Source: Ruminiclostridium papyrosolvens DSM 2782
GTDB lineage: Bacteria > Bacillota > Clostridia > Acetivibrionales > DSM-1351
Reading direction: 5' to 3'
DNA length: 64,000 nucleotides
NCBI RefSeq assembly: GCF_029318685.1
Contig: NZ_CP119677.1
Coordinates: 1 to 64,000, forward strand
Of this stretch, positions 1 to 64,000 are shown in pieces (the first letter of the stretch is position 1; every line of letters begins with the position of its first letter). The notes below the pieces were generated by a model that worked only from the letters and a program-made list of their open reading frames with translations, did no database searches and had not been told where the DNA came from. The position numbers and the translations under genes are program-made.

Positions 1-1323
1 ATGAACGTGCAACTTAATGAAATATGGAACCGTACATTGGAATTACTAAAAGGCGAAATGACTGAAATAAGTTTTAATACCTGGATTTTAACAATAGAAC
101 CAATATCTATTGATTCTAATACAGTTACTTTAGGTGTACCTGCTGATTTTAACAAAGGTATTCTTGAATCAAGATATTCATATCTAATAAAAAATGCATT
201 TAGGCAAATAAGTCATAGAGAATATAATATTTATTTTGCTATACCTTCACAAGGTCCTATAAAACCCGCAATTCAGGAATATAATGAAGACTCAAATATG
301 TCTTTTCTAAATCCAAAATATACATTTGATACATTTGTAATCGGAAACGGAAACAGATTTGCCCATGCAGCATCGTTAGCCGTAGCGGAAGCACCTGCAA
401 AAGCATATAACCCTCTTTTTCTATATGGAGGAGTTGGTCTGGGAAAAACACATTTAATGCACGCAATAGGCCATTTTGTTTTAGGTCAAAATCCTGCACT
501 TAAAGTTTTATATGTTTCATCAGAGAAATTTACAAATGAACTTATAAATGCAATAAGAGATGATAAAAATGAAGAATTCAGATATAAGTACCGAAATATA
601 GATGTTTTGCTTATTGATGATATTCAGTTTATAGGGGGAAAGGAAAGAACAGAAGAAGAATTTTTCCACACCTTTAATGCTCTTTATGAAGCCAATAAGC
701 AAATAATCATTTCCAGCGATAGGCCGCCAAAGGAAATTCCTACTCTCGAAGACAGGCTCAGGTCCAGATTTGAGTGGGGGTTAATAGCTGATATTGCTCC
801 GCCTGATTTAGAAACCAGAATCGCTATACTCAGAAAAAAAGCCCAACTTGAAAATTTGGATGTACCTGATGATGTTATGGTTTTCATTGCGGATAAGGTA
901 GGTTCCAATATACGTGAACTTGAAGGTGCTTTAAATAGAGTTATAGCATATTCAACTTTAACCGAGAATATCATGAATGTTGATATGGCGGTAGAAGCTC
1001 TTAAAGATATGCTGAACAACAGTAAAGCAGTTATTATTAATTCTAAAACAATACAAGAAGCGGTATCCAGATACTTTCACCTAAAAACGGATGAACTTAA
1101 ATCAAAAAAGAGATCCAGGGACGTTTCTTTTCCTCGTCAAATTGCAATGCACCTCTGTCGTGAAATGACAGATATGTCTCTACCCAAAATTGGAGATGAA
1201 TTTGGTGGCCGTGATCATACAACTGTTATACACGCATGTGAAAAGATTAATCACGATCTTGAAAATAGTGCGGAACTAAGAAGAACAGTAGAGGATATAA
1301 AGAAAAATATAACTGGGGGTTAA
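1..1323 (+). CDS. dnaA: Chromosomal replication initiator protein DnaA
   Basis: DnaA is the AAA+ ATPase that binds DnaA boxes, melts the origin and helps load the helicase. The 440-residue product is full length for the family. It has an N-terminal domain I (about 1-90), a short linker, and an AAA+ module with Walker A GGVGLGKT at 143-150 and Walker B LLIDD at 203-207. The C-terminal domain IV carries the DNA-binding signature GGRDHTTV near residue 405. The gene starts at base 1, so its ribosome binding site and promoter lie outside the window. Its own DnaA-box cluster follows directly, which is the usual dnaA-oriC-dnaN order. Identification is secure from motifs and context. Confidence 0.99.
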
Positions 1324-1342
1324 ATCTAGAATTTGATGAAAG

Positions 1343-1530
1343 TTATACACAGTTTATGTTGATTTGGTGATCAAAGTCTGTGTATAACTTAGGGTTTTGG
1401 ATAAACTTAATGTTCTGTTGAAAAAAAGTCTCGATTGGTCAACATTTTATTAACACCGACCAGAGGTTGGTATAACTAAATCAGACAAGTTATACACAGA
1501 TTTAACACCCCCTACTACTATTATTACTAT
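1343..1530 (+). other. oriC: Replication origin oriC: DnaA boxes plus DnaA-trio unwinding element
   Basis: The dnaA-dnaN spacer holds DnaA boxes TTATACACA at 1343-1351 (+), 1379-1387 (-) and 1490-1498 (+), and a weaker TTATCCAAA at 1396-1404 (-). The last box is followed by a run of five C at 1508-1512. Next come six TAC/TAT triplets at 1513-1530 and then an almost pure A/T stretch to 1558. Box, GC cluster, trio repeats and AT-rich DNA in that order match the basal unwinding element known from Bacillus subtilis. This is what the sequence shows; origin activity is inferred. The boxes use A at position 5 where the textbook consensus has C. Confidence 0.9.
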
Positions 1531-1571
1531 TTTTATATTTTAATTATATTTAAAAAAACGGAGGCACCTAA

Positions 1572-2672
1572 ATGAAAGTTATATGCTCTAAAGAAAATTT
1601 ACTTAACGGGATTAATATAGTTCAAAAGGCAGTATCAACCAAAACCACTTTACCGATACTCGAAGGAATTTTACTAAACGCTGAGGATAAGTTTAAGTTA
1701 ACAGGTAATGATTTGGAAATAGGTATTGAATGCTATGTAGAAGCTGACATAAGAAGTACCGGTTCCATTGTTATAAATTCTAAAATATTTGGGGATATTG
1801 TAAGAAGATTACCTGATGCAGAGGTTCTTATTGAAGTTACAGTAAATAATCTGGTAGTTGTTGAATGTGAAAATTCACATTTTGAGATAAAAGGAATAAA
1901 TCCATCTGGTTATCCTTCACTTCCTGTTGTTGATAAAGAGAATGTTCTAACATTGACACAAGGTGATTTAAAAGATATGATCAGACAAACCGTGTTCGCA
2001 GTGGGTTCTGATGAAAACAGGCCAGTTTTGACTGGATCTCTGATTGAAGTTAAGGATAAGGAATTGGTTATTGTATCAATAGACGGATTCAGACTGGCTT
2101 TGAGAAGAAAAATTTTAGAAAATGATATTAATGATTTTAGTGTTATTATACCGGGAAAAACTTTAAATGAAATTTCTAAAATCCTTCAGGCAACTGATGA
2201 TGAAGTTTCTGTGTACAGTTCAAATAATCAGGTAGTATTTGATGCTAAGTCATGGAGAATTGTATCCAGGCTCATCGAGGGTAAATTTTTGAATTACAAT
2301 AGCTTGCTTAATAAAGATTTTGAAACAAAAGTTGTTATTAATATAAAAGAATTTCAGTCAAGTTTAGAAAGAGCTTCACTTATTTCTATGAATGACAAAA
2401 ATAGCCCTGTAAAGCTTTTTATAGGCAATGATAAAATTGTAATTACATCAAATGCGGATCTTGGAAATGTCCGTGAAGAGGTTAAAGCCGAGATAGAGGG
2501 TAATTCTCTGGAAATAGGATATAATCCTGCCTTTTTAATTGATGCACTAAAGGCTATTGACGAAGATAGGGCTTCTGTGTATTTTATTACTACAAATGCA
2601 CCATGTACTTTAAGACCGCTTATTGAAAGTAACAATGATTTTGCATATCTGATACAAGCTGTTAGAATTTAA
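1572..2672 (+). CDS. dnaN: DNA polymerase III subunit beta (sliding clamp)
   Basis: DnaN forms the ring-shaped dimer that tethers DNA polymerase III and other replication and repair enzymes to DNA. The 366-residue product has the usual clamp length and the three-domain layout. Its N-terminus (MKVICSKENLLNGI) and its C-terminus, ending in CTLRPL...YLIQAVRI, match the family's conserved ends. A strong ribosome binding site (GGAGG at about 1560-1564) precedes the ATG. It sits directly after oriC and before the S4-domain gene and recF, the standard Firmicutes order. Confidence 0.98.
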   Translation: MKVICSKENLLNGINIVQKAVSTKTTLPILEGILLNAEDKFKLTGNDLEIGIECYVEADIRSTGSIVINSKIFGDIVRRLPDAEVLIEVTVNNLVVVECENSHFEIKGINPSGYPSLPVVDKENVLTLTQGDLKDMIRQTVFAVGSDENRPVLTGSLIEVKDKELVIVSIDGFRLALRRKILENDINDFSVIIPGKTLNEISKILQATDDEVSVYSSNNQVVFDAKSWRIVSRLIEGKFLNYNSLLNKDFETKVVINIKEFQSSLERASLISMNDKNSPVKLFIGNDKIVITSNADLGNVREEVKAEIEGNSLEIGYNPAFLIDALKAIDEDRASVYFITTNAPCTLRPLIESNNDFAYLIQAVRI

Positions 2673-2699
2673 TTATACGAAGAAATTTTTGGAGGCTTT

Positions 2700-2915
2700 A
2701 TGGAAGACGTAGGAATTAATACTGAGTATATTAAACTTGATCAATTTTTAAAATGGGTTGGAGCTTGCGATAACGGAGCTATGGCTAAGGGCTTTATAAT
2801 CGACGGCTTTGTTAAAGTTAACGGTAATGTTGAATTGCAACGTGGAAAAAAGCTCAGAAATGGTGATATTGTAGAATTCGATCAAAAACAATACAAAATA
2901 ATTCAAAATAGCTAA
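2700..2915 (+). CDS. yaaA: S4-domain RNA-binding protein of the YaaA/RlbA type
   Basis: This is a 71-residue protein made almost entirely of an S4 RNA-binding fold. The core reads KLDQFLKWVGACDNGAMAK, followed by GFVKVNGNVELQRGKKLRNGD. In B. subtilis the small S4 gene between dnaN and recF is yaaA, thought to act in ribosome assembly and needed for efficient RecF function in some settings. It lies 27 bp after dnaN behind a GGAGG site and 13 bp before recF, so the three are probably co-transcribed. Family assignment is firm; the exact role is inferred. Confidence 0.9.
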   Translation: MEDVGINTEYIKLDQFLKWVGACDNGAMAKGFIIDGFVKVNGNVELQRGKKLRNGDIVEFDQKQYKIIQNS

Positions 2916-2928
2916 ATGAGGTAGTGCA

Positions 2929-4047
2929 TTGATTGTCAAAAGCTTGGTTTTAAAGAATTATAGAAACCATACAAATACTAGACTTGTATTTTCTGATCGT
3001 TTTAATATTATTTATGGTGATAATGGCCAAGGGAAAACAAATATTCTTGAAGCCATTTATTTATGTGCTTCCGGTCGTTCACACAGAACTGCGAAGGATT
3101 CTGAATTAATTAAATTCGGTTGTGATAGTTTTAGTATTAATGCCAATGTTTTTAATATCGGAAGTTTAGAAAAAGACATTGAAATTAAATATTATGAAAA
3201 CCAAAAAAAACAAATTAAAATAAATGAAATTCCAATTAAGAAAATTGGTGCACTTATGGGAAATCTTTATGCTGTATTGTTTTCACCGGAAGATTTATTT
3301 ATAGTAAAACAGGGACCCACTGAAAGAAGAAGGTTTGTTGATATAACACTAAGTCAAATAAGACCTTCCTATTTTTATAATTTGCAACAGCTTACAAAGA
3401 TTCTAAAACAAAGAAATACACTTCTAAAGAATATCAACAGTAATCCCAAATTGATGGATACTGTTGATATCTGGAATATCAGGCTTGCTGAGGTTGCTGC
3501 GTCAATTATTACTGCAAGAAGGACTTTTTCAAAAATGCTTTCGAATTTGGCAGAAAGTCAACATAATTTTCTTACTGAAAAAAGTGAAAAAATTTCATTT
3601 GATTATAAGTGCAGTTTTCAGATTACTGAAGATGATGATAAAAACAAAATTCAGAATCTATACATAAAAAGCCTGGAGAAGACTCTTTCCAGAGATATAA
3701 TACTTGGTTATACTACTATGGGACCCCATAGAGATGATTATGATATTATGGTTAATGGGAAAAGTCTTAAATTATTTGGCTCCCAGGGACAGCAAAGATC
3801 AGCAGTTTTGTCGCTAAAAATTGCCGAGATTGAATTGATTAAGAGAGAAACAGAACAGTATCCGGTATTACTTTTGGATGATGTTATGTCTGAACTTGAT
3901 AACAATAGGCAAAAATATCTTATGGAAAGCATTAAAGAAGTTCAAACTTTTGTAACATGCACAAGTACAGAGCATTTTGAAAATTTATTATCCGGCGAAA
4001 GCAATTTTTTTAAAATTGTCGGCGGAAATATTCAGTGTAGTTTATAA
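2929..4047 (+). CDS. recF: DNA replication and repair protein RecF
   Basis: RecF is an SMC-like ATPase that helps RecO and RecR load RecA at single-strand gaps. The 372-residue product has Walker A GDNGQGKT near 30-37. The ABC-type signature lies in GSQGQQRSAVLSLK and the Walker B in PVLLLDDVMSELD. The start is TTG at 2929, supported by GAGGT about 8 bp upstream and by the conserved MIVKSLVLKNYRN opening. It follows the S4 gene closely and precedes remB and gyrB. Confidence 0.97.
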   Translation: MIVKSLVLKNYRNHTNTRLVFSDRFNIIYGDNGQGKTNILEAIYLCASGRSHRTAKDSELIKFGCDSFSINANVFNIGSLEKDIEIKYYENQKKQIKINEIPIKKIGALMGNLYAVLFSPEDLFIVKQGPTERRRFVDITLSQIRPSYFYNLQQLTKILKQRNTLLKNINSNPKLMDTVDIWNIRLAEVAASIITARRTFSKMLSNLAESQHNFLTEKSEKISFDYKCSFQITEDDDKNKIQNLYIKSLEKTLSRDIILGYTTMGPHRDDYDIMVNGKSLKLFGSQGQQRSAVLSLKIAEIELIKRETEQYPVLLLDDVMSELDNNRQKYLMESIKEVQTFVTCTSTEHFENLLSGESNFFKIVGGNIQCSL

Positions 4048-4115
4048 ACGATAATTTGCAATAAATAAGTTAATATTGTAAAATTGGGTTTAGAGATTTA
4101 TGGAGGATTTAAAGT

Positions 4116-4385
4116 ATGTTTTTGCATATAGGCGGAGATGTTGTTATTCCTATAAAAAATGTGATAGCTATTATGGATATAGATACGACTACAATTTCTA
4201 AAGATACGAGAGAATTTCTTAAAGTTGCAGAAGAAGAAGGTTTTGTAATAAGTATATCGGAGGACTTACCAAAATCTTTTATTATTACTGAGACTGATAA
4301 AAAAAGTAAGATATATTTATCTCCGATATCATCAGTAACATTGCAAAAAAGATCAAAATATATAACTGAAATATCAAATATTTAA
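4116..4385 (+). CDS. remB: RemB-like extracellular matrix regulatory protein (DUF370)
   Basis: This 89-residue protein opens with MFLHIGGDVVIPIKNVIAIMD, the hallmark of the DUF370/Rem family. In B. subtilis the gene between recF and gyrB (yaaB, remB) encodes a small factor affecting matrix gene expression. Its relative RemA is a DNA-binding regulator of matrix and osmoprotection genes. The position between recF and gyrB is the same here. A GGAGG site lies about 9 bp before the ATG. The regulatory targets in this organism cannot be read from the window. Confidence 0.88.
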   Translation: MFLHIGGDVVIPIKNVIAIMDIDTTTISKDTREFLKVAEEEGFVISISEDLPKSFIITETDKKSKIYLSPISSVTLQKRSKYITEISNI

Positions 4386-4389
4386 TTGA

Positions 4390-6345
<1,956 letters not shown>

Positions 6346-6357
6346 TAGATATATTAC

Positions 6358-6388
6358 TAAAAAAAGGAGTTTTTACTCCTTTTTTTAT
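6358..6388 (+). terminator. Intrinsic terminator of the dnaN-gyrB block
   Basis: The arms AAAAGGAGT and ACTCCTTTT with a TTTT loop are followed by a T run, 12 bp after the gyrB stop. This is a classic Rho-independent terminator. Confidence 0.9.
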
Positions 6389-6415
6389 TTTATAAAATTA
6401 TTTTATAAGAAAAAA

Positions 6416-6431
6416 TGTTTCACGTAAAACA
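6416..6431. promoter_or_regulatory. parS: parS-like site 1 (one mismatch)
   Basis: TGTTTCACGTAAAACA matches the ParB-binding consensus TGTTTCACGTGAAACA at 15 of 16 positions. It lies upstream of soj-spo0J and 47 bp (start to start) from a perfect copy, so it is likely a weaker ParB nucleation site. Confidence 0.85.
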
Positions 6432-6462
6432 TTTTTAAAATATGAATACAGAAATTTGTTAA

Positions 6463-6478
6463 TGTTTCACGTGAAACA
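6463..6478. promoter_or_regulatory. parS: parS site 2 (perfect consensus)
   Basis: TGTTTCACGTGAAACA is the exact 16-bp palindromic parS consensus recognised by ParB/Spo0J. It sits between gyrB and soj, the expected origin-proximal location for chromosome segregation. Confidence 0.97.
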
Positions 6479-6500
6479 TTTTACAAATAAATTATATTCT

Positions 6501-6529
6501 TTGTAATATCATATGTCATATGATATAAT
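6501..6529 (+). promoter_or_regulatory. Probable soj-spo0J promoter overlapped by a 21-bp palindrome
   Basis: TTGTAA (6501-6506) and TATAAT (6524-6529) are separated by 17 bp, a good sigma-A promoter. A perfect inverted repeat, ATATCATATG (6506-6515), T, CATATGATAT (6517-6526), covers the whole spacer and enters the -10. It looks like an operator, but the binding protein is unknown. A small hairpin (GGACACC/GGTGTTC, about 6549-6568) follows in the leader. Confidence 0.6.
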
Positions 6530-6612
6530 TTTCAATTAGAGAGCAAAAGGACACCTGTTAAGGTGTTCTGTTAATTATAAGGTAAATAGGCTCAATAAGG
6601 AGTGAGGTATTT

Positions 6613-7386
6613 TTGGCAAAGATAATAGCCATTGCTAACCAAAAGGGTGGAGTAGGGAAAACAACAACAGCGGTAAATTTAAGTTCATGTCTGGCATATA
6701 AGGGCAAAAAGGTTCTAGTTATTGATATAGACCCCCAAGGAAATACAACAAGTGGCCTTGGAGTGGATAAGAAAAACATAACACATTCTGTTTATGATGT
6801 TATTATTAATGATGAACCAATTGAAAATACCCTATTGAAGACTTGTATAGATAACCTGATGATATGTCCGTCAAATATACAGCTTGCGGGAGCAGAAGTT
6901 GAACTCGTATCAATGATTTCGAGAGAAAATAGGCTTAAATCAGCACTATACTACATACGCAAGGAATTTGATTTTATTATAATAGATTGTCCTCCTTCCC
7001 TGGGATTGCTTACTTTAAATTCCCTCACTGCTTCAGATACAATTTTAGTTCCAATACAATGTGAATATTACGCATTGGAAGGATTAAGTCAGCTAATGAA
7101 TACTGTAAAACTTGTTCAAAGACACTTAAATCCTCAACTGGATGTTGAAGGCGTTGTTTTGACAATGTTTGATGCCCGTACTAATCTATCAATTCAAGTT
7201 GTAGAAGAGGTCAAAAAATATTTCAGTAATAAGGTGTACAGAACAATAATTCCGAGAAATGTTAGATTAAGCGAGGCACCAAGTTTTGGTCTTCCAATTA
7301 TTTTGTATGATGCCAAGTCAAAAGGTGCTGAATGTTATATAGATTTGGCAGAAGAAGTTATTGAGTATGCTGAAGAGGTGGTATAG
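6613..7386 (+). CDS. soj: Chromosome partitioning ATPase ParA (Soj)
   Basis: Soj is a Walker-type ATPase that works with ParB and parS in chromosome segregation; in Bacillus it also modulates DnaA. The 257-residue protein has the deviant Walker A KGGVGKTT at 11-18, the DPQGN motif, and the Walker B region IIIDCPPSLGLLTLN. The start is TTG at 6613 with GAGGT about 8 bp before it, giving MAKIIAIANQKGG. The next gene, spo0J, begins 5 bp after the stop. It has the short length of chromosomal rather than plasmid ParA proteins. Confidence 0.97.
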   Translation: MAKIIAIANQKGGVGKTTTAVNLSSCLAYKGKKVLVIDIDPQGNTTSGLGVDKKNITHSVYDVIINDEPIENTLLKTCIDNLMICPSNIQLAGAEVELVSMISRENRLKSALYYIRKEFDFIIIDCPPSLGLLTLNSLTASDTILVPIQCEYYALEGLSQLMNTVKLVQRHLNPQLDVEGVVLTMFDARTNLSIQVVEEVKKYFSNKVYRTIIPRNVRLSEAPSFGLPIILYDAKSKGAECYIDLAEEVIEYAEEVV

Positions 7387-7391
7387 AACTT

Positions 7392-8237
7392 ATGATAAAA
7401 AAGGGTCTGGGCAAAGGACTTGGGGCATTAATCTCAAATGAAGCATTGGGCGAAGAAGCAGGTATTTTGCAACTAAGAATAAATGAATTGGAGCCTAATA
7501 TAGCACAACCACGTAAAAATTTTGATGACGAAAAATTGATACAGCTAGCTGAATCTATAAAACAGCATGGGATAATTCAACCTATTATTGTTAAAAAAGA
7601 GGATAATTCTTATACAATTATTGCAGGTGAAAGAAGATGGAGAGCTGCAAAATTGGCAGGTTTGGTGGAGGTACCTGTAATTGTTAAGAATTTTTCCAAT
7701 AAGCAGACTATGGAAGTTGCACTTATTGAAAATCTTCAAAGGGAGGATTTAAATCCAATTGAAGAAGCTGAAGCTTTTCTTCATCTAATGGATGAGTATA
7801 GTTTAACTCAGGAGCAAATTGCTGCTACCATTGGAAAAAGCAGGCCATCTATAGCAAATTCTTTGAGATTGCTGGGATTGACAAATGAGGTCAGAAAATT
7901 TATTATTAGCGGTGAATTAACAAGCGGACATGCAAGAACGTTAGTTATAATTCAGGACAAGGAGTTACAACAAAAAGCTGCTGAATTTATAATTGAAAAT
8001 AAATTAAGTGTAAGAGAAACAGAAAATTACGTAAAGAAACTTTGTAAAGGAGATAATAAAGATAGAAAAAAAACAGAAGTAAATAACCCTGAATTAATTG
8101 ATGTGGAAAATAAATTGAAAAATATTTTAGGAACAAAGGTTAAACTACAGTCAAAAAATAATAGAGGTAAAATTACAATTGAATACTATTCCAATGATGA
8201 ATTGGAACGGTTACTTGATTTTTTTTATAAAACTTGA
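7392..8237 (+). CDS. spo0J: Chromosome partitioning protein ParB (Spo0J)
   Basis: ParB is the CTP-dependent clamp that loads at parS and spreads along DNA. The 281-residue protein starts with the typical KGLGKGLGALI. It has the CTPase motifs GERRWRAAKLAG and ENLQREDLNPIEEA, then the helix-turn-helix TQEQIAATIGKSRPSIANSLRLL. A C-terminal dimerisation segment follows. Two parS sites lie about 0.9 kb upstream. It is almost contiguous with soj and surely in the same operon. Confidence 0.97.
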   Translation: MIKKGLGKGLGALISNEALGEEAGILQLRINELEPNIAQPRKNFDDEKLIQLAESIKQHGIIQPIIVKKEDNSYTIIAGERRWRAAKLAGLVEVPVIVKNFSNKQTMEVALIENLQREDLNPIEEAEAFLHLMDEYSLTQEQIAATIGKSRPSIANSLRLLGLTNEVRKFIISGELTSGHARTLVIIQDKELQQKAAEFIIENKLSVRETENYVKKLCKGDNKDRKKTEVNNPELIDVENKLKNILGTKVKLQSKNNRGKITIEYYSNDELERLLDFFYKT

Positions 8238-8245
8238 AAAAAGTG

Positions 8246-8345
8246 AGCTTTTAAAATCGATTTTGAGCCATTATTTTAAGTGGAGGAATGATATTATATT
8301 CCTTAAAAAAGTAAAGCTTTAAAATGGAAATTAAGCTTTAAAAGG
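8246..8345. repeat. Three imperfect AGCTTTAAAA direct repeats after spo0J
   Basis: Copies lie at 8246-8260 (AGCTTTTAAAATCGA), 8315-8327 (AGCTTTAAAATGG) and 8334-8345 (AGCTTTAAAAGG), in the gap between spo0J and the next gene. A weak GGAAT/ATTCC hairpin lies between the first two. No function is known to me; AT-rich chance repetition is possible. Confidence 0.4.
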
Positions 8346-8401
8346 TAATTTATTAAAGATAATTAACTACATGGAGTGAAATCACAAGGGAGCAGGTTAA
8401 A

Positions 8402-8932
8402 ATGAGTGACTTTTTTACGAATATATTAAATTTGCAGTTTGAAGTATTAGTGTTGTTTGGAATTTGCTTTATATTTATTATACTTAATTGTTTTATGCTT
8501 ATAGCTAATATAAGGAAGACAAATAGGCTTAAAACTAAATACAGAAAATTTATGAATGGGTTAAGTGACAGAAATATAGAAGAACTTTTGGAGACATGTT
8601 TAAATAGTACAAATTCTGTAAGCAGCAAAAATAGAGAAATTGAATTGCAGATTAATAATATAGAAAGAAGATTGCTGCAATGTATACAAAAAGTAGGAAT
8701 TGTTAGATTTAATGCTTTTGATAACGTTGGCAGTGATTTAAGTTTTGCTATTGCTCTTTTAGATAGTAATGATTCAGGTGTAGTTATAAGCGGAATATAC
8801 GCAAGAGAAAGTTCTTCAACTTATTCCAAACCTGTTATATCAGGAAAATCAAAATATACTTTATCGGCAGAAGAGATACAAGCTATTGATATAGCTAAGA
8901 AAACAAACATTGAAAGAAGTTACGTAGATTAA
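8402..8932 (+). CDS. DUF4446 family membrane-anchored protein
   Basis: This 176-residue protein has one N-terminal transmembrane helix (about residues 12-36). A short coiled-coil region follows, then a compact domain with VGIVRFNAFDNVGSDLSFAI and DSNDSGVVISGIYAR. Those segments are typical of DUF4446, a small family found beside spo0J in many Clostridia. Its function is unknown to me. The context beside parA/parB and the membrane anchor allow a link to origin or septum positioning, but that is only a guess. Confidence 0.8.
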   Translation: MSDFFTNILNLQFEVLVLFGICFIFIILNCFMLIANIRKTNRLKTKYRKFMNGLSDRNIEELLETCLNSTNSVSSKNREIELQINNIERRLLQCIQKVGIVRFNAFDNVGSDLSFAIALLDSNDSGVVISGIYARESSSTYSKPVISGKSKYTLSAEEIQAIDIAKKTNIERSYVD

Positions 8933-8977
8933 ATAATTCAATTAATGTTTCCGGGAGTAAAATGGAGGCCTTTTAAC

Positions 8978-9739
8978 ATGAATATTCATTTTCATAGTAA
9001 TAAAGAAAATAAAAATGAAAAAAAGCAAATATGGATGTATGCTGTAATTTTATTTACTGGTGCATTTATTATACTCTTATTAACAGCATATAGTCAGGTA
9101 AAGTTTCAGAATAATATAAGCGACTATCAGAATAAACTTTCTTCTCAGGAAAAGGCAAAACTTTCTGCTGTAACTGACCTAAAATCAGCTTTAAAGGAAA
9201 ATGAAAGACTAAATAAGGAATTGGAATCACTAAGGAATAAATTAGTTGATTCTGAACAGGAAATTGCTACTCAAAGCTCAAAAACAACTGATATGGAATC
9301 AAAATATAATAGTACCTTAACTGCAACAGATGCACTTGTTAAGGCGCTGGAATATTTTAATCAGAAGGATTATGTAAATTGCGCCGTTACCCTAAAATAT
9401 GATGTTAAAATGGAATATTTAAGCACACAAGGTCTAAATACTTATAATAATTTGATGGATAAAAGCTATGGGAAAGCTTCATTACAGCTATATAGAGATG
9501 GTTACAAGAATTATAAAAGTAAAAATTATGCCGGGGCTATAATAAATTTGAATCGTGCAATTGATTTCTCTAATAAGAATGAATATTACATTGATGACGC
9601 ATACTATTATTTAGCGACATCATATTATAAGAGTTCAAGTTATGATGATGCAAAAAGAATAATAAGTGAATTTAAGATTAACTGTCCCACAAGTGAATTT
9701 ACCAGAAATATGAATAAAATTTTGGAAAAAATGGTGTAA
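8978..9739 (+). CDS. Membrane-anchored coiled-coil and TPR-like protein
   Basis: From ATG 8978 the protein is 253 residues. The start is chosen because GGAGG lies at 8964-8968, while an upstream in-frame ATG at 8945 has no ribosome site. A transmembrane helix lies at about 19-42, and a heptad-rich coiled coil at about 45-105. The C-terminal half has tetratricopeptide-like helices (LYRDGYKNYKSKNYAGAI, then DAYYYLATSYYKSSSYDDA). This layout resembles envelope scaffolds of the YbgF type, but no family can be named. It starts 45 bp after the DUF4446 gene and is probably co-transcribed with it. Confidence 0.75.
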   Translation: MNIHFHSNKENKNEKKQIWMYAVILFTGAFIILLLTAYSQVKFQNNISDYQNKLSSQEKAKLSAVTDLKSALKENERLNKELESLRNKLVDSEQEIATQSSKTTDMESKYNSTLTATDALVKALEYFNQKDYVNCAVTLKYDVKMEYLSTQGLNTYNNLMDKSYGKASLQLYRDGYKNYKSKNYAGAIINLNRAIDFSNKNEYYIDDAYYYLATSYYKSSSYDDAKRIISEFKINCPTSEFTRNMNKILEKMV

Positions 9740-9795
9740 AACATTTAGAGGAATAAATTACTTTTAAAAGTTATGGTTTATTATAAAGTAAAGTG

Positions 9796-9824
9796 TTGAC
9801 AAAAGTAAAAAATCATTGTAAAAT
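9796..9824 (+). promoter_or_regulatory. Sigma-A promoter for the tRNA-Ser pair
   Basis: TTGACA (9796-9801) and TAAAAT (9819-9824) are separated by exactly 17 bp. The first tRNA starts 28 bp after the -10 box. Confidence 0.85.
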
Positions 9825-9852
9825 AAAACACGTCGCTTGACAAAACCATTAT

Positions 9853-9943
9853 GGAGAGATGGTCGAGTTGGTTTAAGGCACCGGTCTTGAAAACCGGCGT
9901 AGGTGTGAGCCTACCGTGAGTTCGAATCTCACTCTCTCCGCCA
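9853..9943 (+). tRNA. tRNA-Ser(TGA)
   Basis: A complete class II tRNA with acceptor arms GGAGAGA/TCTCTCC and encoded CCA at 9941-9943. The anticodon TGA is at 9888-9890 in loop CTTGAAA, and the long serine-type variable arm is present. The T arm is standard (GTGAG-TTCGAAT-CTCAC). It reads UCA and other UCN serine codons. Confidence 0.97.
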
Positions 9944-9952
9944 AAAAAATAT

Positions 9953-9974
9953 GAGCTGGCTTTTAAGCCAGCTC
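9953..9974. repeat. Perfect hairpin between the two tRNA-Ser genes
   Basis: GAGCTGGCTT (9953-9962) and AAGCCAGCTC (9965-9974) form a 10-bp stem with only two bases between the arms. No T run follows on the + strand, but the A run at 9944-9950 would give one on the - strand. It may aid tRNA processing or block antisense transcription. Confidence 0.7.
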
Positions 9975-9983
9975 AAGCTTAAT

Positions 9984-10075
9984 GGAGAAGTACCCAAGTA
10001 GGTCGAAGGGGACGGTTTGCTAAACCGTTAGTCTGGGCAACTGGAGCAAGGGTTCGAATCCCTTCTTCTCCGCCA
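9984..10075 (+). tRNA. tRNA-Ser(GCT)
   Basis: A complete class II tRNA with acceptor arms GGAGAAG/CTTCTCC, discriminator G and encoded CCA at 10073-10075. The anticodon GCT is at 10019-10021 in loop TTGCTAA. A long variable arm is present. It reads AGC and AGU and shares the upstream promoter with tRNA-Ser(TGA). Confidence 0.97.
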
Positions 10076-10086
10076 CAATTTGTATG

Positions 10087-10110
10087 AAAAGCCTGATTTA
10101 TCAGGCTTTT
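10087..10110 (+). terminator. Terminator of the tRNA-Ser pair
   Basis: AAAAGCCTGA and TCAGGCTTTT form a perfect stem around a TTTA loop, 11 bp after the second tRNA. Confidence 0.85.
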
Positions 10111-10320
10111 CAGCGTTTTACAAGTAAAAAAATGGACACTGTTTTGAAATAAAATTCAAAAACTAGTGTCTTTTCTATATTTATAGGGATAAACTGAATC
10201 CTACAATTTAAAAAAGTAAAAAATAATTCACAGATGCGATTGTATTTTTAAAAGGTTATTAACATAGATATAATAGTTTGTGGATAAAACAAATTGTTTT
10301 TCATGTAAAATGTGAATAAA

Positions 10321-10350
10321 AAAACCATGATTTCAAACGAAATCATGGTT
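10321..10350 (-). terminator. Terminator of pssA
   Basis: AAACCATGATTTC (10321-10333) and GAAATCATGGTTT (10338-10350) form a 13-bp stem flanked by A and T runs on both sides. It lies 12 bp beyond the pssA stop on the - strand and could act in both directions. The remainder of 10111-10320 is AT-rich, and I see no gene in it. Confidence 0.85.
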
Positions 10351-10362
10351 TTTAAAAAATAT

Positions 10363-10911
10363 TTACCTTTTTTTAATCTGAATTTTACTAATCATTAGGT
10401 AGGAAAGTAAAACAATTATTATCGCAGTTACTATAGTGTTGACATTACCATAATTATGATGTTCTATAGAATAGCTGTTATACATATTAACTATTGATAA
10501 AAATGCACCTGCAATAGTTATGGGAACCCCACAAAATACATTGTTGAATGTAGATACATTGTAGCGAGCCAATCTGTATGCACCTGCAATAGGAAACAAT
10601 ACTGCAATTAAGTACCCAAGAACTGTTAAATCCATGAAACTTATCTTCCAGGCAATAATTATTGGTGCTACACCAAAAGAAATTAAGTCTGAAAGCGAAT
10701 CCAATTCTTTACCAAGTTCACTCGTACTATCTAACATTCTTGCCACTTTACCATCAAATCTGTCTGTTAATGCAGCAACCATAACCAATAGTGATGCCTG
10801 TATCATATCATTTTTTATTGCAAGTAATAATGCAATAATTCCAAGTGAGAGATTAATAAATGTTAGGAGGTTAGGCAAAGAATGCTTTATCGTGTTTTTC
10901 AAATGATCCAC
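10363..10911 (-). CDS. pssA: CDP-diacylglycerol--serine O-phosphatidyltransferase
   Basis: PssA transfers phosphatidyl from CDP-diacylglycerol to serine, the committed step to phosphatidylserine and phosphatidylethanolamine. The 182-residue integral membrane protein contains the CDP-alcohol phosphatidyltransferase signature: DRFDGKVAR, eight residues, then GKELDSLSD, which supplies the metal-binding aspartates. About six hydrophobic helices follow. The length and the segment SFGVAPIIIAWK fit the Bacillus-type PssA rather than PgsA. It is transcribed alone on the - strand, with a terminator just after its stop. Confidence 0.9.
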   Translation of the reverse strand: MDHLKNTIKHSLPNLLTFINLSLGIIALLLAIKNDMIQASLLVMVAALTDRFDGKVARMLDSTSELGKELDSLSDLISFGVAPIIIAWKISFMDLTVLGYLIAVLFPIAGAYRLARYNVSTFNNVFCGVPITIAGAFLSIVNMYNSYSIEHHNYGNVNTIVTAIIIVLLSYLMISKIQIKKR

Positions 10912-11131
10912 CCTCTACTTTAAGTAATTATTATGCTAACTGATTAATTTCTATTTAGTAAAATATATAAACTAAAAGTATATATGATTTACATATATTA
11001 TAGATTATAATTAATATCATAAAAATTAACAAGCTAATTAATTATGCATAAACTATTATACGAACAAAAGTTTTATAAGTATGATTAACATTAGTCTATT
11101 AATAATAAAAGAGGATGGATGATACATTACA

Positions 11132-11770
11132 ATGAATAATTTTAAGTATATTTTTTTTGATCTCGACGGAACACTTATAGACACTGTCCCTTTGATACTG
11201 GATTCCTTTAACTATACGTTTATTCATCATTTCGGTGAAACACGTCCGGAGGAAGAGACTATAAGTTATATTGGTATGCCTTTAATCAATCATTTTAAAG
11301 ATTTGTATCCCGGACATGAGGAAGAGCTTGCAAAGACCTACAGAGCGTATAATGATAAAAGACATGATAGTTGTATTGGAGTTTTTATTGGTATTTTTGA
11401 AACCATAAAAAGTCTCTATGAAAAAGGAATAGTTATGGGAGTTGTAACCTCTAAAAGGAGAGAATTGGCTCTCAGAGGATTAAAACTGTTTAATCTTGAT
11501 GAATTTTTTATATTCGTTAACGGTTCAGAGGATTCAAAAAAGCATAAGCCGGATGGTGATCCCTTGATTGTTGCAATGAGTAAAGCGGGTGTAACAAACA
11601 AGGATGAAGTTTTATACGTAGGAGACAGCCCGCTAGATATAATGTGTGCAAAAAATGCAGGAGTAAGAAGTGCTGCTGTTGCATGGACCTATAGTCAAAG
11701 AGCTGAACTTGAAAGAGTTGAGCCGGATTTATTTATAGAATGTCCGTCTGATTTATTAAAATATGTATAA
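11132..11770 (+). CDS. HAD-superfamily phosphatase, PpaX-like
   Basis: This 212-residue haloacid dehalogenase hydrolase has motif I DLDGTLIDT (nucleophile and acid aspartates). Motif II is in VVTSKRR, motif III is the lysine of KKHKPDGDP, and motif IV is YVGDSPLDI. The cap is the small helical insert of subfamily IA. Overall length and the N-terminus resemble PpaX, the pyrophosphatase that recycles PPi from HPr-serine dephosphorylation, and phosphoglycolate phosphatases. No hprK or lgt lies nearby, so the substrate remains open. ATG 11132 follows a GAGGATGGATG region. Confidence 0.8.
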   Translation: MNNFKYIFFDLDGTLIDTVPLILDSFNYTFIHHFGETRPEEETISYIGMPLINHFKDLYPGHEEELAKTYRAYNDKRHDSCIGVFIGIFETIKSLYEKGIVMGVVTSKRRELALRGLKLFNLDEFFIFVNGSEDSKKHKPDGDPLIVAMSKAGVTNKDEVLYVGDSPLDIMCAKNAGVRSAAVAWTYSQRAELERVEPDLFIECPSDLLKYV

Positions 11771-11835
11771 ATCTGTATAAACAAGAGCAGTTTGAGTAAA
11801 ATATAAAACTACTTGATTATACAGGAGTGGTTTTA

Positions 11836-12372
11836 TTGGCTAAAACGGTAGTGGCTATATTTGAAGCTTATGCAAATGCTGAAAAAGCAGCACACGAAAT
11901 TCGCGAAAAAGGACTTAGAACTGATAATATATCTATAATAACCAAAACAGGAAGTAATATAAACAGTTATAAGGCCACAGACGGCGGAAATATAGAAATA
12001 AGTGAAAAAAATAATAACCCATTTATAAGACCCGGCAGTTTAAGTGTAAGAATATCCGACGGCATAGTTACCGGAGGCATTGTTGGAGGCATTGCAGGGA
12101 TACTTATAGGTGGGGTTAGTATGTTTATTCAGGGGTTGGGTTTTGTAGCAGCTGCAGGGCCTATAGGAGGCTTATTTATGGGGCTACTCTTAGGGGGGCT
12201 GATAGGAGGCTTCTTAGATTTCAAAATTCCAAGAAATAAAAAAAAGAAATTTGAAAAATTAATCTCGAACGGAAATGCATTATTTAGCATGATGACAGAT
12301 GAAGAACGCTCAGAGGATATCCTTGAAATATTGAAAAATAATGGCGCTCTCATGGTTGAAAAATATCAGTAG
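11836..12372 (+). CDS. Glycine-rich membrane-associated protein, general-stress YflT-like N-terminus
   Basis: I prefer TTG 11836 (MAKTVVAIFEAYANAEKAA, 178 residues), because AGGAG lies 8 bp upstream and the in-frame GTG at 11827 overlaps that site. The first 45 residues resemble the YflT-type heat and general-stress domain, with the pattern of a helix after AVAIF. The middle (about 80-130) is two Gly-rich hydrophobic stretches like those of glycine-zipper membrane proteins. The tail is charged. The precise role is unknown. It sits alone between the HAD gene and yaaL. Confidence 0.65.
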   Translation: MAKTVVAIFEAYANAEKAAHEIREKGLRTDNISIITKTGSNINSYKATDGGNIEISEKNNNPFIRPGSLSVRISDGIVTGGIVGGIAGILIGGVSMFIQGLGFVAAAGPIGGLFMGLLLGGLIGGFLDFKIPRNKKKKFEKLISNGNALFSMMTDEERSEDILEILKNNGALMVEKYQ

Positions 12373-12395
12373 CGAATATTTCCCGATTTGCATAA

Positions 12396-12430
12396 ATAGT
12401 ATTATAATGGGTCAATCATTATAATACTAT
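12396..12430. promoter_or_regulatory. 14-bp inverted repeat covering a TATAAT box upstream of yaaL
   Basis: ATAGTATTATAATG (12396-12409) and CATTATAATACTAT (12417-12430) are perfect complements with a 7-bp spacer. TATAAT (12403-12408) lies within the left arm and could be the -10 of the yaaL promoter; the matching -35 is poor. The arrangement looks like an operator, but an AT-rich hairpin in the leader is also possible. Confidence 0.5.
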
Positions 12431-12451
12431 AATGTATTAAGGAGTTTAGTT

Positions 12452-12706
12452 ATGGAATTATCGCTTAATAAATCATTAAATAACGTTGTAAAAACATCAG
12501 AAGCGAAAACATTGGCCAATGAGAGGGTTATTCTCCTGAAGGAAATAGAAAAAGTAAAAGGTGAATTACAAAAGGCCTACACAAATTTTGACTATGTAAA
12601 TGATTCATTAATGGTTGACTACTATACATACCAGATAAAAGCGTATGAAACTATGTTTGAATTTCTAATAAAGAAGGCAAAAGCCATGGGCATTAATGAA
12701 TTATAA
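12452..12706 (+). CDS. yaaL: YaaL-like DUF2508 family protein
   Basis: This small acidic helical protein of 84 residues has the DUF2508 pattern: LLKEIEKVKGELQKAYTNFDYVNDSLMVDYYTYQIKA, given here as two runs broken at FDYV. In Bacillus yaaL lies between recR and bofA. Here bofA follows 128 bp later, so half of that order is kept although recR and dnaX are absent. The function is not known. GGAG sits 8 bp before ATG 12452. Confidence 0.8.
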   Translation: MELSLNKSLNNVVKTSEAKTLANERVILLKEIEKVKGELQKAYTNFDYVNDSLMVDYYTYQIKAYETMFEFLIKKAKAMGINEL

Positions 12707-12714
12707 CCGTACCT

Positions 12715-12753
12715 AAAAGGGACCTTATTCATAAAGTGAATAAAGTCCTTTTT
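12715..12753 (+). terminator. Terminator after yaaL
   Basis: AAAAGGGACCTTATTC and GAATAAAGTCCTTTTTT pair imperfectly around ATAAAGT, ending in a T run. It separates yaaL from bofA, so bofA needs its own promoter. Confidence 0.8.
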
Positions 12754-12834
12754 TATTTTTGCAGAATATTTAGATGAGTTAGTTAATATATTTCTTATAG
12801 CAGGGACAAACCTTTTATTGAAAGGGGTACTACT

Positions 12835-13026
12835 ATGAATATAGGAAAAGTGGTTAAGAAACTTTTCATTAATATAATTCTTGGTGTAATCTTATTAATA
12901 ATTATTAATTTTGTAGGTTCATATTTTAGTTTCAGAATAGCATTAAATGTATACTCTGCATTGATAGTCGGAGTTCTTGGAGTACCCGGACTGATACTTC
13001 TTGTTTTCTTAAAGTTTATGGTGTAG
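12835..13026 (+). CDS. bofA: BofA-like inhibitor of pro-sigma-K processing
   Basis: This is a 63-residue membrane protein with two hydrophobic helices (about 10-30 and 37-60). The C-terminal signature LGVPGLILLVFLKFMV matches the BofA family. In Bacillus, BofA sits in the outer forespore membrane and holds SpoIVFB protease inactive until the forespore signals. AAAGGGG lies 11 bp before ATG 12835. A GAATATT element at 12764-12770 followed by 14 bp and an AT-rich octamer loosely fits a sigma-E promoter, the known regulator of Bacillus bofA; that part is weak. A short AT hairpin at about 13053-13068 may end the transcript. Confidence 0.85.
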   Translation: MNIGKVVKKLFINIILGVILLIIINFVGSYFSFRIALNVYSALIVGVLGVPGLILLVFLKFMV

Positions 13027-13229
13027 TTCGTTAAGCACAAAATTTTTGGTTTATTGTTATAATCAACAATTTTTAGTAGGATAATGGGCCAGATTAAATG
13101 TTTTATGTAAATATGCCTTCTATATAGTAATTGTAAAATTTAAATTAAATATTTGCCGTTACACGTGAATTTATGGGGAATTCTACGTTCAATGTTGTAT
13201 ACAAAGAACAAAACAAAGGCTGTACAACC

Positions 13230-13258
13230 TTTACAAATGGGCAAAAAAATGATAGAAT
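13230..13258 (+). promoter_or_regulatory. Promoter of the PFOR gene
   Basis: TTTACA (13230-13235) and TAGAAT (13253-13258) are 17 bp apart. The start codon is at 13303, behind AAGGAGGT at 13289-13296. The rest of 13027-13229 shows no gene. Confidence 0.65.
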
Positions 13259-13302
13259 ATGTCGTTGAATAGTGTTTTTAGTTATTAAGGAGGTAAGTTA
13301 AA

Positions 13303-16300
13303 ATGTCAAGACATAAACAATCGATGGATGGCAATACAGCTGCCGCACATGTTTCTTATGCGTTTACTGATGTTGCTGCTATTTACCCAATCACACCTTC
13401 AAGCCCAATGGCTGATTCTGTTGACCAGTGGTCTGCTGCTGGTAGGGAAAATATTTTTGGTAGTCAGGTTAAAGTTGTTGAACTTCAGTCTGAGGCAGGA
13501 GCTGCCGGAACTGTTCACGGTTCATTAGCTGCAGGTGCTCTTACAACAACATTCACAGCTTCACAAGGTCTTCTTTTGATGATTCCTAACATGTACAAAA
13601 TCGCAGGTGAATTACTTCCTAGTGTATTCCACGTTTCTGCACGTACAGTTTCTACACATGCATTAAACATATTTGGTGATCATAGTGACGTATATGCTTG
13701 CCGTCAAACAGGTTTTGCAATGTTAGCTGAATCAAATCCACAGGAAGTAATGGATTTAAGTGCAGTTGCACATCTTGCAACAATTGAAGGAAAAGTTCCT
13801 TTTATAAACTTCTTTGATGGTTTCCGTACATCCCACGAAGTTCAGAAAATTGATACTTGGGATTATGCAGACTTAAAAGAAATGTGTGATATGGATTCCA
13901 TTAAGGCTTTCCGTGAACATGCATTAAACCCTGAAAAACCAACAATGCGTGGTTCACATGAAAATGGAGATATATTCTTCCAGCACCGTGAAGCATGTAA
14001 TACTACATATGATAAATTACCAGCTGTTGTTGAAAAATACATGGCTAAGGTAAATGCTAAACTTGGTACAAATTACGATTTATTTAACTATTACGGAGCA
14101 CCGGACGCTGACCGTGTTATAGTAGCTATGGGTTCATTCTGTGATGTTGCTGAAGAAGTAATAGATTACTTAACTGCTGCAGGTGAAAAAGTTGGTCTTA
14201 TCAAGGTTCGTTTGTATCGTCCTTGGGTTTCCAGCAGTTTGTTAAAGGTTCTTCCAAAGACAGTAAAGAAGATAGCTGTTCTTGACCGTACAAAGGAACC
14301 AGGAGCATTGGGTGAACCATTATACCTCGATGTTGCTGCAACTCTTCGTGAAGCAGGACTTAATGATATAGTTGTAACTAATGGCCGTTATGGTTTGGGT
14401 TCAAAGGATACTCCTCCATCTTCAGTATTTGCAGTATTTACTGAATTAAAGAATGAGACTTCTAAGGCTCGCTTTACATTAGGTATTGTAGATGATGTTA
14501 CACATTTAAGCTTACCTGAAATCAAGCCGGCTCCTATAACTGCTGCTGCAGGAACTGTTGAATGTAAGTTCTGGGGTCTGGGCGGAGACGGAACTGTTGG
14601 TGCTAACAAGAATTCAACTAAGATTATCGGTGACCACACTGATAAATATATTCAGGCATATTTCCAATATGACTCAAAGAAAACAGGTGGTGTAACTATA
14701 TCTCACCTTAGATTCGGTGATAAGCCAATCAAGAGTCCATATTACATAAATCAGGCTGACTTTGTTGCATGTCACAATCCATCATACATCGTTAAAGGAT
14801 TCAAGATAGTTCAGGATGTTAAGCCGGGCGGAATCTTTATGATTAACTGTCAGTGGTCAGACGAAGAATTAGATACTAAATTGAATGCTGCTGCAAAGAA
14901 ATATATTGCAGATAATAACATTCAGTTATATACAATCAACGCTATTGATAAGGCAGCTGAAATCGGTATGGGTAAACGTACCAACACTATCCTTCAATCA
15001 GCATTCTTCAAGCTGGCAAATGTAATGCCAATTGACGAAGCTATTAAGTTCATGAAGGAAGCTGCTAAGAAATCATACGGTAAGAAGGGCGACGCCATTG
15101 TAGAAATGAACTACAAAGCAATTGATGCAGGTGTAAGTGCACTTCATAAAGTTGAAGTTCCTGCTTCATGGGCAAATCCTAAAGCTGATGCTGCAGCACC
15201 TGAACTCACAGGCCGTCCAGAGGTAGTTGATATGGTTAAGAGTCTTCTTAATCCAATTGCATTAATGGATGGTGACAGTCTCCCAGTATCTGCTTTTGCT
15301 GATTTTGCTGACGGACAATTTGAACAGGGTGCTTCTGCTTATGAAAAACGCGGTACTGCTGTATTAGTTCCTGAATGGGATGCAAAATTATGTTTACAAT
15401 GTAACAGTTGTGCATTTGTATGTTCACATGCAACTATTCGTCCATTTATGTTGAGTGAAGATGAAATAAAGGCTGCTCCTGCTAATATTAAATTAGCTGA
15501 TACTAAGCCAAAAGCCAGTGAATACAAATTTACTATGAGCGTATCTCCTTTAGATTGTATGGGATGTGGTGAGTGTATCACAGTATGCCCTGTTAAGGAA
15601 AAGGCAATCAAGATGGTACCTCAGGAATCACAAGCTGAAGAACAGCCAGTATTTGATTATCTGGTTGAAAACGTTGGAAAGAAACCTGGAATGCCTGCAG
15701 ATACTACTGTTAAGGGTTCACAGTTCAATCAGCCGCTTCTCGAATTCTCAGGAAGCTGTGCAGGATGTGCTGAAACATCATATGCTCGTTTAGTAACTCA
15801 GTTATTCGGAGAGCAAATGTATATTTCAAATGCTACAGGATGTTCTTCAATTTGGGGAGGCCCTGCTGCTACTAGCCCATATACAGTACACAAAGACTCA
15901 AAAATGGGTCCTGCTTGGTCAAACTCATTGTTTGAAGATAATGCTGAGCATGGTTACGGTATGCAACTTGGACAAAAAGTTATCCGTGATCAGGCCATAG
16001 CTATGATTGAAAAGCTTGCTGCATCCGATAAGGCTTCTGATGAATTAAAAGCTGCTATTGCTAAGTTCATTGAAACAAAGGATATGACAAGAGAAAATAC
16101 ACCTGCTACTAAGGCATTGGTAGTTGAACTTGAAAAGGCTGCTGCTGCAGGATGTGATATTTCAAAGGAAATACTTGAAAAGAAACAATACCTCGCTAAG
16201 AAATCTATTTGGATTCTCGGTGGTGACGGATGGGCATATGATATCGGATTCGGTGGACTTGACCATGTACTTGCTTCAGGAGAAAATGTAAACATAATGG

Positions 16301-16854
16301 TATTTGATACAGAAATGTACTCAAATACAGGCGGACAGTTATCAAAAGCATCAAATATCGGTGAAGTATGTCAGTTTGCTGCTGCCGGTAAGGATATCGG
16401 TAAGAAGAGTCTTGCTGAAATCGCTATGAGTTATGGTTATGTATATGTAGCACAGATTGCTCTGGGCGCAAATCCAAATCAGACAATCAAAGTTATTGCA
16501 GAAGCAGAAGCTTATAACGGACCATCCTTGATTATTGGTTATGCTCCATGTGAACTCCACGGAGTTAAGGGCGGAATGAACCACTGTCAGGATGAAATGA
16601 AGAAGGCTGTTGCTTCAGGTTACTGGAATCTCTTCTCATTCAACCCTGCATTGAAGGCTGAAGGAAAGAATCCGTTCACTTTGACATCCAAGCCGGGTGA
16701 CGGAACATATCAAGAGTTCCTCAATAACGAAACACGTTATACTCGTTTACAGCGTGCATTCCCTGAGCGTGCAGATAAGCTCTTCCAAGAGTCAGAAGCT
16801 GCTGCCAAGGCTCGTTATGACCATTTATTAAAGTTAGTAGAACTTTATAAATAA
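13303..16854 (+). CDS. nifJ: Pyruvate:ferredoxin (flavodoxin) oxidoreductase
   Basis: PFOR oxidises pyruvate and CoA to acetyl-CoA and CO2 and passes electrons to ferredoxin, the central step of clostridial fermentation. The 1183-residue single-chain enzyme contains all domains. These are the pyrimidine-binding start (YPITPSSPMADSVDQW), the gamma-type segment with GGDGTVGANKNS, and a two-cluster ferredoxin insert (CLQCNSCAFVCSH and CMGCGECITVCP). The C-terminal TPP/Mg domain carries CAGCAET, ATGCSS, GGDGWAYDIGFGG and DTEMYSNTGGQ. The first cluster motif ends CSH where CPH is commoner. Codon use is strongly biased, as in highly expressed genes. It is monocistronic, with its own promoter and terminator. 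Confidence 0.98.
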   Translation: MSRHKQSMDGNTAAAHVSYAFTDVAAIYPITPSSPMADSVDQWSAAGRENIFGSQVKVVELQSEAGAAGTVHGSLAAGALTTTFTASQGLLLMIPNMYKIAGELLPSVFHVSARTVSTHALNIFGDHSDVYACRQTGFAMLAESNPQEVMDLSAVAHLATIEGKVPFINFFDGFRTSHEVQKIDTWDYADLKEMCDMDSIKAFREHALNPEKPTMRGSHENGDIFFQHREACNTTYDKLPAVVEKYMAKVNAKLGTNYDLFNYYGAPDADRVIVAMGSFCDVAEEVIDYLTAAGEKVGLIKVRLYRPWVSSSLLKVLPKTVKKIAVLDRTKEPGALGEPLYLDVAATLREAGLNDIVVTNGRYGLGSKDTPPSSVFAVFTELKNETSKARFTLGIVDDVTHLSLPEIKPAPITAAAGTVECKFWGLGGDGTVGANKNSTKIIGDHTDKYIQAYFQYDSKKTGGVTISHLRFGDKPIKSPYYINQADFVACHNPSYIVKGFKIVQDVKPGGIFMINCQWSDEELDTKLNAAAKKYIADNNIQLYTINAIDKAAEIGMGKRTNTILQSAFFKLANVMPIDEAIKFMKEAAKKSYGKKGDAIVEMNYKAIDAGVSALHKVEVPASWANPKADAAAPELTGRPEVVDMVKSLLNPIALMDGDSLPVSAFADFADGQFEQGASAYEKRGTAVLVPEWDAKLCLQCNSCAFVCSHATIRPFMLSEDEIKAAPANIKLADTKPKASEYKFTMSVSPLDCMGCGECITVCPVKEKAIKMVPQESQAEEQPVFDYLVENVGKKPGMPADTTVKGSQFNQPLLEFSGSCAGCAETSYARLVTQLFGEQMYISNATGCSSIWGGPAATSPYTVHKDSKMGPAWSNSLFEDNAEHGYGMQLGQKVIRDQAIAMIEKLAASDKASDELKAAIAKFIETKDMTRENTPATKALVVELEKAAAAGCDISKEILEKKQYLAKKSIWILGGDGWAYDIGFGGLDHVLASGENVNIMVFDTEMYSNTGGQLSKASNIGEVCQFAAAGKDIGKKSLAEIAMSYGYVYVAQIALGANPNQTIKVIAEAEAYNGPSLIIGYAPCELHGVKGGMNHCQDEMKKAVASGYWNLFSFNPALKAEGKNPFTLTSKPGDGTYQEFLNNETRYTRLQRAFPERADKLFQESEAAAKARYDHLLKLVELYK

Positions 16855-16866
16855 TATATTTAAAAG

Positions 16867-16900
16867 AAAAACCCGTCGGATGAGTCCGGCGGGTTTTTTT
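16867..16900 (+). terminator. Terminator of the PFOR gene
   Basis: ACCCGTCGGA and TCCGGCGGGT form a GC-rich stem (one G-T pair) around TGAG, with an A run before and seven T after. Confidence 0.95.
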
Positions 16901-16975
16901 CATACTTTCAGGATTTTGGGTTGTATGAATACCATGGAATAAGATAACACTTTTACAATGGGGTGAAAGGATTAT

Positions 16976-18184
16976 ATGAAGAACAAATATTCGTTAGCTG
17001 TTTTAACCTTAATTCTGATAACAACAATAATTAAACTTATATTGATTTTTAACTATTCGGAGATATTATCAGTTCACAGTGATGATATTAATTATTATAT
17101 GAGTGCGCTTTACTTTTTAAAGAGTGGGGTTCTCACCTACAGAACTTTCAATGAAGCTACGGTTTTTATAATGCCTTTGTACCCTCTTTTTCTCAGTGGG
17201 GTATTAAAGATATTCGGAATAGGTTTTTGGGGACTACAGGCTGTCAGAATAGTTCAAACAGGGTTATCTGCAATCAGTATTCTATTTGTGTACTTAACAG
17301 GCAAAAAGTTGTTTAATAAAAAGTCAGGGTTGATATCAGCTCTGATATTTTCCTTTTACCCTCCAAACCTGATAACACCGGGATATATTCTTACAGAGTG
17401 TCTTTTTACTTTTATTTTTCTGGCCTTAATATATTTTTCTTTCAAGTTTTGTGATAATCTTAACATTTTAAAGTCTGCAATTCTAAGTGTTATATGGATA
17501 ATTGCCGTCTTTTGCAGACCAACTGTGTTATTTTATCCGTGTTTTTTTCTGCTCTATATATTTATTAACAAACATTATAGTCTGTCCCAATGTATAAAGC
17601 TTGGTATTACAATGTCGCTAATATTTATTATATCGGCTTGTCCCTGGTGGATGAGGAATTATAATGAATACCGGACATTTATTCCTTTAACGGCGTCAAG
17701 TGGAAATCCACTTTTGCAGGGTACGTATATAAACTACATTCAAACTCCTGAAACTACATCAAACTATGAGGTTGGAAAAACAGCTCTGGAGACAGACAAC
17801 ATAGAAAGAAATGTAGCAATAAAAAGAATACGTGAAGGGTTCTCAAATCATTTTATAAAGTATTTATACTGGTATACACTGGGGAAGACGTTTTATTTTT
17901 GGGTGCTTCCATTTTATTGGATTAATATAATGGGCATCAGTTATTGGTTGGCGACAGTTTACCACTTATTTATATTAATTACCTCCTTATATGCCGTTTT
18001 TAAGGCCACAAAGGAGAGGTTTTTTATGAAAACCAGTCTTATTGTATTCATTGCATTATACTTTAATTTTGTACACTGTGTATATATGTCCTTTGACAGG
18101 TATGCGTACCCAATTATAGGAGCTATGTGTGTTTATTGCGGAGCTGCATTTCTAAGCAATAAAGATATAAAAAACAAGTTTTAA
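16976..18184 (+). CDS. Membrane glycosyltransferase of the GT39/ArnT-like (GT-C) type
   Basis: This 402-residue polytopic protein has about ten hydrophobic segments. Its first extracytoplasmic loop carries HSDDINYY, the acidic pair typical of GT-C enzymes such as protein mannosyltransferases and ArnT. The segments MPLYPLFLSGVLKIFG and YPPNLITPGYILTEC also fit this class. Such enzymes use polyprenyl-phosphate sugars to glycosylate surface proteins or lipids; the acceptor here is unknown. GGTGAAAGG lies just before ATG 16976. The gene stands alone between PFOR and the coat-protein gene. Confidence 0.75.
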   Translation: MKNKYSLAVLTLILITTIIKLILIFNYSEILSVHSDDINYYMSALYFLKSGVLTYRTFNEATVFIMPLYPLFLSGVLKIFGIGFWGLQAVRIVQTGLSAISILFVYLTGKKLFNKKSGLISALIFSFYPPNLITPGYILTECLFTFIFLALIYFSFKFCDNLNILKSAILSVIWIIAVFCRPTVLFYPCFFLLYIFINKHYSLSQCIKLGITMSLIFIISACPWWMRNYNEYRTFIPLTASSGNPLLQGTYINYIQTPETTSNYEVGKTALETDNIERNVAIKRIREGFSNHFIKYLYWYTLGKTFYFWVLPFYWINIMGISYWLATVYHLFILITSLYAVFKATKERFFMKTSLIVFIALYFNFVHCVYMSFDRYAYPIIGAMCVYCGAAFLSNKDIKNKF

Positions 18185-18327
18185 TTCTACAAATCCCATC
18201 CTTTTCATATAATCTAGTATCACATTTTGCTTAATAGTCATTTTATGCTGCAAGGATATTGTTATTAAATAAAATGTACACGCTGTTAAAGTTGCATTAA
18301 GTACAAAAACAGCTCTTGGAGGGCAAT

Positions 18328-19311
18328 ATGAATGAATTTGAAAAGGAATTGCAATTAAATTACAACCTAAAAATTAAAAATTTAAATAACTTTAGGGATA
18401 TGTTTCTGGCTGACACGGACTCAGGTAGAAAACTTATAAAAATATCCACGGTTAAACAGGAAAGAATTAATTTTATCGGGGAAGTAAAAGAGCATTTGAT
18501 TAAAAACGGTTTTATACATATTGATAGAAATATCCCCACTGTTAAAGGCGACTTTAGTATGCAGTTTAACGACCAGACTGTTTATATATCCGATTATATC
18601 GATGGAAGGGAATGCAATCTTGACAACACAGAGGAAACAATAGGGTGTGCAGGCCTACTTGCTAAAATGCACAGGGCTTCCTATGGATTTGTGTGCTCTG
18701 AAAACAGCTATGGCAGAAGTGAGTTGGGAAGGATGCCGGGCAGCTATAGAAAACGTTTGGATGAAATTAAGAAGCTTAAGAAGAATGCTCAAAGGGGCAG
18801 AATGAAATTTGATAATCTGGTAACTAAAAATATTGATTATTTTTATGAGGTTGGTGAAAAGGCTTTAGGCCAGCTTCTTACCTCTGATTATTATGAGCTT
18901 GTGGAAGATGCTCAGCATAACAGGACAATTTCTCATCATGATTTTAATCATCACAATATTTACTTGCAGAATGATGAAATGTTTTTAATTAATTTTGAAT
19001 ACTGCTGCTATGATTTAAAGGTATATGACTTAGTAAATTTGCTTAGAAGAAAGATGAGAAAGTGTAACTGGGATATTAGAGAGGCAGCCGTTATTTTAAA
19101 TGAATACAGCCGTTATGAAACCTTAAGCGGAAGTGATATGAATATCATGAAAATCATGCTTATGTTTCCCCAAAAGTTCTGGAGGGTAATAAATAAGTAT
19201 TACAATAGCAGGAAAAGCTGGTCTGAACAAAGTTATCTGCTTAGAATACAGGAAGTTATTGATGAGGCACAGTGCCACCGAATCTTTCTGGAGAAATTTA
19301 CGGCATTATAA
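18328..19311 (+). CDS. CotS-family spore coat protein (aminoglycoside-kinase fold)
   Basis: From ATG 18328 (GGAGGG 8 bp upstream) the protein is 327 residues. It has the protein-kinase-like/APH fold: a possible phosphate-contacting lysine in RKLIKIS and the catalytic-loop equivalent SHHDFNHHNIYL. The metal-loop equivalent INFEYCCYDLKVYDLVNLLRR carries an acidic residue in place of DFD/DxD. That pattern, with CHRIFL near the end, is typical of the CotS/CotI/YutH coat group. A mother-cell sporulation role is inferred from the family. The 5-prime region has no convincing sigma-K box. Confidence 0.75.
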   Translation: MNEFEKELQLNYNLKIKNLNNFRDMFLADTDSGRKLIKISTVKQERINFIGEVKEHLIKNGFIHIDRNIPTVKGDFSMQFNDQTVYISDYIDGRECNLDNTEETIGCAGLLAKMHRASYGFVCSENSYGRSELGRMPGSYRKRLDEIKKLKKNAQRGRMKFDNLVTKNIDYFYEVGEKALGQLLTSDYYELVEDAQHNRTISHHDFNHHNIYLQNDEMFLINFEYCCYDLKVYDLVNLLRRKMRKCNWDIREAAVILNEYSRYETLSGSDMNIMKIMLMFPQKFWRVINKYYNSRKSWSEQSYLLRIQEVIDEAQCHRIFLEKFTAL

Positions 19312-19332
19312 AAAATCCATTGTCAAATAAAA

Positions 19333-19356
19333 ATAGCCGACCAAATGGTCGGCTAT
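19333..19356. terminator. Bidirectional terminator between the CotS-like gene and fhs
   Basis: ATAGCCGACC and GGTCGGCTAT form a perfect 10-bp stem around AAAT, flanked by A runs and by AAAATATA. It serves two converging genes. Confidence 0.8.
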
Positions 19357-19374
19357 AAAATATATCCGGCTTTA

Positions 19375-21045
19375 TTAGAATAGTCCTGTAATAACGCCGG
19401 TATCATCTATATCAATTCTCTCTGCTGCCGGTACTTTAGGTAATCCCGGCATAGTCATTATATCTCCGGTGAGTACTACTATAAATCCGGCTCCTGCGGA
19501 AATTCGAACCTCTTTCACAGTGACATCAAAATCCTCAGGTCTGCCAAGAAGTTGAGGATTATCAGACAAAGAATATTGGGTCTTAGCCATACAGATTGGA
19601 AGTCTGTCCAGACCCATTTCTTCTATTTTAGCAATAGCTTTTTCAGCAGCAGCATTATAAATAACATTTCTGCCACCATAAATCTTTGAAACTATCTGGT
19701 GTACCTTTTCCTTTATAGGGAGCTTTTCATCATATATAGGCGCAAAATTAGATACCGTAGAATCAGTAAGAGCAACAAGTTTTTCTGCCAACTCTATTCC
19801 GCCTTCTCCGCCCTTTAAAAATACATCTGAAAATGCAACCTCAACACCCATAGCACTGCACTTTTCCTGAACCAGCTTGATTTCAGCTTGGGTATCGGTG
19901 TCAAAATGATTAATTGCAACCATAACAGGTACACCGAACTGTTTCAGATTTTCTATATGCTTTTGTGCATTTGCAAAGCCTTTGGACAAAGCCTCCACAT
20001 TTTCTTCTTTAAGCTCTTCTTTTTTTACTCCCCCGTTATACTTAAGTGCCCTTATTGTAGCCACAAGTACAACTGCATCGGGTTTAAAGCCTGCAAATCT
20101 GCATTTGATATCAAAAAATTTCTCTGCGCCAAGGTCAGCGCCGAAGCCTGCCTCTGTAATAACGTAATCAGCCATTTTCAGAGCGAGTTTTGTAGCGGAA
20201 ATACTATTGCATCCGTGGGCAATATTTGCAAAAGGTCCACCGTGCATTAAAGCAGGAGTTCCTTCTAAGGTCTGAACCAAATTTGGCTTTATTGCATCTT
20301 TTAACAAAAGAGTCATTGCACCGTCAACCTTCAGGTCATGTGCAGTAACCGGTTTACCTTCGTAGGTGTAGCCAATAATAATACGTCCAAGTCTGTTTTT
20401 CAAGTCTGTAATATCAAGAGCAAGGCAGAGTATTGCCATTATTTCTGAGGCAACGGTGATGTTAAATCCATCTTCTCTGGGAACTCCGTTGATTCTTCCT
20501 CCAAGCCCCACAATTACATTTCTTAAAGCTCTGTCATTCATATCCATGCAACGCTTCCAAACAATTTGACGAGAATCTATATTAAGAGTATTTCCCTGCT
20601 GAAGATGATTGTCTATTGCAGCTGAAAGAAGATTATTTGCAGCAGTAATTGCATGCATGTCACCTGTAAAGTGAAGGTTAATGTCTTCCATAGGAACCAC
20701 CTGTGCATAGCCCCCTCCGGCAGCACCTCCTTTTATACCCATTACAGGGCCTAAAGAAGGTTCTCTTAAAGCTATGACTGCATTTTTTCCTATCTTTGCC
20801 ATAGCTTGTCCAAGACCTACAGTGGTGGTTGTTTTACCTTCTCCGGCGGGAGTTGGGTTTATAGCGGTAACAAGAACGAGCTTACCGTCCTTTTTATCCT
20901 TAACTTTATCCCACAGCTTATCTGATAACTTGGCTTTGTATTTTCCGTAGAATTCAAGCTCTTCGGCGTCAATACCAAGATTCTTTGCTATATCTGCAAT
21001 ATGCTGCATTTTACATCCCTGAGCAATTTGTATATCAGTTTGCAA
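19375..21045 (-). CDS. fhs: Formate--tetrahydrofolate ligase
   Basis: This enzyme makes 10-formyl-THF from formate, THF and ATP, feeding one-carbon metabolism and, in acetogens, the Wood-Ljungdahl methyl branch. The product is about 556 residues, full length for the family. The signatures are the P-loop [19 protein letters not shown] and [20 protein letters not shown], with [10 protein letters not shown] and a C-terminal end at [11 protein letters not shown] choose TTG 21045 as start because AAGGGGA lies just upstream and the earlier TTG at 21063 falls before that site. It is monocistronic; no folD or fchA is adjacent. Confidence 0.96.
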
Positions 21046-21310
21046 TATAATTTCCCCTTCCAAAAATATTTATTATTTAAAAAAACACCATTTCCGTATA
21101 TATAACAGGTCTAGAATAATTAACTTAAATACGAAAATATTATATAACTTAAATAGACTTGACACAATAGTTCACAAAACAAGGTTCAAAAATCATAGTA
21201 TAGAATATAGAGACTATTTAAAAGTATAATGGCTGAATTACTAAATTTATTATAGATTTAATAATTATTTATATATTTGGCATACTATAACTTGAAGGGG
21301 AAGAATAATT

Positions 21311-21553
21311 ATGAAGGAGATTGAAATAGGAAGCTTGGTTTACAGAAAATCTTATGAGAAAGATGTTCTTTTCAGGGTATGTGACATCAAAGACTGTGAA
21401 GGCCGAAAAATAATTATTCTTAAGGGCGTAGAAGTTCGGTTAATAGCTGATGCACAAGAGGATGATCTTGATATTTTAGAAGAAAACAATGAAGAACAAA
21501 AAAATGAAGAACTTGATGAACAAGAAACTCCATTTTCAAGGCACCCCCTATAG
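21311..21553 (+). pseudogene. yabG: N-terminal remnant of the sporulation protease YabG
   Basis: The 80-residue reading frame matches the start of YabG closely. IGSLVYRKSYEKDVLFRV and IIILKGVEVRLIADAQEDDL correspond to Bacillus IGDMVARKSYQMDVLFRI and IAILHGDEVRLIAD. YabG is normally about 280-290 residues; here the whole protease part is missing. The frame ends in an acidic tail at 21551-21553, and the veg promoters begin 23 bp later. The stop codon sits inside a small CCCTA-TAG-TAGGG hairpin. CATACTATA at 21281-21289 resembles a sigma-K -10 box. Order yabG-veg-sipL-ispE is conserved. It could still encode a small functional domain, so 'remnant' is an inference. Confidence 0.75.
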
Positions 21554-21575
21554 TAGGGCTACACACAAAAAATAC

Positions 21576-21604
21576 TTGACATAAGGGCAATACGCTTGTA
21601 TAAT
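21576..21604 (+). promoter_or_regulatory. veg promoter 1 (consensus sigma-A)
   Basis: TTGACA (21576-21581) and TATAAT (21599-21604) are both perfect hexamers, 17 bp apart. Confidence 0.92.
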
Positions 21605-21613
21605 AGATTATTT

Positions 21614-21642
21614 TTGACAAGCGACGAAATTTGTGCTATAAT
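21614..21642 (+). promoter_or_regulatory. veg promoter 2 (consensus sigma-A)
   Basis: TTGACA (21614-21619) and TATAAT (21637-21642) are again perfect with 17-bp spacing, 38 bp after the first promoter. The start codon of veg is 28 bp further on. Confidence 0.92.
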
Positions 21643-21669
21643 AAATTAAACTGATGATGAGGTGATACC

Positions 21670-21936
21670 ATGATTGACAAAGGAGAGCTTTTTCAGATAA
21701 AAAGAGATATCGAAGGCTGTATTGGTGAAAAGGTACAGCTCAGAGCCAATAAAGGACGTAAAAAATCTTTCATACGTGAAGGCGTCTTAGAAAATACTTA
21801 TCCAAGTATTTTCGTAGTTAAGTTTGAAAACGAGTATGATAATACCAGAAGAGTTTCATATAGCTATACAGATATATTGACAAAAGCTGTTGAATTAGTT
21901 GTATGTAAGGATGATAAAAAAATTCAGGTATGTTAG
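21670..21936 (+). CDS. veg: Veg protein (DUF1021)
   Basis: This 88-residue protein matches the Veg family along its length: IKRDIEGCIGEKVQLRANKGRKK and VLENTYPSIFVVKFE, then RRVSYSYTDILT. In B. subtilis Veg is abundant and promotes biofilm gene expression, and its promoter is one of the strongest known. Two consensus promoters lie directly upstream here as well, and GAGGTGAT precedes ATG 21670. It stands between the yabG remnant and the sipL-like gene, as in other spore formers, with its own terminator. Confidence 0.95.
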   Translation: MIDKGELFQIKRDIEGCIGEKVQLRANKGRKKSFIREGVLENTYPSIFVVKFENEYDNTRRVSYSYTDILTKAVELVVCKDDKKIQVC

Positions 21937-22006
21937 TCTTGTTTAAGATTTTTATTAATCATTAGGATTTATGTTATAAGCTTTCTGAGAAACTTAATAA
22001 TATAAC

Positions 22007-22050
22007 AAAACAAAAAGGGGACACAAATATTTGTGTCTCTTTTTTGTTTT
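22007..22050 (+). terminator. Terminator of veg
   Basis: AAAACAAAAAGGGGACACAA and its near-complement (22031-22050) form a long stem centred on 22028/22029 that ends in a T-rich tail. One G-T pair is present. Confidence 0.9.
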
Positions 22051-22203
22051 GTAGGTTATTGTAGACGAATAAAATATAATTAAAAGTATTTTTGAGGAAT
22101 AATACCATTACATGGAAAATATATATTACATAGTACATAGTTGTTTGTTTTCATATTTTAGATTGTGATATGCAATATTTAAGGATAAGGGGAGGTTGGA
22201 AAA

Positions 22204-23772
22204 ATGTCTCTGGAGTTGTTAAAGCAGGCATTTAGAGTAAACAATTTATTAGGTGAGGATACAATAGATAATGTTATTGAAAACGATATAATTGTTCCGG
22301 ATGTTAAACCGGATATTGCCAAGATACTTCTTCTGGATGGAGATGTATTTGTTACCGGGTGTGATACAGGTACTGACAGAGCTGTGGTTTCAGGCTGCCT
22401 GTTAGTTAAGATTCTGTATATTTCAGCAGATGAAAATAGAAGTGTTAAAAGTATTATCACAAATATCCCATTTTCTTATACCATGGATATACCGGGAGTA
22501 AGAAGCGGTGTTAAAAGCAGAGCAAAGGGCACAATTGAGCATATAGATTACACCCTCCTTAATGAAAGAAAAGTAAATATAAAAGCTATCTTATCAATAA
22601 ATTGCAGGGTACTTGATGAAATTGATAGGGAAATAGCCTCAGGGGTAACGGGTGTAGAAGATATTCAGGTATTGAAAAATGATATTGATATTAATACTTA
22701 TCTAGGCAGTAATAAGGTCAACTTTATTATAAAGGAAGATATGGAGCTTCCTTCTACAAAGCCTACCATCGGGGAAATTCTGAGAAATGATTTAAAGTTG
22801 TCCGGTAAAGATTTTAAAATAGCTGACGGTAATGTAGTAGTGAAAGGTGATATAAATATTGCTACCTTGTACATAGCCGATGATGAAACCAGAAGTATGC
22901 AATACATGGAAAATGAGCTGTCATTTACACAATTTATTGAACTTGAGGGTGTCAGGGAAGATACTGATGTAAATGTGGATTTTGATTTAATTGATTACAA
23001 GGTTGAACCTTTTGAGGATAGTGACGGAGAGAGCAGGAATCTAAGAGCTGAGGCTACAATTAACATCTACGTAACGGGTTTGTACAAGAAATCATTTGAA
23101 GTACTGACAGATGCCTATAGCCCTAAAACGAGGATTATCCTTGAAAAACAACAGTTCTCTATAGACGAGACTGTTTCAGATAACAGAAGTCAGCTTATAG
23201 TCAAGGATACATTAAATTTTGAAGATTTTAATCCTGATGTAAGGGAAATTTTTAATGTATTGAGCAAGTGCAACGTTTCTGACACGCAAATAGAGGATGA
23301 AAAACTGACTGTGGAAGGCTCTGTGTTAAATAACGTAATTTACCTGTCCAGTGATGAGGAACAGCCTGTATTCTGTTACAGTAAAGAGATTCCGTTTAAA
23401 CATGTTGTTGATATTAAAGGTTTGGCAAGTGATATGAAGGTAGATACAAGTGTTGAAATGGAGCATTGTAATTATAGTATGCTGTCAACAGACCAGATAG
23501 AGGTTCGTTGTGCAATAGGTGTAAATGCCAGAGTTGAAACCATAAAGGTTATACCTGTTATTAACAAGGCAACTGAAGGCACTCTTGATGAGGCAAAAAT
23601 TATTTCTATGCCCAGTGTAGTAATATATATTGTGCAACCCGGTGATAGTTTGTGGAAAATTGCTAAGAAATATTCGACTACTGTGGATAATCTTCTAATG
23701 GTTAATAATTTAAATGAAAAGGATATTTTAATGCCCGGACAGCAGTTGCTTATTTTAAAAAGAGCCATTTAA
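22204..23772 (+). CDS. sipL: SPOCS-LysM spore coat/cortex protein, SipL-like
   Basis: The 522-residue protein has repeated SPOCS (DUF3794) units (about residues 25-150, 160-290 and 320-440). A single C-terminal LysM follows, at about 473-518 (YIVQPGDSLWKIAKKYS). That architecture and length match SipL of Clostridioides difficile, which binds SpoIVA through LysM and anchors the coat to the forespore. C. difficile sipL also lies beside yabG and close to ispE. GGGGAGG precedes ATG 22204. TCATATT at 22151-22157 with a degenerate octamer 14 bp later is a possible sigma-E promoter. Function is inferred from architecture and synteny. Confidence 0.85.
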   Translation: MSLELLKQAFRVNNLLGEDTIDNVIENDIIVPDVKPDIAKILLLDGDVFVTGCDTGTDRAVVSGCLLVKILYISADENRSVKSIITNIPFSYTMDIPGVRSGVKSRAKGTIEHIDYTLLNERKVNIKAILSINCRVLDEIDREIASGVTGVEDIQVLKNDIDINTYLGSNKVNFIIKEDMELPSTKPTIGEILRNDLKLSGKDFKIADGNVVVKGDINIATLYIADDETRSMQYMENELSFTQFIELEGVREDTDVNVDFDLIDYKVEPFEDSDGESRNLRAEATINIYVTGLYKKSFEVLTDAYSPKTRIILEKQQFSIDETVSDNRSQLIVKDTLNFEDFNPDVREIFNVLSKCNVSDTQIEDEKLTVEGSVLNNVIYLSSDEEQPVFCYSKEIPFKHVVDIKGLASDMKVDTSVEMEHCNYSMLSTDQIEVRCAIGVNARVETIKVIPVINKATEGTLDEAKIISMPSVVIYIVQPGDSLWKIAKKYSTTVDNLLMVNNLNEKDILMPGQQLLILKRAI

Positions 23773-23794
23773 ATACAATTATATCCAAAGGTAC

Positions 23795-23831
23795 AAAAAA
23801 GGTTTTTGAGACTTACCTCAAGAACCTTTTT
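23795..23831 (+). terminator. Terminator of the sipL-like gene
   Basis: AAAAGGTTTTTGAG and CTCAAGAACCTTTT pair with one mismatch around ACTTAC and are followed by T residues. Confidence 0.88.
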
Positions 23832-23974
23832 ATTTTACACTGTTATATAAAATGTATTTATTTTTAATAATTTGACTGACAAAAATTCTCTAAGGCTTGT
23901 TGTGATTGAATTTATTGATATAAAGATGTATTTTGTATATAATGTACTTAAATAAAAAGCAAAGGATATGTATA

Positions 23975-24826
23975 ATGATCACATTAAATGCACATGCAAA
24001 GATAAATTTATCTCTGGATGTACTCAATAAGAGGGACGACGGTTATCATAACCTTAAAATGATTATGCAGACCCTACAATTGCATGATATCATAACTATT
24101 CAGGAAATAAAATCGGGTATTGAGATAGAATGTGATGCGCCTTATGTACCTAGTAACAATTCAAACATTGCCTATAAAGCCGCTGAGATACTGATTCAAA
24201 AATTTGGACTTAATGCAGGGGTAAGAATAAAAATAGAAAAAATAATTCCTGTGGCTGCCGGACTGGCAGGAGGAAGTTCTGATGCTGCAGCTGTTTTAAA
24301 GGGTATGAATAATCTCTTTGACCTTGGGATGAATCAACAGCAGCTTATGGATATAGGTAAAACAATAGGCGCAGATGTTCCGTACTGTATAGTTGGAGGG
24401 ACTGCGCTGGCTGAAGGTATAGGAGAGATAATCACACCATTGCCAAAAATGGATGCTATCCCGGTTATTTTGATAAAACCAAGGTTTGGTGTGTCCACAG
24501 CGTCAGTATTTAAAAGTCTCCAAATTGATAAAATCACCGACAGACCAAAAACAGATTTACTTATAGAAGCACTTAAGAATAAAGATACAAATTTTATAGG
24601 CAAAAATTTATGTAATGTTCTTGAAAGTGTTACTGTGGAGAGATATCCTCTGATAAATAAAATCAAGAGGGATTTAATGTCTAAAGAGTCAATGGGAAGT
24701 ATTATGAGCGGAAGCGGTCCGACTGTTTTCGGTTTATTTGAAGATGATGGCATCGCCAAAAAGGCTTACGATAAAATTAATAAAAACAGAGTTGACTGTA
24801 TTTTGACATATATTACGAATGATTAA
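23975..24826 (+). CDS. ispE: 4-diphosphocytidyl-2-C-methyl-D-erythritol kinase
   Basis: IspE phosphorylates CDP-ME in the MEP (non-mevalonate) isoprenoid pathway. From ATG 23975 the product is 283 residues. It shows the GHMP-kinase opening AHAKINLSLDVL (catalytic lysine region) and the ATP loop PVAAGLAGGSSDAAA. The C-terminal motif is GSIMSGSGPTVFGLF. An in-frame ATG 42 bp upstream has no ribosome site, whereas AAAGGAT precedes 23975. It follows the sipL-like gene and is 17 bp before the GntR gene, so the latter two are likely co-transcribed. Confidence 0.95.
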   Translation: MITLNAHAKINLSLDVLNKRDDGYHNLKMIMQTLQLHDIITIQEIKSGIEIECDAPYVPSNNSNIAYKAAEILIQKFGLNAGVRIKIEKIIPVAAGLAGGSSDAAAVLKGMNNLFDLGMNQQQLMDIGKTIGADVPYCIVGGTALAEGIGEIITPLPKMDAIPVILIKPRFGVSTASVFKSLQIDKITDRPKTDLLIEALKNKDTNFIGKNLCNVLESVTVERYPLINKIKRDLMSKESMGSIMSGSGPTVFGLFEDDGIAKKAYDKINKNRVDCILTYITND

Positions 24827-24843
24827 AGGGAGGATCATAAATA

Positions 24844-25530
24844 ATGGCTAGTAAATTATCTAAGATTAATTTAAATGATTATAAACCATTGAGAGAGGTT
24901 ATTTTTAATTCATTGAGAGAGGCTATTATAATAGGTGAATTACGTCCGGGAGAGAGACTTATGGAGGTTCAGCTGGCAGAAAAAATGGGCGTCAGCAGAA
25001 CACCTGTCAGAGAGGCCATAAGAAAGCTTGAACTCGAAGGACTTGTGGATATGATTCCAAGAAAGGGCGCTCATGTTGCTGAGCTCTCTATTAAGGATAT
25101 AATGGACGTTCTTGAGGTAAGAGCATCCTTGGATGGTTTGGCTACTTCTCTGGCAGCCGAGAGAATTACAGACGACGAGTTAAAGGAATTAAAGCATATA
25201 AACGGACAATTTGCTTCCTACATCGAAAAAGAAAATCTCAACGGCTCTATAAAAAAAGATGTAGAGTTTCATGACATTATATATAAAGCATCCCGAAATG
25301 ATAAGCTGATATCAATAATAAACAATTTAAGGGAGCAGGTTCAAAGGTTCAGAGTTATATACCTTAAAGAGTATAACAATTCCAAAAATCTTATAAAAGA
25401 ACATAATGAAATATATGAGGCTGTCAGCTCCAGGTCAATGGAAAATGCAAGAAATATAGCGAAAACTCACATAATGAATCAGGAATCTACAATTCTTTCT
25501 ACTTTGAAGATGCAAAAAGGTAATAGTTAA
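24844..25530 (+). CDS. GntR-family transcriptional regulator with FCD domain
   Basis: The protein is 228 residues. The N-terminal winged helix-turn-helix includes LAEKMGVSRTPVREAIRKLE (about 40-60). The C-terminal helical FCD ligand domain (about 85-215) has the EVRASLDGLA start and metal-site histidines such as FHDIIY and KTHI. FadR-subfamily regulators respond to small organic acids or sugars; the effector is unknown here. AGGGAGG lies 8 bp before ATG 24844. The spacing suggests an operon with ispE, an arrangement that need not reflect its targets. Confidence 0.9.
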   Translation: MASKLSKINLNDYKPLREVIFNSLREAIIIGELRPGERLMEVQLAEKMGVSRTPVREAIRKLELEGLVDMIPRKGAHVAELSIKDIMDVLEVRASLDGLATSLAAERITDDELKELKHINGQFASYIEKENLNGSIKKDVEFHDIIYKASRNDKLISIINNLREQVQRFRVIYLKEYNNSKNLIKEHNEIYEAVSSRSMENARNIAKTHIMNQESTILSTLKMQKGNS

Positions 25531-25619
25531 TTATTAGTTAATGAGGTTACCAGACATTTTAATATTTTTTGTATATAATAAAGAGTAAGGGTTGATTAAT
25601 TTACAAAGAGGAAAAAAAC

Positions 25620-27221
25620 ATGTGGTTCAATGAATTTTTATCGAAATACAAATCAGGTATATCTCATGAGTTTCTATTTTACTTCAATGTAAAAGATACC
25701 ATGGATAATACGAGGAATTTTTTTAGATATATAGATGATGAATTTATCAAACAGAGGAATTTTGGGATTGTAGCTTTTTACGATATTTCCAGAGGACTTA
25801 CTTTTTTGGCTCCTGAAATGGAAAGAGAATTTAATAAAATAACTGGCAATGGGGCAACGAAACTATTTTTTTCAACGCCCTCTAAAATTTTTCCATTTAT
25901 TGATATAGTATTAAAAAGTACAAAGATGGCTTTGTTTATAGACCATGCGGAGAAAATAGTACCGTCCGGTGATATCGGGAGCATGACTTTAGAAGAAAGA
26001 ATGGCGCTTATTTGGATGTCGGAATGGTCGGTTAATTCTAAAATTTCTTCAGTTGGAAGTACTATTTTTATGCTGGCGGACAACCTTGTTGACATAAGCC
26101 GCGAGTTTTTGAAATCCTCTTACAGGATAGAGCCTATTCTTGTGGAACTTCCCGGAGAAGAGGAAAGAAAAAGCTACATTGAATTTTTACTTAATGACAA
26201 AACTACTACATCTGAAATTTCTATTGATGAGTTTGCAAAGCTTTCCTCAGGTCTGAACAGGAAAAGTATAAAAGATATAAAGTTAAAGGCTGAAGCAGAG
26301 GGTGTACCTATCAGCTTTGATTTTATTAAAGAGAAAAAGCATGAGGTCTTAAAAAAGGAATACGGAGACGTTCTGGATTTTATATATCCGGAGATAGCTT
26401 TTGAAGACATTGGCGGAATGGAAGCTGCTAAAAGTTATCTTACAAAAAATATTATTGAGCCTGTCAGAAGAGGCGATTCCAGAAGAGTTCCAATGGGAAT
26501 TCTTCTTTGTGGCCCCTCCGGAACAGGAAAAACCTTATTGGTGGAAGCCTTGGCGAAATCAAGCGGATTTAATTGTGTAAAGATTGATATGTCAAGGATT
26601 TTGGGTCAGTATGTGGGAGAGAGTGAAAAGAATTTCAAAAAATGTTTGTTGGGGGCTAAGTCACAAGAGCCTGTTATAGTTTTTGTAGATGAAATAGATA
26701 CTGCCTTCAGAAGAGGAGAGTCCGGAGACAGCGGAGTGAGCAGGAATATTTTCAGTGAATTTTTACAATTCACCAGTAATACAAATAATAGGGGAAGAAT
26801 TATTTTTATTGCTGCAACAAACAGACCTGACTTACTTGATGCTGCTTTAAAAAGAGCCGGAAGGTTTGATAAAAAGATACCTGTACTACTGCCGGAAAAA
26901 GAGGAACGTGCTGAGATTTTCAGAATAATCATTAAAAAATACGGGTTTAATACTGACATTCAGGACTTTATTCCATATTCCGAATTGGCAGAAAGTTATA
27001 CGGGAGCAGAAATAGATACAGTTGTCAGGAAAGCATATGAACTTGCTTGTAACAAGACAGAGGAGCTTCCTGCAATTACAGATGATATCCTTAAAGAGGC
27101 TCTTAAAAAGTGCAGGCCAAGTACACAGGAGATAGAATTTATGACAGAGCTTGCTATTGCAGAATGTGATGATATTGATTTACTGCCTGAAAAATATTGG
27201 GCAAGGTTTGATAAGCCATAA
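25620..27221 (+). CDS. Classical AAA+ ATPase with degenerate N-terminal AAA-like domain
   Basis: The 533-residue protein has an active C-terminal AAA+ module of the FtsH/Cdc48/Vps4 class. The AAA core opens near 265 (FEDIGGMEAAKSYL). Walker A is GPSGTGKT (about 298-305), Walker B is VIVFVDEIDTAF (about 350-360), and the second region of homology is IFIAATNRPDLLDAALKRAGRFDK (about 395-418). Residues 1-230 look like a second, broken AAA domain: MALFIDHAEKIVP resembles Walker B and TIFMLADN resembles sensor 1, but no P-loop is present. Ycf46-type proteins share this plan. No protease or transmembrane part is attached. pspA follows 150 bp later. A remodelling partner for PspA is an inference from context. 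Confidence 0.85.
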   Translation: MWFNEFLSKYKSGISHEFLFYFNVKDTMDNTRNFFRYIDDEFIKQRNFGIVAFYDISRGLTFLAPEMEREFNKITGNGATKLFFSTPSKIFPFIDIVLKSTKMALFIDHAEKIVPSGDIGSMTLEERMALIWMSEWSVNSKISSVGSTIFMLADNLVDISREFLKSSYRIEPILVELPGEEERKSYIEFLLNDKTTTSEISIDEFAKLSSGLNRKSIKDIKLKAEAEGVPISFDFIKEKKHEVLKKEYGDVLDFIYPEIAFEDIGGMEAAKSYLTKNIIEPVRRGDSRRVPMGILLCGPSGTGKTLLVEALAKSSGFNCVKIDMSRILGQYVGESEKNFKKCLLGAKSQEPVIVFVDEIDTAFRRGESGDSGVSRNIFSEFLQFTSNTNNRGRIIFIAATNRPDLLDAALKRAGRFDKKIPVLLPEKEERAEIFRIIIKKYGFNTDIQDFIPYSELAESYTGAEIDTVVRKAYELACNKTEELPAITDDILKEALKKCRPSTQEIEFMTELAIAECDDIDLLPEKYWARFDKP

Positions 27222-27371
27222 GGAGTCAATAATATATGGTATTTTTAGAAATAATTATTTACATTACTGTGTTTTTATTATAAATTTAAAGTATCTTATA
27301 TATGAATCATAAATTTTATTTATAATATTGTAAAAAATAGTGTTTATATACTTTTAAGGAGGAATAGAATA

Positions 27372-28103
27372 ATGGGTTTATTTAGTAGACTGGGACAAAT
27401 GTTTAGAGGATTTTTCGGATTATTTGTTGGAAATCTGGAGGAAAGAAATCCTGATGCATTGTTCGAAGATATAAAAAACCAGATAGATAAAGCAAGACGT
27501 CAGGCAGAGCAACAAATTATTGAAATACAAACAAGTGCTGAAATGATTAAAATTGAGATGAAAACAGCTGAAAAAAATCTTAATGCCATAAAAGCAAGGG
27601 TTGAGTCTGCACAGAGGGTTGGAGACAAGGAGCTTTTGGTTGAACTTTTAGTTCAGGAAGAAGAATATCAGACTGTATATGAGACTCATAAAGCAACTTA
27701 TGAAAATGCCATGACACAGGTTCAAAAGATACGCGAAGACTACAAGATTTTTGAGTCTGAGATGAATGCGAAACTTAATGAGCTTAAAACTCTTAAATCA
27801 CAGGCAAAAATGGCTAATCTGCGCGAAAATATTAACTCTGTAAATGCACAATACACTTCAAAGAATAGCAGGGTAGGAAGTGTTAATGACAGCCTTGACA
27901 GGGCACGTGATATAGTTAACAAAAAAACTGCCAGAGCAAATGCGGTGGAATCACTTAATCAGGATAATATTGATATGAAACTTAAAAAGTTGGATATGAA
28001 TTCTGCAAGAGACAGGGCTAAAGCAAGAGCGGAAGCACTCCTTGGTGGGGATAACGGCGGTTTTGAGGTAAAAGAGAAAACAGACAACAAGATGTCAAAC
28101 TAA
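27372..28103 (+). CDS. pspA: PspA/IM30 family membrane-remodelling protein
   Basis: The 243-residue protein begins with the amphipathic helix MGLFSRLGQMFRGFFG. It continues as a long, almost purely helical coiled coil (NPDALFEDIKNQIDKARRQ, then AEKNLNAIKARVESA). This is the PspA/Vipp1 pattern, now recognised as the bacterial branch of ESCRT-III. Such proteins polymerise on stressed membranes. The C-terminus ends in a short charged tail. AAGGAGG precedes ATG 27372. Its neighbours are an AAA+ ATPase upstream and, after a GNAT gene, a membrane coiled-coil protein. No pspC or pspF is visible. Confidence 0.9.
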   Translation: MGLFSRLGQMFRGFFGLFVGNLEERNPDALFEDIKNQIDKARRQAEQQIIEIQTSAEMIKIEMKTAEKNLNAIKARVESAQRVGDKELLVELLVQEEEYQTVYETHKATYENAMTQVQKIREDYKIFESEMNAKLNELKTLKSQAKMANLRENINSVNAQYTSKNSRVGSVNDSLDRARDIVNKKTARANAVESLNQDNIDMKLKKLDMNSARDRAKARAEALLGGDNGGFEVKEKTDNKMSN

Positions 28104-28126
28104 ATTATGTATAAGGATATTACAAA

Positions 28127-28621
28127 ATGGATACACATATTAGAGAAGCAATTGAAGCGGATTTACCCAAAATAACGGATATTTACAATTGGGCGGTTGA
28201 AAACACAACTGCCTCATTTGATATAAACCCGCAAACCATAGAGCAACGAGCTGTATGGTTTTCCCATTATAAGGGCAGTCGTTTTCCTTTAATTGTATTC
28301 GTTAAAAATGAAGAGGTTGCAGGTTATGCCTGCCTATCTCAGTTCAGGGCAAAGGAAGGCTATAGAAATACATGTGAGATGTCAGTGTACGTCCATCCTG
28401 AGTATCAAAAAATGGGGATAGGCAAGAAGCTTATGGATTACGTAATAGCACTTGGGAGAGAAGCGGGGTACCATGTTATTATTTCATGTATTACTACCGA
28501 TAATATAGTAAGCATTAAAATGCATGAGGATGCAGGGTTTAAACTTTGCGGTGAATTGAAGGAGGTCGGGTATAAATTCGGAAGATACCTTGATTGCCTG
28601 TTTTACCAGCTTTCTCTATAG
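28127..28621 (+). CDS. GNAT acetyltransferase, phosphinothricin-acetyltransferase-like
   Basis: This 164-residue GNAT enzyme resembles Pat/YwnH proteins over its length: IREAIEADLPKITDIYNWAV, SVYVHPEYQKMGIGKKLMD (acetyl-CoA pyrophosphate loop Q/R-x-x-G-x-G/A as QKMGIG) and NIVSIKMHEDAGFKLCGEL. Relatives acetylate phosphinothricin, methionine sulfone or related amino-acid analogues. It starts 24 bp after pspA and ends 30 bp before a membrane coiled-coil gene, so it appears to sit inside the same transcription unit. Whether it serves the PspA system or is a passenger is unclear. Confidence 0.88.
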   Translation: MDTHIREAIEADLPKITDIYNWAVENTTASFDINPQTIEQRAVWFSHYKGSRFPLIVFVKNEEVAGYACLSQFRAKEGYRNTCEMSVYVHPEYQKMGIGKKLMDYVIALGREAGYHVIISCITTDNIVSIKMHEDAGFKLCGELKEVGYKFGRYLDCLFYQLSL

Positions 28622-28650
28622 GATTGAATTTTATGTAAGCAGAGGGAATT

Positions 28651-29478
28651 ATGAATTCAAATTTATTTGTAAGTGCACTTTTAAGATTCAGAAATTTTTC
28701 AACTTTGATTATATGGATGGCTTTAATCAATTTGATGAGCAATAATAGCCAGTTTCAAGATATGATTACAGCACAGACTGCCAATTACTCTTTGGTTATG
28801 ACAGGGGCTTATGGGGCAGGTTTTGCGGTATATCTTGCTATGGTTATACAAAGCATGTTCAGTAACAACTATAAAGAAGAAGTTAAAAGGAAAGAAAAGA
28901 AAAAAGAAATCAATGATTTGAATCGGCAGTGCAACAGACTTTCTGCCCAGGCAAGAAACTTGAGCAATCCAATTCAGAAGCAAAAATTGAGAAAGATAAT
29001 GCAGGACAAAAATGATATTTTTAATTCGCAAAAACGTGGAGACGAATACAGCTATCTTAAAGAAAAAATTGTTGAGCAGAGCTTAAAACTTGTTATTTCC
29101 TATACAAAGCTTATGACGAACTATTCAATCAGAAGCAAGGAAATATCTGAGATTAATATCAGTGACTTGATGAATAAAATCAATGCAAACCGAAGGAAAG
29201 TATGTTTTATGAAAGATGACAGGATGCTTGATGATATTAACAACATCATTGAAATGGATGAAAAGGCTATTGAAAGGGTCAAGGAGGAGAGAAACGAGCT
29301 AGAAAGAATTCACGCACGACTCGATTATATAGAAAGCATGTTGAATATGTTCAAACACCAGATAATATCCAGCATAGAATCTGAAGAAATGGTTGAAAAA
29401 TTAGAGACAGCTGTGAACGAGGCAACAGCGCTGGACAGCGTGTTACAAGAAAGAAGACGAAATCAGATAAGATTGTAA
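28651..29478 (+). CDS. Membrane-anchored coiled-coil protein downstream of pspA
   Basis: I recognise no named family. The 275-residue protein has two N-terminal hydrophobic helices (about 15-32 and 46-68). A long, highly charged coiled-coil cytoplasmic part follows (KRKEKKKEINDLNRQCNRLS through LERIHARLDYIESMLN) and runs to the C-terminus RRRNQIRL. The coiled coil is similar in character to PspA itself. AGAGGGA precedes ATG 28651. The setting (AAA+ ATPase, PspA, GNAT, then this) makes it a candidate membrane receptor or regulator for the PspA polymer; that is a hypothesis. Confidence 0.65.
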   Translation: MNSNLFVSALLRFRNFSTLIIWMALINLMSNNSQFQDMITAQTANYSLVMTGAYGAGFAVYLAMVIQSMFSNNYKEEVKRKEKKKEINDLNRQCNRLSAQARNLSNPIQKQKLRKIMQDKNDIFNSQKRGDEYSYLKEKIVEQSLKLVISYTKLMTNYSIRSKEISEINISDLMNKINANRRKVCFMKDDRMLDDINNIIEMDEKAIERVKEERNELERIHARLDYIESMLNMFKHQIISSIESEEMVEKLETAVNEATALDSVLQERRRNQIRL

Positions 29479-29550
29479 TACAGACTGAGAGTGAGATAAT
29501 TTGGACAACCGGCATTTGTAGCGTTTATATGAAACCAAGGGGGATTTCAA

Positions 29551-31128
29551 ATGTCAGCAAATATCACTATCTATTCTTCTCCGTACATCATAATAACAAA
29601 AAGGGATGATGGTTATTACATACAATCCTTAAAAAAAGGCTTGAGTATAGATGAATTTCAAAAATGTCTAAATTCACATCCCGAGATTAAAGTAACCAAC
29701 TTCGCCGTAATTAAAAATGCACTTGTATTGGCACCACAAGACCCCAGAAAATTTGCCAGTGCAAAGGAAAGAATAAGTATAGAAGTATCCGGAGACGAAC
29801 TTAGGGCTTACATAACCGTTAATGTGGGACCACAAGAAATTTTAGGTACTGAAATAATAAAAGAGGTAGTTCTTGAGTTAAACCGTAAAGGAGTTGTTTA
29901 TGGGATTAAAAAGGACGTGCTTTTAAGTTTGGTTGCCGGAAAAACCGTACTTATAGCCGAAGGAGAACCTCCACAGAATGGGAGTGATTCCAAAAATAGG
30001 TTATATCAAATAAAAGAAGCTAAACCTGAAATAAAAGAAGACGGTACTGCGGATCATTATGACCTTAATCTTATAAACATGGTGCAAGTAGGTGAATGGC
30101 TTGGCGAGAAAATTCACGCAACTTCGGGTAAAGAAGGCAAAACAGTATATGGAAATCCCATAAAACCTATGCCCGGAAAAGATTACCCGATTTTTTTTGA
30201 CCGTAAAACGGTAAAAGCTGTAGAAGAAGAAGGAAAGACAACTCTATATGCCATGAGGAAGGGTGCCGTTTATTTCTCGGGAGACAGTATTGGGGTATCC
30301 AATCATTTGGAGCTAAGCGACAATGTAGGTGTTAAAACAGGAAATGTTGATTTTGACGGTTACCTTACTGTCAAAGGAACAATAGAGGACAACTATATAG
30401 TTTCTACAACGAATGATATAGAAGTACTTGGCGAATACGGTGTTGGCAGTTGTAAAGAAATAAACAGCAGAGAGGGAAATATTTACATAAGAGGCGGTAT
30501 AGCAGGTAAGGGTAAAACGGTTATCAAATGCAAAAAAAATCTATACATCAAATTTGTTGCTGATGCTGAAATAATCTGTGACGGAAGTGTACATGTAGGA
30601 TTTTACTGCCTGAACAGCAATATTATTGCAAAGGAAGTAATACTGGAATCACTAAAGGGCCAGATTATCGGAGGAAATATAACTGCAGATATCAGAGTGC
30701 TTGCAGCTACATATGGTACTCCAAGTGAAAAAAGAACAAATATTTATGTAAAAGGATTTGACAGGGTTGCACTTAAAGATTCCCTTGACAATCTTACAGA
30801 GGAAATAGAACAACTTAAAATTTCAATGAACCAGTACAAACAGCAAATATCCATTTTTAACATATCTGATGCAGGAAAATCAAGAAAAAGTGAGTTTGAG
30901 AAGCTAAATGAAGTATATAACAACATAAGAGCGGAATTGCAAGCGAAGGAGGAAACCAGAAAGAATATCGCAGGATATCTGAAGGTCAAGGGAGAGGGAG
31001 AAATTACAATTCTTAAGAAGGCATTTCCTAACACATATTTTGAAATTAAGAGAATCCAGAAGGAAATTCAAACACCTGTACTTAGAACAAGCTTTTACTA
31101 TAGCGAGGGCACAATAAAAGAACTATAA
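29551..31128 (+). CDS. FapA/DUF342-family polymer-forming domain protein
   Basis: The 525-residue protein has the DUF342 (flagellar assembly protein A) core. An N-terminal region of about 170 residues comes first, then a right-handed beta-helix-like stretch (about 200-390, with repeats such as VDFDGYLTVKGTIEDNYIV and ESLKGQIIGGNITADIRVLA). A coiled coil (about 410-475) follows, and a final RIQKEIQTPVLRTSF. Vibrio FapA affects flagellar pole assembly; Firmicutes members are mostly uncharacterised. GGGGGA sits 9 bp before ATG 29551. It lies 72 bp after the coiled-coil gene and 47 bp before the GAF gene. Confidence 0.8.
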   Translation: MSANITIYSSPYIIITKRDDGYYIQSLKKGLSIDEFQKCLNSHPEIKVTNFAVIKNALVLAPQDPRKFASAKERISIEVSGDELRAYITVNVGPQEILGTEIIKEVVLELNRKGVVYGIKKDVLLSLVAGKTVLIAEGEPPQNGSDSKNRLYQIKEAKPEIKEDGTADHYDLNLINMVQVGEWLGEKIHATSGKEGKTVYGNPIKPMPGKDYPIFFDRKTVKAVEEEGKTTLYAMRKGAVYFSGDSIGVSNHLELSDNVGVKTGNVDFDGYLTVKGTIEDNYIVSTTNDIEVLGEYGVGSCKEINSREGNIYIRGGIAGKGKTVIKCKKNLYIKFVADAEIICDGSVHVGFYCLNSNIIAKEVILESLKGQIIGGNITADIRVLAATYGTPSEKRTNIYVKGFDRVALKDSLDNLTEEIEQLKISMNQYKQQISIFNISDAGKSRKSEFEKLNEVYNNIRAELQAKEETRKNIAGYLKVKGEGEITILKKAFPNTYFEIKRIQKEIQTPVLRTSFYYSEGTIKEL

Positions 31129-31175
31129 ATAGTAATCAATGCAGCAAAGTTTAATTGTTGGGGAGGGTAAGGCAT

Positions 31176-33101
31176 ATGAAATACCAGTCAATACTACAAA
31201 GGCTTGAAGATGAAAAGAAAGATGAAATTTTATCGGCAAAATTATATAGATATACCGGGCTAATGCAGGCAATAGAATACTTTTCACAAAAACTAGTGTT
31301 TGATCAGATAATTGAGGCTGCATTTGATTTTATAAATGAATTATTACTTGTAAACAATTCTATAGTATATGTTCGTGAGGACAGCAGATACATCGTAAAG
31401 AAGGTCAAGGGCTTTAAGGATTATGTAAGCGAAATAGAAAATACAAGTAAACTTGAAAACCTTGCTACTTTTTATGGGAATGTCCTTTATGAAAAAGATA
31501 AAATAGTTAAATTTTTTGATTTGGGAATGGTCACGGACATGGGCATTAATGCCATAGTTCCGTTAATTATAGATGGTAAGCTTTATGGATTTATAATGAT
31601 TAACGGCAAAGGTTTTGCAGACGACGACTATATAATATCAGAATCGCTGATGCGTCTTATAGATACCGCTCTGGAAAACTATAGCAGATATGAGGATTTG
31701 GCTAAAGTAAATAAGGAGCTTGACGAAAAGATTTTCAATCTTTTTGCCATAAATCAATCATCAAAGGTACTGTTAAGTGAATTACGAAATAATGCATTGT
31801 ATGACTTATCTGTTGAATTATTTTCAGAATTAACAAGGAGCACTGTAACCGGATTTGTTTTATATGACGAAAGAAGCGGCAGATATGTCTTAAAGGGCTT
31901 TAAGGATGTATTTTACAAGATTAAAGATGTTTTTGTTAGTCTTTGCCTTAATGAAAATCATAAAATTGACTCAAACAAAGTTATTATAGATTTAGAAAAC
32001 CCAGATGATTGCAAGTATTTTTATAGTCTGTTTGAAGAGTCTGACCATCAGGTAAAAAAGCTTGAGGCCAAGTATATTGTTATAATTATAAAAGAAAAAG
32101 AAATTCTTGGATTTGTTACTTTGAGCGAAACTGTTACTGGAGACGAATATAGCAGCGGTATTTTCGAACTTATAGAAAGTCTTGCATCATCAATGTATAT
32201 TGCACTAAGCAACGCTAACTTATTTAAACAGGTAAATGAGCAGAAACAAATTATCCAAAGAAAACTGGATAAGCTTGTCTCTTTGAATAAATTGACAAAG
32301 AATATCAGCAGCTCGTTAAGGATAGACACTCTTATGGAAGTTGCAGCTAAGACACTTGAAGTATCTTTTAATATGCAAAAGGGACTGCTTTGTTTGTACG
32401 ACAAAGAGTCAAACAAGTTTAGTGTCTCTGAAGCAATTGGTTTAGGGGGCAACTTAGACACAGGTATAATCCCCAATGACAATTGGAGACGTGTTTTTGA
32501 GGGTGACTATGTTTATGAAATAGGGCAGGATAAAGTAGCCGAATATATAGGGTATGAGGCGGCTGAAAAGGTTGGAGATGCACAGGGAATACTAATAGTT
32601 CCTATTTACATAGATATACTGGAGGTTGAGCTTTCAGGTGCCATTGTGATTTTCAAGTATGATGGCTTGCAGCTTGATAATGAAGAAAATCTAATAACTC
32701 TTGAAACAATAGCAGGGCATATAGCACCGGTATTAAAGAATCTATGGGTTATTCAACAGCAGCAGAGATTCATGCTGCCCAACTTTGTGGAGCTTTTCAA
32801 GAATGAGTTAAAAGACGAAGTAAAAGCTGCCATGGATTATAATATAAATTTATCAGTTATACAGGTTGAGGATAAAAGGGATTTTATTTTCAAGGGTACC
32901 AGTATAATTGACAGTATAAAGACGAACTTCAGAAAGGTATATCCCTTTTCATACAACAATGTGTTTATTATTGAGAATGAAGACGAGAATATAGAAGACA
33001 GAATAAGAACCTGTACGGGGATTTCTGATTTAAAGATAAGAAAAATGGTTCTGGGTAAGGATTTTAAGAACTTTGCAAGTTTTTTTGACCTTTTCAGATA
33101 A
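31176..33101 (+). CDS. Multi-GAF domain sensory protein
   Basis: The product is 641 residues from ATG 31176 (GGGAGGG upstream; the earlier TTG at 31155 precedes that site). At least two and probably three GAF-type sensor domains can be seen. One lies at about 35-165 (IVPLIIDGKLYGFIMING), one at about 210-345 and one at about 375-520 (ILIVPIYIDILEVELSGAIVI). Short coiled-coil linkers join them. The last 110 residues match no output domain that I can name, and no kinase, GGDEF or PP2C motif is present. It closes the block that starts at the AAA+ gene. Confidence 0.75.
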   Translation: MKYQSILQRLEDEKKDEILSAKLYRYTGLMQAIEYFSQKLVFDQIIEAAFDFINELLLVNNSIVYVREDSRYIVKKVKGFKDYVSEIENTSKLENLATFYGNVLYEKDKIVKFFDLGMVTDMGINAIVPLIIDGKLYGFIMINGKGFADDDYIISESLMRLIDTALENYSRYEDLAKVNKELDEKIFNLFAINQSSKVLLSELRNNALYDLSVELFSELTRSTVTGFVLYDERSGRYVLKGFKDVFYKIKDVFVSLCLNENHKIDSNKVIIDLENPDDCKYFYSLFEESDHQVKKLEAKYIVIIIKEKEILGFVTLSETVTGDEYSSGIFELIESLASSMYIALSNANLFKQVNEQKQIIQRKLDKLVSLNKLTKNISSSLRIDTLMEVAAKTLEVSFNMQKGLLCLYDKESNKFSVSEAIGLGGNLDTGIIPNDNWRRVFEGDYVYEIGQDKVAEYIGYEAAEKVGDAQGILIVPIYIDILEVELSGAIVIFKYDGLQLDNEENLITLETIAGHIAPVLKNLWVIQQQQRFMLPNFVELFKNELKDEVKAAMDYNINLSVIQVEDKRDFIFKGTSIIDSIKTNFRKVYPFSYNNVFIIENEDENIEDRIRTCTGISDLKIRKMVLGKDFKNFASFFDLFR

Positions 33102-33115
33102 GGTGGTGTAAGGTT

Positions 33116-33520
33116 TTGAAATTGCTTTTAGGGACGGATATTGTAGAGGTTGACAGGGTGAAGCAAGCAATTGAGAACGGAGGCGTAAAGTTTTCCGAAA
33201 AAGTATTTACCCCAGACGAAATCCAATACTGTGAGAGTAGAAATGTTGTAAAATATCAGAGCTATGCTGCAAGATTTGCAGCAAAAGAGGCTGTTTCAAA
33301 GGCTTTTGGAACAGGTATTGGCAAAAATGCAGCTTTTAATGAAATAGAAATTATAAAGGATTCTCTTGGAAAGCCTAATGTAAGATTGACTGGAAAGGCA
33401 AAGGCTTTTTATGATTCCATGGGTGCTTCGGGAATATCAATAAGCCTGTCACATTGCAGGGAATATGCTGTCGCGTATGCTACAATTTCCATTATTAGCA
33501 ACGAGAACAAAGACACATAG
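33116..33520 (+). CDS. acpS: Holo-[acyl-carrier-protein] synthase
   Basis: AcpS transfers the 4-phosphopantetheine arm of CoA to apo-ACP, activating fatty acid synthesis. The 134-residue protein has both signatures: GTDIVEVDRV with metal ligand Asp8, and FAAKEAVSKAFGTG with Glu58. It ends with SHCREYAVAY. The start is TTG 33116, preceded by AAGGTGG. It lies 14 bp after the GAF gene and 28 bp before the YhaO-like start codon, so it is probably co-transcribed with its neighbours. Confidence 0.95.
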   Translation: MKLLLGTDIVEVDRVKQAIENGGVKFSEKVFTPDEIQYCESRNVVKYQSYAARFAAKEAVSKAFGTGIGKNAAFNEIEIIKDSLGKPNVRLTGKAKAFYDSMGASGISISLSHCREYAVAYATISIISNENKDT

Positions 33521-33548
33521 CGTAAATAAAGACATATGGAGGTTTTGT

Positions 33549-34688
33549 GTGAAACAGGTGTCGTTTATACATACTGCGGACATACATCTTGATACGCCTT
33601 TTTCATCACTTGGAGATAAGGAAAAAGCAGATATCAGGAGACAGGAATTAGAAAACTGCCTTGAAAATATAATTGACAGGGTTAGAGTTCGAAGTATAAA
33701 TTTACTGATAATCAGTGGCGATTTTTTTGAGGAGAGCTGTGTTCGCGGCTCCACGATAATTGGGGTAAGAAATCTTTTTTCAGAGCTTTACGAAGCAGAA
33801 ATTGTAATTATACCCGGTAATCATGACCCTTTGAAAGAAAATTCATACTACAATACAATAAGTTGGAGTGATAATGTACATATTCTTACAGATTCAAAGC
33901 AGGTATTGTTCTTGGAAAAGTTCAATACCTGTATTTATAACATGGGGGCAGTTGGACGGGTAACAGAGGATTATGCAAGGCTTCAGGGAAATAATATTTC
34001 ATCAGATAGATTTAATATTCTGGTTTTTCATGGTACCGTTGATATGCCTTTTGAGGAAAGCAATTATAATGCTATAGGCTCAAAAGATATTTTTAATCTG
34101 GGTATGGATTATGTTGCACTTGGACATATGCACAATTATATCAGGTTTCAGAACAGGGCAAGCATTATGATAAATCCGGGAAGTCCGGAACCAATGGGGT
34201 TTGACGAAGAGGGAGTACACGGCTTTGTTCAGGGAAATATTAGGTTTACCGAGGATAATAGTAAATTGGTTGAAGCAACCTTTGTGCCATCTTCAAGTAG
34301 AAATTACTATAACATAGAGCTGGATGTTACCGGATGTAAGAGCAATCAAGAGATTATTCAAAAATTATCTATGGATGACAACATTGATTTTTCAGGTAAA
34401 GATTTATATAGTCTTACTCTAAAAGGATTTATTCCAATGAATTTTACCCCTGATATAAAGTATCTGACAGAGGTTATAAAGGATAAATGTTTTTATTTAA
34501 GGATTAAGACTGAAACGTCTATTCTTTTTGATTATGAACAGTATCTCGAAGACCCCGGTATAAAGGGTGAGTTTGTCAGGATGCTTATGGATATGCAGGA
34601 AAATGAAGCTTCACAAGAAAGAAAAGAAATTTTGAACATGGCAATACAGTTGGGACTGCAAGCTATGGAAAACAACAGGGTGGACTGA
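33549..34688 (+). CDS. YhaO-like metallophosphoesterase (Mre11/SbcD-type nuclease)
   Basis: From GTG 33549 (GGAGG at 33538-33542) the product is 379 residues. The calcineurin-like phosphoesterase motifs are in order: HTADIHLDTP, ISGDFFEE, IPGNHDP, VFHGT and LGHMHNY. Those bind two metal ions in Mre11-type nucleases. The C-terminal 150 residues would contact the partner ATPase. The next gene encodes a YhaN-like Rad50-type ATPase, 21 bp away, the same order as yhaO-yhaN in Bacillus. The open frame extends upstream into acpS, but no start signal lies there. Confidence 0.88.
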   Translation: MKQVSFIHTADIHLDTPFSSLGDKEKADIRRQELENCLENIIDRVRVRSINLLIISGDFFEESCVRGSTIIGVRNLFSELYEAEIVIIPGNHDPLKENSYYNTISWSDNVHILTDSKQVLFLEKFNTCIYNMGAVGRVTEDYARLQGNNISSDRFNILVFHGTVDMPFEESNYNAIGSKDIFNLGMDYVALGHMHNYIRFQNRASIMINPGSPEPMGFDEEGVHGFVQGNIRFTEDNSKLVEATFVPSSSRNYYNIELDVTGCKSNQEIIQKLSMDDNIDFSGKDLYSLTLKGFIPMNFTPDIKYLTEVIKDKCFYLRIKTETSILFDYEQYLEDPGIKGEFVRMLMDMQENEASQERKEILNMAIQLGLQAMENNRVD

Positions 34689-34709
34689 CAGGGGGATATT
34701 TAACCGGAT

Positions 34710-36704
34710 ATGAAAATCGACAGACTCCACGTAAGGGGATTTGGGAAACTTGAGGATTTTACTTGTGACTTTTCAGATGGTTTGAATGTTATTTATGGAC
34801 ATAATGAGAGTGGTAAATCAACTCTTATGGCATTTATAAAAGCTATGCTGTATGGAGTAAAGGGTGGTAGAGCGGGGAAAAACGGAATTTTGCCTGACAG
34901 CAAGAGGTATATGCCATGGAATAACAAACAATACGGCGGATATATGAATATTAAACTGGACAATTATGATTTTTACCGTATTGACAGAGACTTTTTTGCC
35001 AACAAATTAAACTTATATGATTCTTCCTTTAATGATATTTCAGATAATTTTATTGACATAAGAGACACAAATAGTATTGGTGAGAAACTGGTAGGGCTTA
35101 ATGAGAACCTTTTTGAAAGAACTGTATTTATTAAACAGATGGGAACCAGGATTGATACTTTAACGTCCAAAGACCTTGTAGACAGAATCTCAAATATACA
35201 GCAGAGCGGATTTGAGGATATATCATACATACAGGCACAAAATGCACTTAAAGAGGCATTAAAGCGTCAGATTGGAACAGATAGAAGTTATACAAGACCT
35301 CTGGATATAATAAACCAACGTTTAGCTGAATTACAGGAGAAAAAGGCTGACCTTTTGAATGAAGAAAAAAACCTTGAGGAATTAAGGGAAAAACAGCAGG
35401 ATATTTCTTTGAATATTAAAAAATTAAAGCTTAAATATAGACTTATAAGCAGGATAATTGATTATTGCAAACTTAAACAAAAGCTAAAAGTTTTAAATGA
35501 AAAAAAGGAAGAAATACACTTTCTCGAAGAAGCTGTCCGTCAGGCCCAAGAAAATATTACTAAGCTTGAGGAGGACAAAAAGTCCGCAATTCTTCATCTG
35601 AATAATAATCAGGTGATTAAAGTCAAAAAGCTAAGAGGGATAGATGTATTTTTGATAATATGTGCTATAGCAACGTTGTCAGTAGGATTAGCAGCATTTG
35701 TTTTTAATATTTTCAGTCCGTTATTTGCTTTAATACCTGTTTTATTAACTCTTATTCTTTTTTTTCTTAGGATAAGGACTATAAAAAGGGAAGCCGAAAT
35801 GTTGCAAAAGGAAAGGACAGATGAATTAAATCGTCAGCTTTCACAATTTGATGAAAGAATAGCTCAAAATAAGACTCAGCACCAAAAACTTACAGCCAGG
35901 ATTGAAGGTCAAAAGGCTAAAGATAGAGCAGAGACACCTGAAAGTGTTGGGAGTGAGATATCAGGTTTATATACTGAGATTATGAGAGATAAGCAAAAAA
36001 TAGAGAGCAGTCTCACACACTATGAAAAAGAACTTCTGGAAGACCTTTCAAAGGAGTCTCATGAAAGTCTGTTGGTAAAGGCTTATGGCATTAACAAAAA
36101 TGTTTTATCGGATATCCAAAGGTGGGAAGCCGAATATAATACTGTTGCCCAAACTGTTAAAAATACAAGCATAGGCAGCATATCTGACATTGATAATGAA
36201 ATCAGCCGATTGAGTCGCCAGAAGAAAAGTTTAGATTCCAAGGGAGAGGCTCTGAATATTGCCATAAGTACTTTGGAGGCAGCAGCTGAGCAGGTTAGAA
36301 AAAAATATGTACCTGTGATGAATAAAGTACTGAATAACACTTTTTCCGGACTTACATCACAAAGATATAGCGATGTAAGAACAGGAGACAATCTCAAAAT
36401 TATGCTGGATAACCCGGAGACAGAGAAATTGGTACCTGTTTCAATGCTTAGTGACGGGACTATTGATCAGATATATTTTGCACTGAGGGTTGCTATTTCG
36501 GAGACAGTACTTCAAAACCATGAGTGCATGCCCTTTATAATGGATGAACCCTTTGCACAGTATGATGATGAAAGAACCTTTAATGCACTTAAATATATTG
36601 GCAATATAAGCAAAAAACAACAGGTAATCATATTTACCTGTAAAAAGAGGGAAGTAGAACTTATCAACAGTGAATTCCCTTGTAAAATCTGCTCATTGAC
36701 ATAG
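34710..36704 (+). CDS. YhaN-like Rad50-type ATPase with a central membrane hairpin
   Basis: This 664-residue protein has an N-terminal ABC half with Walker A GHNESGKST (about 30-38). Two coiled-coil stretches follow (about 195-300 and 360-520). The C-terminal half has SMLSDGTIDQIYFALR (signature) and PFIMDEPFAQYDDERT (Walker B). Between the coils, at about 311-356, lie two hydrophobic helices where Rad50 and SbcC have a zinc hook. No CxxC is present there. The hairpin would tie the coil tip to the membrane. It is shorter than Bacillus YhaN, which I recall as about 960 residues. It pairs with the preceding nuclease gene. Confidence 0.85.
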   Translation: MKIDRLHVRGFGKLEDFTCDFSDGLNVIYGHNESGKSTLMAFIKAMLYGVKGGRAGKNGILPDSKRYMPWNNKQYGGYMNIKLDNYDFYRIDRDFFANKLNLYDSSFNDISDNFIDIRDTNSIGEKLVGLNENLFERTVFIKQMGTRIDTLTSKDLVDRISNIQQSGFEDISYIQAQNALKEALKRQIGTDRSYTRPLDIINQRLAELQEKKADLLNEEKNLEELREKQQDISLNIKKLKLKYRLISRIIDYCKLKQKLKVLNEKKEEIHFLEEAVRQAQENITKLEEDKKSAILHLNNNQVIKVKKLRGIDVFLIICAIATLSVGLAAFVFNIFSPLFALIPVLLTLILFFLRIRTIKREAEMLQKERTDELNRQLSQFDERIAQNKTQHQKLTARIEGQKAKDRAETPESVGSEISGLYTEIMRDKQKIESSLTHYEKELLEDLSKESHESLLVKAYGINKNVLSDIQRWEAEYNTVAQTVKNTSIGSISDIDNEISRLSRQKKSLDSKGEALNIAISTLEAAAEQVRKKYVPVMNKVLNNTFSGLTSQRYSDVRTGDNLKIMLDNPETEKLVPVSMLSDGTIDQIYFALRVAISETVLQNHECMPFIMDEPFAQYDDERTFNALKYIGNISKKQQVIIFTCKKREVELINSEFPCKICSLT

Positions 36705-36755
36705 AGCTGATAAAAAAATATAGTATATTCTATAAGAATTGATTAAGAGGCAGTT

Positions 36756-37676
36756 ATGAGGAAACGTTTATTTATTTATTTGGTTGCTATTACAGCAATA
36801 TTTATATTAACCGGGTGCGGAAACACGGAAATTCCCGTTACAAAAAACGAACAGTATCTAAGCGGTATAACCGCGGATAATGCTGCTGTTATTAATGATG
36901 CAGTTGTTGATGTGTTCGGCAATAATGATGTTTTGAGTACCAGAGTGACACAGGCTCTTTTTAACCAGATTGTTAAGGTAATTTCTCAGGAAAGCTCCTG
37001 GGCTAAAATTATGATGCTGGACGGGACGACAGGGTGGGTAAAAAGTAAGTACATCAGCAGGGATACCAGCTGTGTTACCGATGGCCGCATTAATAACAAA
37101 ATAGTTGTAACAGCCAAAACAGTATATGTTTATACAGGAACATTAAATGACATAAAATATAAGCAGGTAGTTCTGGGAACTGAACTTTATTCCATAAATA
37201 AAACCAAAACAGGCTATGACGTGCTTTTGCCGGACAATAAAAAAGGCTGGGTTGAAGATGGAGGAGTAATAGCAGTACCTTCTACACAGAACGTTATACC
37301 CAAAACTTCAGCTGAAGGTTTTATTCAAACTGTTAGGAAGTTTGAAGGTACCATATACATTATTGGCGGTGTCAGCAGATGGGGAATTGACTCCCCGGGA
37401 CTATGCTATGTGGGCAGCAGAATTAACGGAGTGGATATACCCCGTAATGTCAAGGAGATAGCAAAGACAGGCATAAGTGTTAAGTTAAATGATATAAAAC
37501 CCGGAGACCTGTTGATGTTCAGTGTAGACAATATTAAGAAGGATGTCTCTGATGTAGGTGTTTATACAGGGAATAACGAATTTATCCATTCAAGTCCTTC
37601 CAGAGGAGTTGTAACCGACTCCTTGGAAGACAGTTATTACAAAAATCGAATAATCGGTATCAGAAGGATTTTTTAA
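36756..37676 (+). CDS. Lipoprotein with SH3-like domains and a catalytically altered NlpC/P60 domain
   Basis: The 306-residue protein has a lipoprotein signal with lipobox LTGC (Cys21). Two bacterial SH3-like regions follow (about 45-105, ending WVKSKYISR, and 115-170, ending GWVEDGG). The C-terminal NlpC/P60 domain spans about 185-306. In active enzymes the nucleophile lies in GxDCSG; here it reads GIDSPG, with Ser213. The catalytic His of HVGIY is replaced by Asp266 in DVGVY. The third-position His is kept (FIH, His278). It is therefore probably a binding protein rather than a peptidoglycan endopeptidase. It follows the yhaN-like gene and converges with a glycosyltransferase. Confidence 0.82.
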   Translation: MRKRLFIYLVAITAIFILTGCGNTEIPVTKNEQYLSGITADNAAVINDAVVDVFGNNDVLSTRVTQALFNQIVKVISQESSWAKIMMLDGTTGWVKSKYISRDTSCVTDGRINNKIVVTAKTVYVYTGTLNDIKYKQVVLGTELYSINKTKTGYDVLLPDNKKGWVEDGGVIAVPSTQNVIPKTSAEGFIQTVRKFEGTIYIIGGVSRWGIDSPGLCYVGSRINGVDIPRNVKEIAKTGISVKLNDIKPGDLLMFSVDNIKKDVSDVGVYTGNNEFIHSSPSRGVVTDSLEDSYYKNRIIGIRRIF

Positions 37677-37681
37677 CAGCT

Positions 37682-38794
37682 TCAGCCCGTTACTAGTTTG
37701 CCCAGTAAAACAGCTATGTCATGGGCTGAATGTGGTTTTCCCAGTTCTTTCGAATTTTCCCTCATTATTTTGAGTGTAGAAGGGTCATTAGTTACCTGAG
37801 ACAAAATATTTACCAGATTATTAAAACTATCTATTTTGTTAGCTACGCCACTTCTGATTAAAAAGCTTGCATTACCCTCTTCCTGTCCCGGTATAGGTGA
37901 TATTATAAAAATAGGCAAACCTTTAACCAAAGCTTCGGACACAGTCATTCCACCGGGTTTTGTTATTAAAAGATCAGAAATATCCATTAGCTCGTTAACT
38001 CTTTCGGTATAGCTTAAAATCAGTACCTTTTTACTGCTTTGCGAAGCGTATTCTTCGAGCTGGAATTTTAGCTTCTGGTTGGTACCTGTAACGGCTATTA
38101 TCTGAATGTCAACATCGCAATTTAACAGTGATGCCATAGTTTTTTCAATGTTTCCAAAACCCATACCACCGCCCATTACCAGAACGGTAAATTTATCTTC
38201 CAAGCCGTATTTTACAAGTAACCCCTTTTTATCGGTTGGTGTCAGAAATTTAGGAGAAACCGGAATGCCATATGGAAAAATTATATTATCCGGTATTCCT
38301 CTGCTTATCATTTCAGACTTCATATTATCATTAGCCACAATAAATGCATCCATCCCGCTATCCAGCCACAGGGAATGAACTACATAGTCCGTGAGTATTG
38401 CCATTGTGGGGATATTCAGCTTGTTTTTACTTTTTAAAGATGACAGCATTTGCATGGGAAAGGGATGAGTACATACTATAGCCGACGGCTTATACTCATT
38501 TATAAGGGATTTTAGTTTATATGACAGAAGCTTGTTTACAGCTTTACTCATATCATATATACCCGTACCTGTCCCAGAGGCAGTATAAATCATGCTGTAT
38601 AGCTTGGGGCTTCTTTTTAAAGCGCCTAAGTAACTGCTGACAACAATTTTATCTATTACAGGATTAATATATTTCAATGCATCAAGAACATCAACTTTCC
38701 AGTCGGGAGACTGTCTCTCAATTGACTCTTTCAGTGCCTCAGCGGCCTTCATGTGACCAGTTCCCACGGAGACGTATAATATCAATACCCTCAT
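37682..38794 (-). CDS. Diacylglycerol glucosyltransferase/MGDG synthase-like (UgtP family)
   Basis: This 370-residue GT28-type enzyme has an N-terminal MGDG-synthase segment (ILYVSVGTGHMKAAEAL, the glycine-histidine motif that contacts the acceptor lipid). The C-terminal UDP-sugar domain has VMGGGMGFGNIE and DLLITKPGGMTVSEALVKGLP. The family adds glucose or galactose to diacylglycerol to make membrane glycolipids and, in some bacteria, lipoteichoic acid anchors. The sugar cannot be read from sequence. The stop is only 5 bp from the stop of the convergent lipoprotein gene, with no clear terminator between. Confidence 0.88.
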   Translation of the reverse strand: MRVLILYVSVGTGHMKAAEALKESIERQSPDWKVDVLDALKYINPVIDKIVVSSYLGALKRSPKLYSMIYTASGTGTGIYDMSKAVNKLLSYKLKSLINEYKPSAIVCTHPFPMQMLSSLKSKNKLNIPTMAILTDYVVHSLWLDSGMDAFIVANDNMKSEMISRGIPDNIIFPYGIPVSPKFLTPTDKKGLLVKYGLEDKFTVLVMGGGMGFGNIEKTMASLLNCDVDIQIIAVTGTNQKLKFQLEEYASQSSKKVLILSYTERVNELMDISDLLITKPGGMTVSEALVKGLPIFIISPIPGQEEGNASFLIRSGVANKIDSFNNLVNILSQVTNDPSTLKIMRENSKELGKPHSAHDIAVLLGKLVTG

Positions 38795-38980
38795 AAAACA
38801 CTCCAGTTCATTTGTCTGTTTGATTAATCAGAATCAATTACATTTTTGACAGTATGAAGATTATTAATACATGTTTTTATAAAGAAATAACATATTTGTG
38901 TAAATCACGAATATTTTTGAGAAATTAACCAAAAATAACTTTGCATGAAATTTGCGAGATAATCGGAAGGAGGTACAAGT

Positions 38981-39676
38981 TTGAGAAAATATAAAATAAT
39001 TGCGTTATTTTTACTAATAGTATTCAGTCTTACAATTGCAGATGAAGGAAAAATGTATTTAACAAGCTCTGCACCTTCCCTGAAAATTGGGGATAATGGT
39101 GATAAAGTTAAGGATATGCAGCAAGAATTAAAGAACTGGGGCTACTTTGACGGACAAGTTGACGGAAGATTCGGGTATGACACATTAAGATCGGTTCTCA
39201 ACTATCAAAGGCAGTACGGTTTAAAAGCTAATGGAGTTGCGGACAGAACTACTCTGCTTACAATGGGGCTTGCGGAGCTTATTGAGTCAGGTACTGTAAA
39301 TGCTGCTTCAAAATCTAACATATCAAACGAACAACTCCTTGCCAGAGCAATAAACGGTGAAGCCAGAGGTGAGCCTTTTGAAGGGCAGGTAGCAGTGGGA
39401 GCTGTAATTTTAAACAGAGTCAACAACTCAAAATTTCCAAAAACGGTAGCAGGTGTAATATACCAACCGGGTGCATTTACAGCAGTATCAGACGGGCAGA
39501 TTAATGTTCCTATCAACCCGAAATCTACAGTTGTAAAAGCTGCAAGGGATGCTCTGGCAGGTTGGGACCCTACTGACGGATGTTTATACTATTGGAATCC
39601 GGCTACAGCCACCAGTAAATGGATTTGGTCCAGAAAAGTAAGATACAAGGTGGGTAAGCATTGGTTCGGAATATAA
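38981..39676 (+). CDS. sleB: Spore cortex-lytic enzyme SleB
   Basis: SleB is a lytic transglycosylase stored in the dormant spore that degrades cortex peptidoglycan in germination. The 231-residue protein starts at TTG 38981 behind GGAAGGAGGT. A signal peptide covers about 1-20. A peptidoglycan-binding domain spans about 35-95 (KVKDMQQELKNWGYFDGQVD). The Hydrolase_2 catalytic domain spans about 112-231 (AINGEARGEPFEGQVAVGA, with the catalytic Glu). ypeB follows 15 bp later, the universal pairing. A sigma-G promoter is expected from family knowledge, but I find no convincing box. Confidence 0.95.
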   Translation: MRKYKIIALFLLIVFSLTIADEGKMYLTSSAPSLKIGDNGDKVKDMQQELKNWGYFDGQVDGRFGYDTLRSVLNYQRQYGLKANGVADRTTLLTMGLAELIESGTVNAASKSNISNEQLLARAINGEARGEPFEGQVAVGAVILNRVNNSKFPKTVAGVIYQPGAFTAVSDGQINVPINPKSTVVKAARDALAGWDPTDGCLYYWNPATATSKWIWSRKVRYKVGKHWFGI

Positions 39677-39691
39677 TATGGAGGTGATAAT

Positions 39692-41083
39692 ATGGCTGAT
39701 AATGGATTTCATTTAAATGATAGAAGAAGATCATGGGCAGTACCGATTGCAGTTATAGCAATTCTTGCTCTTGTAGGGGTATTGGCATGGGGGTACAATC
39801 AGAACAGGCAGTTAAAAAAATATCAGGTATTAATGACAAACCAGTATAACAGGGCTTTTGTTGATTTATCCGATTATGTTGATAATGTTGAAGCTCTAAT
39901 GGCAAAATCTTTGGTTACTTCAACACCCTTAAGCACATCAAAAATGCTTGAGGAAGTTTGGAGACAGTCAAATCTTGCCCAAACAAATATGGGGCAGCTT
40001 CCAATAGCACCGCCAATACTTGAAAAGACATCTAACTTTTTAACACAAGCCGGAGATATGGCATATTCTCTTAATAGCAAAACAATGAATGGTATTCCTT
40101 TGAATGAAAAAGAGTATGACGCTCTGAAAAAGCTTCACGGGTATGCGGTTTCCCTTCAAAAGAATCTGCAAGGAATTGAATCACAGGTTATTCAGGGGAA
40201 AATGTCTTGGGGAAACTATACTGGCAAAGGTAATTTTATGGTGTCTTCTAAATCAAAAGATCCTCAGACAAGTCAGTTTGAAAACATTGATAAAACCTTT
40301 CAGGAATATCCGACTCTTATATATGATGGTCCCTACTCAGACCATATGCTTAAATCAAAGCCTCAGGGCTTGGGCAGTAAAAAAGTTAGCGTATCAGAAG
40401 CTAAGGACATTGCCATAAACTTTATAGGCAAGGACAAAGTCGGCAGTGTAAAACAGCTTGAAAGTAACGAGCTTGGAAATATTAAAACATACAGGTTTAA
40501 TGTTTTGTACAAGAACGAAAAGGACAATGAGTCTGCAGAGATTGAAGTTACTCAGCAGGGCGGGCAGGTTTACCTTATGCTGAGGAACAGGGACATTAGT
40601 AAAGATACTGTAAATATGGATAAGGCAAAGAAACTTGCTAAGGATTTTCTGACTGCAAAGGGATATAAGAATATGGTGGATACCTATTATCAAAAGGTTG
40701 ATGGTACTGCTGTTATAAGTTATGCATTCAAGCAGGGCGGAGTAATCGTTTACCCTGATCTTATCAAGGTCAAAATTGCACTGGATAATGGAGAAATAAT
40801 AGGTATCGAGTCAAAGGGGTATCTATATAACCATAAAACAAGAAATATACCTAAGACGACTCTTACTGTTGAGCAAGCTCGTGCAAAGGTTAATAACAGA
40901 ATTAAAGTAGATAGGCAGGGAGAAGCAATCATACCAACTACTTTTAAGACTGAAAAGTATTGTTACGAGTTTATGGGTAAGGTGGATGGACATGCTTTTA
41001 TTATATACATTAATGCTTTAACAGGAGTAGAAGAGGATGTACTAATGCTTGTGTCAACACCTGAAGGCACTCTTACTATGTAA
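39692..41083 (+). CDS. ypeB: Germination protein YpeB
   Basis: YpeB is needed for SleB stability and placement in the spore. The 463-residue protein has one N-terminal transmembrane helix (about 14-34). A family-specific domain follows (FVDLSDYVDNVEALMAKSL, then SQFENIDKTFQEYPTLIYDG). Two or three PepSY-like repeats occupy the C-terminus (KDIAINFIGKDKVGSVKQ; AKKLAKDFLTAKGYKN; VEQARAKVNNRIKVD). GGAGGTGAT precedes ATG 39692. It forms a two-gene operon with sleB, ended by a terminator. Confidence 0.96.
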   Translation: MADNGFHLNDRRRSWAVPIAVIAILALVGVLAWGYNQNRQLKKYQVLMTNQYNRAFVDLSDYVDNVEALMAKSLVTSTPLSTSKMLEEVWRQSNLAQTNMGQLPIAPPILEKTSNFLTQAGDMAYSLNSKTMNGIPLNEKEYDALKKLHGYAVSLQKNLQGIESQVIQGKMSWGNYTGKGNFMVSSKSKDPQTSQFENIDKTFQEYPTLIYDGPYSDHMLKSKPQGLGSKKVSVSEAKDIAINFIGKDKVGSVKQLESNELGNIKTYRFNVLYKNEKDNESAEIEVTQQGGQVYLMLRNRDISKDTVNMDKAKKLAKDFLTAKGYKNMVDTYYQKVDGTAVISYAFKQGGVIVYPDLIKVKIALDNGEIIGIESKGYLYNHKTRNIPKTTLTVEQARAKVNNRIKVDRQGEAIIPTTFKTEKYCYEFMGKVDGHAFIIYINALTGVEEDVLMLVSTPEGTLTM

Positions 41084-41101
41084 ATAAGGCAGAAATATTG
41101 C

Positions 41102-41146
41102 AAAAAAGACTTGATAGGTGCAACAATGCCTTTTCAAGTCTTTTTT
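41102..41146 (+). terminator. Terminator of sleB-ypeB
   Basis: AAAAAAGACTTGA (41102-41114) and TCAAGTCTTTTTT (41134-41146) form a perfect 13-bp stem with a 19-base loop. Confidence 0.85.
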
Positions 41147-41239
41147 GCATATAAGCAGTAATAATATATTATATTCATTGCTAATACATATGGTAAAATA
41201 TATAATTTATGTTAAAGTATGCAATTAGAGGGGGAAAAT

Positions 41240-41746
41240 ATGAATAAAATATTAAAGCAGTGCATTTTTAGCATAGTAGGATTTTTTATACTTGCAGTGG
41301 GGATAGTTGATATTATTAATGCATCTTGTGCGGCAAAATTAAATATTCTTGTGTGGTCCAGGATAGTTCCGGGTATTATACTAATTATTATTGGAGCTAT
41401 ATTTATTAAATTTGGTAAACAAGCAGCCAGTGAAGTATATGAGGATGACAAGAGTATTTCACAGATACAAATAAAGAGTTGTGAGTACATAGGTACGGGG
41501 CTTCTTTATATAATTTATTTTTTCAGGTGCCTTTTCACTCTTTTAATATCTCAGACAACGTACATACTCGGAGCACTATATAATACACCTGCTGAAATTA
41601 GAAAAACGGTTATGGATACGAGCATAGAGACATTATTTTTAAATATTCCTATAACAATAGTATACGTGCTATGTATTCTTTTGGGCATATATCTTGTGGT
41701 AAGAGGCAAAAAAGGATTTTTTGATAAACAAAAAGACAATATTTAA
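41240..41746 (+). CDS. Hypothetical four-helix membrane protein
   Basis: No family is recognised. From ATG 41240 (AGAGGGGG upstream) the product is 168 residues with four hydrophobic segments (about 6-28, 36-57, 82-107 and 135-158). The tail [12 protein letters not shown] is short and positive. It lies between ypeB and the deformylase gene with gaps on both sides, so it may be transcribed alone. A TATGGTAAAATATATAAT stretch upstream at about 41190 could hold the -10. Confidence 0.6.
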
Positions 41747-41811
41747 TATATAATACTGGTTGTGACATATTAGCAGAAATTAATATTGAGATTACGGAGG
41801 AATTAATTTTT

Positions 41812-42267
41812 ATGGCACTAAGAAATATTCGAACTGTTGAAGATGAAGTTCTACGTAAAAAATGCAGACCGGTTGAGGAAGTTAATGATAAGATAAGAGA
41901 TTTGTTAAAGGATATGGCGGATACCATGTACGACACAGGGAATGGGGCAGGACTTGCAGCCCCTCAGGTAGGTATTCTTAAAAGGGCTATTGTAATAGAT
42001 ATGGGTGACGGTCTTATAAATCTTGTGAATCCGGAAATTATTGAGCAAAAAGGGTCGCAGGAGGTAATTGAAGGATGCTTGAGTATACCCGGCAAGTGGG
42101 GAAAGGTTATAAGACCATATGAAGTCAGAGTCAAAGCCTTAAATGAAAAAGGTGAAGAGGTTGTAATAAAGGGTAAAAAGGAAATGGCAAAATGCTTATG
42201 CCATGAGATAGACCATCTTGACGGTATTCTTTTTACGGACAAAGTGACAGAATACATTAAGGAATAG
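41812..42267 (+). CDS. def: Peptide deformylase
   Basis: The enzyme removes the N-formyl group from nascent proteins. The 151-residue protein has all three motifs: [10 protein letters not shown] (45-54), EGCLSIP with metal ligand Cys89, and HEIDHLDG with His131 and His135 as ligands and Glu132 as catalyst. It belongs to the compact clostridial type. ACGGAGGA precedes ATG 41812. A methyltransferase gene starts 7 bp after the stop; fmt and priA, common partners, are not here. Confidence 0.97.
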
Positions 42268-42274
42268 GGGTTAT

Positions 42275-42943
42275 ATGGAAAACTATGATATAGTAAAAAG
42301 AGATTTTAATGAAATATCAGATATAGTTGAAGAAAGATGGAATCATAATAACTGCTATTTCAAAAATCTTATGAAGTACCTTCATGAGGATAATGAGCTT
42401 ATTCTTGAAATCGGCTGCGGTAAAGGTGAGCTTTCTAATATGTTGGCTAAAAAAAGCGAGCACGTTATTGCAGTTGACTTGGCAGACAAAATGATAGAAA
42501 AGGCTATTTCTCAATATGGTTATAAAAATATTGATTTTATAAGTAAAAACATTCTTGATATGGAGTTTGAGGAAAATAGTTTGGATGCGATAGTTACTAC
42601 TGCTACCGCACATCATTTACCCTACGAGTGGTTGCTTTTGTTTGCACTAAAAACACTTAAACCCGGCGGTAAGCTTATAGTGCTTGACCTTTATAAAGTA
42701 AAAACCTTTACTGACATGTTTTTTAATTTACTGGCGGTGATACCGAATGTATTTATGAACATAGTGAATAACAAAAAAATTAAAACCGGTGACGAGCATA
42801 CCAGAGAAGTATGGAAAAGGCATGGAGAACATGACACATATATGACATTGAAAGAGATAAAACTGCTTGCTAAAGGGCATTTGCCTGAAGTGATTATAAG
42901 AAGGAAGCTGTTCTGGAGATACCTTATGGTTTGGGAAAAATAG
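42275..42943 (+). CDS. Class I SAM-dependent methyltransferase
   Basis: The 222-residue protein has the SAM-binding motif I ILEIGCGKGELS (about 46-57). The acidic end of strand 2 is VIAVDLADKMIEKA, and later motifs are LDAIVTTATAHHLP and LKPGGKLIVLDLYK. It resembles the UbiE/Methyltransf_11 group, but no substrate can be assigned. It follows def by 7 bp and is probably co-transcribed. A short CTCTGT/ACAGAG hairpin about 20 bp after the stop may end the transcript. Confidence 0.85.
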   Translation: MENYDIVKRDFNEISDIVEERWNHNNCYFKNLMKYLHEDNELILEIGCGKGELSNMLAKKSEHVIAVDLADKMIEKAISQYGYKNIDFISKNILDMEFEENSLDAIVTTATAHHLPYEWLLLFALKTLKPGGKLIVLDLYKVKTFTDMFFNLLAVIPNVFMNIVNNKKIKTGDEHTREVWKRHGEHDTYMTLKEIKLLAKGHLPEVIIRRKLFWRYLMVWEK

Positions 42944-43074
42944 AATCGGGGAGGCTTTAGTAATGGCTCTGTAAAACAGAGGGTAAAATTTTGTGGAACA
43001 TTTTTCATATAGTTAAGTCTAACACTATATAGCCGGCAAATAATACTAAACATTACGTATAGGAGATGATTTAT

Positions 43075-44085
43075 ATGAAAAGAACTGTTTCTGCACTTAT
43101 ACTGACAGGTGCTATTGCTCTGTCAAGCACTTTTACATTTGCTCAAACAACCCAAAAAGAGAATAAATTCAATGATATATCAGGACACTGGTGTAATTCA
43201 GCAGTACAAATGCTTATGGAGAAAAATGTTATGCCATTTACAGGTGAAAAGTTCAGTCCCGCTAAAGCAATAACCAAAGGAGAATTTGTATCTCTGCTGC
43301 ACGATGCTTTGGGAATACAGATAGAATACTTTGCAGAGCCTCAGATAAAAGATTATTTTGATGATGTGGCTCAGAATGCATCATATACTTTGGATTTAGT
43401 TGATCTTGTAACTGCCAGCGTTATAGAAAAGGGAGGGAAATTCAATCCCGGCGCTTCTATTTCCAGAGAGGAAATGGTTCATTATATAATGAATGCATAC
43501 AAGTATCAGATGGGTGACAAATATGCTCTAATAAATATTAAGCCTCCTTTCTTCAGTGATGACAGCGAGGTAACTCCTGAGTTCTCTGGGGACGTTGGAA
43601 GGGCTGCTCACTACAAACTCATTTCAGGTTCAAAAGGAATGTTTCACCCTAAAGCCAACACAACAAGGGGAGAGGCAGCAGTTGTAGTGAGCAAGCTGGT
43701 TACCATTCTTGAAAAGCAGAACCCTGTGGTAACAGTTACACCTGAGGCAGAAGTTAAAGCTGATTCTATAATTATGAAAATAACTCTAAAAAACAACTCA
43801 AAAAAGGCTGTCAGCTTCAACCATTCTTCCGGACAAAAATATGATTTTAAACTTCTGGATTCAGATAAAAAGGTACTATACACATGGTCAGCGGATAAAT
43901 TATTTACAATGGCTTTGACGTACTCAAAGTTGAATGCGGGTGAATCAGTAGTTTATACGGAAACTCTTAGCGGAGATGAATATAAAGCAATAAAGGATAA
44001 AATAGCTTCAATGAAAGCCTATGTGATTGGCAGCTCAGATGATTTCGCTTTAGATACCCAAGGCTATGAGGCCGTACTTAAATAG
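43075..44085 (+). CDS. Secreted SLH-domain protein with C-terminal BsuPI domain
   Basis: ATG 43075 is chosen (336 residues), because the upstream ATG at 43066 overlaps the ribosome site ATAGGAG. A signal peptide (about 1-24, cleavage after FAQ or TFA) comes first. Three S-layer homology repeats cover about 28-205 (DISGHWCNSAVQMLMEKNV; KGEFVSLLHDALG; TRGEAAVVVSKLV). The last 115 residues match BsuPI, the fold of the Bacillus intracellular proteinase inhibitor (MKITLKNNSKKAVSFNHSSG and YDFKLLDSDKKVLYTWSADK). SLH repeats bind pyruvylated cell-wall polymer, so the BsuPI domain would be displayed on the surface. The gene is monocistronic. Confidence 0.85.
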   Translation: MKRTVSALILTGAIALSSTFTFAQTTQKENKFNDISGHWCNSAVQMLMEKNVMPFTGEKFSPAKAITKGEFVSLLHDALGIQIEYFAEPQIKDYFDDVAQNASYTLDLVDLVTASVIEKGGKFNPGASISREEMVHYIMNAYKYQMGDKYALINIKPPFFSDDSEVTPEFSGDVGRAAHYKLISGSKGMFHPKANTTRGEAAVVVSKLVTILEKQNPVVTVTPEAEVKADSIIMKITLKNNSKKAVSFNHSSGQKYDFKLLDSDKKVLYTWSADKLFTMALTYSKLNAGESVVYTETLSGDEYKAIKDKIASMKAYVIGSSDDFALDTQGYEAVLK

Positions 44086-44118
44086 AGTAATACATTAAAT
44101 ATAAATTGGTAAATTATT

Positions 44119-44143
44119 AAGGGAGACGTAAAACGTCTCCCTT
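44119..44143 (+). terminator. Terminator after the SLH-BsuPI gene
   Basis: AAGGGAGACGT and ACGTCTCCCTT form a perfect 11-bp stem around AAA, followed by TG and T residues. Confidence 0.85.
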
Positions 44144-44249
44144 TGTCATATACTAAACATATGAGAAAAAAATTGAAATACAAATAGGATAATAGTAATA
44201 TTATATTGAATGTATAATATTACATATATAAACCAACAGGAGGATGCAA

Positions 44250-45239
44250 GTGGAAAATAACATTGACGAACAGAAAAAAAGATTGCCAGGGCCTGTAGCC
44301 TCAGGAATTCTTTTTTCTATAGTAACCATTTTACTCACCTTTGGAGGACCTATACTGAACTTTAAAAACAATTATTTAAAGAGTGGGTTGGGAGAATTGA
44401 TTTTTATTCTACTGCCGGTAATGGTTTTTTTGATTATCGGAAGATATGATATAAAAAGTACGCTGAATTTAAGAGGAACCAGACCTTTGAATTATCTGCT
44501 TGTAGTTCTCTTAACGTTGTTTGGAATGCCCGTGGTAGGAGTCCTTAATGCAATAACCTATGTATTAATCAGACAAATATTCGGAAGAAATTTGCCTGTA
44601 CCAAAGGTAATTGTAAACGATGTACCTACCCTTTTTATAGCTTTACTGGTTATAGGGGTTTCGGCAGCAGTTTGCGAGGAAGTAATGTTCCGTGGTCTTA
44701 TACAGAAAGGCTACCGTAAGTTTGGTATCGCCGTTTCTCTTGGAATAACATCTGTATTATTCGGACTTCTGCACCGTGATATTCAAAAGGCAGTAAGTAC
44801 TATTCTCCTTGGTGCACTAATAGGGTTTATTGTATATAGAACGGGAAGCATTTTTACAGGTATGGTTGCCCATTTTACCAACAATGCATCAGCCGTATTT
44901 TTATCTTTCATGGCGTCTAAAATGACAGGATACTTAAATGAAGAGGGCTTCGGGCAAACACAGAATTTTGATTTTTCCAATTTGCATATGGCTTCAGTAG
45001 CAATTGGTTTCTTGTTCTATGCCGTTATATATATGGGTTTGGTTTCAGGCTTTGTGGCTTTGCTGTATGCATTTTACAGAAATACAAAGAAGGATGTAAA
45101 GGCAATGAAGGAAGAAGCTGAACAATATGAACTAACACATGAAAAAGTCGGGGCTTCTGCAATTTTGAGCATGCTCCCGGGGCTTCTGATTATTTTATTT
45201 ACATTCTTGTACCAGATAATGAAATTGAAATGGGGTTAA
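44250..45239 (+). CDS. CPBP-family intramembrane metalloprotease
   Basis: From GTG 44250 (AGGAGG ends 6 bp upstream; ATG 44244 overlaps that site) the product is 329 residues. It has about eight hydrophobic segments. The CPBP/Abi motifs are present: EEVMFRG (paired Glu and Arg), FGLLHRD (His), and HFTNNASAV (His and Asn). Relatives include Rce1 CAAX proteases and bacteriocin self-immunity proteins; the substrate is unknown. The final helix is preceded by a cytoplasmic loop. It converges with the dnaI-like gene across a shared terminator. Confidence 0.85.
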   Translation: MENNIDEQKKRLPGPVASGILFSIVTILLTFGGPILNFKNNYLKSGLGELIFILLPVMVFLIIGRYDIKSTLNLRGTRPLNYLLVVLLTLFGMPVVGVLNAITYVLIRQIFGRNLPVPKVIVNDVPTLFIALLVIGVSAAVCEEVMFRGLIQKGYRKFGIAVSLGITSVLFGLLHRDIQKAVSTILLGALIGFIVYRTGSIFTGMVAHFTNNASAVFLSFMASKMTGYLNEEGFGQTQNFDFSNLHMASVAIGFLFYAVIYMGLVSGFVALLYAFYRNTKKDVKAMKEEAEQYELTHEKVGASAILSMLPGLLIILFTFLYQIMKLKWG

Positions 45240-45243
45240 AACG

Positions 45244-45273
45244 AAAAAAATTGGGCCATAGCCCAATTTTTTT
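45244..45273. terminator. Bidirectional terminator between the CPBP and dnaI-like genes
   Basis: AAAAAAATTGGGC and GCCCAATTTTTTT form a perfect 13-bp stem around CATA, giving T runs on both strands. Confidence 0.95.
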
Positions 45274-45274
45274 G

Positions 45275-46285
45275 TTAAAGTAGTCTTATATCCTTACCAG
45301 CTAGAACCAACCTGTCAAAGTAGCCTACAATCCTTGAGGCAATACGTTCTGTATATAGCTCATAAAGCTTTTTAGGGCCTATATTCGTAGAAATAATAGT
45401 TTTACAGGTACGAACTGAGTTTTGAGACTGACGGCTGTTCAGTATATTTAATAACTCTGCATATCTTGCATCACTCAAGGGCTCTGTGCCAAGGTCGTCT
45501 ATTATCAACAGTTCTACGGAAAATATACTCTGATATTTATCGTCGGCATATTCATCTTCCTTGTAATTTCTCATTTTATGTTCTGTGATAATATCAAACA
45601 GAGCAGGAGCCGTGAGATATAACACGGTTCTACCTTGATTTATAAGTTCCCTTGCTATACAAAAAGATAGAAAGGTCTTTCCCACCCCGGTACGTCCATT
45701 AAAAAAAAGGTTCTTTTGATTAGGATTATCTATGTTTTTAATGAACTCAATACAACTTTTCCTTATGTTGTTTATGTTTTCTCTCGGCGAAATCCCAATA
45801 CCATACTTGGTTTCATTTACTTCGTCAGGATAAAGGGTTTCGTTGAAATTATCAAAACATTCCCTGCCATTTACATTTACATTTGACTGGGCAAATAAAT
45901 GTTCTATAATTTGCTGCCTGTAACAGGAACATCTATGTGAACCTGTGGTATCAGTTATATATCCCGTATCCTTGCATTTTTCACACTGATATGGAGGTAT
46001 CAGACAGTCTAAGCTGATATTATGTTCAGCCAGCAGATTATTTTTGGCTGCCGTGAGTTCTGCTACTTTTTGATTAAGCTCGTTTAAAATAATTGACTTA
46101 TCTCCTTTTGCCGACAGTATAAGCCTATTATACTTTAATCCCAGCTGGTTAATCATACTTTCAATTTCACGTAACCTTGGTATTTTCTCATATAGCTGGT
46201 ATTTTCTCTGCTCCACAATATCTGCGGCAAGCTTTTGTCGTCTTTCATACTCTCTCGCAATAATATTATGTATATCCCTATTCAT
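45275..46285 (-). CDS. dnaI: DnaC/DnaI-like helicase loader ATPase
   Basis: The 336-residue protein has an N-terminal helical part. A probable zinc-binding segment follows (CEKCKDTGYITDTTGSHRCSC, about residues 100-120, four cysteines). The AAA+ module has Walker A NGRTGVGKTFLS and Walker B LLIIDDLGTEP. This matches DnaI/DnaC and the IstB-like family. Such loaders deliver the replicative helicase to origins or restart sites. The neighbour 33 bp upstream encodes a DnaD-domain protein, its known primosome partner in Firmicutes. The operon is on the - strand. Confidence 0.88.
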   Translation of the reverse strand: MNRDIHNIIAREYERRQKLAADIVEQRKYQLYEKIPRLREIESMINQLGLKYNRLILSAKGDKSIILNELNQKVAELTAAKNNLLAEHNISLDCLIPPYQCEKCKDTGYITDTTGSHRCSCYRQQIIEHLFAQSNVNVNGRECFDNFNETLYPDEVNETKYGIGISPRENINNIRKSCIEFIKNIDNPNQKNLFFNGRTGVGKTFLSFCIARELINQGRTVLYLTAPALFDIITEHKMRNYKEDEYADDKYQSIFSVELLIIDDLGTEPLSDARYAELLNILNSRQSQNSVRTCKTIISTNIGPKKLYELYTERIASRIVGYFDRLVLAGKDIRLL

Positions 46286-46318
46286 AAACTACCTCTTTCA
46301 TTCTTTTATGTGGTTTAC

Positions 46319-47305
46319 CTATTTTGAGGTGTTTGTAAAAAAGTTTTCAAAGTATTCATCATCGTATTCCCTTTGCTCAAAGTTATCCCTTTGAGACTGT
46401 TTAGGCTTAGCATTCTGTGTGCTCTGGCCTGCTTGAGGCTGGGTCTTAATACTATTTTCATATCCAAGTATTTCTTCAGCAGTAACCAGTCCCAGGTCAT
46501 GCCAGCGGGTTAATACATTATTGAGGAACTTAAAGTCAGGATTTGTCTTTCCAACAGTTTTTTTCAAGGCTAGTTCAATAACATCAAACCCGTATTTATA
46601 ATCAATAACCCATCTTTCTACATATTCACTTTCGTATTCTGTCAGAGCACGTCTTAAACGGAGCTTCTTGATAATAGTACCTTTAATGCCACGTACTTGT
46701 GCCATATCCTCAAAGTACTTTTCAAGGTCAAAAAAGTTCTGGATGCCCCTTCTGTGCCAGTTTGTTGCAACTGCCTCTATATAACTCTTATGAAAGGTAT
46801 TATTGTCATGACAGTACTTAAAAAGGGTGTACATGACATCCTCATCAAACTTGTAAATGGTAAACCAGTTATCTATAGTCAGATACCAGTTTGGAGCCAT
46901 AAGCCCCTGAAAAAACTTAGAATTTATTGCGGCAAGTGTGTTGTTTCTGCTTTTATTCTTTTCAAAGTTCGCGTTAGCTTGCTCAGGTGTTGAAACTGCC
47001 TTTAGTTTGTACATTCTTTGTATTTCGGCTTCTTTTAAGTCACTGAGCTGTATTTTGTCTTCTACCCAAGTGATAACCTCCAGATTATCAAGACTGGTTA
47101 AGGCAGATTTTACCTCATCCATAGACAGGTTAAGAGTCTTTGCAAGTTCGTCTGAGGTTACTTTCTTATTATGTTTGCAAAGGAACAGCATATAAATATA
47201 TACCTTTACGCATGTGCTGTCCATGGAAGGCATATATTGGCTGATAAAAATATCTGACACCAGTGTGTCAGAGTAAAGTAATGACTTGAAATCCTCAAAA
47301 TACAT
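46319..47305 (-). CDS. dnaD: DnaD-domain primosome protein
   Basis: The 328-residue protein has an N-terminal winged helix (about 1-110: STCVKVYIYMLFLCKHNKK and VTSDELAKTLNLSMDEVKS). The C-terminal DnaB/DnaD-type domains are about 130-225 and 215-300, with the conserved WVIDYKYGFDVIELALKKT and FKFLNNVLTRWHDLG (a YxxxIxxxW-like motif). A low-complexity Q-rich tail follows. DnaD and DnaB of Bacillus remodel origin DNA and recruit the loader. Here a single gene of this class lies just upstream of the loader, the usual clostridial pairing. Confidence 0.88.
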   Translation of the reverse strand: MYFEDFKSLLYSDTLVSDIFISQYMPSMDSTCVKVYIYMLFLCKHNKKVTSDELAKTLNLSMDEVKSALTSLDNLEVITWVEDKIQLSDLKEAEIQRMYKLKAVSTPEQANANFEKNKSRNNTLAAINSKFFQGLMAPNWYLTIDNWFTIYKFDEDVMYTLFKYCHDNNTFHKSYIEAVATNWHRRGIQNFFDLEKYFEDMAQVRGIKGTIIKKLRLRRALTEYESEYVERWVIDYKYGFDVIELALKKTVGKTNPDFKFLNNVLTRWHDLGLVTAEEILGYENSIKTQPQAGQSTQNAKPKQSQRDNFEQREYDDEYFENFFTNTSK

Positions 47306-47567
47306 TTTGACTCCCGTAAACGTTATTTTATTTTTATTTTATAAAAACAATATTGATATAATTATAGCATATAAAGGACTGATAGTTGATTAGTAATAAT
47401 TATAAAATATAAAATAATCGGGTTATATAATGTACAATATATACTCTAAAGTGAAGGATGGAGTTTGTGATTATTCACTTTTAGTATAAAATTCTTATTA
47501 AAGGTCTTGTTATATTGCAAAAATATAATAAATATGAATTTGGTGTAACAATAAATTTCAAAAACTA

Positions 47568-47597
47568 TTGACTTTCAGATTGTTTTAGTGTTATAAT
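47568..47597 (+). promoter_or_regulatory. Promoter upstream of the amt-PII gene
   Basis: TTGACT (47568-47573) and TATAAT (47592-47597) are 18 bp apart. Transcription would begin near 47604, about 215 bp before the start codon. The rest of 47306-47567 is AT-rich and shows no gene. Confidence 0.75.
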
Positions 47598-47613
47598 GCT
47601 AATTATTGAAGGC

Positions 47614-47656
47614 AAAGGTGCTGCAGATATTTTTCTGTAGCACTTTTATTTTATCT
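47614..47656 (+). terminator. Terminator-like leader hairpin (possible attenuator) ahead of amt-PII
   Basis: AAAGGTGCTGCAGA (47614-47627) pairs with TCTGTAGCACTTTT (47634-47647) in a 14-bp stem with two G-T pairs and loop TATTTT. A U-rich tail follows. It begins about 10 bases after the predicted transcript start, so most transcripts could stop within 50 bases unless something relieves it. It may instead end an undetected upstream transcript. The remaining leader to 47819 shows no clear riboswitch that I can name. Confidence 0.6.
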
Positions 47657-47819
47657 TCATTTATGAAATTTAAAAAATGAATAGTGGCCATTTTATGGAC
47701 GGATAAATTTATGTTTATTTTGTACATATAGATGTGCTATCCACGATGACGTGTTTTTGCAAATTTAATTTGTAATAATGCGTTTTTTTATTCTCAATTT
47801 AAGATAAGGGGTTGATTTT

Positions 47820-49496
47820 ATGTTTAATTCTGTAGATGTAATTTGGACATTGATAGCAGCAGCGCTGGTATTTTTTATGCAGGCGGGATTTGCAATGGTG
47901 GAAACAGGGTTTACACGAGCAAAAAATGCAGGAAATATAATTATGAAAAATCTTATGGATTTTGCATTGGGCTCATTAGTTTTTTGGTTTATAGGCTTTG
48001 GGATTATGTTTGGAACCAGTAAATTTGGACTTTTTGGGTTACCAAGTCTCTTTGCCACCGGGGACGGGGTTAATCAAGCACTACCTGGTTCAGTGTTCCT
48101 TATATTCCAGACAGTGTTTTGTGCAACTGCGGCGACAATTGTTTCAGGTGCCATGGCTGAAAGAACTAAATTTATATCGTATTGTATCTATAGTGTAGCA
48201 ATAAGTGTAATAGTTTATCCTGTATCAGGTCATTGGATATGGGGCGGCGGTTGGTTGTCAAAATTAGGCTTTCACGATTTTGCAGGGTCTACGGCAGTTC
48301 ATATGGTAGGTGGTATTGCGGCCCTGATTGGTGCAAAAATTCTTGGCCCTCGTATAGGAAAGTATGATAAAAACGGAAAACCGAAAGCTATCCCGGGACA
48401 TAGCCTCACATTGGGAGCTCTTGGTGTCTTTATATTATGGTTCGGATGGTTCGGTTTCAACCCCGGTTCAACAGTCTCCGCTACCGGAGATGGTACACTT
48501 GTATCCATGGGTAATATATTTATTACTACAAACTTAGCAGCTGCGGCAGCCGCAACAGTTGCAATGATTATTACATGGATAAGATATAAAAAACCCGATG
48601 TATCAATGACTTTAAACGCTGCATTAGGAGGTCTTGTAGCAATAACTGCAGGCTGTGATGCGGTAAGTGCAAAGGGCGCTGTTGCAATTGGTATTATAGC
48701 AGCATTCGTGGTTGTATTTGGTATAGAGTTTATTGACAAAATTGTAAAAATTGATGACCCCGTTGGAGCAATAGGAGTACATGGCTTATGTGGTGCTACC
48801 GGAACCATTCTGGTTGGTGTTTTTGCTACAGACGGAGGAGTTCTGTACGGAGGCGGATTTCATTATTTGGGAGTACAGCTCCTTGGAGTGGCTTCAGTGG
48901 CAGCATGGGTTATTGTAACTATGGTTATTATTTTCACAATTATTAATAAGACTGTAGGGTTGAGAGTGTCCCGTGAAGAGGAAATTTCTGGTCTTGACAT
49001 TGAAGAACATGGTCTTGTCAGTTCATACGCAGATTTTATGCCAATACTTGATATATCCGAAAGTACCGGTGAAGCAGCAGTAACCATTGACGATGCGGTA
49101 CCAATCATTCACAAAAAATCTGATTCACCTGTTGGGTCAGACGTAAAAATGACTAAAATAGAAATTGTGACTAAACAAACTAAATTTGACGCTCTGAAAG
49201 AAGCTATGAATACTATCGGAGTAACAGGAATGACAGTATCGAACGTTCTAGGATGCGGTATGCAAAAAGGAAGTACCGAATACTACCGAGGAGTTGAAAT
49301 GGAGATAAAACTTCTGCCTAAAATAAGAGTTGAAATTGTTATATGTAAAATTCCTGTTTTAACTGTAATAAATGCAGCCAAAAAAGTACTTTATACAGGA
49401 AATATAGGCGATGGAAAAATCTTTGTTTATGATGTGGAGAATGTGGTGAAAGTACGTACGGGTGAAGAAGGGTATGATGCATTGCAGGACGATTAA
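47820..49496 (+). CDS. amtB: Ammonium transporter with fused C-terminal PII domain
   Basis: The 558-residue protein is an Amt/Mep/Rh channel (about 1-400, eleven hydrophobic segments; FFMQAGFAMVETGFTRAKN; SGHWIWGGGWL; FNPGST; GVHGLCGATGTILVG). A linker follows, and from about 441 a complete PII (GlnB/GlnK-type) domain. The PII part has MTKIEIVTKQTKFDALKEA, a T-loop region GCGMQKGSTEYYRGVE and the B-loop TGNIGDGKIFV. In most bacteria GlnK is a separate protein that plugs AmtB when nitrogen is plentiful; here sensor and channel are one chain. No separate glnK is adjacent. GGGGTTGA precedes ATG 47820. Confidence 0.95.
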   Translation: MFNSVDVIWTLIAAALVFFMQAGFAMVETGFTRAKNAGNIIMKNLMDFALGSLVFWFIGFGIMFGTSKFGLFGLPSLFATGDGVNQALPGSVFLIFQTVFCATAATIVSGAMAERTKFISYCIYSVAISVIVYPVSGHWIWGGGWLSKLGFHDFAGSTAVHMVGGIAALIGAKILGPRIGKYDKNGKPKAIPGHSLTLGALGVFILWFGWFGFNPGSTVSATGDGTLVSMGNIFITTNLAAAAAATVAMIITWIRYKKPDVSMTLNAALGGLVAITAGCDAVSAKGAVAIGIIAAFVVVFGIEFIDKIVKIDDPVGAIGVHGLCGATGTILVGVFATDGGVLYGGGFHYLGVQLLGVASVAAWVIVTMVIIFTIINKTVGLRVSREEEISGLDIEEHGLVSSYADFMPILDISESTGEAAVTIDDAVPIIHKKSDSPVGSDVKMTKIEIVTKQTKFDALKEAMNTIGVTGMTVSNVLGCGMQKGSTEYYRGVEMEIKLLPKIRVEIVICKIPVLTVINAAKKVLYTGNIGDGKIFVYDVENVVKVRTGEEGYDALQDD

Positions 49497-49531
49497 TAAT
49501 AATTGATAATTAAAGTATTCCCATATTTTAA

Positions 49532-49576
49532 GCCAAACCATTAAGATTAAAACTTTTAATGGTTTGGCATTTTTTT
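49532..49576 (+). terminator. Terminator of amt-PII
   Basis: GCCAAACCATTAA and TTAATGGTTTGGC form a perfect 13-bp stem with an 11-base loop and a following T run. Confidence 0.9.
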
Positions 49577-49705
49577 ATGTGGTTGTGTATAACACTGTTA
49601 GTGTTTAGCAGTATGAACCATGGGTATAATAAAAGTATCATAATTAGACCGAATGCAAAAGAAATATTGTAACTGCATTATGGTATTAACAGGAGGGCAT
49701 AAAAT

Positions 49706-50221
49706 ATGATTAGTGTAAAGATGAATGACTTATTAAACAGACAGGTACAAAAAGAATTTTACTCAGCTTATTTATATCTTGGTTTTGAAGCATATTTCCA
49801 ACACCAGAATCTTGATGGATTTGCAAACTTCTTCCATGTACAGGTTCAGGAAGAACGTGATCATGCAATGAAATTTTTTAACTATATTACTCAGGCAGGA
49901 GGAAAAATCAAACTATATCAGGTAGATGAGCCTGAGGATAACTTTAATACTCCTGAGGAAGTATTTGCTCATACACTTAAACATGAGCAGGAGGTTACAA
50001 AATCCATATACAATCTTGTAGATAATGCACTGGATGAAAGGGATCACGGAACAAATTCTTTTCTGCAGTGGTTTGTAACTGAGCAGGTTGAAGAAGAAGC
50101 AACAGTTGACAAGGTTCTGAGAAAACTTCAATTAATAAAGAATGACCCCCATGCTTTACTTATGCTGGATACGGAACTGGGTACCAGAGTATACACGGCT
50201 CCGGCAGCGGAAACAGTGTAA
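49706..50221 (+). CDS. ftnA: Ferritin (FtnA-type)
   Basis: Ferritin forms a 24-subunit shell that oxidises Fe(II) and stores it as mineral. The 171-residue protein keeps the ferroxidase ligands at the same numbers as E. coli FtnA: Glu17, Glu50, His53, Glu94, Gln127 and Glu130. AGGAGGG precedes ATG 49706, and TATAAT at about 49622-49627 may be its -10. It is monocistronic. An isolated DnaA-box-like TGTGTATAA at 49584-49592 lies upstream. Confidence 0.96.
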   Translation: MISVKMNDLLNRQVQKEFYSAYLYLGFEAYFQHQNLDGFANFFHVQVQEERDHAMKFFNYITQAGGKIKLYQVDEPEDNFNTPEEVFAHTLKHEQEVTKSIYNLVDNALDERDHGTNSFLQWFVTEQVEEEATVDKVLRKLQLIKNDPHALLMLDTELGTRVYTAPAAETV

Positions 50222-50243
50222 TAATGTAGTTGTGTTTTAATAA

Positions 50244-50280
50244 AAAAACCACCCGGTTCATGTTGAACCGGGTGGTTTTT
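50244..50280. terminator. Bidirectional terminator between ferritin and oppA
   Basis: AAAAACCACCCGGTTCA and TGAACCGGGTGGTTTTT form a perfect 17-bp stem around TGT. It serves both converging genes. Confidence 0.97.
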
Positions 50281-50307
50281 TACATTCATTCATTGAAGCT
50301 TAGTTTT

Positions 50308-51921
50308 TTATTTAAATGATGCCCAGTTCAAATATATAAATCCGAGCTTTGTTACTAAATAGCCTTGTAAATTCTTATCTATAACGATTGGGTCGGTATA
50401 GAAGAATATAGGAGCTACGCCGGTTTCATCCATGAGAAGCTTTTCTGCGTCATGAAATAATTGCATACGCTTTGCAGGATCTGTTTCTTTCCTTGCGCCA
50501 GCTATAGCCTTATCATATCCAGCGTTCTTATACTTTGAGTCATTCTGAGGATTATTTGAAGTTATCAAGTCCAAGAATGTTGAAGGATCCATGTAGTCTC
50601 CAACCCATCCGTCACGAGCTATATCAAATAAACCGTTCTTTCTTGACTCTTGGAATACATTCCATTCCTGAGCCTGAATTTCAACTTCGATTCCCAGATT
50701 TGTCTTTAACTGCTGTTGAATTGCTTCAGCAACTGCTTCGTGACCTGCACCTGTACTTACACCATAGGTTATTTTTGGGAAACCTTTTCCGTCAGGATAT
50801 CCGGCTTCTGCCAAAAGTTTCTTTGCTTCAGCAACATTCTTCTGGTAATCCTCAGGTTTTACTGAGTAGAAATCTCCGCCTTTTGTACGGAAGTCAGGTG
50901 ATTGGCTGACATCAGCTATACCATAAGGTACAAAGGCTGATGCAGGAGTTTCGCCTGATTTTCTGACCTTTTCTGTAATGTAGTTACGGTCAATTGCAAG
51001 AGATACAGCTTTTCTAACCTTTGGGTTATCAAATGGTGCTTTAGTGTTAAGCAGAGCGAGATAGTAAGTTCCAAGCTGTGGTAAAATCTGAAGATTTCCG
51101 GCAGCTTTCTCTGCAGGCATTTCATCGTGTGGTATGTTTCTGGCAAAAGAAATCTGTTTGTTCTTGAATGCACCAAGAATAGCGTTTGTATCATTCATTA
51201 ACAACCATTCAATCTTTGGAGCAATTACAGTGTCTTTACCCCAGTAGTTTGCGTTCTTTTCAAATACCAGCTTTGAAGAGTGTTTCCAGTTTGTCAAAAC
51301 ATATGGGCCATTTCCGATATAAGTCTTTGGATCAAGAGTCCATTTTTCCGGATTTTTTGATACAATATCTTCTCTCAAAGGAACAAGAGTTGGGAAAGCC
51401 ACGATTTCTGTAAAGAATGGGCAAACATTCTCCAGAGTTACTTCCAGAGTGTTATCATTAATAGCTTTAACTCCTAATGTATTGATATCAGCGCCATTAG
51501 TATTTATAGCTTCACCATTCTTAATAAAATACAGGTAATAAGCGTAGTCGGAAGCTGTTTTTGGATTAATTGCTCTCTTCCAAGAGTAAACAAAATCATT
51601 TGCAGTTACAGCTTTACCGTCTGACCATTTGGCATCTTTACGGATAAAGAATGTATATACCTTGTTATCTGCACTTACGTCCCACTTTTCAGCGGTTCCG
51701 GGAACGATTTTACCCTCTTTGTCATAAGTAGTTAAACCTTCAAAAGCACAGTTAATATAAGTACCTCCATCCAGAGACTTATTGAGTGAAGGATCTATAG
51801 ATGCTGGCTCTGACGCAATACATGCATTAATGCCTTTAGTATTACTAGAAGAACTTCCACAGCCAACAAATGCGGTTAGTATAGTAGCCAGTGAAAGTAT
51901 AAGAGCTAATATTCTTTTCAT
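50308..51921 (-). CDS. oppA: Oligopeptide ABC transporter substrate-binding lipoprotein
   Basis: The 537-residue protein has a lipoprotein signal with Cys21 (AFVGC). The SBP_bac_5 fold shows the family signature AEKWDVSADNKVYTFFIRKDAKWSDG and, later, KVRKAVSLAIDRNYI. It closely resembles OppA/DppA-type peptide binders, including the ending DPIVIDKNLQGYLV. It captures peptides outside the membrane for OppBCDF. It is last in the - strand operon, 182 bp after oppF, and has its own ribosome site AGGGGG; the gap may carry extra control to raise its level. Confidence 0.95.
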   Translation of the reverse strand: MKRILALILSLATILTAFVGCGSSSSNTKGINACIASEPASIDPSLNKSLDGGTYINCAFEGLTTYDKEGKIVPGTAEKWDVSADNKVYTFFIRKDAKWSDGKAVTANDFVYSWKRAINPKTASDYAYYLYFIKNGEAINTNGADINTLGVKAINDNTLEVTLENVCPFFTEIVAFPTLVPLREDIVSKNPEKWTLDPKTYIGNGPYVLTNWKHSSKLVFEKNANYWGKDTVIAPKIEWLLMNDTNAILGAFKNKQISFARNIPHDEMPAEKAAGNLQILPQLGTYYLALLNTKAPFDNPKVRKAVSLAIDRNYITEKVRKSGETPASAFVPYGIADVSQSPDFRTKGGDFYSVKPEDYQKNVAEAKKLLAEAGYPDGKGFPKITYGVSTGAGHEAVAEAIQQQLKTNLGIEVEIQAQEWNVFQESRKNGLFDIARDGWVGDYMDPSTFLDLITSNNPQNDSKYKNAGYDKAIAGARKETDPAKRMQLFHDAEKLLMDETGVAPIFFYTDPIVIDKNLQGYLVTKLGFIYLNWASFK

Positions 51922-52024
51922 TTTTGTATACCCCCTATTATTTTTTTATATAATTCAAAAATCCATTTTTGCAATACAAATATTCTCTCTTAAATAAAAA
52001 GTTTTTATTCAATACTTTTTATTT

Positions 52025-52056
52025 TATGCTACTAATGTCGACCTCATCGGAGCATA
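52025..52056. repeat. Inverted repeat in the oppF-oppA gap
   Basis: TATGCT (52025-52030) and AGCATA (52051-52056) with a partly self-complementary interior (CCTCATCGG) could fold in the mRNA between oppF and oppA. An A/T-only hairpin lies at about 51992-52022. Such structures often stabilise or stop transcripts ahead of abundant binding proteins. No gene lies in 51922-52103. Confidence 0.4.
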
Positions 52057-52103
52057 CGAGTCTTTAGATATTACTTACTTGCAATATGGAAAAATTAGAA
52101 CAA

Positions 52104-53087
52104 TTATATTTCTCCTGCAAAATGGCATGCAACAAAATGACCATTGCCACAGTCTGATAATTCAGGTACTTTTTTAGAACAGACATCTTTTGCATATGGA
52201 CATCTTGTTCTGAACTTACATCCTGACGGCGGATTAACGGGAGAAGGTATTTCTCCTTTTAGGATAATACGGTTACGCTTCTTTGCAGTATCAGGATTTG
52301 GCTCGGGAATAGCTGTCAGTAATGCTCTTGTGTATGGGTGCAGAGGATTTTTGTATAACTCCTCGGACTCAACTAACTCAACTATATGACCGAGGTACAT
52401 AACACCAACTCTGTCACAGGTATGTCTTACTACACCCAAATCATGAGATATAAACAGATATGTGAGATTAAGCCTGTCCTGCATTTCTTCCAGTGTATTA
52501 ATTATCTGTGCTCTGATAGATACATCCAGAGCTGATACAGGTTCGTCACAAACTATAAAGTCCGGCTGTACTGCGATTGCTCGTGCAATACCTATTCTTT
52601 GACGCTGTCCCCCGGAAAATTCATGTGGATAACGTGATGCATGTTCCGTATTAAGACCTACAAGTGTTAAAAGCTCTCTTATCTTATCTGCTCTGTCGCT
52701 TTTGGAGCCTGCCAGACCATGTATATCCAGTGCTTCTCCAACAATATCTGATACTGTCATACGAGGGTCCAGTGAAGCATAAGGGTCCTGGAAGATATAT
52801 TGCATCTTCTTTCTATAAGGGAGGAGCTTTTTTCCCTGAAATTTTGTAATGTCAATACCGTCTATTTTTACAGTACCGCTTGTGGGGTTATATATTCTAA
52901 GCATTGAACGGCCCAAAGTGGTTTTTCCTGAACCGGATTCACCAACTAAGCCTAGTGTTTCACCTTTAAAGATATCAAAGGTAACATCGTCAACAGCCTT
53001 TACATATCCTTTTTTTCCTACACTGTTTTTTATAGTGAAATATTGTTTTAGATTTCTGATTTCAACCAGAGTTGATTTATTTTCCAT
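52104..53087 (-). CDS. oppF: Oligopeptide ABC transporter ATP-binding protein
   Basis: From the ATG with start at 53087 the product is 327 residues. GGAGGT lies just upstream, whereas the longer frame to 53123 has no such site. ABC motifs are Walker A GLVGESGSGKTTLG, signature FSGGQRQRIGIARA, Walker B DFIVCDEPVSALD and the switch histidine FISHDLG. The C-terminal oligopeptide extension carries four cysteines (CKFRTRCPYAKDVC and CHF), as in the DppF/OppF group that may bind an iron-sulfur cluster. The start overlaps the oppD end by 11 bp, indicating translational coupling. Confidence 0.95.
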   Translation of the reverse strand: MENKSTLVEIRNLKQYFTIKNSVGKKGYVKAVDDVTFDIFKGETLGLVGESGSGKTTLGRSMLRIYNPTSGTVKIDGIDITKFQGKKLLPYRKKMQYIFQDPYASLDPRMTVSDIVGEALDIHGLAGSKSDRADKIRELLTLVGLNTEHASRYPHEFSGGQRQRIGIARAIAVQPDFIVCDEPVSALDVSIRAQIINTLEEMQDRLNLTYLFISHDLGVVRHTCDRVGVMYLGHIVELVESEELYKNPLHPYTRALLTAIPEPNPDTAKKRNRIILKGEIPSPVNPPSGCKFRTRCPYAKDVCSKKVPELSDCGNGHFVACHFAGEI

Positions 53088-54090
53088 TTTTCTGTACCTC
53101 CACACTTTCTTTTGCCCTTTCATCCATCAGCCAGCAAGAAGTAGTATGCCCATCGGCTTCCTTGTACGCCTTAGGCATATTGCTAATGCAAACTTTCAGA
53201 CACTCTTCGCATCTTGGGGCAAAGGCACATCCGGAAGGAAGGTGAAGCAAATCAATTGGATTTCCCTTAATAGGAATAAGCTTCGAGCCCTTTTCGTTCA
53301 AGTCAGGTAATGAACGTAGAAGTCCTTTTGTATAAGGGTGACGGGGGTTCTTGAATATACTGTAAACTGTACCCTGCTCAACTATTTTTCCGCCATACAT
53401 AACTATAATATCGTCCGCCATATCAGCAACAATTCCCAAGTCATGGGTAATCAGCACAATGGCCATTCCGGTTTTCTTCTGTATGTCTTTTAAAAGCTCA
53501 AGAATCTGCGCTTGTATGGTAACATCCAGCGCTGTTGTAGGTTCATCGGCAATAAGCAGCTTAGGTGCACCTGCAAGGGCCATAGCAATCATTGCTCTTT
53601 GTCTCATACCTCCTGAGAATTCATGAGGATATTGTGAGAGCCTTTTTTCAGGCTCATTTATACCTACAAGAGATAGGAGTTCAACTGACCTTTTCTTAAC
53701 TTCTTCTTTAGATATTTTCCCATACTTGTGATATAGGGACTCCGCAATCTGGTTGCCTATGGTAAAAACAGGATTAAGGCAGGTCATGGGGTCCTGAAAT
53801 ATCATTGCTACTTCATTTCCGGCAACCTGAAGCCTTTCCTGCTTAGTCATTTTTGAAACATCCTTACCGTCGAATGTAATGCTTCCGCCTACAATCTTTC
53901 CCGGTTTATCAATTAGTCCGATAACAGAATAAGAAGAAACGCTCTTTCCTGAGCCTGACTCACCTACGATTCCCAGAACTTTACCGGGTTCAAGTGAATA
54001 GCTAATTCCATTAACAGCTTTAACTTCACCTGCCGGGGTAAAAAATGAGACCTTTAAATCATTTATTTCTAGTAGTTTTTTATTATTCAT
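53077..54090 (-). CDS. oppD: Oligopeptide ABC transporter ATP-binding protein
   Basis: The 337-residue ATPase has Walker A GIVGESGSGKSVSS, Q-loop MIFQDPMTCLNPVF, signature FSGGMRQRAMIAMA, Walker B LLIADEPTTALD and LITHDLG. The C-terminal extension has the Cys pattern CAFAPRCEECLKVC. It lies between the broken oppC (119 bp upstream) and oppF. It pairs with OppF to drive uptake. The domain is intact, so only the permease OppC is damaged in this operon. Confidence 0.95.
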   Translation of the reverse strand: MNNKKLLEINDLKVSFFTPAGEVKAVNGISYSLEPGKVLGIVGESGSGKSVSSYSVIGLIDKPGKIVGGSITFDGKDVSKMTKQERLQVAGNEVAMIFQDPMTCLNPVFTIGNQIAESLYHKYGKISKEEVKKRSVELLSLVGINEPEKRLSQYPHEFSGGMRQRAMIAMALAGAPKLLIADEPTTALDVTIQAQILELLKDIQKKTGMAIVLITHDLGIVADMADDIIVMYGGKIVEQGTVYSIFKNPRHPYTKGLLRSLPDLNEKGSKLIPIKGNPIDLLHLPSGCAFAPRCEECLKVCISNMPKAYKEADGHTTSCWLMDERAKESVEVQKNGK

Positions 54091-54209
54091 AGCAATTACC
54101 TCACCTGCCCTTTAAATGGCATCCAATAATTATCTAAAAGTGTATATCTCGTCATCATTTAAGATATACCCGTATCTTTCAAAACAAACGTTCCAATTAT
54201 TGCAAAGGA

Positions 54210-55194
54210 TTATTTTTTCATCCTTGGGTCTAAAGCATCCCTTAATCCGTCACCAAAAAGGTTAAAGGACAGTATAATAACACTGATAGCTGCCGCCGGG
54301 AAAATAAGCATATAAGGAAATGAATATATTCCCTTTAAAGCTGTTTGAGAAAGAGAACCCAGAGAAGCCATAGGTGATGATACACCCAGACCTATAAAGC
54401 TGAGGAAGGATTCTGTAAATATTGCTTCCGGTATTTTGAGAGTAGTTACAACTATAATCTGACCAATACAGTTAGGAATCAGATGCTTGAATATAATTGA
54501 CTTGTTACTTGCACCAAGTACTTTTGCAGCCAGAACATATTCCTGCTCTTTAAGTGCAAGAATATGTTCTGGCCATATCTACCCAATATAAGAGGGCCAT
54601 AACCAGGAAAATACTTATAAGACCAACACCCATACTGTTAAGAAAAGCAGGAGCATGTCCTGACTTAATGTAACTGTCAATAGGTTTCTTTAACACAACC
54701 TGCAAAAGAATTACTATAAGAATAGTTGGAACTGAATATACAATATCAACAATTCTCATCATAATATTATCAACCCAGCCTCCAAAAAATCCGGAGATTG
54801 CACCGTAGATAATACCGATAATTGATATCATTATTGCCGCAACTACACCAACTGCAATAGAAATTCTCGCACCTATCATTGTTCTGGTGAACAGGTCTCT
54901 TCCGAGACTGTCAGTACCGAATATATGTTGCATGCTTGGTTTTAAATTCTCCTGACCTTTAAGAATCTGTTCATAGGAGTAAGGAGAAATTAGTGGTCCG
55001 ATAATAGCTGCAAGAATTATTAAAATAATTACAACGAGAGCTCCGGTAGCTACTTTATTAGCTCTTAATCTGTTCCATGCGTCCCTCCAATAACTAACAG
55101 ATTGACGCATAACTTCAGCTGTTGCCTTTTCCTCATCAGTGGCAGGCAAAAATAAATTCTTTTCCAAAACTTTTGAATCATTCACAGTGTTCAT
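54210..55194 (-). pseudogene. oppC: Oligopeptide ABC transporter permease OppC, frameshifted
   Basis: Two overlapping frames encode one OppC. The first runs from ATG 55194 (MNTVNDSKV) through the permease entry FGTDSLGRDLFTRTMIGARIS to WVDMARTYSCT and stops at 54550-54552. The remainder, ILALKEQEYVLAAKVLGAS, through the EAA-type region to ALDPRMKK, lies in another frame and ends at 54210-54212. Intact members have about five residues between WVDMAR and the LALKE motif, where only four bases remain. This suggests a net loss of about 11 bases and an original protein near 331 residues. The break coincides with a perfect 14-bp inverted repeat (54529-54542 and 54560-54573). A sequencing or assembly error is possible. 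Confidence 0.85.
54529..54573. repeat. Perfect 14-bp inverted repeat at the oppC break
   Basis: GCCAGAACATATTC (54529-54542) and GAATATGTTCTGGC (54560-54573) are exact complements separated by 17 bp. The left arm encodes the conserved EYVLAA of OppC. The right arm overlies the frameshift. The right arm looks as though it was copied from the left. Confidence 0.9.
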
Positions 55195-55210
55195 TAATGT
55201 CACCCGCCCC

Positions 55211-56134
55211 TTAATTGATAATGTTGATTCTAGGATCAACAAACCTGTATACTACATCCACAATAAAATTCATTAATATAAGAATTGCTCCGAAGAAAAT
55301 TGTAACACCCATTACTGTAGTGTAATCTCTTCCCGTGATGCTTGTAACAAAAGTACTTCCCAGACCGGGGATGGAAAATATGGATTCAATAACAAATGAA
55401 CCGGTAAGAACTGACGCAACCATTGGCCCGGCATAGGTTACAACAGGAAGAATTCCGTTTCTTAAAGCATGTTTAAATATAACAACCTTGTCCGAAAGGC
55501 CCTTTGCCCGAGCGGTCCTGATATAGTCCTGATTTATAACATCCAGCATTGAGGAACGCATGAGCCTTGTTATAAAACTCAGAGGGAAGAAGGACAGTGC
55601 AAAGCCCGGTAAAATATAACTTGAAACAGTGCTTAAATCACTAATTGTAGGCAGTATTTGTAACTGTACACCAAAAATTATCATACTGAGAGTAGCAACA
55701 ACAAAACTTGGAACAGCAATTCCAAAAGTTACAATCAACATAATAAGCCTGTCTACAGTAGTATTCTTTTTTAGTGCACTTAATACACCCAGAATAGTTC
55801 CAAAAAACATTGCCAATGCACTGGCGAAAATACCCAGCCTGAGTGAATAAGGAAACTTTTGAGATATTATGTCTTTTACATCCTGACCAACCAGTTGTAT
55901 TGACTGTCCGAAATCAAAATGAAGAACATTCTTTGCGTAATTAACATACTGAACCCATAAAGGCTTATCCAAACCATATTTTGCATTTAGGTTGGCTAAC
56001 ATTTCAGCTGTCATTTTCTTTTCACCTATAAATGGATTACCAGGTACAAAATGCATTAAAAAGAATGTAAGTGTGAACATAATCCATAAAGTCAAAAGTG
56101 AGACCAATAGCCTTTTGATTATATATTTTGCCAT
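55211..56134 (-). CDS. oppB: Oligopeptide ABC transporter permease OppB
   Basis: The 307-residue integral membrane protein has the OppB N-terminus (IIKRLLVSLLTLWIMFTLTF, then HFVPGNPF). A periplasmic loop and five more helices follow, with the EAA-loop region YIRTARAKGLSDKVVIFKHALRNG. It ends in VYRFVDPRINI. AGGAGGT precedes the start. It is the first gene of the oppBCDFA operon, and the oppC start follows 16 bp after its stop. Confidence 0.95.
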   Translation of the reverse strand: MAKYIIKRLLVSLLTLWIMFTLTFFLMHFVPGNPFIGEKKMTAEMLANLNAKYGLDKPLWVQYVNYAKNVLHFDFGQSIQLVGQDVKDIISQKFPYSLRLGIFASALAMFFGTILGVLSALKKNTTVDRLIMLIVTFGIAVPSFVVATLSMIIFGVQLQILPTISDLSTVSSYILPGFALSFFPLSFITRLMRSSMLDVINQDYIRTARAKGLSDKVVIFKHALRNGILPVVTYAGPMVASVLTGSFVIESIFSIPGLGSTFVTSITGRDYTTVMGVTIFFGAILILMNFIVDVVYRFVDPRINIIN

Positions 56135-56148
56135 AAAAGACCTCCTAA

Positions 56149-56175
56149 CCGCGATTATATAATGCGGCTTTTTTT
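56149..56175. promoter_or_regulatory. Hairpin in the oppB leader with a T run on the opposite strand
   Basis: CCGC and GCGG enclose the self-complementary ATTATATAAT, with CTTTTTTT following on the + strand. On the - strand it lies immediately before the oppB ribosome site, where it could affect translation. On the + strand it reads as a weak terminator facing away from oppB. In the rest of 56135-56675 (541 bp, AT-rich) I see no gene and no clear promoter pair. Confidence 0.5.
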
Positions 56176-56675
56176 AAAAAAAGTATATATTAATAAAGTT
56201 AATACCAGTAAAAATCGTTACTGGACATAATTACAGACCAAATTGGACACAAAAAAAACTATCAATCTGAATTTAACTTAATGACGGCATTGTCATTTGG
56301 GAATACAAATTGATGTGCAACTTGCATAAGATATCAAAAAAATGTCTTTATAATGCCGAATTATACACCTAAATGAAGGAAAGTTCAATAATTTATTCAC
56401 ATATTGACTGTTGTAAAATATTGTATTTAAGCGGGTTTCAAGGTTTTGTTAATTATAACCAATTAAAATCCTAATATTTTGGTAAAAGTACCCATTAATT
56501 CATTAAATGAATAATACGTTAACATAATAAAGTAAAACATCGATAAAGTTAAAAGTATAAACAAATAATAAGTACTTAAATTTTAGTCGCCAAAAAATAT
56601 TTACATTTCTATCACTTTCTCTTCACATACCACATTTAGAATGAATTTAAAAGTTTTGATAAACAGGAGAAAATA

Positions 56676-57497
56676 ATGAATTTGCTACTTAATTTTGGAT
56701 TTGCGTGGATATCGGTTATACTTGCAGTTTTGTTATCGATTATCTATATTTTAAGGAAGAGTACTAATAAGTTCAATTATTTGGTAAGTATAATTAAAAC
56801 TGCAAACCAAAAACTGCGGAAGTATCATAAATATTTAGGTGTACTACTTGTATTTACAGGGCTGGTTCATGGTTTGTTTTCATCGCAACCCGTATTGACA
56901 ATCAATTTTGGAACAATTGGATGGATTATATCCATATTACTAGGTCTAAATTGGATGTTTCGTAAATACTTCAATAAATATCGAGGTTGGATATATTATC
57001 ATAGGGGCTTGACGGTTTGCTTTATACTTGTTCTTGTGATTCATATTGTAGATGTTGGTATACAAGGACCAGAATTTTTGATTGGAGCACAAGAAGCAAA
57101 TGTAGTGGAACCCGCTATAATTAGTGAAGAAACAGTAAGTACCTTTAACAAACAATTTGCAGGAACAGAATTAAAGGATGGTGTATATGAGGGTGAAGCT
57201 AATGGATTTCGACCTGGATTAACAGTCAGTGTTACAGTAAAAGGTAACAAGATAACCAGTATTGAAATCACAAATCACAATGAAGTAAATTCTAGATATT
57301 ATCAAAAAGCAATGGATGCAGTACCTCAAGAAATTATTGATAGCCAAAGTTTAGAAGTGGATGCTGTATCTGGTGCGACATTTACCTCAACGGGTATAGT
57401 TAATGCGGTCAACGATGCATTATCCAAAGCTGTTATTAGCGGCGAACTTCCTGAAAAACAGCAACTTCCTGAGAATAGAAAAGGACATAGGAGATGA
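56676..57497 (+). CDS. Membrane heme protein with FMN-binding domain (ferric reductase-like)
   Basis: The 273-residue protein has four or five N-terminal transmembrane helices with two histidine pairs, His51/His65 and His109/His123. Each pair is 14 residues apart, as in the two-heme ferric-reductase-like (YedZ/FRE) domain. After a linker comes an FMN_bind domain (about 165-260: GVYEGEANGFRPGLTVSVTV and the covalent-FMN motif DAVSGATFTS, threonine or serine acceptor). Such fusions carry electrons across the membrane to an outside flavin, as in RnfG and NqrC relatives; ApbE would be needed to attach FMN and is not in this window. AGGAGA precedes ATG 56676. The electron donor is unknown. Confidence 0.85.
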   Translation: MNLLLNFGFAWISVILAVLLSIIYILRKSTNKFNYLVSIIKTANQKLRKYHKYLGVLLVFTGLVHGLFSSQPVLTINFGTIGWIISILLGLNWMFRKYFNKYRGWIYYHRGLTVCFILVLVIHIVDVGIQGPEFLIGAQEANVVEPAIISEETVSTFNKQFAGTELKDGVYEGEANGFRPGLTVSVTVKGNKITSIEITNHNEVNSRYYQKAMDAVPQEIIDSQSLEVDAVSGATFTSTGIVNAVNDALSKAVISGELPEKQQLPENRKGHRR

Positions 57498-57550
57498 TGA
57501 TAAAAGTAAGTTCATATAAGGATTGGTAACATAAATTAATTTTAGCTACA

Positions 57551-57584
57551 AAAATAGTAGCCGGTTAGAGCCGGCTACTATTTT
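57551..57584. terminator. Bidirectional terminator between the FMN-domain and chemoreceptor genes
   Basis: AAAATAGTAGCCGG and CCGGCTACTATTTT form a perfect 14-bp stem around TTAGAG. Confidence 0.95.
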
Positions 57585-57611
57585 ACTGAGGAACTTATTT
57601 TTATTAGGAAT

Positions 57612-59339
57612 TTATAGCTTGAATTTATTGATTTCATTATCCAATTCTTGTGCCATATCAGATAAATCACTTGAAGCTTTTGATATTATCTCCATTGAAG
57701 ATAACTGTTGTTGGCTTGAAGCTGAAATTTCCTCTGAACTTGCTGCCGATTCCTCCGCTAAAGTTGCCAGATCATGTGTATGACTCGAAATCTCTCTGGA
57801 TGCTTTATCAATTGTAGCTAACATTTCAGATACTTCTTTAGTTTTGTCTGCAATAGCTTCTACTGATATTCTTATTTTATCAAAAGCATGTTTGGTAGTT
57901 TCCACAGCAAAGGACTGCTCAGCTTCCAGTTCTTTTGCTCGTTCCATGTTATGTGCTGTCATTGCATTATTAGCTATTATTGCTTGAATTATGGCATTAA
58001 TCTCTTTTGCAGCAGAGGAGGATTCCTCAGCCAGTTTTCGCACTTCATCTGCGACTACTGCAAAGCCCTTACCTGCTGTTCCCGCTCTGGCAGCTTCTAT
58101 AGCGGCATTTAATGCCAAAAGATTTGTTTGAGCTGCTAAAGAGTTTATTACATCGGTTATACTACCTACCTTAATAACAGATTTGCTTAAGTCTGACAAT
58201 GACCTATTTACCTCCTCAGAAACAGAAATATTCTCCTGTACCTTTTCTGATGTTAGAACTACGGCATTATAGCCTTCTGAGACGGCTTCCAATGAAAGTA
58301 TTACCGCCTTCTCATTTTCTGTTGTGGCATAATTGGCTTTTGATATGTGTCCTGCAATTTCAGTAATATGTTCACTGGTTTTGCTTACGACCTCAGACTG
58401 GTTGGCATTTCCCTTTGCAATTTCATCAAGTGATGCGGTTACCTGAGTAATACTCTTTGTACTTTCAGCAGTAGAGGTTGTCAATTCCTCAGAATTTGCA
58501 GCCATAGTACCTGAAATATTATGTAGTTTGGTAATAGTATTGTGCAAGGAGTGCCTCATATCTGATACGGAATTAATTATTATTCCGATTTCATCCCTAC
58601 GCTTTATTAATGAATTATGGGTCTCATCAAAAACCAAATCAAAACCTGCTATTTTTTTGATGATGCCTACAATAGTTGTTATAGGTCTTGTTATTGATCT
58701 GGCAATTACAATTCCTACCAGTACGCACACTAGGGAAACGGCTATTATTAAAATAATCAAAAAAAGGGATGCTTGCTTTGCTGATTTAAGACTTTCCTTA
58801 TAAACATCCGAGGCTTCCTTTATGTTGGCATTTATAAGACCGGTTACATTGGATTCTAGTTTTCGAAATATGGTATCGCCTTTATCACTGTAGAGGGCAG
58901 ATGCCTCCGGGGTTTTACCTGAAGTGGATAATTCTATAATTTTATTCTTGATTTCTTTCCATGCTGTTAAGTTTCCATTTATGGAAGTATGTATCTTTGC
59001 TCCCTCAGAACCTAAATTTTTAGTAGAAATTTTTTTAATGCTATTATCTAGGTTCTTCTCTTTTTCTATAATATCACTTAGAACAGCCATTTGGTAACTT
59101 GTATTATCAGATGCAATAAGCCTTAAAATATTAGCAAAATCAGCCATTATAGCAGTTCCGGCATTACTTAGACTTGCAACCTGACTAAGATTATCATTAT
59201 ACATAGTGTCAAGCGCACTTTGTGCCTTTCGGGTCTGAAGCCAGCCTATACTTCCGACAAGAACCATTCCAACAATCATAGCAAATATCAATACTACAAG
59301 TTTTACCCTTATTTTGGCATTATCCATTAGCTTAAACAT
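57612..59339 (-). CDS. Methyl-accepting chemotaxis protein (4HB sensor)
   Basis: The 575-residue receptor has a transmembrane helix at about 12-33 and a four-helix-bundle extracytoplasmic sensor (about 34-190). A second helix spans about 191-213, HAMP about 214-268, and the signalling coiled coil about 290-570. The hairpin tip [26 protein letters not shown] is the universal CheA/CheW contact, slightly altered (AGTAGKG for AGEQGRG). Methylation helices flank it. The ligand cannot be predicted. It stands alone with a long leader and a promoter overlapped by an 18-bp palindrome. Confidence 0.95.
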
Positions 59340-59527
59340 GGTACAAATCTCCCTTATAATTTTTTAAATTAACCAATAGGAAAGTACATTAAAGAAAACT
59401 AAAAAGAAAACTAAATGCCAAAAGTAAAACTTTAGAATAACTTAAGTTGATCGTACCATTTGTTTACTGAATGGCCATTAACACTTAAATTACAAGTAAA
59501 AAATTTAGATATTTAACTCACGTAAAT

Positions 59528-59568
59528 AGTATACTATTTTATATGGAATAATGTCAAATATTTGACAT
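59528..59568 (-). promoter_or_regulatory. Chemoreceptor promoter with an 18-bp palindrome over the -35
   Basis: On the - strand TTGACA (59557-59552) and TATACT (59533-59528) are 18 bp apart. ATGTCAAATATTTGACAT at 59551-59568 is a perfect palindrome that contains the -35 box. The layout suggests a dimeric repressor or activator site. The leader from here to the start codon is about 180 bp and otherwise featureless. Confidence 0.6.
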
Positions 59569-59630
59569 AATAATTATATTTTACAAATTAAATGTTAAAA
59601 ACTGACAATAAGCGACGGCGATTCAAGAAT

Positions 59631-59676
59631 AAAAAAATCAGAGGCTATAAGCTTTGAAAGCTTACAGCCTCTGATT
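59631..59676 (-). terminator. Terminator of tRNA-Arg
   Basis: Arms at 59636-59654 and 59658-59676 form a 19-bp stem (one G-T pair) with a 3-base loop. On the - strand the stem is followed by seven T. It begins 8 bases after the tRNA CCA end. Confidence 0.93.
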
Positions 59677-59683
59677 AATAATC

Positions 59684-59760
59684 TGGCGCGCCCGGCAGAG
59701 ATCGAATCCACAACCTTCTGGTCCGTAGCCAGACGCTCTATCCAATTGAGCTACGGGCGC
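59684..59760 (-). tRNA. tRNA-Arg(ACG)
   Basis: A complete 77-base gene including CCA. The acceptor is GCGCCCG/CGGGCGC with discriminator G, the D arm is GCTC/GAGC, and the anticodon arm is TCTGG-CTACGGA-CCAGA with anticodon ACG. The A is expected to be edited to inosine to read CGU, CGC and CGA. The T arm is GTGGA-TTCGATC-TCTGC, with A-U in place of the near-universal G53-C61 pair and two G-T wobbles. A likely promoter upstream on the - strand is TTGCTT, 17 bp, TATCAT. A TGCGTC/GACGCA repeat (59769-59788) lies in the leader. Confidence 0.93.
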
Positions 59761-59974
59761 ATTTATTTTGCGTCTAAAACACGACGCACATAATATGATA
59801 ATACATATCACTATAAAAAGCAACCATTTAAAGAAAAATAATTTTTCTATCTCATGCATAGCCAACGCTGGAAACTTCTATATTTTATTAAGGACCTTAA
59901 ATTATGTTAAAATATAATTGCTAAAAAATCGCTACCTTTTATGCTGATAATAACCCCATACAGGAGGTATAAAT

Positions 59975-60901
59975 GTGAAACACGTATTTATAATAAATCC
60001 CGCTGCCGGGAAGGGAAAGGCATTAGAAATTATACCGGTAATCCGGGATTATTTTAAGGGTAAACCCGATAAATATGTAATAAAAATAACTGAGTACCCG
60101 GGACATGCAACAAAAATAGCTCATGAATACGCAGTTAATGAGAAATGCAGGATATACTCAATTGGTGGGGATGGGACTGTAAATGAAATAGTAAACGGCA
60201 TAGCAGGAACAAAAGCCTCTTTAGGAATTATACCGGCAGGGTCGGGTAATGATTTTATAAGAAGCATACACGGAGAATATCAGGTCAGGGAAATAGTAGC
60301 TGATACTATACTGGGACAGGAAAGAAGTATAGATTTGGCCAGGGCAAACGGGAAGTACTTTATAAATATTTCCTCCATAGGGTTTGATGCGGATGTTGTT
60401 TATAATGCCAAGAAGTTTAAAAGGCTGCCTTGTATTCCGGGAAATATGGCATACCTTTTTTCATTAATATATACAATTTTTAAAAACAAAATAAATGAGG
60501 TAAAAGTTACTGTAGACAATGAAGAGATTAGTTTAAAAATACTTCTTGCCGCAGTTGCAAATGGCAGGTTTTACGGCGGAGGGATGTTGCCTGCCCCCGA
60601 TGCGGCGTTAGATGACGGCTTGTTGGATATATGTCTGGTGAGAGAGGTCAACAGACTTAAAATATTAACACTTTTTCCAAAGTATATGAAGGGTGAACAC
60701 GGCGAAATAGAATATGTCAGCTTTAAAAAAGCTAAGAGAATAAAAATTGAGAGCAAAGACACTATTGCACTGAATATAGACGGGGAAATTCATACAGGAA
60801 AAGAAATTGAGTTTGAAATACTAAAAGGCGCTATTAATGTTATCTATCCTGCGGGCATTACAACCGAAAGTACAACAGATGAAAGAGCAGTTAATATTTA
60901 A
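59975..60901 (+). CDS. Diacylglycerol/lipid kinase (DagK/YegS family)
   Basis: The 308-residue cytosolic lipid kinase has the NPAAGKGKA nucleotide segment near the start. The hallmark YSIGGDGTVNEIVNGIAG follows, then the G-rich LGIIPAGSGNDFIR and the C-terminal DGLLDICLVREVNRL. DagK recycles diacylglycerol released from phospholipids back to phosphatidic acid. The start is GTG 59975 with GGAGGT upstream; the overlapping ATG is out of frame. sbcD follows 15 bp after the stop, so the genes may share a transcript although their roles differ. Confidence 0.9.
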   Translation: MKHVFIINPAAGKGKALEIIPVIRDYFKGKPDKYVIKITEYPGHATKIAHEYAVNEKCRIYSIGGDGTVNEIVNGIAGTKASLGIIPAGSGNDFIRSIHGEYQVREIVADTILGQERSIDLARANGKYFINISSIGFDADVVYNAKKFKRLPCIPGNMAYLFSLIYTIFKNKINEVKVTVDNEEISLKILLAAVANGRFYGGGMLPAPDAALDDGLLDICLVREVNRLKILTLFPKYMKGEHGEIEYVSFKKAKRIKIESKDTIALNIDGEIHTGKEIEFEILKGAINVIYPAGITTESTTDERAVNI

Positions 60902-60916
60902 CCGGGGAGGGGTAAA

Positions 60917-62083
60917 ATGAAAATAATTCACACAGGAGACTGGCATATTGGGAAAGTTGTAAATGAGTTCAGTATGCTGGAGGATCAGGAATATATACTC
61001 AATCAACTAATATCTGTTATATCAGTTGAGAAACCCGATGCTTTGGTAATTGCAGGAGACATATTTGACAGGAGTATACCGCCGGTAGATGCAATTGAAC
61101 TGGTGGACAGGATTTTCAATACAGTTCTTCTTGAGCTTAGAGTTCCCATTCTTGCAATTGCCGGAAACCATGACAGTGCTGAGCGTTTATCTTTTGCCAG
61201 CAGAATATTAACAAATAACGGACTGCATATTGCCGGAAGCTTTGACGGCAATGTGCGCAAAGTGGTTTTAGAAGATGGCTTTGGGCCGGTGAGCTTCTAT
61301 CTTTTACCTTATTCAGACCCACGTAATGTAAAACATATTTTACAGGATGATGAAATATCCACCCATGACGATGCCATGAAAAAGCTTGTTGAAAAAGTGG
61401 GACAAGCAATGTATGAAAACGAAAGAAGTGTAATGATTACACATGGCTACATAACTAATCTTGGAGAACAAGCGGAAATCACCAGTGAATCGGAGAGACC
61501 CCTTAGTATAGGGGGAACGGATATAGTTAATTCCGGCTACTTTAACTCCTTTAGCTACACTGCACTTGGACATCTACATGCGCCTCAGCGGGCAGGTGCG
61601 GATAACATAAGATATTCAGGCTCTTTACTGAAATACTCTTTTTCAGAGGTTAATCAGAAGAAGGGCATTAATATAGTAGAAATTGATGGCGACGGTAATT
61701 CAAGTGTAAGGTTAACAGAGCTAAAACCTAAAAGGGATATGCGTATTATAAAAGGCCCCATTGGAGAGCTTTTAAAACCTGAGGTATACACAGCTGCAAG
61801 TACTGATGACTATATATATGCAATATTAACAGACAAGGGTGAACTCATTGACCCTATATCAAAGCTAAGAAGCGTTTATCCTAATGTAATGGGACTTACC
61901 AAGGAAAGTGTAATGATTAGGGATGATAACAAAACTTCAGCCTCCGAGGGCTATAAATCCAAGGCCAAAATCGAGCTGTTTCAGGAATTTTACAGCTCAA
62001 TTCAGGGAGAACCTTTGACACAGGAAGAAATGAAAATAGTGGAGAAGGTAATAGGTGAGGTAGAAACAGGAGGGTGTAAATGA
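60917..62083 (+). CDS. sbcD: Exonuclease subunit SbcD (Mre11-type)
   Basis: SbcD is the nuclease of the SbcCD complex, which cleaves DNA hairpins and protein-blocked ends. The 388-residue protein has the ordered phosphoesterase motifs HTGDWHIGK, VIAGDIFDR, AGNHDSAER, MITHGY and LGHLHAPQ. A capping domain and a C-terminal partner-binding region follow. GGGGAGGGG precedes ATG 60917. The stop overlaps the sbcC start by the four bases ATGA, a classic translational coupling. Confidence 0.97.
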   Translation: MKIIHTGDWHIGKVVNEFSMLEDQEYILNQLISVISVEKPDALVIAGDIFDRSIPPVDAIELVDRIFNTVLLELRVPILAIAGNHDSAERLSFASRILTNNGLHIAGSFDGNVRKVVLEDGFGPVSFYLLPYSDPRNVKHILQDDEISTHDDAMKKLVEKVGQAMYENERSVMITHGYITNLGEQAEITSESERPLSIGGTDIVNSGYFNSFSYTALGHLHAPQRAGADNIRYSGSLLKYSFSEVNQKKGINIVEIDGDGNSSVRLTELKPKRDMRIIKGPIGELLKPEVYTAASTDDYIYAILTDKGELIDPISKLRSVYPNVMGLTKESVMIRDDNKTSASEGYKSKAKIELFQEFYSSIQGEPLTQEEMKIVEKVIGEVETGGCK

Positions 62084-64000
62084 AACCGTTAAAGCTTAAA
62101 ATTAGTGCCTTTGGGCCGTATGCAAAAGAACAGTTTATAGATTTTACTACCCTTAATGAACAGATATTCGTGATATCCGGGCCAACAGGTGCTGGAAAGA
62201 CTACCGTTTTTGACGCCATCAGTTTTGCCCTTTTTGGTGAAGCTTCAGGAAGCAGCAGAGATAGAGATAGCCTGCGAAGTGACTTTGCAGAAGCCGGAAC
62301 GGAGACATTTGTTGAGCTGGAATTTGAACTAAGGGGTAAAGTATACAAAATACGTCGAGCCCCACAACAGGAACAAAAGAAGCTAAGGGGAGAGGGATAT
62401 ACTTTAAGAAATGCTGATGCGGAGCTACTGATGCCGGATGGTACGCTGATTACCAAAATAATAAATGTAGATGAGAGTATAAATCAGCTTCTTGGTATTA
62501 ATAAATCACAATTTAAGCAAATTGTAATGCTTCCTCAGGGAGAGTTCAGAAAACTTCTGGAATCGGACAGCAGTGATAGGGAAGTTATATTCAGAAAAAT
62601 ATTTGGAACCGAGGATTTTGCAGAAATTCAAAAAAGATTGGATGAAGACAGAGCCGGGCTGGAGAAATCGGGGCACGATTTGAAAACGCAGATAGCCACT
62701 CATATAAACCATCTTGATGTGGGCGAAGACAAAACACTGTCTGAATTTAGGAATAACCAAAATGTTAATATAGCTCAATTCATCACCTGTACTGAACAGC
62801 TGATGCAAAAGGACAGGTCTATAATAGAGAAAATAAAAGCTGAACTGCATGAAATGACAAAGGAACAGGGGCTGCTTCAGAAAGAGATTACGAGATGCAC
62901 AGAAGTAAACAAAAAGCTATCTGACAAGGAAAAAACGAAACAACAGTGTGAGGCTCTTAAGTCGAGAGAGGATGAGTTCCTTGAAAAGGAGAAAATTCTT
63001 GAATATGCAAGAAAAACTTTGCCAATAAGTGAAGTTGACGAGCAGTGCAGAAAAGTTGAAAAGGCACTGAAAATAAAGGCTGGAGAATTGGAACTGGCAA
63101 AACAGGAACTGGAGAAAAGGAAATCAGAGTTCAAAAATACACAGGAGAGCTTAAATACACATATAAGTTTTGAGCCTGAAATTAAGAAACATGAAACTGA
63201 GCTTGCTTTATTAGAAAAAATGCTTCCAAAGGTTATTCAATATGATAAGGGATTAAAGCAATTGGAGGCTGTCAGGGAGCAATACAATAAATTGTCGGGA
63301 GAACAAGAAAAGGCTCTGAAGGAGCTGGAGACAAACAAAGCTTTGGAAGTTATGCATACAGAAAAGCTGAAACTGATTTATTCAACCGAAACTGAATGCA
63401 TAAGCCTTGAAAGACAAATATCAGAAAACACAAAGCTACTTAAGGAACTGGATGGAATCAGAAAGCTCATAGGGGTATGTCAGGAGGAAATAAGCAGTCT
63501 GGAGAATGAGAAGGCGAGATTTACCTCATTTGAAAAGGATTTTTGTGAAATCAGAAACAGACTTGAATTGATGGAGGATAATTATATACGAGGGCAGGCA
63601 GGAATACTTGCAAAAACCCTGATAGAAAAATCCCCTTGTCCTGTATGCGGAGCACTTGACCATCCAAAGCCTGCTGAAATGCCATCTTATATTCCCACGG
63701 AGGAGCAGATTAGGGACAAAAAATCTGAATTTTCCAAGCTGGCAGAGCTGAGGACAGAAAAGTCCAAAAGTATTTCCCAATTAAATGGAAGTACAGAAAG
63801 TAAACGGCAAGAGATACTCAGCAGACTTAATGCTCTTGACGATAGCGCAATAAATTACGATAATATCGAAATAGTTGAAAAGGGACGATTTGAGACCGTA
63901 TTGGTACATATAAATACTACAGGGAGTAAACTAAAGGAAAAAACTGTTGAATTAAAAGCTCAGTATAAATCAAAAAAAGAATTTACAGACAAAAAAAGTA
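62080..64000 (+). CDS. sbcC: Exonuclease subunit SbcC (Rad50-type), 3' end outside the window
   Basis: The frame is open from ATG 62080 to the end of the window, 640 codons of a protein usually about 1000-1100 residues long. Walker A is SGPTGAGKTTVFDAI near residue 35. The Q-loop region KQIVMLPQGEFRKLL is present, followed by a long coiled coil. The zinc-hook CPVCG (Cys520 and Cys523) lies at the middle of the coil, as in SbcC/Rad50. Returning coil begins after it; the second ATPase half is not seen. It is coupled to sbcD by a 4-bp overlap. AGGAGGGT precedes the start. Confidence 0.97.
   Translation, partial: MKPLKLKISAFGPYAKEQFIDFTTLNEQIFVISGPTGAGKTTVFDAISFALFGEASGSSRDRDSLRSDFAEAGTETFVELEFELRGKVYKIRRAPQQEQKKLRGEGYTLRNADAELLMPDGTLITKIINVDESINQLLGINKSQFKQIVMLPQGEFRKLLESDSSDREVIFRKIFGTEDFAEIQKRLDEDRAGLEKSGHDLKTQIATHINHLDVGEDKTLSEFRNNQNVNIAQFITCTEQLMQKDRSIIEKIKAELHEMTKEQGLLQKEITRCTEVNKKLSDKEKTKQQCEALKSREDEFLEKEKILEYARKTLPISEVDEQCRKVEKALKIKAGELELAKQELEKRKSEFKNTQESLNTHISFEPEIKKHETELALLEKMLPKVIQYDKGLKQLEAVREQYNKLSGEQEKALKELETNKALEVMHTEKLKLIYSTETECISLERQISENTKLLKELDGIRKLIGVCQEEISSLENEKARFTSFEKDFCEIRNRLELMEDNYIRGQAGILAKTLIEKSPCPVCGALDHPKPAEMPSYIPTEEQIRDKKSEFSKLAELRTEKSKSISQLNGSTESKRQEILSRLNALDDSAINYDNIEIVEKGRFETVLVHINTTGSKLKEKTVELKAQYKSKKEFTDKKS

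Follow-up and report, generated by a model that had tools for sequence, protein, structure and literature searches.

A tandem-AAA ATPase gene adjoining pspA and a membrane coiled-coil protein gene in Ruminiclostridium papyrosolvens: a candidate bacterial ESCRT-III-type remodelling unit

PspA is a membrane-repair protein and a relative of the ESCRT-III proteins, which cut membranes in human cells and carry a short C-terminal docking motif, the MIM. According to the available part of a review, a clear Vps4 homologue is missing from bacteria (PMC7615534), and the accessible text of the work that assigned PspA and Vipp1 to the ESCRT-III superfamily does not decide whether an equivalent ATPase acts on them (PMC8281802). 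An ATP-driven process is described for VIPP1, whose rods are disassembled with ATP by HSP70B/CDJ2/CGE1 in the excerpted account of PMC6882379. In the available sections of Ravi et al. 2024 (mSystems, PMC11237479), PspA is reported beside a double-AAA protein with an inactive N-terminal copy, ATP-dependent membrane remodelling is deduced for this pair, and "Snf7 homologs with a TM segment" are described in operons with PBP-OmpA proteins.

Here the analysis concerned a window of 64,000 nt from Ruminiclostridium papyrosolvens DSM 2782 (GCF_029318685.1, contig NZ_CP119677.1, forward-strand positions 1–64,000). The double-AAA example AEY64321.1 from the report cited above presumably belongs to a genome close to this strain. 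Positions 25620–29478 hold four genes, all on the + strand, in the order tandem-AAA ATPase, pspA, GNAT and MCC (membrane coiled-coil protein; Table 1), and each ORF named in a preliminary description of this DNA was recovered at the same position. That description had placed an AAA+ ATPase without protease or membrane part directly 5' of pspA, as was confirmed by the ORFs together with the PF00004 and PF04012 matches. The PspA belongs to the PspA/IM30 family by its PF04012 score (cut-off 33.9 bits), several of its orthologues scoring slightly under the cut-off. The GNAT was rejected as a member of the unit and is considered a passenger since only 5/44 loci outside the genus have it. Promoter-like sites (30 found, 23.4 expected, sd 5.0) and terminator-like sites (7 found, 3.0 expected, sd 1.9) carry no weight in the argument.

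Table 1. Coordinates of the genes and sequence features of the locus, in window positions.
Feature	Position	Strand	Evidence or conservation
Tandem-AAA ATPase, 533 aa	25620..27221	+	PF00004 match; orthologues in 59/148 relatives
Degenerate AAA copy at the N terminus (residues 1-252), proposed for docking	25620..26375	+	without Walker A; weak p97/Cdc48 profile match
Walker A GPSGTGKT of active AAA domain	26511..26534	+	invariant, 23/23 rows
Pore loop 1 QYVGESE, aromatic	26607..26627	+	QYVGES in 57/59 rows
Walker B VFVDEID	26679..26699	+	VDEID in 57/58 rows of at least 515 aa
Second region of homology RAGRFDKK	26853..26876	+	kept in 58/59 rows
AAGGAGG, likely ribosome-binding site of pspA	27356..27362	+	sequence
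Divergent PspA/IM30, 243 aa	27372..28103	+	PF04012, 43.8 bits; 3' of ATPase in 56/59 loci
N-terminal amphipathic helix alpha0 of PspA	27372..27431	+	conserved MG[LF][FL].R...RGFF-like start; role by analogy
GFEVKEK motif in the C-terminal tail of PspA, proposed for docking	28059..28079	+	invariant in complete rows
GNAT acetyltransferase, passenger gene	28127..28621	+	present in 5/44 loci outside genus
MCC, 275 aa, with a TM hairpin at the N terminus and a cytosolic helical/coiled-coil part	28651..29478	+	
MCC TM hairpin (helices 13-31 and 46-70 in the model)	28687..28860	+	model; charge pattern over 55 rows

PF00004 matched the ATPase only at residues 294–422 (E 6.3e-39), and this C-terminal domain carries the Walker A, Walker B and second region of homology of a classical AAA ATPase; no protease part and no TM part were found. 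Pore loop 1 is taken to be of the threading type and RAGRFDKK to supply the arginine fingers. Among rows of at least 515 aa, the pattern GxxGxGK[TS] was present in the C-terminal half in 58/58 and in the N-terminal half in 0/58, the sole GKT scored in an N half being the true Walker A of the N-truncated row L085. A profile of the N-terminal 250 aa matched p97/Cdc48 AAA domains in the PDB (E 5e-5, mostly residues 90–240). The ATPase model superposed on D1+D2 of p97 and Rix7 with Z of about 15–16 and rmsd of 5.5–13.5 Å, a Z that alone is no proof of a first AAA domain because single-domain chains such as Vps4 reach equal values. Judged from sequence and model, a degenerate AAA copy seems to make up the first ~250 aa, as had been proposed earlier. 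The earlier placing of the protein in an FtsH/Cdc48/Vps4 class held for the classical AAA motifs and not for membership of the Vps4/CdvC or Cdc48 families, which was ruled out by scores far under the cut-offs (138.3 of the 650 bits needed for the curated CdvC family, 159.6 vs 802.65 bits for CDC48) and by an N-terminal part that appears to be an AAA copy, not MIT. No MIT family occurred among Pfam matches up to E 1, and the two ATP-binding AAA domains that define Cdc48/p97 were not found, the first copy having no Walker A in 58/58 rows.

The gene set was conserved far beyond the genus. The ATPase occurred in 59/148 related genomes (own genome included), and MCC in 57/59 of these and in 0/89 of the others. 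At the ATPase locus, a same-strand PspA lay 3' of the ATPase in 56/59 cases and a same-strand 3' MCC in 55/59, the missing genes being explained by contig ends (L052, L062) or by PspA and MCC lying together on another contig (L084/L110 and L087/L109, two genomes). Co-occurrence beyond the genus had been set beforehand as the test of the association, and the ATPase–PspA pair proved to extend across one clostridial order, into a second Bacillota lineage and to further phyla; the membrane protein, too, was found again next to PspA. Gene order varied: AAA-PspA in L122 and L132, PspA-AAA in L146, L151 and L172, MCC relative-PspA-AAA in L145/L148 and PspA-MCC relative-gene-AAA in L138/L139. The PspAs of L138, L139, L145 and L148 were recovered with a second PspA profile; L138, L146, L148 and L172 passed the Pfam cut-off, L132 was under it (30.4 vs 33.9 bits, E 3.8e-7), and L151 was assigned by two first-round profiles alone. 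The first general PspA profile included the wrong-frame ORF chosen for L097, which was excluded from the second profile and the tree. In one phylum, 12 of 20 further ATPase loci, some at contig ends, had no nearby PspA, and an MCC relative was found in none of the 20, eight of them with PspA, nor beside the ATPase–PspA pair in L122 or L132. Other ATPase loci had DUF3150 partners and were phage-like by eye. The many ATPase relatives without adjacent PspA or MCC speak against a fixed unit.

The Clostridia PspAs end in GFEV[KR]E[KR] in 54/54 complete rows (a count leaving out the truncated L056 and L062), with a tandem duplication of the motif in L083 and L071. The Armatimonadota tail is unlike it: here, together with L138/L139, [RK]TM was found in 14/14 PspAs with an ATPase in the locus vs 0/9 without. 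Eight further ATPase-linked PspAs showed [RK]TM exactly in six, RTL in one and KEM in one; the L146 tail is RTL, and the L151 PspA ends in neither motif type. These tails may be clade marks rather than docking signals, because rows from one group do not count as independent, and the PspA tree gives no firm deep order.

MCC was modelled with two hydrophobic helices at the N terminus and a helical remainder (mean pLDDT 87). Over 55 rows, K/R averaged 3.0 before TM1, 0.4 between the TMs and 3.7 after TM2; plain hydropathy of the MCC encoded in the window brought only the second helix over the threshold used. It had been described as a two-helix membrane protein with a PspA-like coiled coil two genes downstream of pspA; position and two-helix model hold, whereas kinship with PspA was not supported (hhalign 0.1%, and 4.1% for the Armatimonadota relatives of MCC against PspA), so that the likeness of the coiled coil is, by profile comparison, one of appearance only. 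Family profile scans gave no family above cut-off; in a scan of 38 MCC members, Snf7 was absent among the 25 Pfam families listed of 51, and DUF7260 was the commonest match (12/38 with E no higher than 0.1, the lowest being 8.8e-6). One fold search of the PDB returned nothing at E 0.001 or better; in a second, the matches were designed helical bundles and further helical proteins with Z up to 16.5, taken here as common helical packing. No ESCRT-III chain was among the PDB matches listed, which excludes nothing. By contrast with the PspA comparison, hhalign of MCC with the membrane protein adjoining PspA in Armatimonadota gave 96.8% (E 2.1e-10, 240 columns, near full length) and 93.7% for the cytosolic part alone, against controls of 1.1 and 0.1% (reversed), at most 0.3% (shuffled) and 0.1% (PspA). 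The Armatimonadota-type relatives were examined in the 30 best-scoring of the 52 genomes that carry one, plus three more. Single-sequence matches to the Clostridia MCC profile at E < 1e-3 came from only 6/24 of them; in the reverse direction, 52/55 MCCs matched the profile of the 24. On the strength of these profiles, MCC is homologous to the TM coiled-coil protein that partners PspA in Armatimonadota.

Second MCC copies were seen in 12/57 genomes (one just a weak match), located apart from the unit. Those examined adjoin minD/minE/mgsA/M23/M50 genes or an NMT1-OmpA protein, the latter being the neighbour of the paralogue L108.

In Armatimonadota, 8/9 examined PspA–MCC loci without ATPase had a DnaJ-related protein beside the pair instead. 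Identification of these small proteins as J-domain proteins was reduced to "J-like": HPD is absent in 9/10 loci and the DnaJ cut-off was passed by just 2/5 scanned, which makes Hsp70 recruitment doubtful. It is conceivable, and put forward only tentatively, that PspA together with the coiled-coil protein of the membrane hairpin type provides a core for exchangeable ATP-driven disassembly machines, either a tandem-AAA ATPase reading a short PspA tail as a functional MIM analogue, with letters differing between Bacillota and Armatimonadota, or a J-like link to the Hsp70 system.

Taken together, the locus probably encodes a bacterial remodelling unit of the ESCRT-III type that has a motor of its own, comprising a PspA polymer, the membrane partner MCC and a dedicated ATPase working in the manner of Vps4. 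The basis of this reading is the gene set, its conservation across lineages, the motor motifs and the invariant tail, from which we infer the ATPase–PspA interaction, the docking of the tail, the direction towards disassembly and the function of MCC. PspA would polymerise on the inner membrane, where MCC, with its TM hairpin and cytosolic coiled coil, would partner or nucleate it. The ATPase would form a hexamer whose inactive N-terminal AAA ring recognises PspA by the GFEVKEK tail, while the active ring would thread PspA subunits through the pore, so that the lattice could be dismantled, recycled or reshaped, as Vps4 acts on ESCRT-III. Of the ESCRT-III/Vps4-like module suggested previously, the Vps4-like role is thus the best-supported reading of the sequences, and Vps4 family membership falls away.

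E. coli PspA inhibits the AAA protein PspF, a precedent for the alternative in which PspA regulates the ATPase or serves as its adaptor instead of being its substrate, and the ATPase targets other membrane-linked proteins (e.g. MCC or stress regulators). The ATPase is indeed found without nearby PspA too, but it has an aromatic pore loop accompanied by the invariant, flexible-looking PspA tail, and MCC is not a universal substrate because several ATPase–PspA loci show no MCC, which leaves this alternative unlikely. That the ATPase is a general unfoldase or quality-control chaperone of membrane stress, co-expressed with PspA without contact, would fit with further neighbours varying between phyla and with co-location showing at most shared regulation; it is rendered quite improbable by the adjacency in several phyla with altered order and by MCC presence tracking ATPase presence almost perfectly in Clostridia. 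A gene order merely frozen among related genomes is nearly excluded because, although flanks are partly conserved (IspE in 35, GntR in 33, AcpS in 23 and FapA in 15 of 44 loci outside the genus), these are lost more often than AAA-PspA-MCC, ATPase and MCC are absent together from genomes, and ATPase and PspA adjoin in other phyla in other gene orders.

Under the favoured reading of a remodelling unit with its own motor, the operon supplies a named candidate motor, a seven-residue candidate docking tail and a membrane partner, and the motor question is therefore directly testable with purified proteins. With a set that recurs in distant bacteria, the existence of a dedicated disassembly motor for bacterial ESCRT-III becomes a testable question.

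As far as the available text of Ravi et al. 2024 (PMC11237479) goes, the gene pair is the same as their PspA/double-AAA pair, in line with the earlier remark that the association might not be wholly new. MCC as a recurrent partner, the tail motifs and the J-like alternative are new relative to that report: the tail motif was not found in its available sections, and "DnaJ" and "Hsp70" are absent from its main text. The novelty suggested for MCC and the unit stands for MCC as a recurrent partner and is weakened in that the TM "Snf7 homologs" of the available text, described in operons with PBP-OmpA proteins, may include MCC; the MCC paralogue L108 indeed adjoins an NMT1-OmpA protein. Chloroplast VIPP1 with HSP70B-CDJ2-CGE1 (PMC6882379, from the excerpted account) likewise combines PspA-family rods with ATP-driven disassembly as proposed here, although the motor here is an AAA protein and the Armatimonadota J-like proteins have no HPD in 9/10 loci. 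Like the tandem-AAA proteins Cdc48/p97 and Rix7, the modelled ATPase appears superposable on D1+D2, but unlike Cdc48/p97 its first AAA copy has no Walker A and its CDC48 score is far under the cut-off. As in ESCRT-III/Vps4 and archaeal CdvB/CdvC, an ESCRT-III-superfamily polymer protein is encoded beside a classical AAA ATPase, and, as in ESCRT-III/Vps4, a short C-terminal motif is the docking candidate; in contrast to both systems, a tandem AAA protein with a dead N-copy and no MIT domain is found here, PspA replaces Snf7/CdvB, and a membrane hairpin partner is present.

The AAA ATPase, PspA and the membrane coiled-coil protein (MCC) are conserved and genetically linked, and the ATPase carries motor motifs. 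The four-gene set that contains them lies in a low-GC Clostridia chromosome (5.03 Mb, single contig; 30-39% GC over the window in 4-kb steps), and its PspA is the only protein in the genome matched by PF04012 (at E 0.001).

Genes of the ATPase-PspA-MCC set and its edges in the window
Feature	Position	Strand	Remark
GntR-type regulator	24844-25530		upstream edge of the four-gene set; name assigned by eye
AAA ATPase	25620-27221	+	533 aa
PspA	27372-28103	+	
GNAT acetyltransferase	28127-28621	+	
MCC	28651-29478	+	275 aa
FapA protein	29551-31128		downstream edge of the four-gene set

An orthologue of the ATPase (E 1e-164 or better) was present in 59 of 148 genomes, own genome counted, covering 11/11 of the genus, 42/47 of the rest of the order and 6/90 of the rest of the class, so that the co-occurrence beyond the genus on which the preliminary description had made its proposal depend was found, as it also was, for ATPase and PspA, at eight loci outside Clostridia. 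MCC occurred in 57 genomes, all among these 59, and in the other two (G018 and G019) contigs end inside the unit; the association of ATPase and MCC (57/2 vs 0/89) gave a Fisher value of 4e-39, in which related genomes are not independent. PF04012 matched in 58/59 ATPase genomes vs 11/89 others. In 56/59 loci the ATPase and the PspA that follows it are 73-441 bases apart, and MCC comes after PspA in 55; in G059 and G113, PspA and MCC lie together on a different contig. The GNAT gene, whose nearest models are arsinothricin N-acetyltransferase ArsN1 at scores below cut-offs (121 vs 210 bits), stands between PspA and MCC in 11/11 loci of the genus and 5/44 other loci.

The ATPase has one complete AAA domain, in its C-terminal half (PF00004 at residues 294-422), with almost invariant motifs: GPSGTGKT, VFVDEID, the aromatic pore loop QYVGESE and RAGRFDKK of the second region of homology. 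The degenerate N-terminal AAA-like domain noticed in the preliminary description was borne out, as Walker A is absent from residues 1-250 in 58/58 aligned orthologues of at least 515 aa and the profile of this part matches p97/Cdc48 AAA domains in PDB, weakly (E 5e-5 and weaker). A predicted model (mean pLDDT 74.9, pTM 0.59) could be superposed at Z 15-16 (rmsd 5.5-13.5 A) on both AAA rings of p97, Rix7, Drg1 and NVL; Vps4 and other single-domain chains give an equal Z on the active domain alone. The missing Walker A, the p97/Cdc48 profile match and the model overlay together make a tandem AAA architecture, its first ring dead, the most likely one, and Ravi et al. (PMC11237479) likewise describe an inactive N-terminal AAA copy. 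Among curated family models, it falls far under the CdvC and CDC48 cut-offs. In two loci of family f40 (L086, L088), the ATPase of the three-gene unit contains a low-complexity insert (columns 528-577 of alignment A1).

The window PspA comes from a divergent branch, with 43.8 bits vs the PF04012 cut-off of 33.9, and retains the N-terminal amphipathic start; in one PF04012 search, ATPase-linked relatives scored 29 to 47 bits and nine strong unlinked PspAs 124 to 184 bits. Its flexible-looking C-terminal tail carries GFEV[KR]E[KR] in 54/54 complete rows and, by eye, in the PspAs of L109 and L110; by eye, the motif was not seen in eight PspAs of the class that lack an adjoining ATPase. Tandem copies (three in L083, two in L071) are what would be expected of a short docking motif.

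MCC is modelled as two hydrophobic N-terminal helices followed by a long helical part. Mean K/R counts over 55 rows (3.0 before TM1, 0.4 between the helices, 3.7 after TM2) fit a topology with both ends inside the cell. The window MCC matched no Pfam or NCBIfam family above cut-off; among 38 relatives of it, DUF7260 was the commonest Pfam match (12/38), and no NCBIfam family matched more than three. The PspA-like coiled coil previously attributed to it was not upheld, profile comparison detecting no relationship between MCC and PspA. MCC paralogues distant from PspA (L101-L108, L111) adjoin either MinD-like, minE, mgsA, M23 and M50 genes, as scanned in L105, or an NMT1-OmpA protein, as scanned in L108.

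The ATPase-PspA pair also occurs in other lineages. An N-domain profile matched 11 of 398 genomes of the phylum, four strongly: the own genome, G487, with PspA adjoining, and G482 and G204, with PspA absent and a setting phage-like by eye. A survey of 84,980 species genomes gave at least 80 ATPase loci, and among the matches listed PspA lay within the fetched stretch in 14/80, eight of these being outside Clostridia by name and kinship (L132, L138, L139, L145, L146, L148, L151, L172). Gene order varies between them, so the pair was either retained from a distant ancestor or joined more than once. The PspA tails of L122 and L132 share part of the Clostridia motif, closing with GRVVKE[RK]; that of L172 ends in RTL and that of L151 in neither motif. 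Other tandem-AAA relatives lack an adjoining PspA (L123, L124, L137, L142); the surroundings of the first three appear phage-like by eye, and the next gene matches DUF3150 in L123, L137 (weakly, below cut-off) and L142.

Away from Clostridia, a TM coiled-coil protein adjoins PspA or the ATPase in four loci (L138, L139, L144, L148), and a profile of these proteins (A6) matched the MCC profile at 92.9%. A set of 24 Armatimonadota relatives matched MCC at 96.8% (E 2.1e-10, 240 columns; cytosolic part alone 93.7%) and PspA at 4.1%, with MCC controls (reversed, column-shuffled, PspA) at no more than 1.1%. In single-sequence checks, 6/24 relatives matched the MCC profile at E <1e-3 and 52/55 MCCs the profile of the 24. 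In the phylum to which L148 belongs, A6 had matches in 52 of 251 genomes; among 33 loci examined (the best 30 of those 52 and three from another search), PspA was present in 24, the ATPase in 15 and neither in eight, and PspA in 21/29 once the four seed loci were removed. PspA tails carried [RK]TM in 14/14 cases with the ATPase in the locus vs 0/9 without, one further tail being lost at a contig end; L146 has RTL. Among 20 further ATPase loci, PspA adjoined in eight (tails [RK]TM in six, RTL in one, KEM in one) and was absent from the fetched stretch in 12, and no MCC relative was found in any, which argues against a unit of three genes that always go together. Counted by genome, the ATPase occurred in 37/251, some partial, with PspA in 36/37 vs 150/214 others (p 9e-5). 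A second Armatimonadota tandem-AAA group (L268, L269, L271-L275, L277, L278; A7 profile E 1e-151 to 1e-165) showed no PspA within the fetched stretch. In a genome named Oscillochloris (L246:31-1482), the gene ahead of an MCC relative encodes solute-binding and VWA domains.

A small J-like protein adjoins in 8/9 loci with PspA and an MCC relative but without the ATPase, all Armatimonadota (L252, L253, L255, L256, L258, L261, L263, L264), and beside an MCC relative alone in L257, where dnaK is near, and L262; none was found in the 14 ATPase-PspA loci, wide flanks being covered for only eight. Five scanned J-like proteins matched Pfam DnaJ (E 1e-9 to 9e-3; two above cut-off), and HPD occurred in 1/10 loci (L252). 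Across 11 genomes of this kind, the nine with PspA and an MCC relative but no ATPase in the locus and the two where a J-like protein accompanies the MCC relative alone, the ATPase profile at 1e-40 gave nothing or active-domain-only matches. The PspA tree separated Clostridia/Bacillota ATPase-linked, Armatimonadota ATPase-linked, J-linked and unlinked Clostridia groups; its deep order is unresolved, so the ATPase-PspA link may have one or several origins.

ESCRT-III subunits are recognised by Vps4 at their C-terminal MIM motifs and threaded through its pore. By analogy, we infer that the dead N-ring would act as docking platform, the PspA tail as handle, the active AAA ring as motor and MCC as membrane partner. 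The core idea of a possible ESCRT-III/Vps4-like module stands, with details corrected, the ATPase being far below CdvC/CDC48 cut-offs and MCC not detectably PspA-related. According to a review, no clear homologue of Vps4 exists in bacteria (PMC7615534), Liu et al. leave the existence of an equivalent ATPase open (PMC8281802), and VIPP1 rods are disassembled with ATP by HSP70B/CDJ2/CGE1 (PMC6882379).

Judged from sequence, the ATPase-PspA-MCC observation is real, conserved and partly known. The PspA AEY64321.1 is presumably from a close relative of R. papyrosolvens DSM 2782. Ravi et al. (PMC11237479) state that PspA, e.g. AEY64321.1, occurs occasionally alongside a protein with an inactive N-terminal AAA domain and a second AAA domain, so the pair is already in print, as the preliminary description had suspected. 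As to its view of the membrane partner as undescribed, the passages covered in the open-licence PMC literature yielded no description of a cross-phyla MCC family, the tail motifs or the J-like alternative; MCC may be covered by the 'Snf7 homologs with a TM segment' that, with PspA, occur with ATPase, ABC and PBP-OmpA proteins in the same paper (PMC11237479). The PBP-OmpA association has a counterpart here in the MCC paralogue L108, which adjoins an NMT1-OmpA protein, as scanned.
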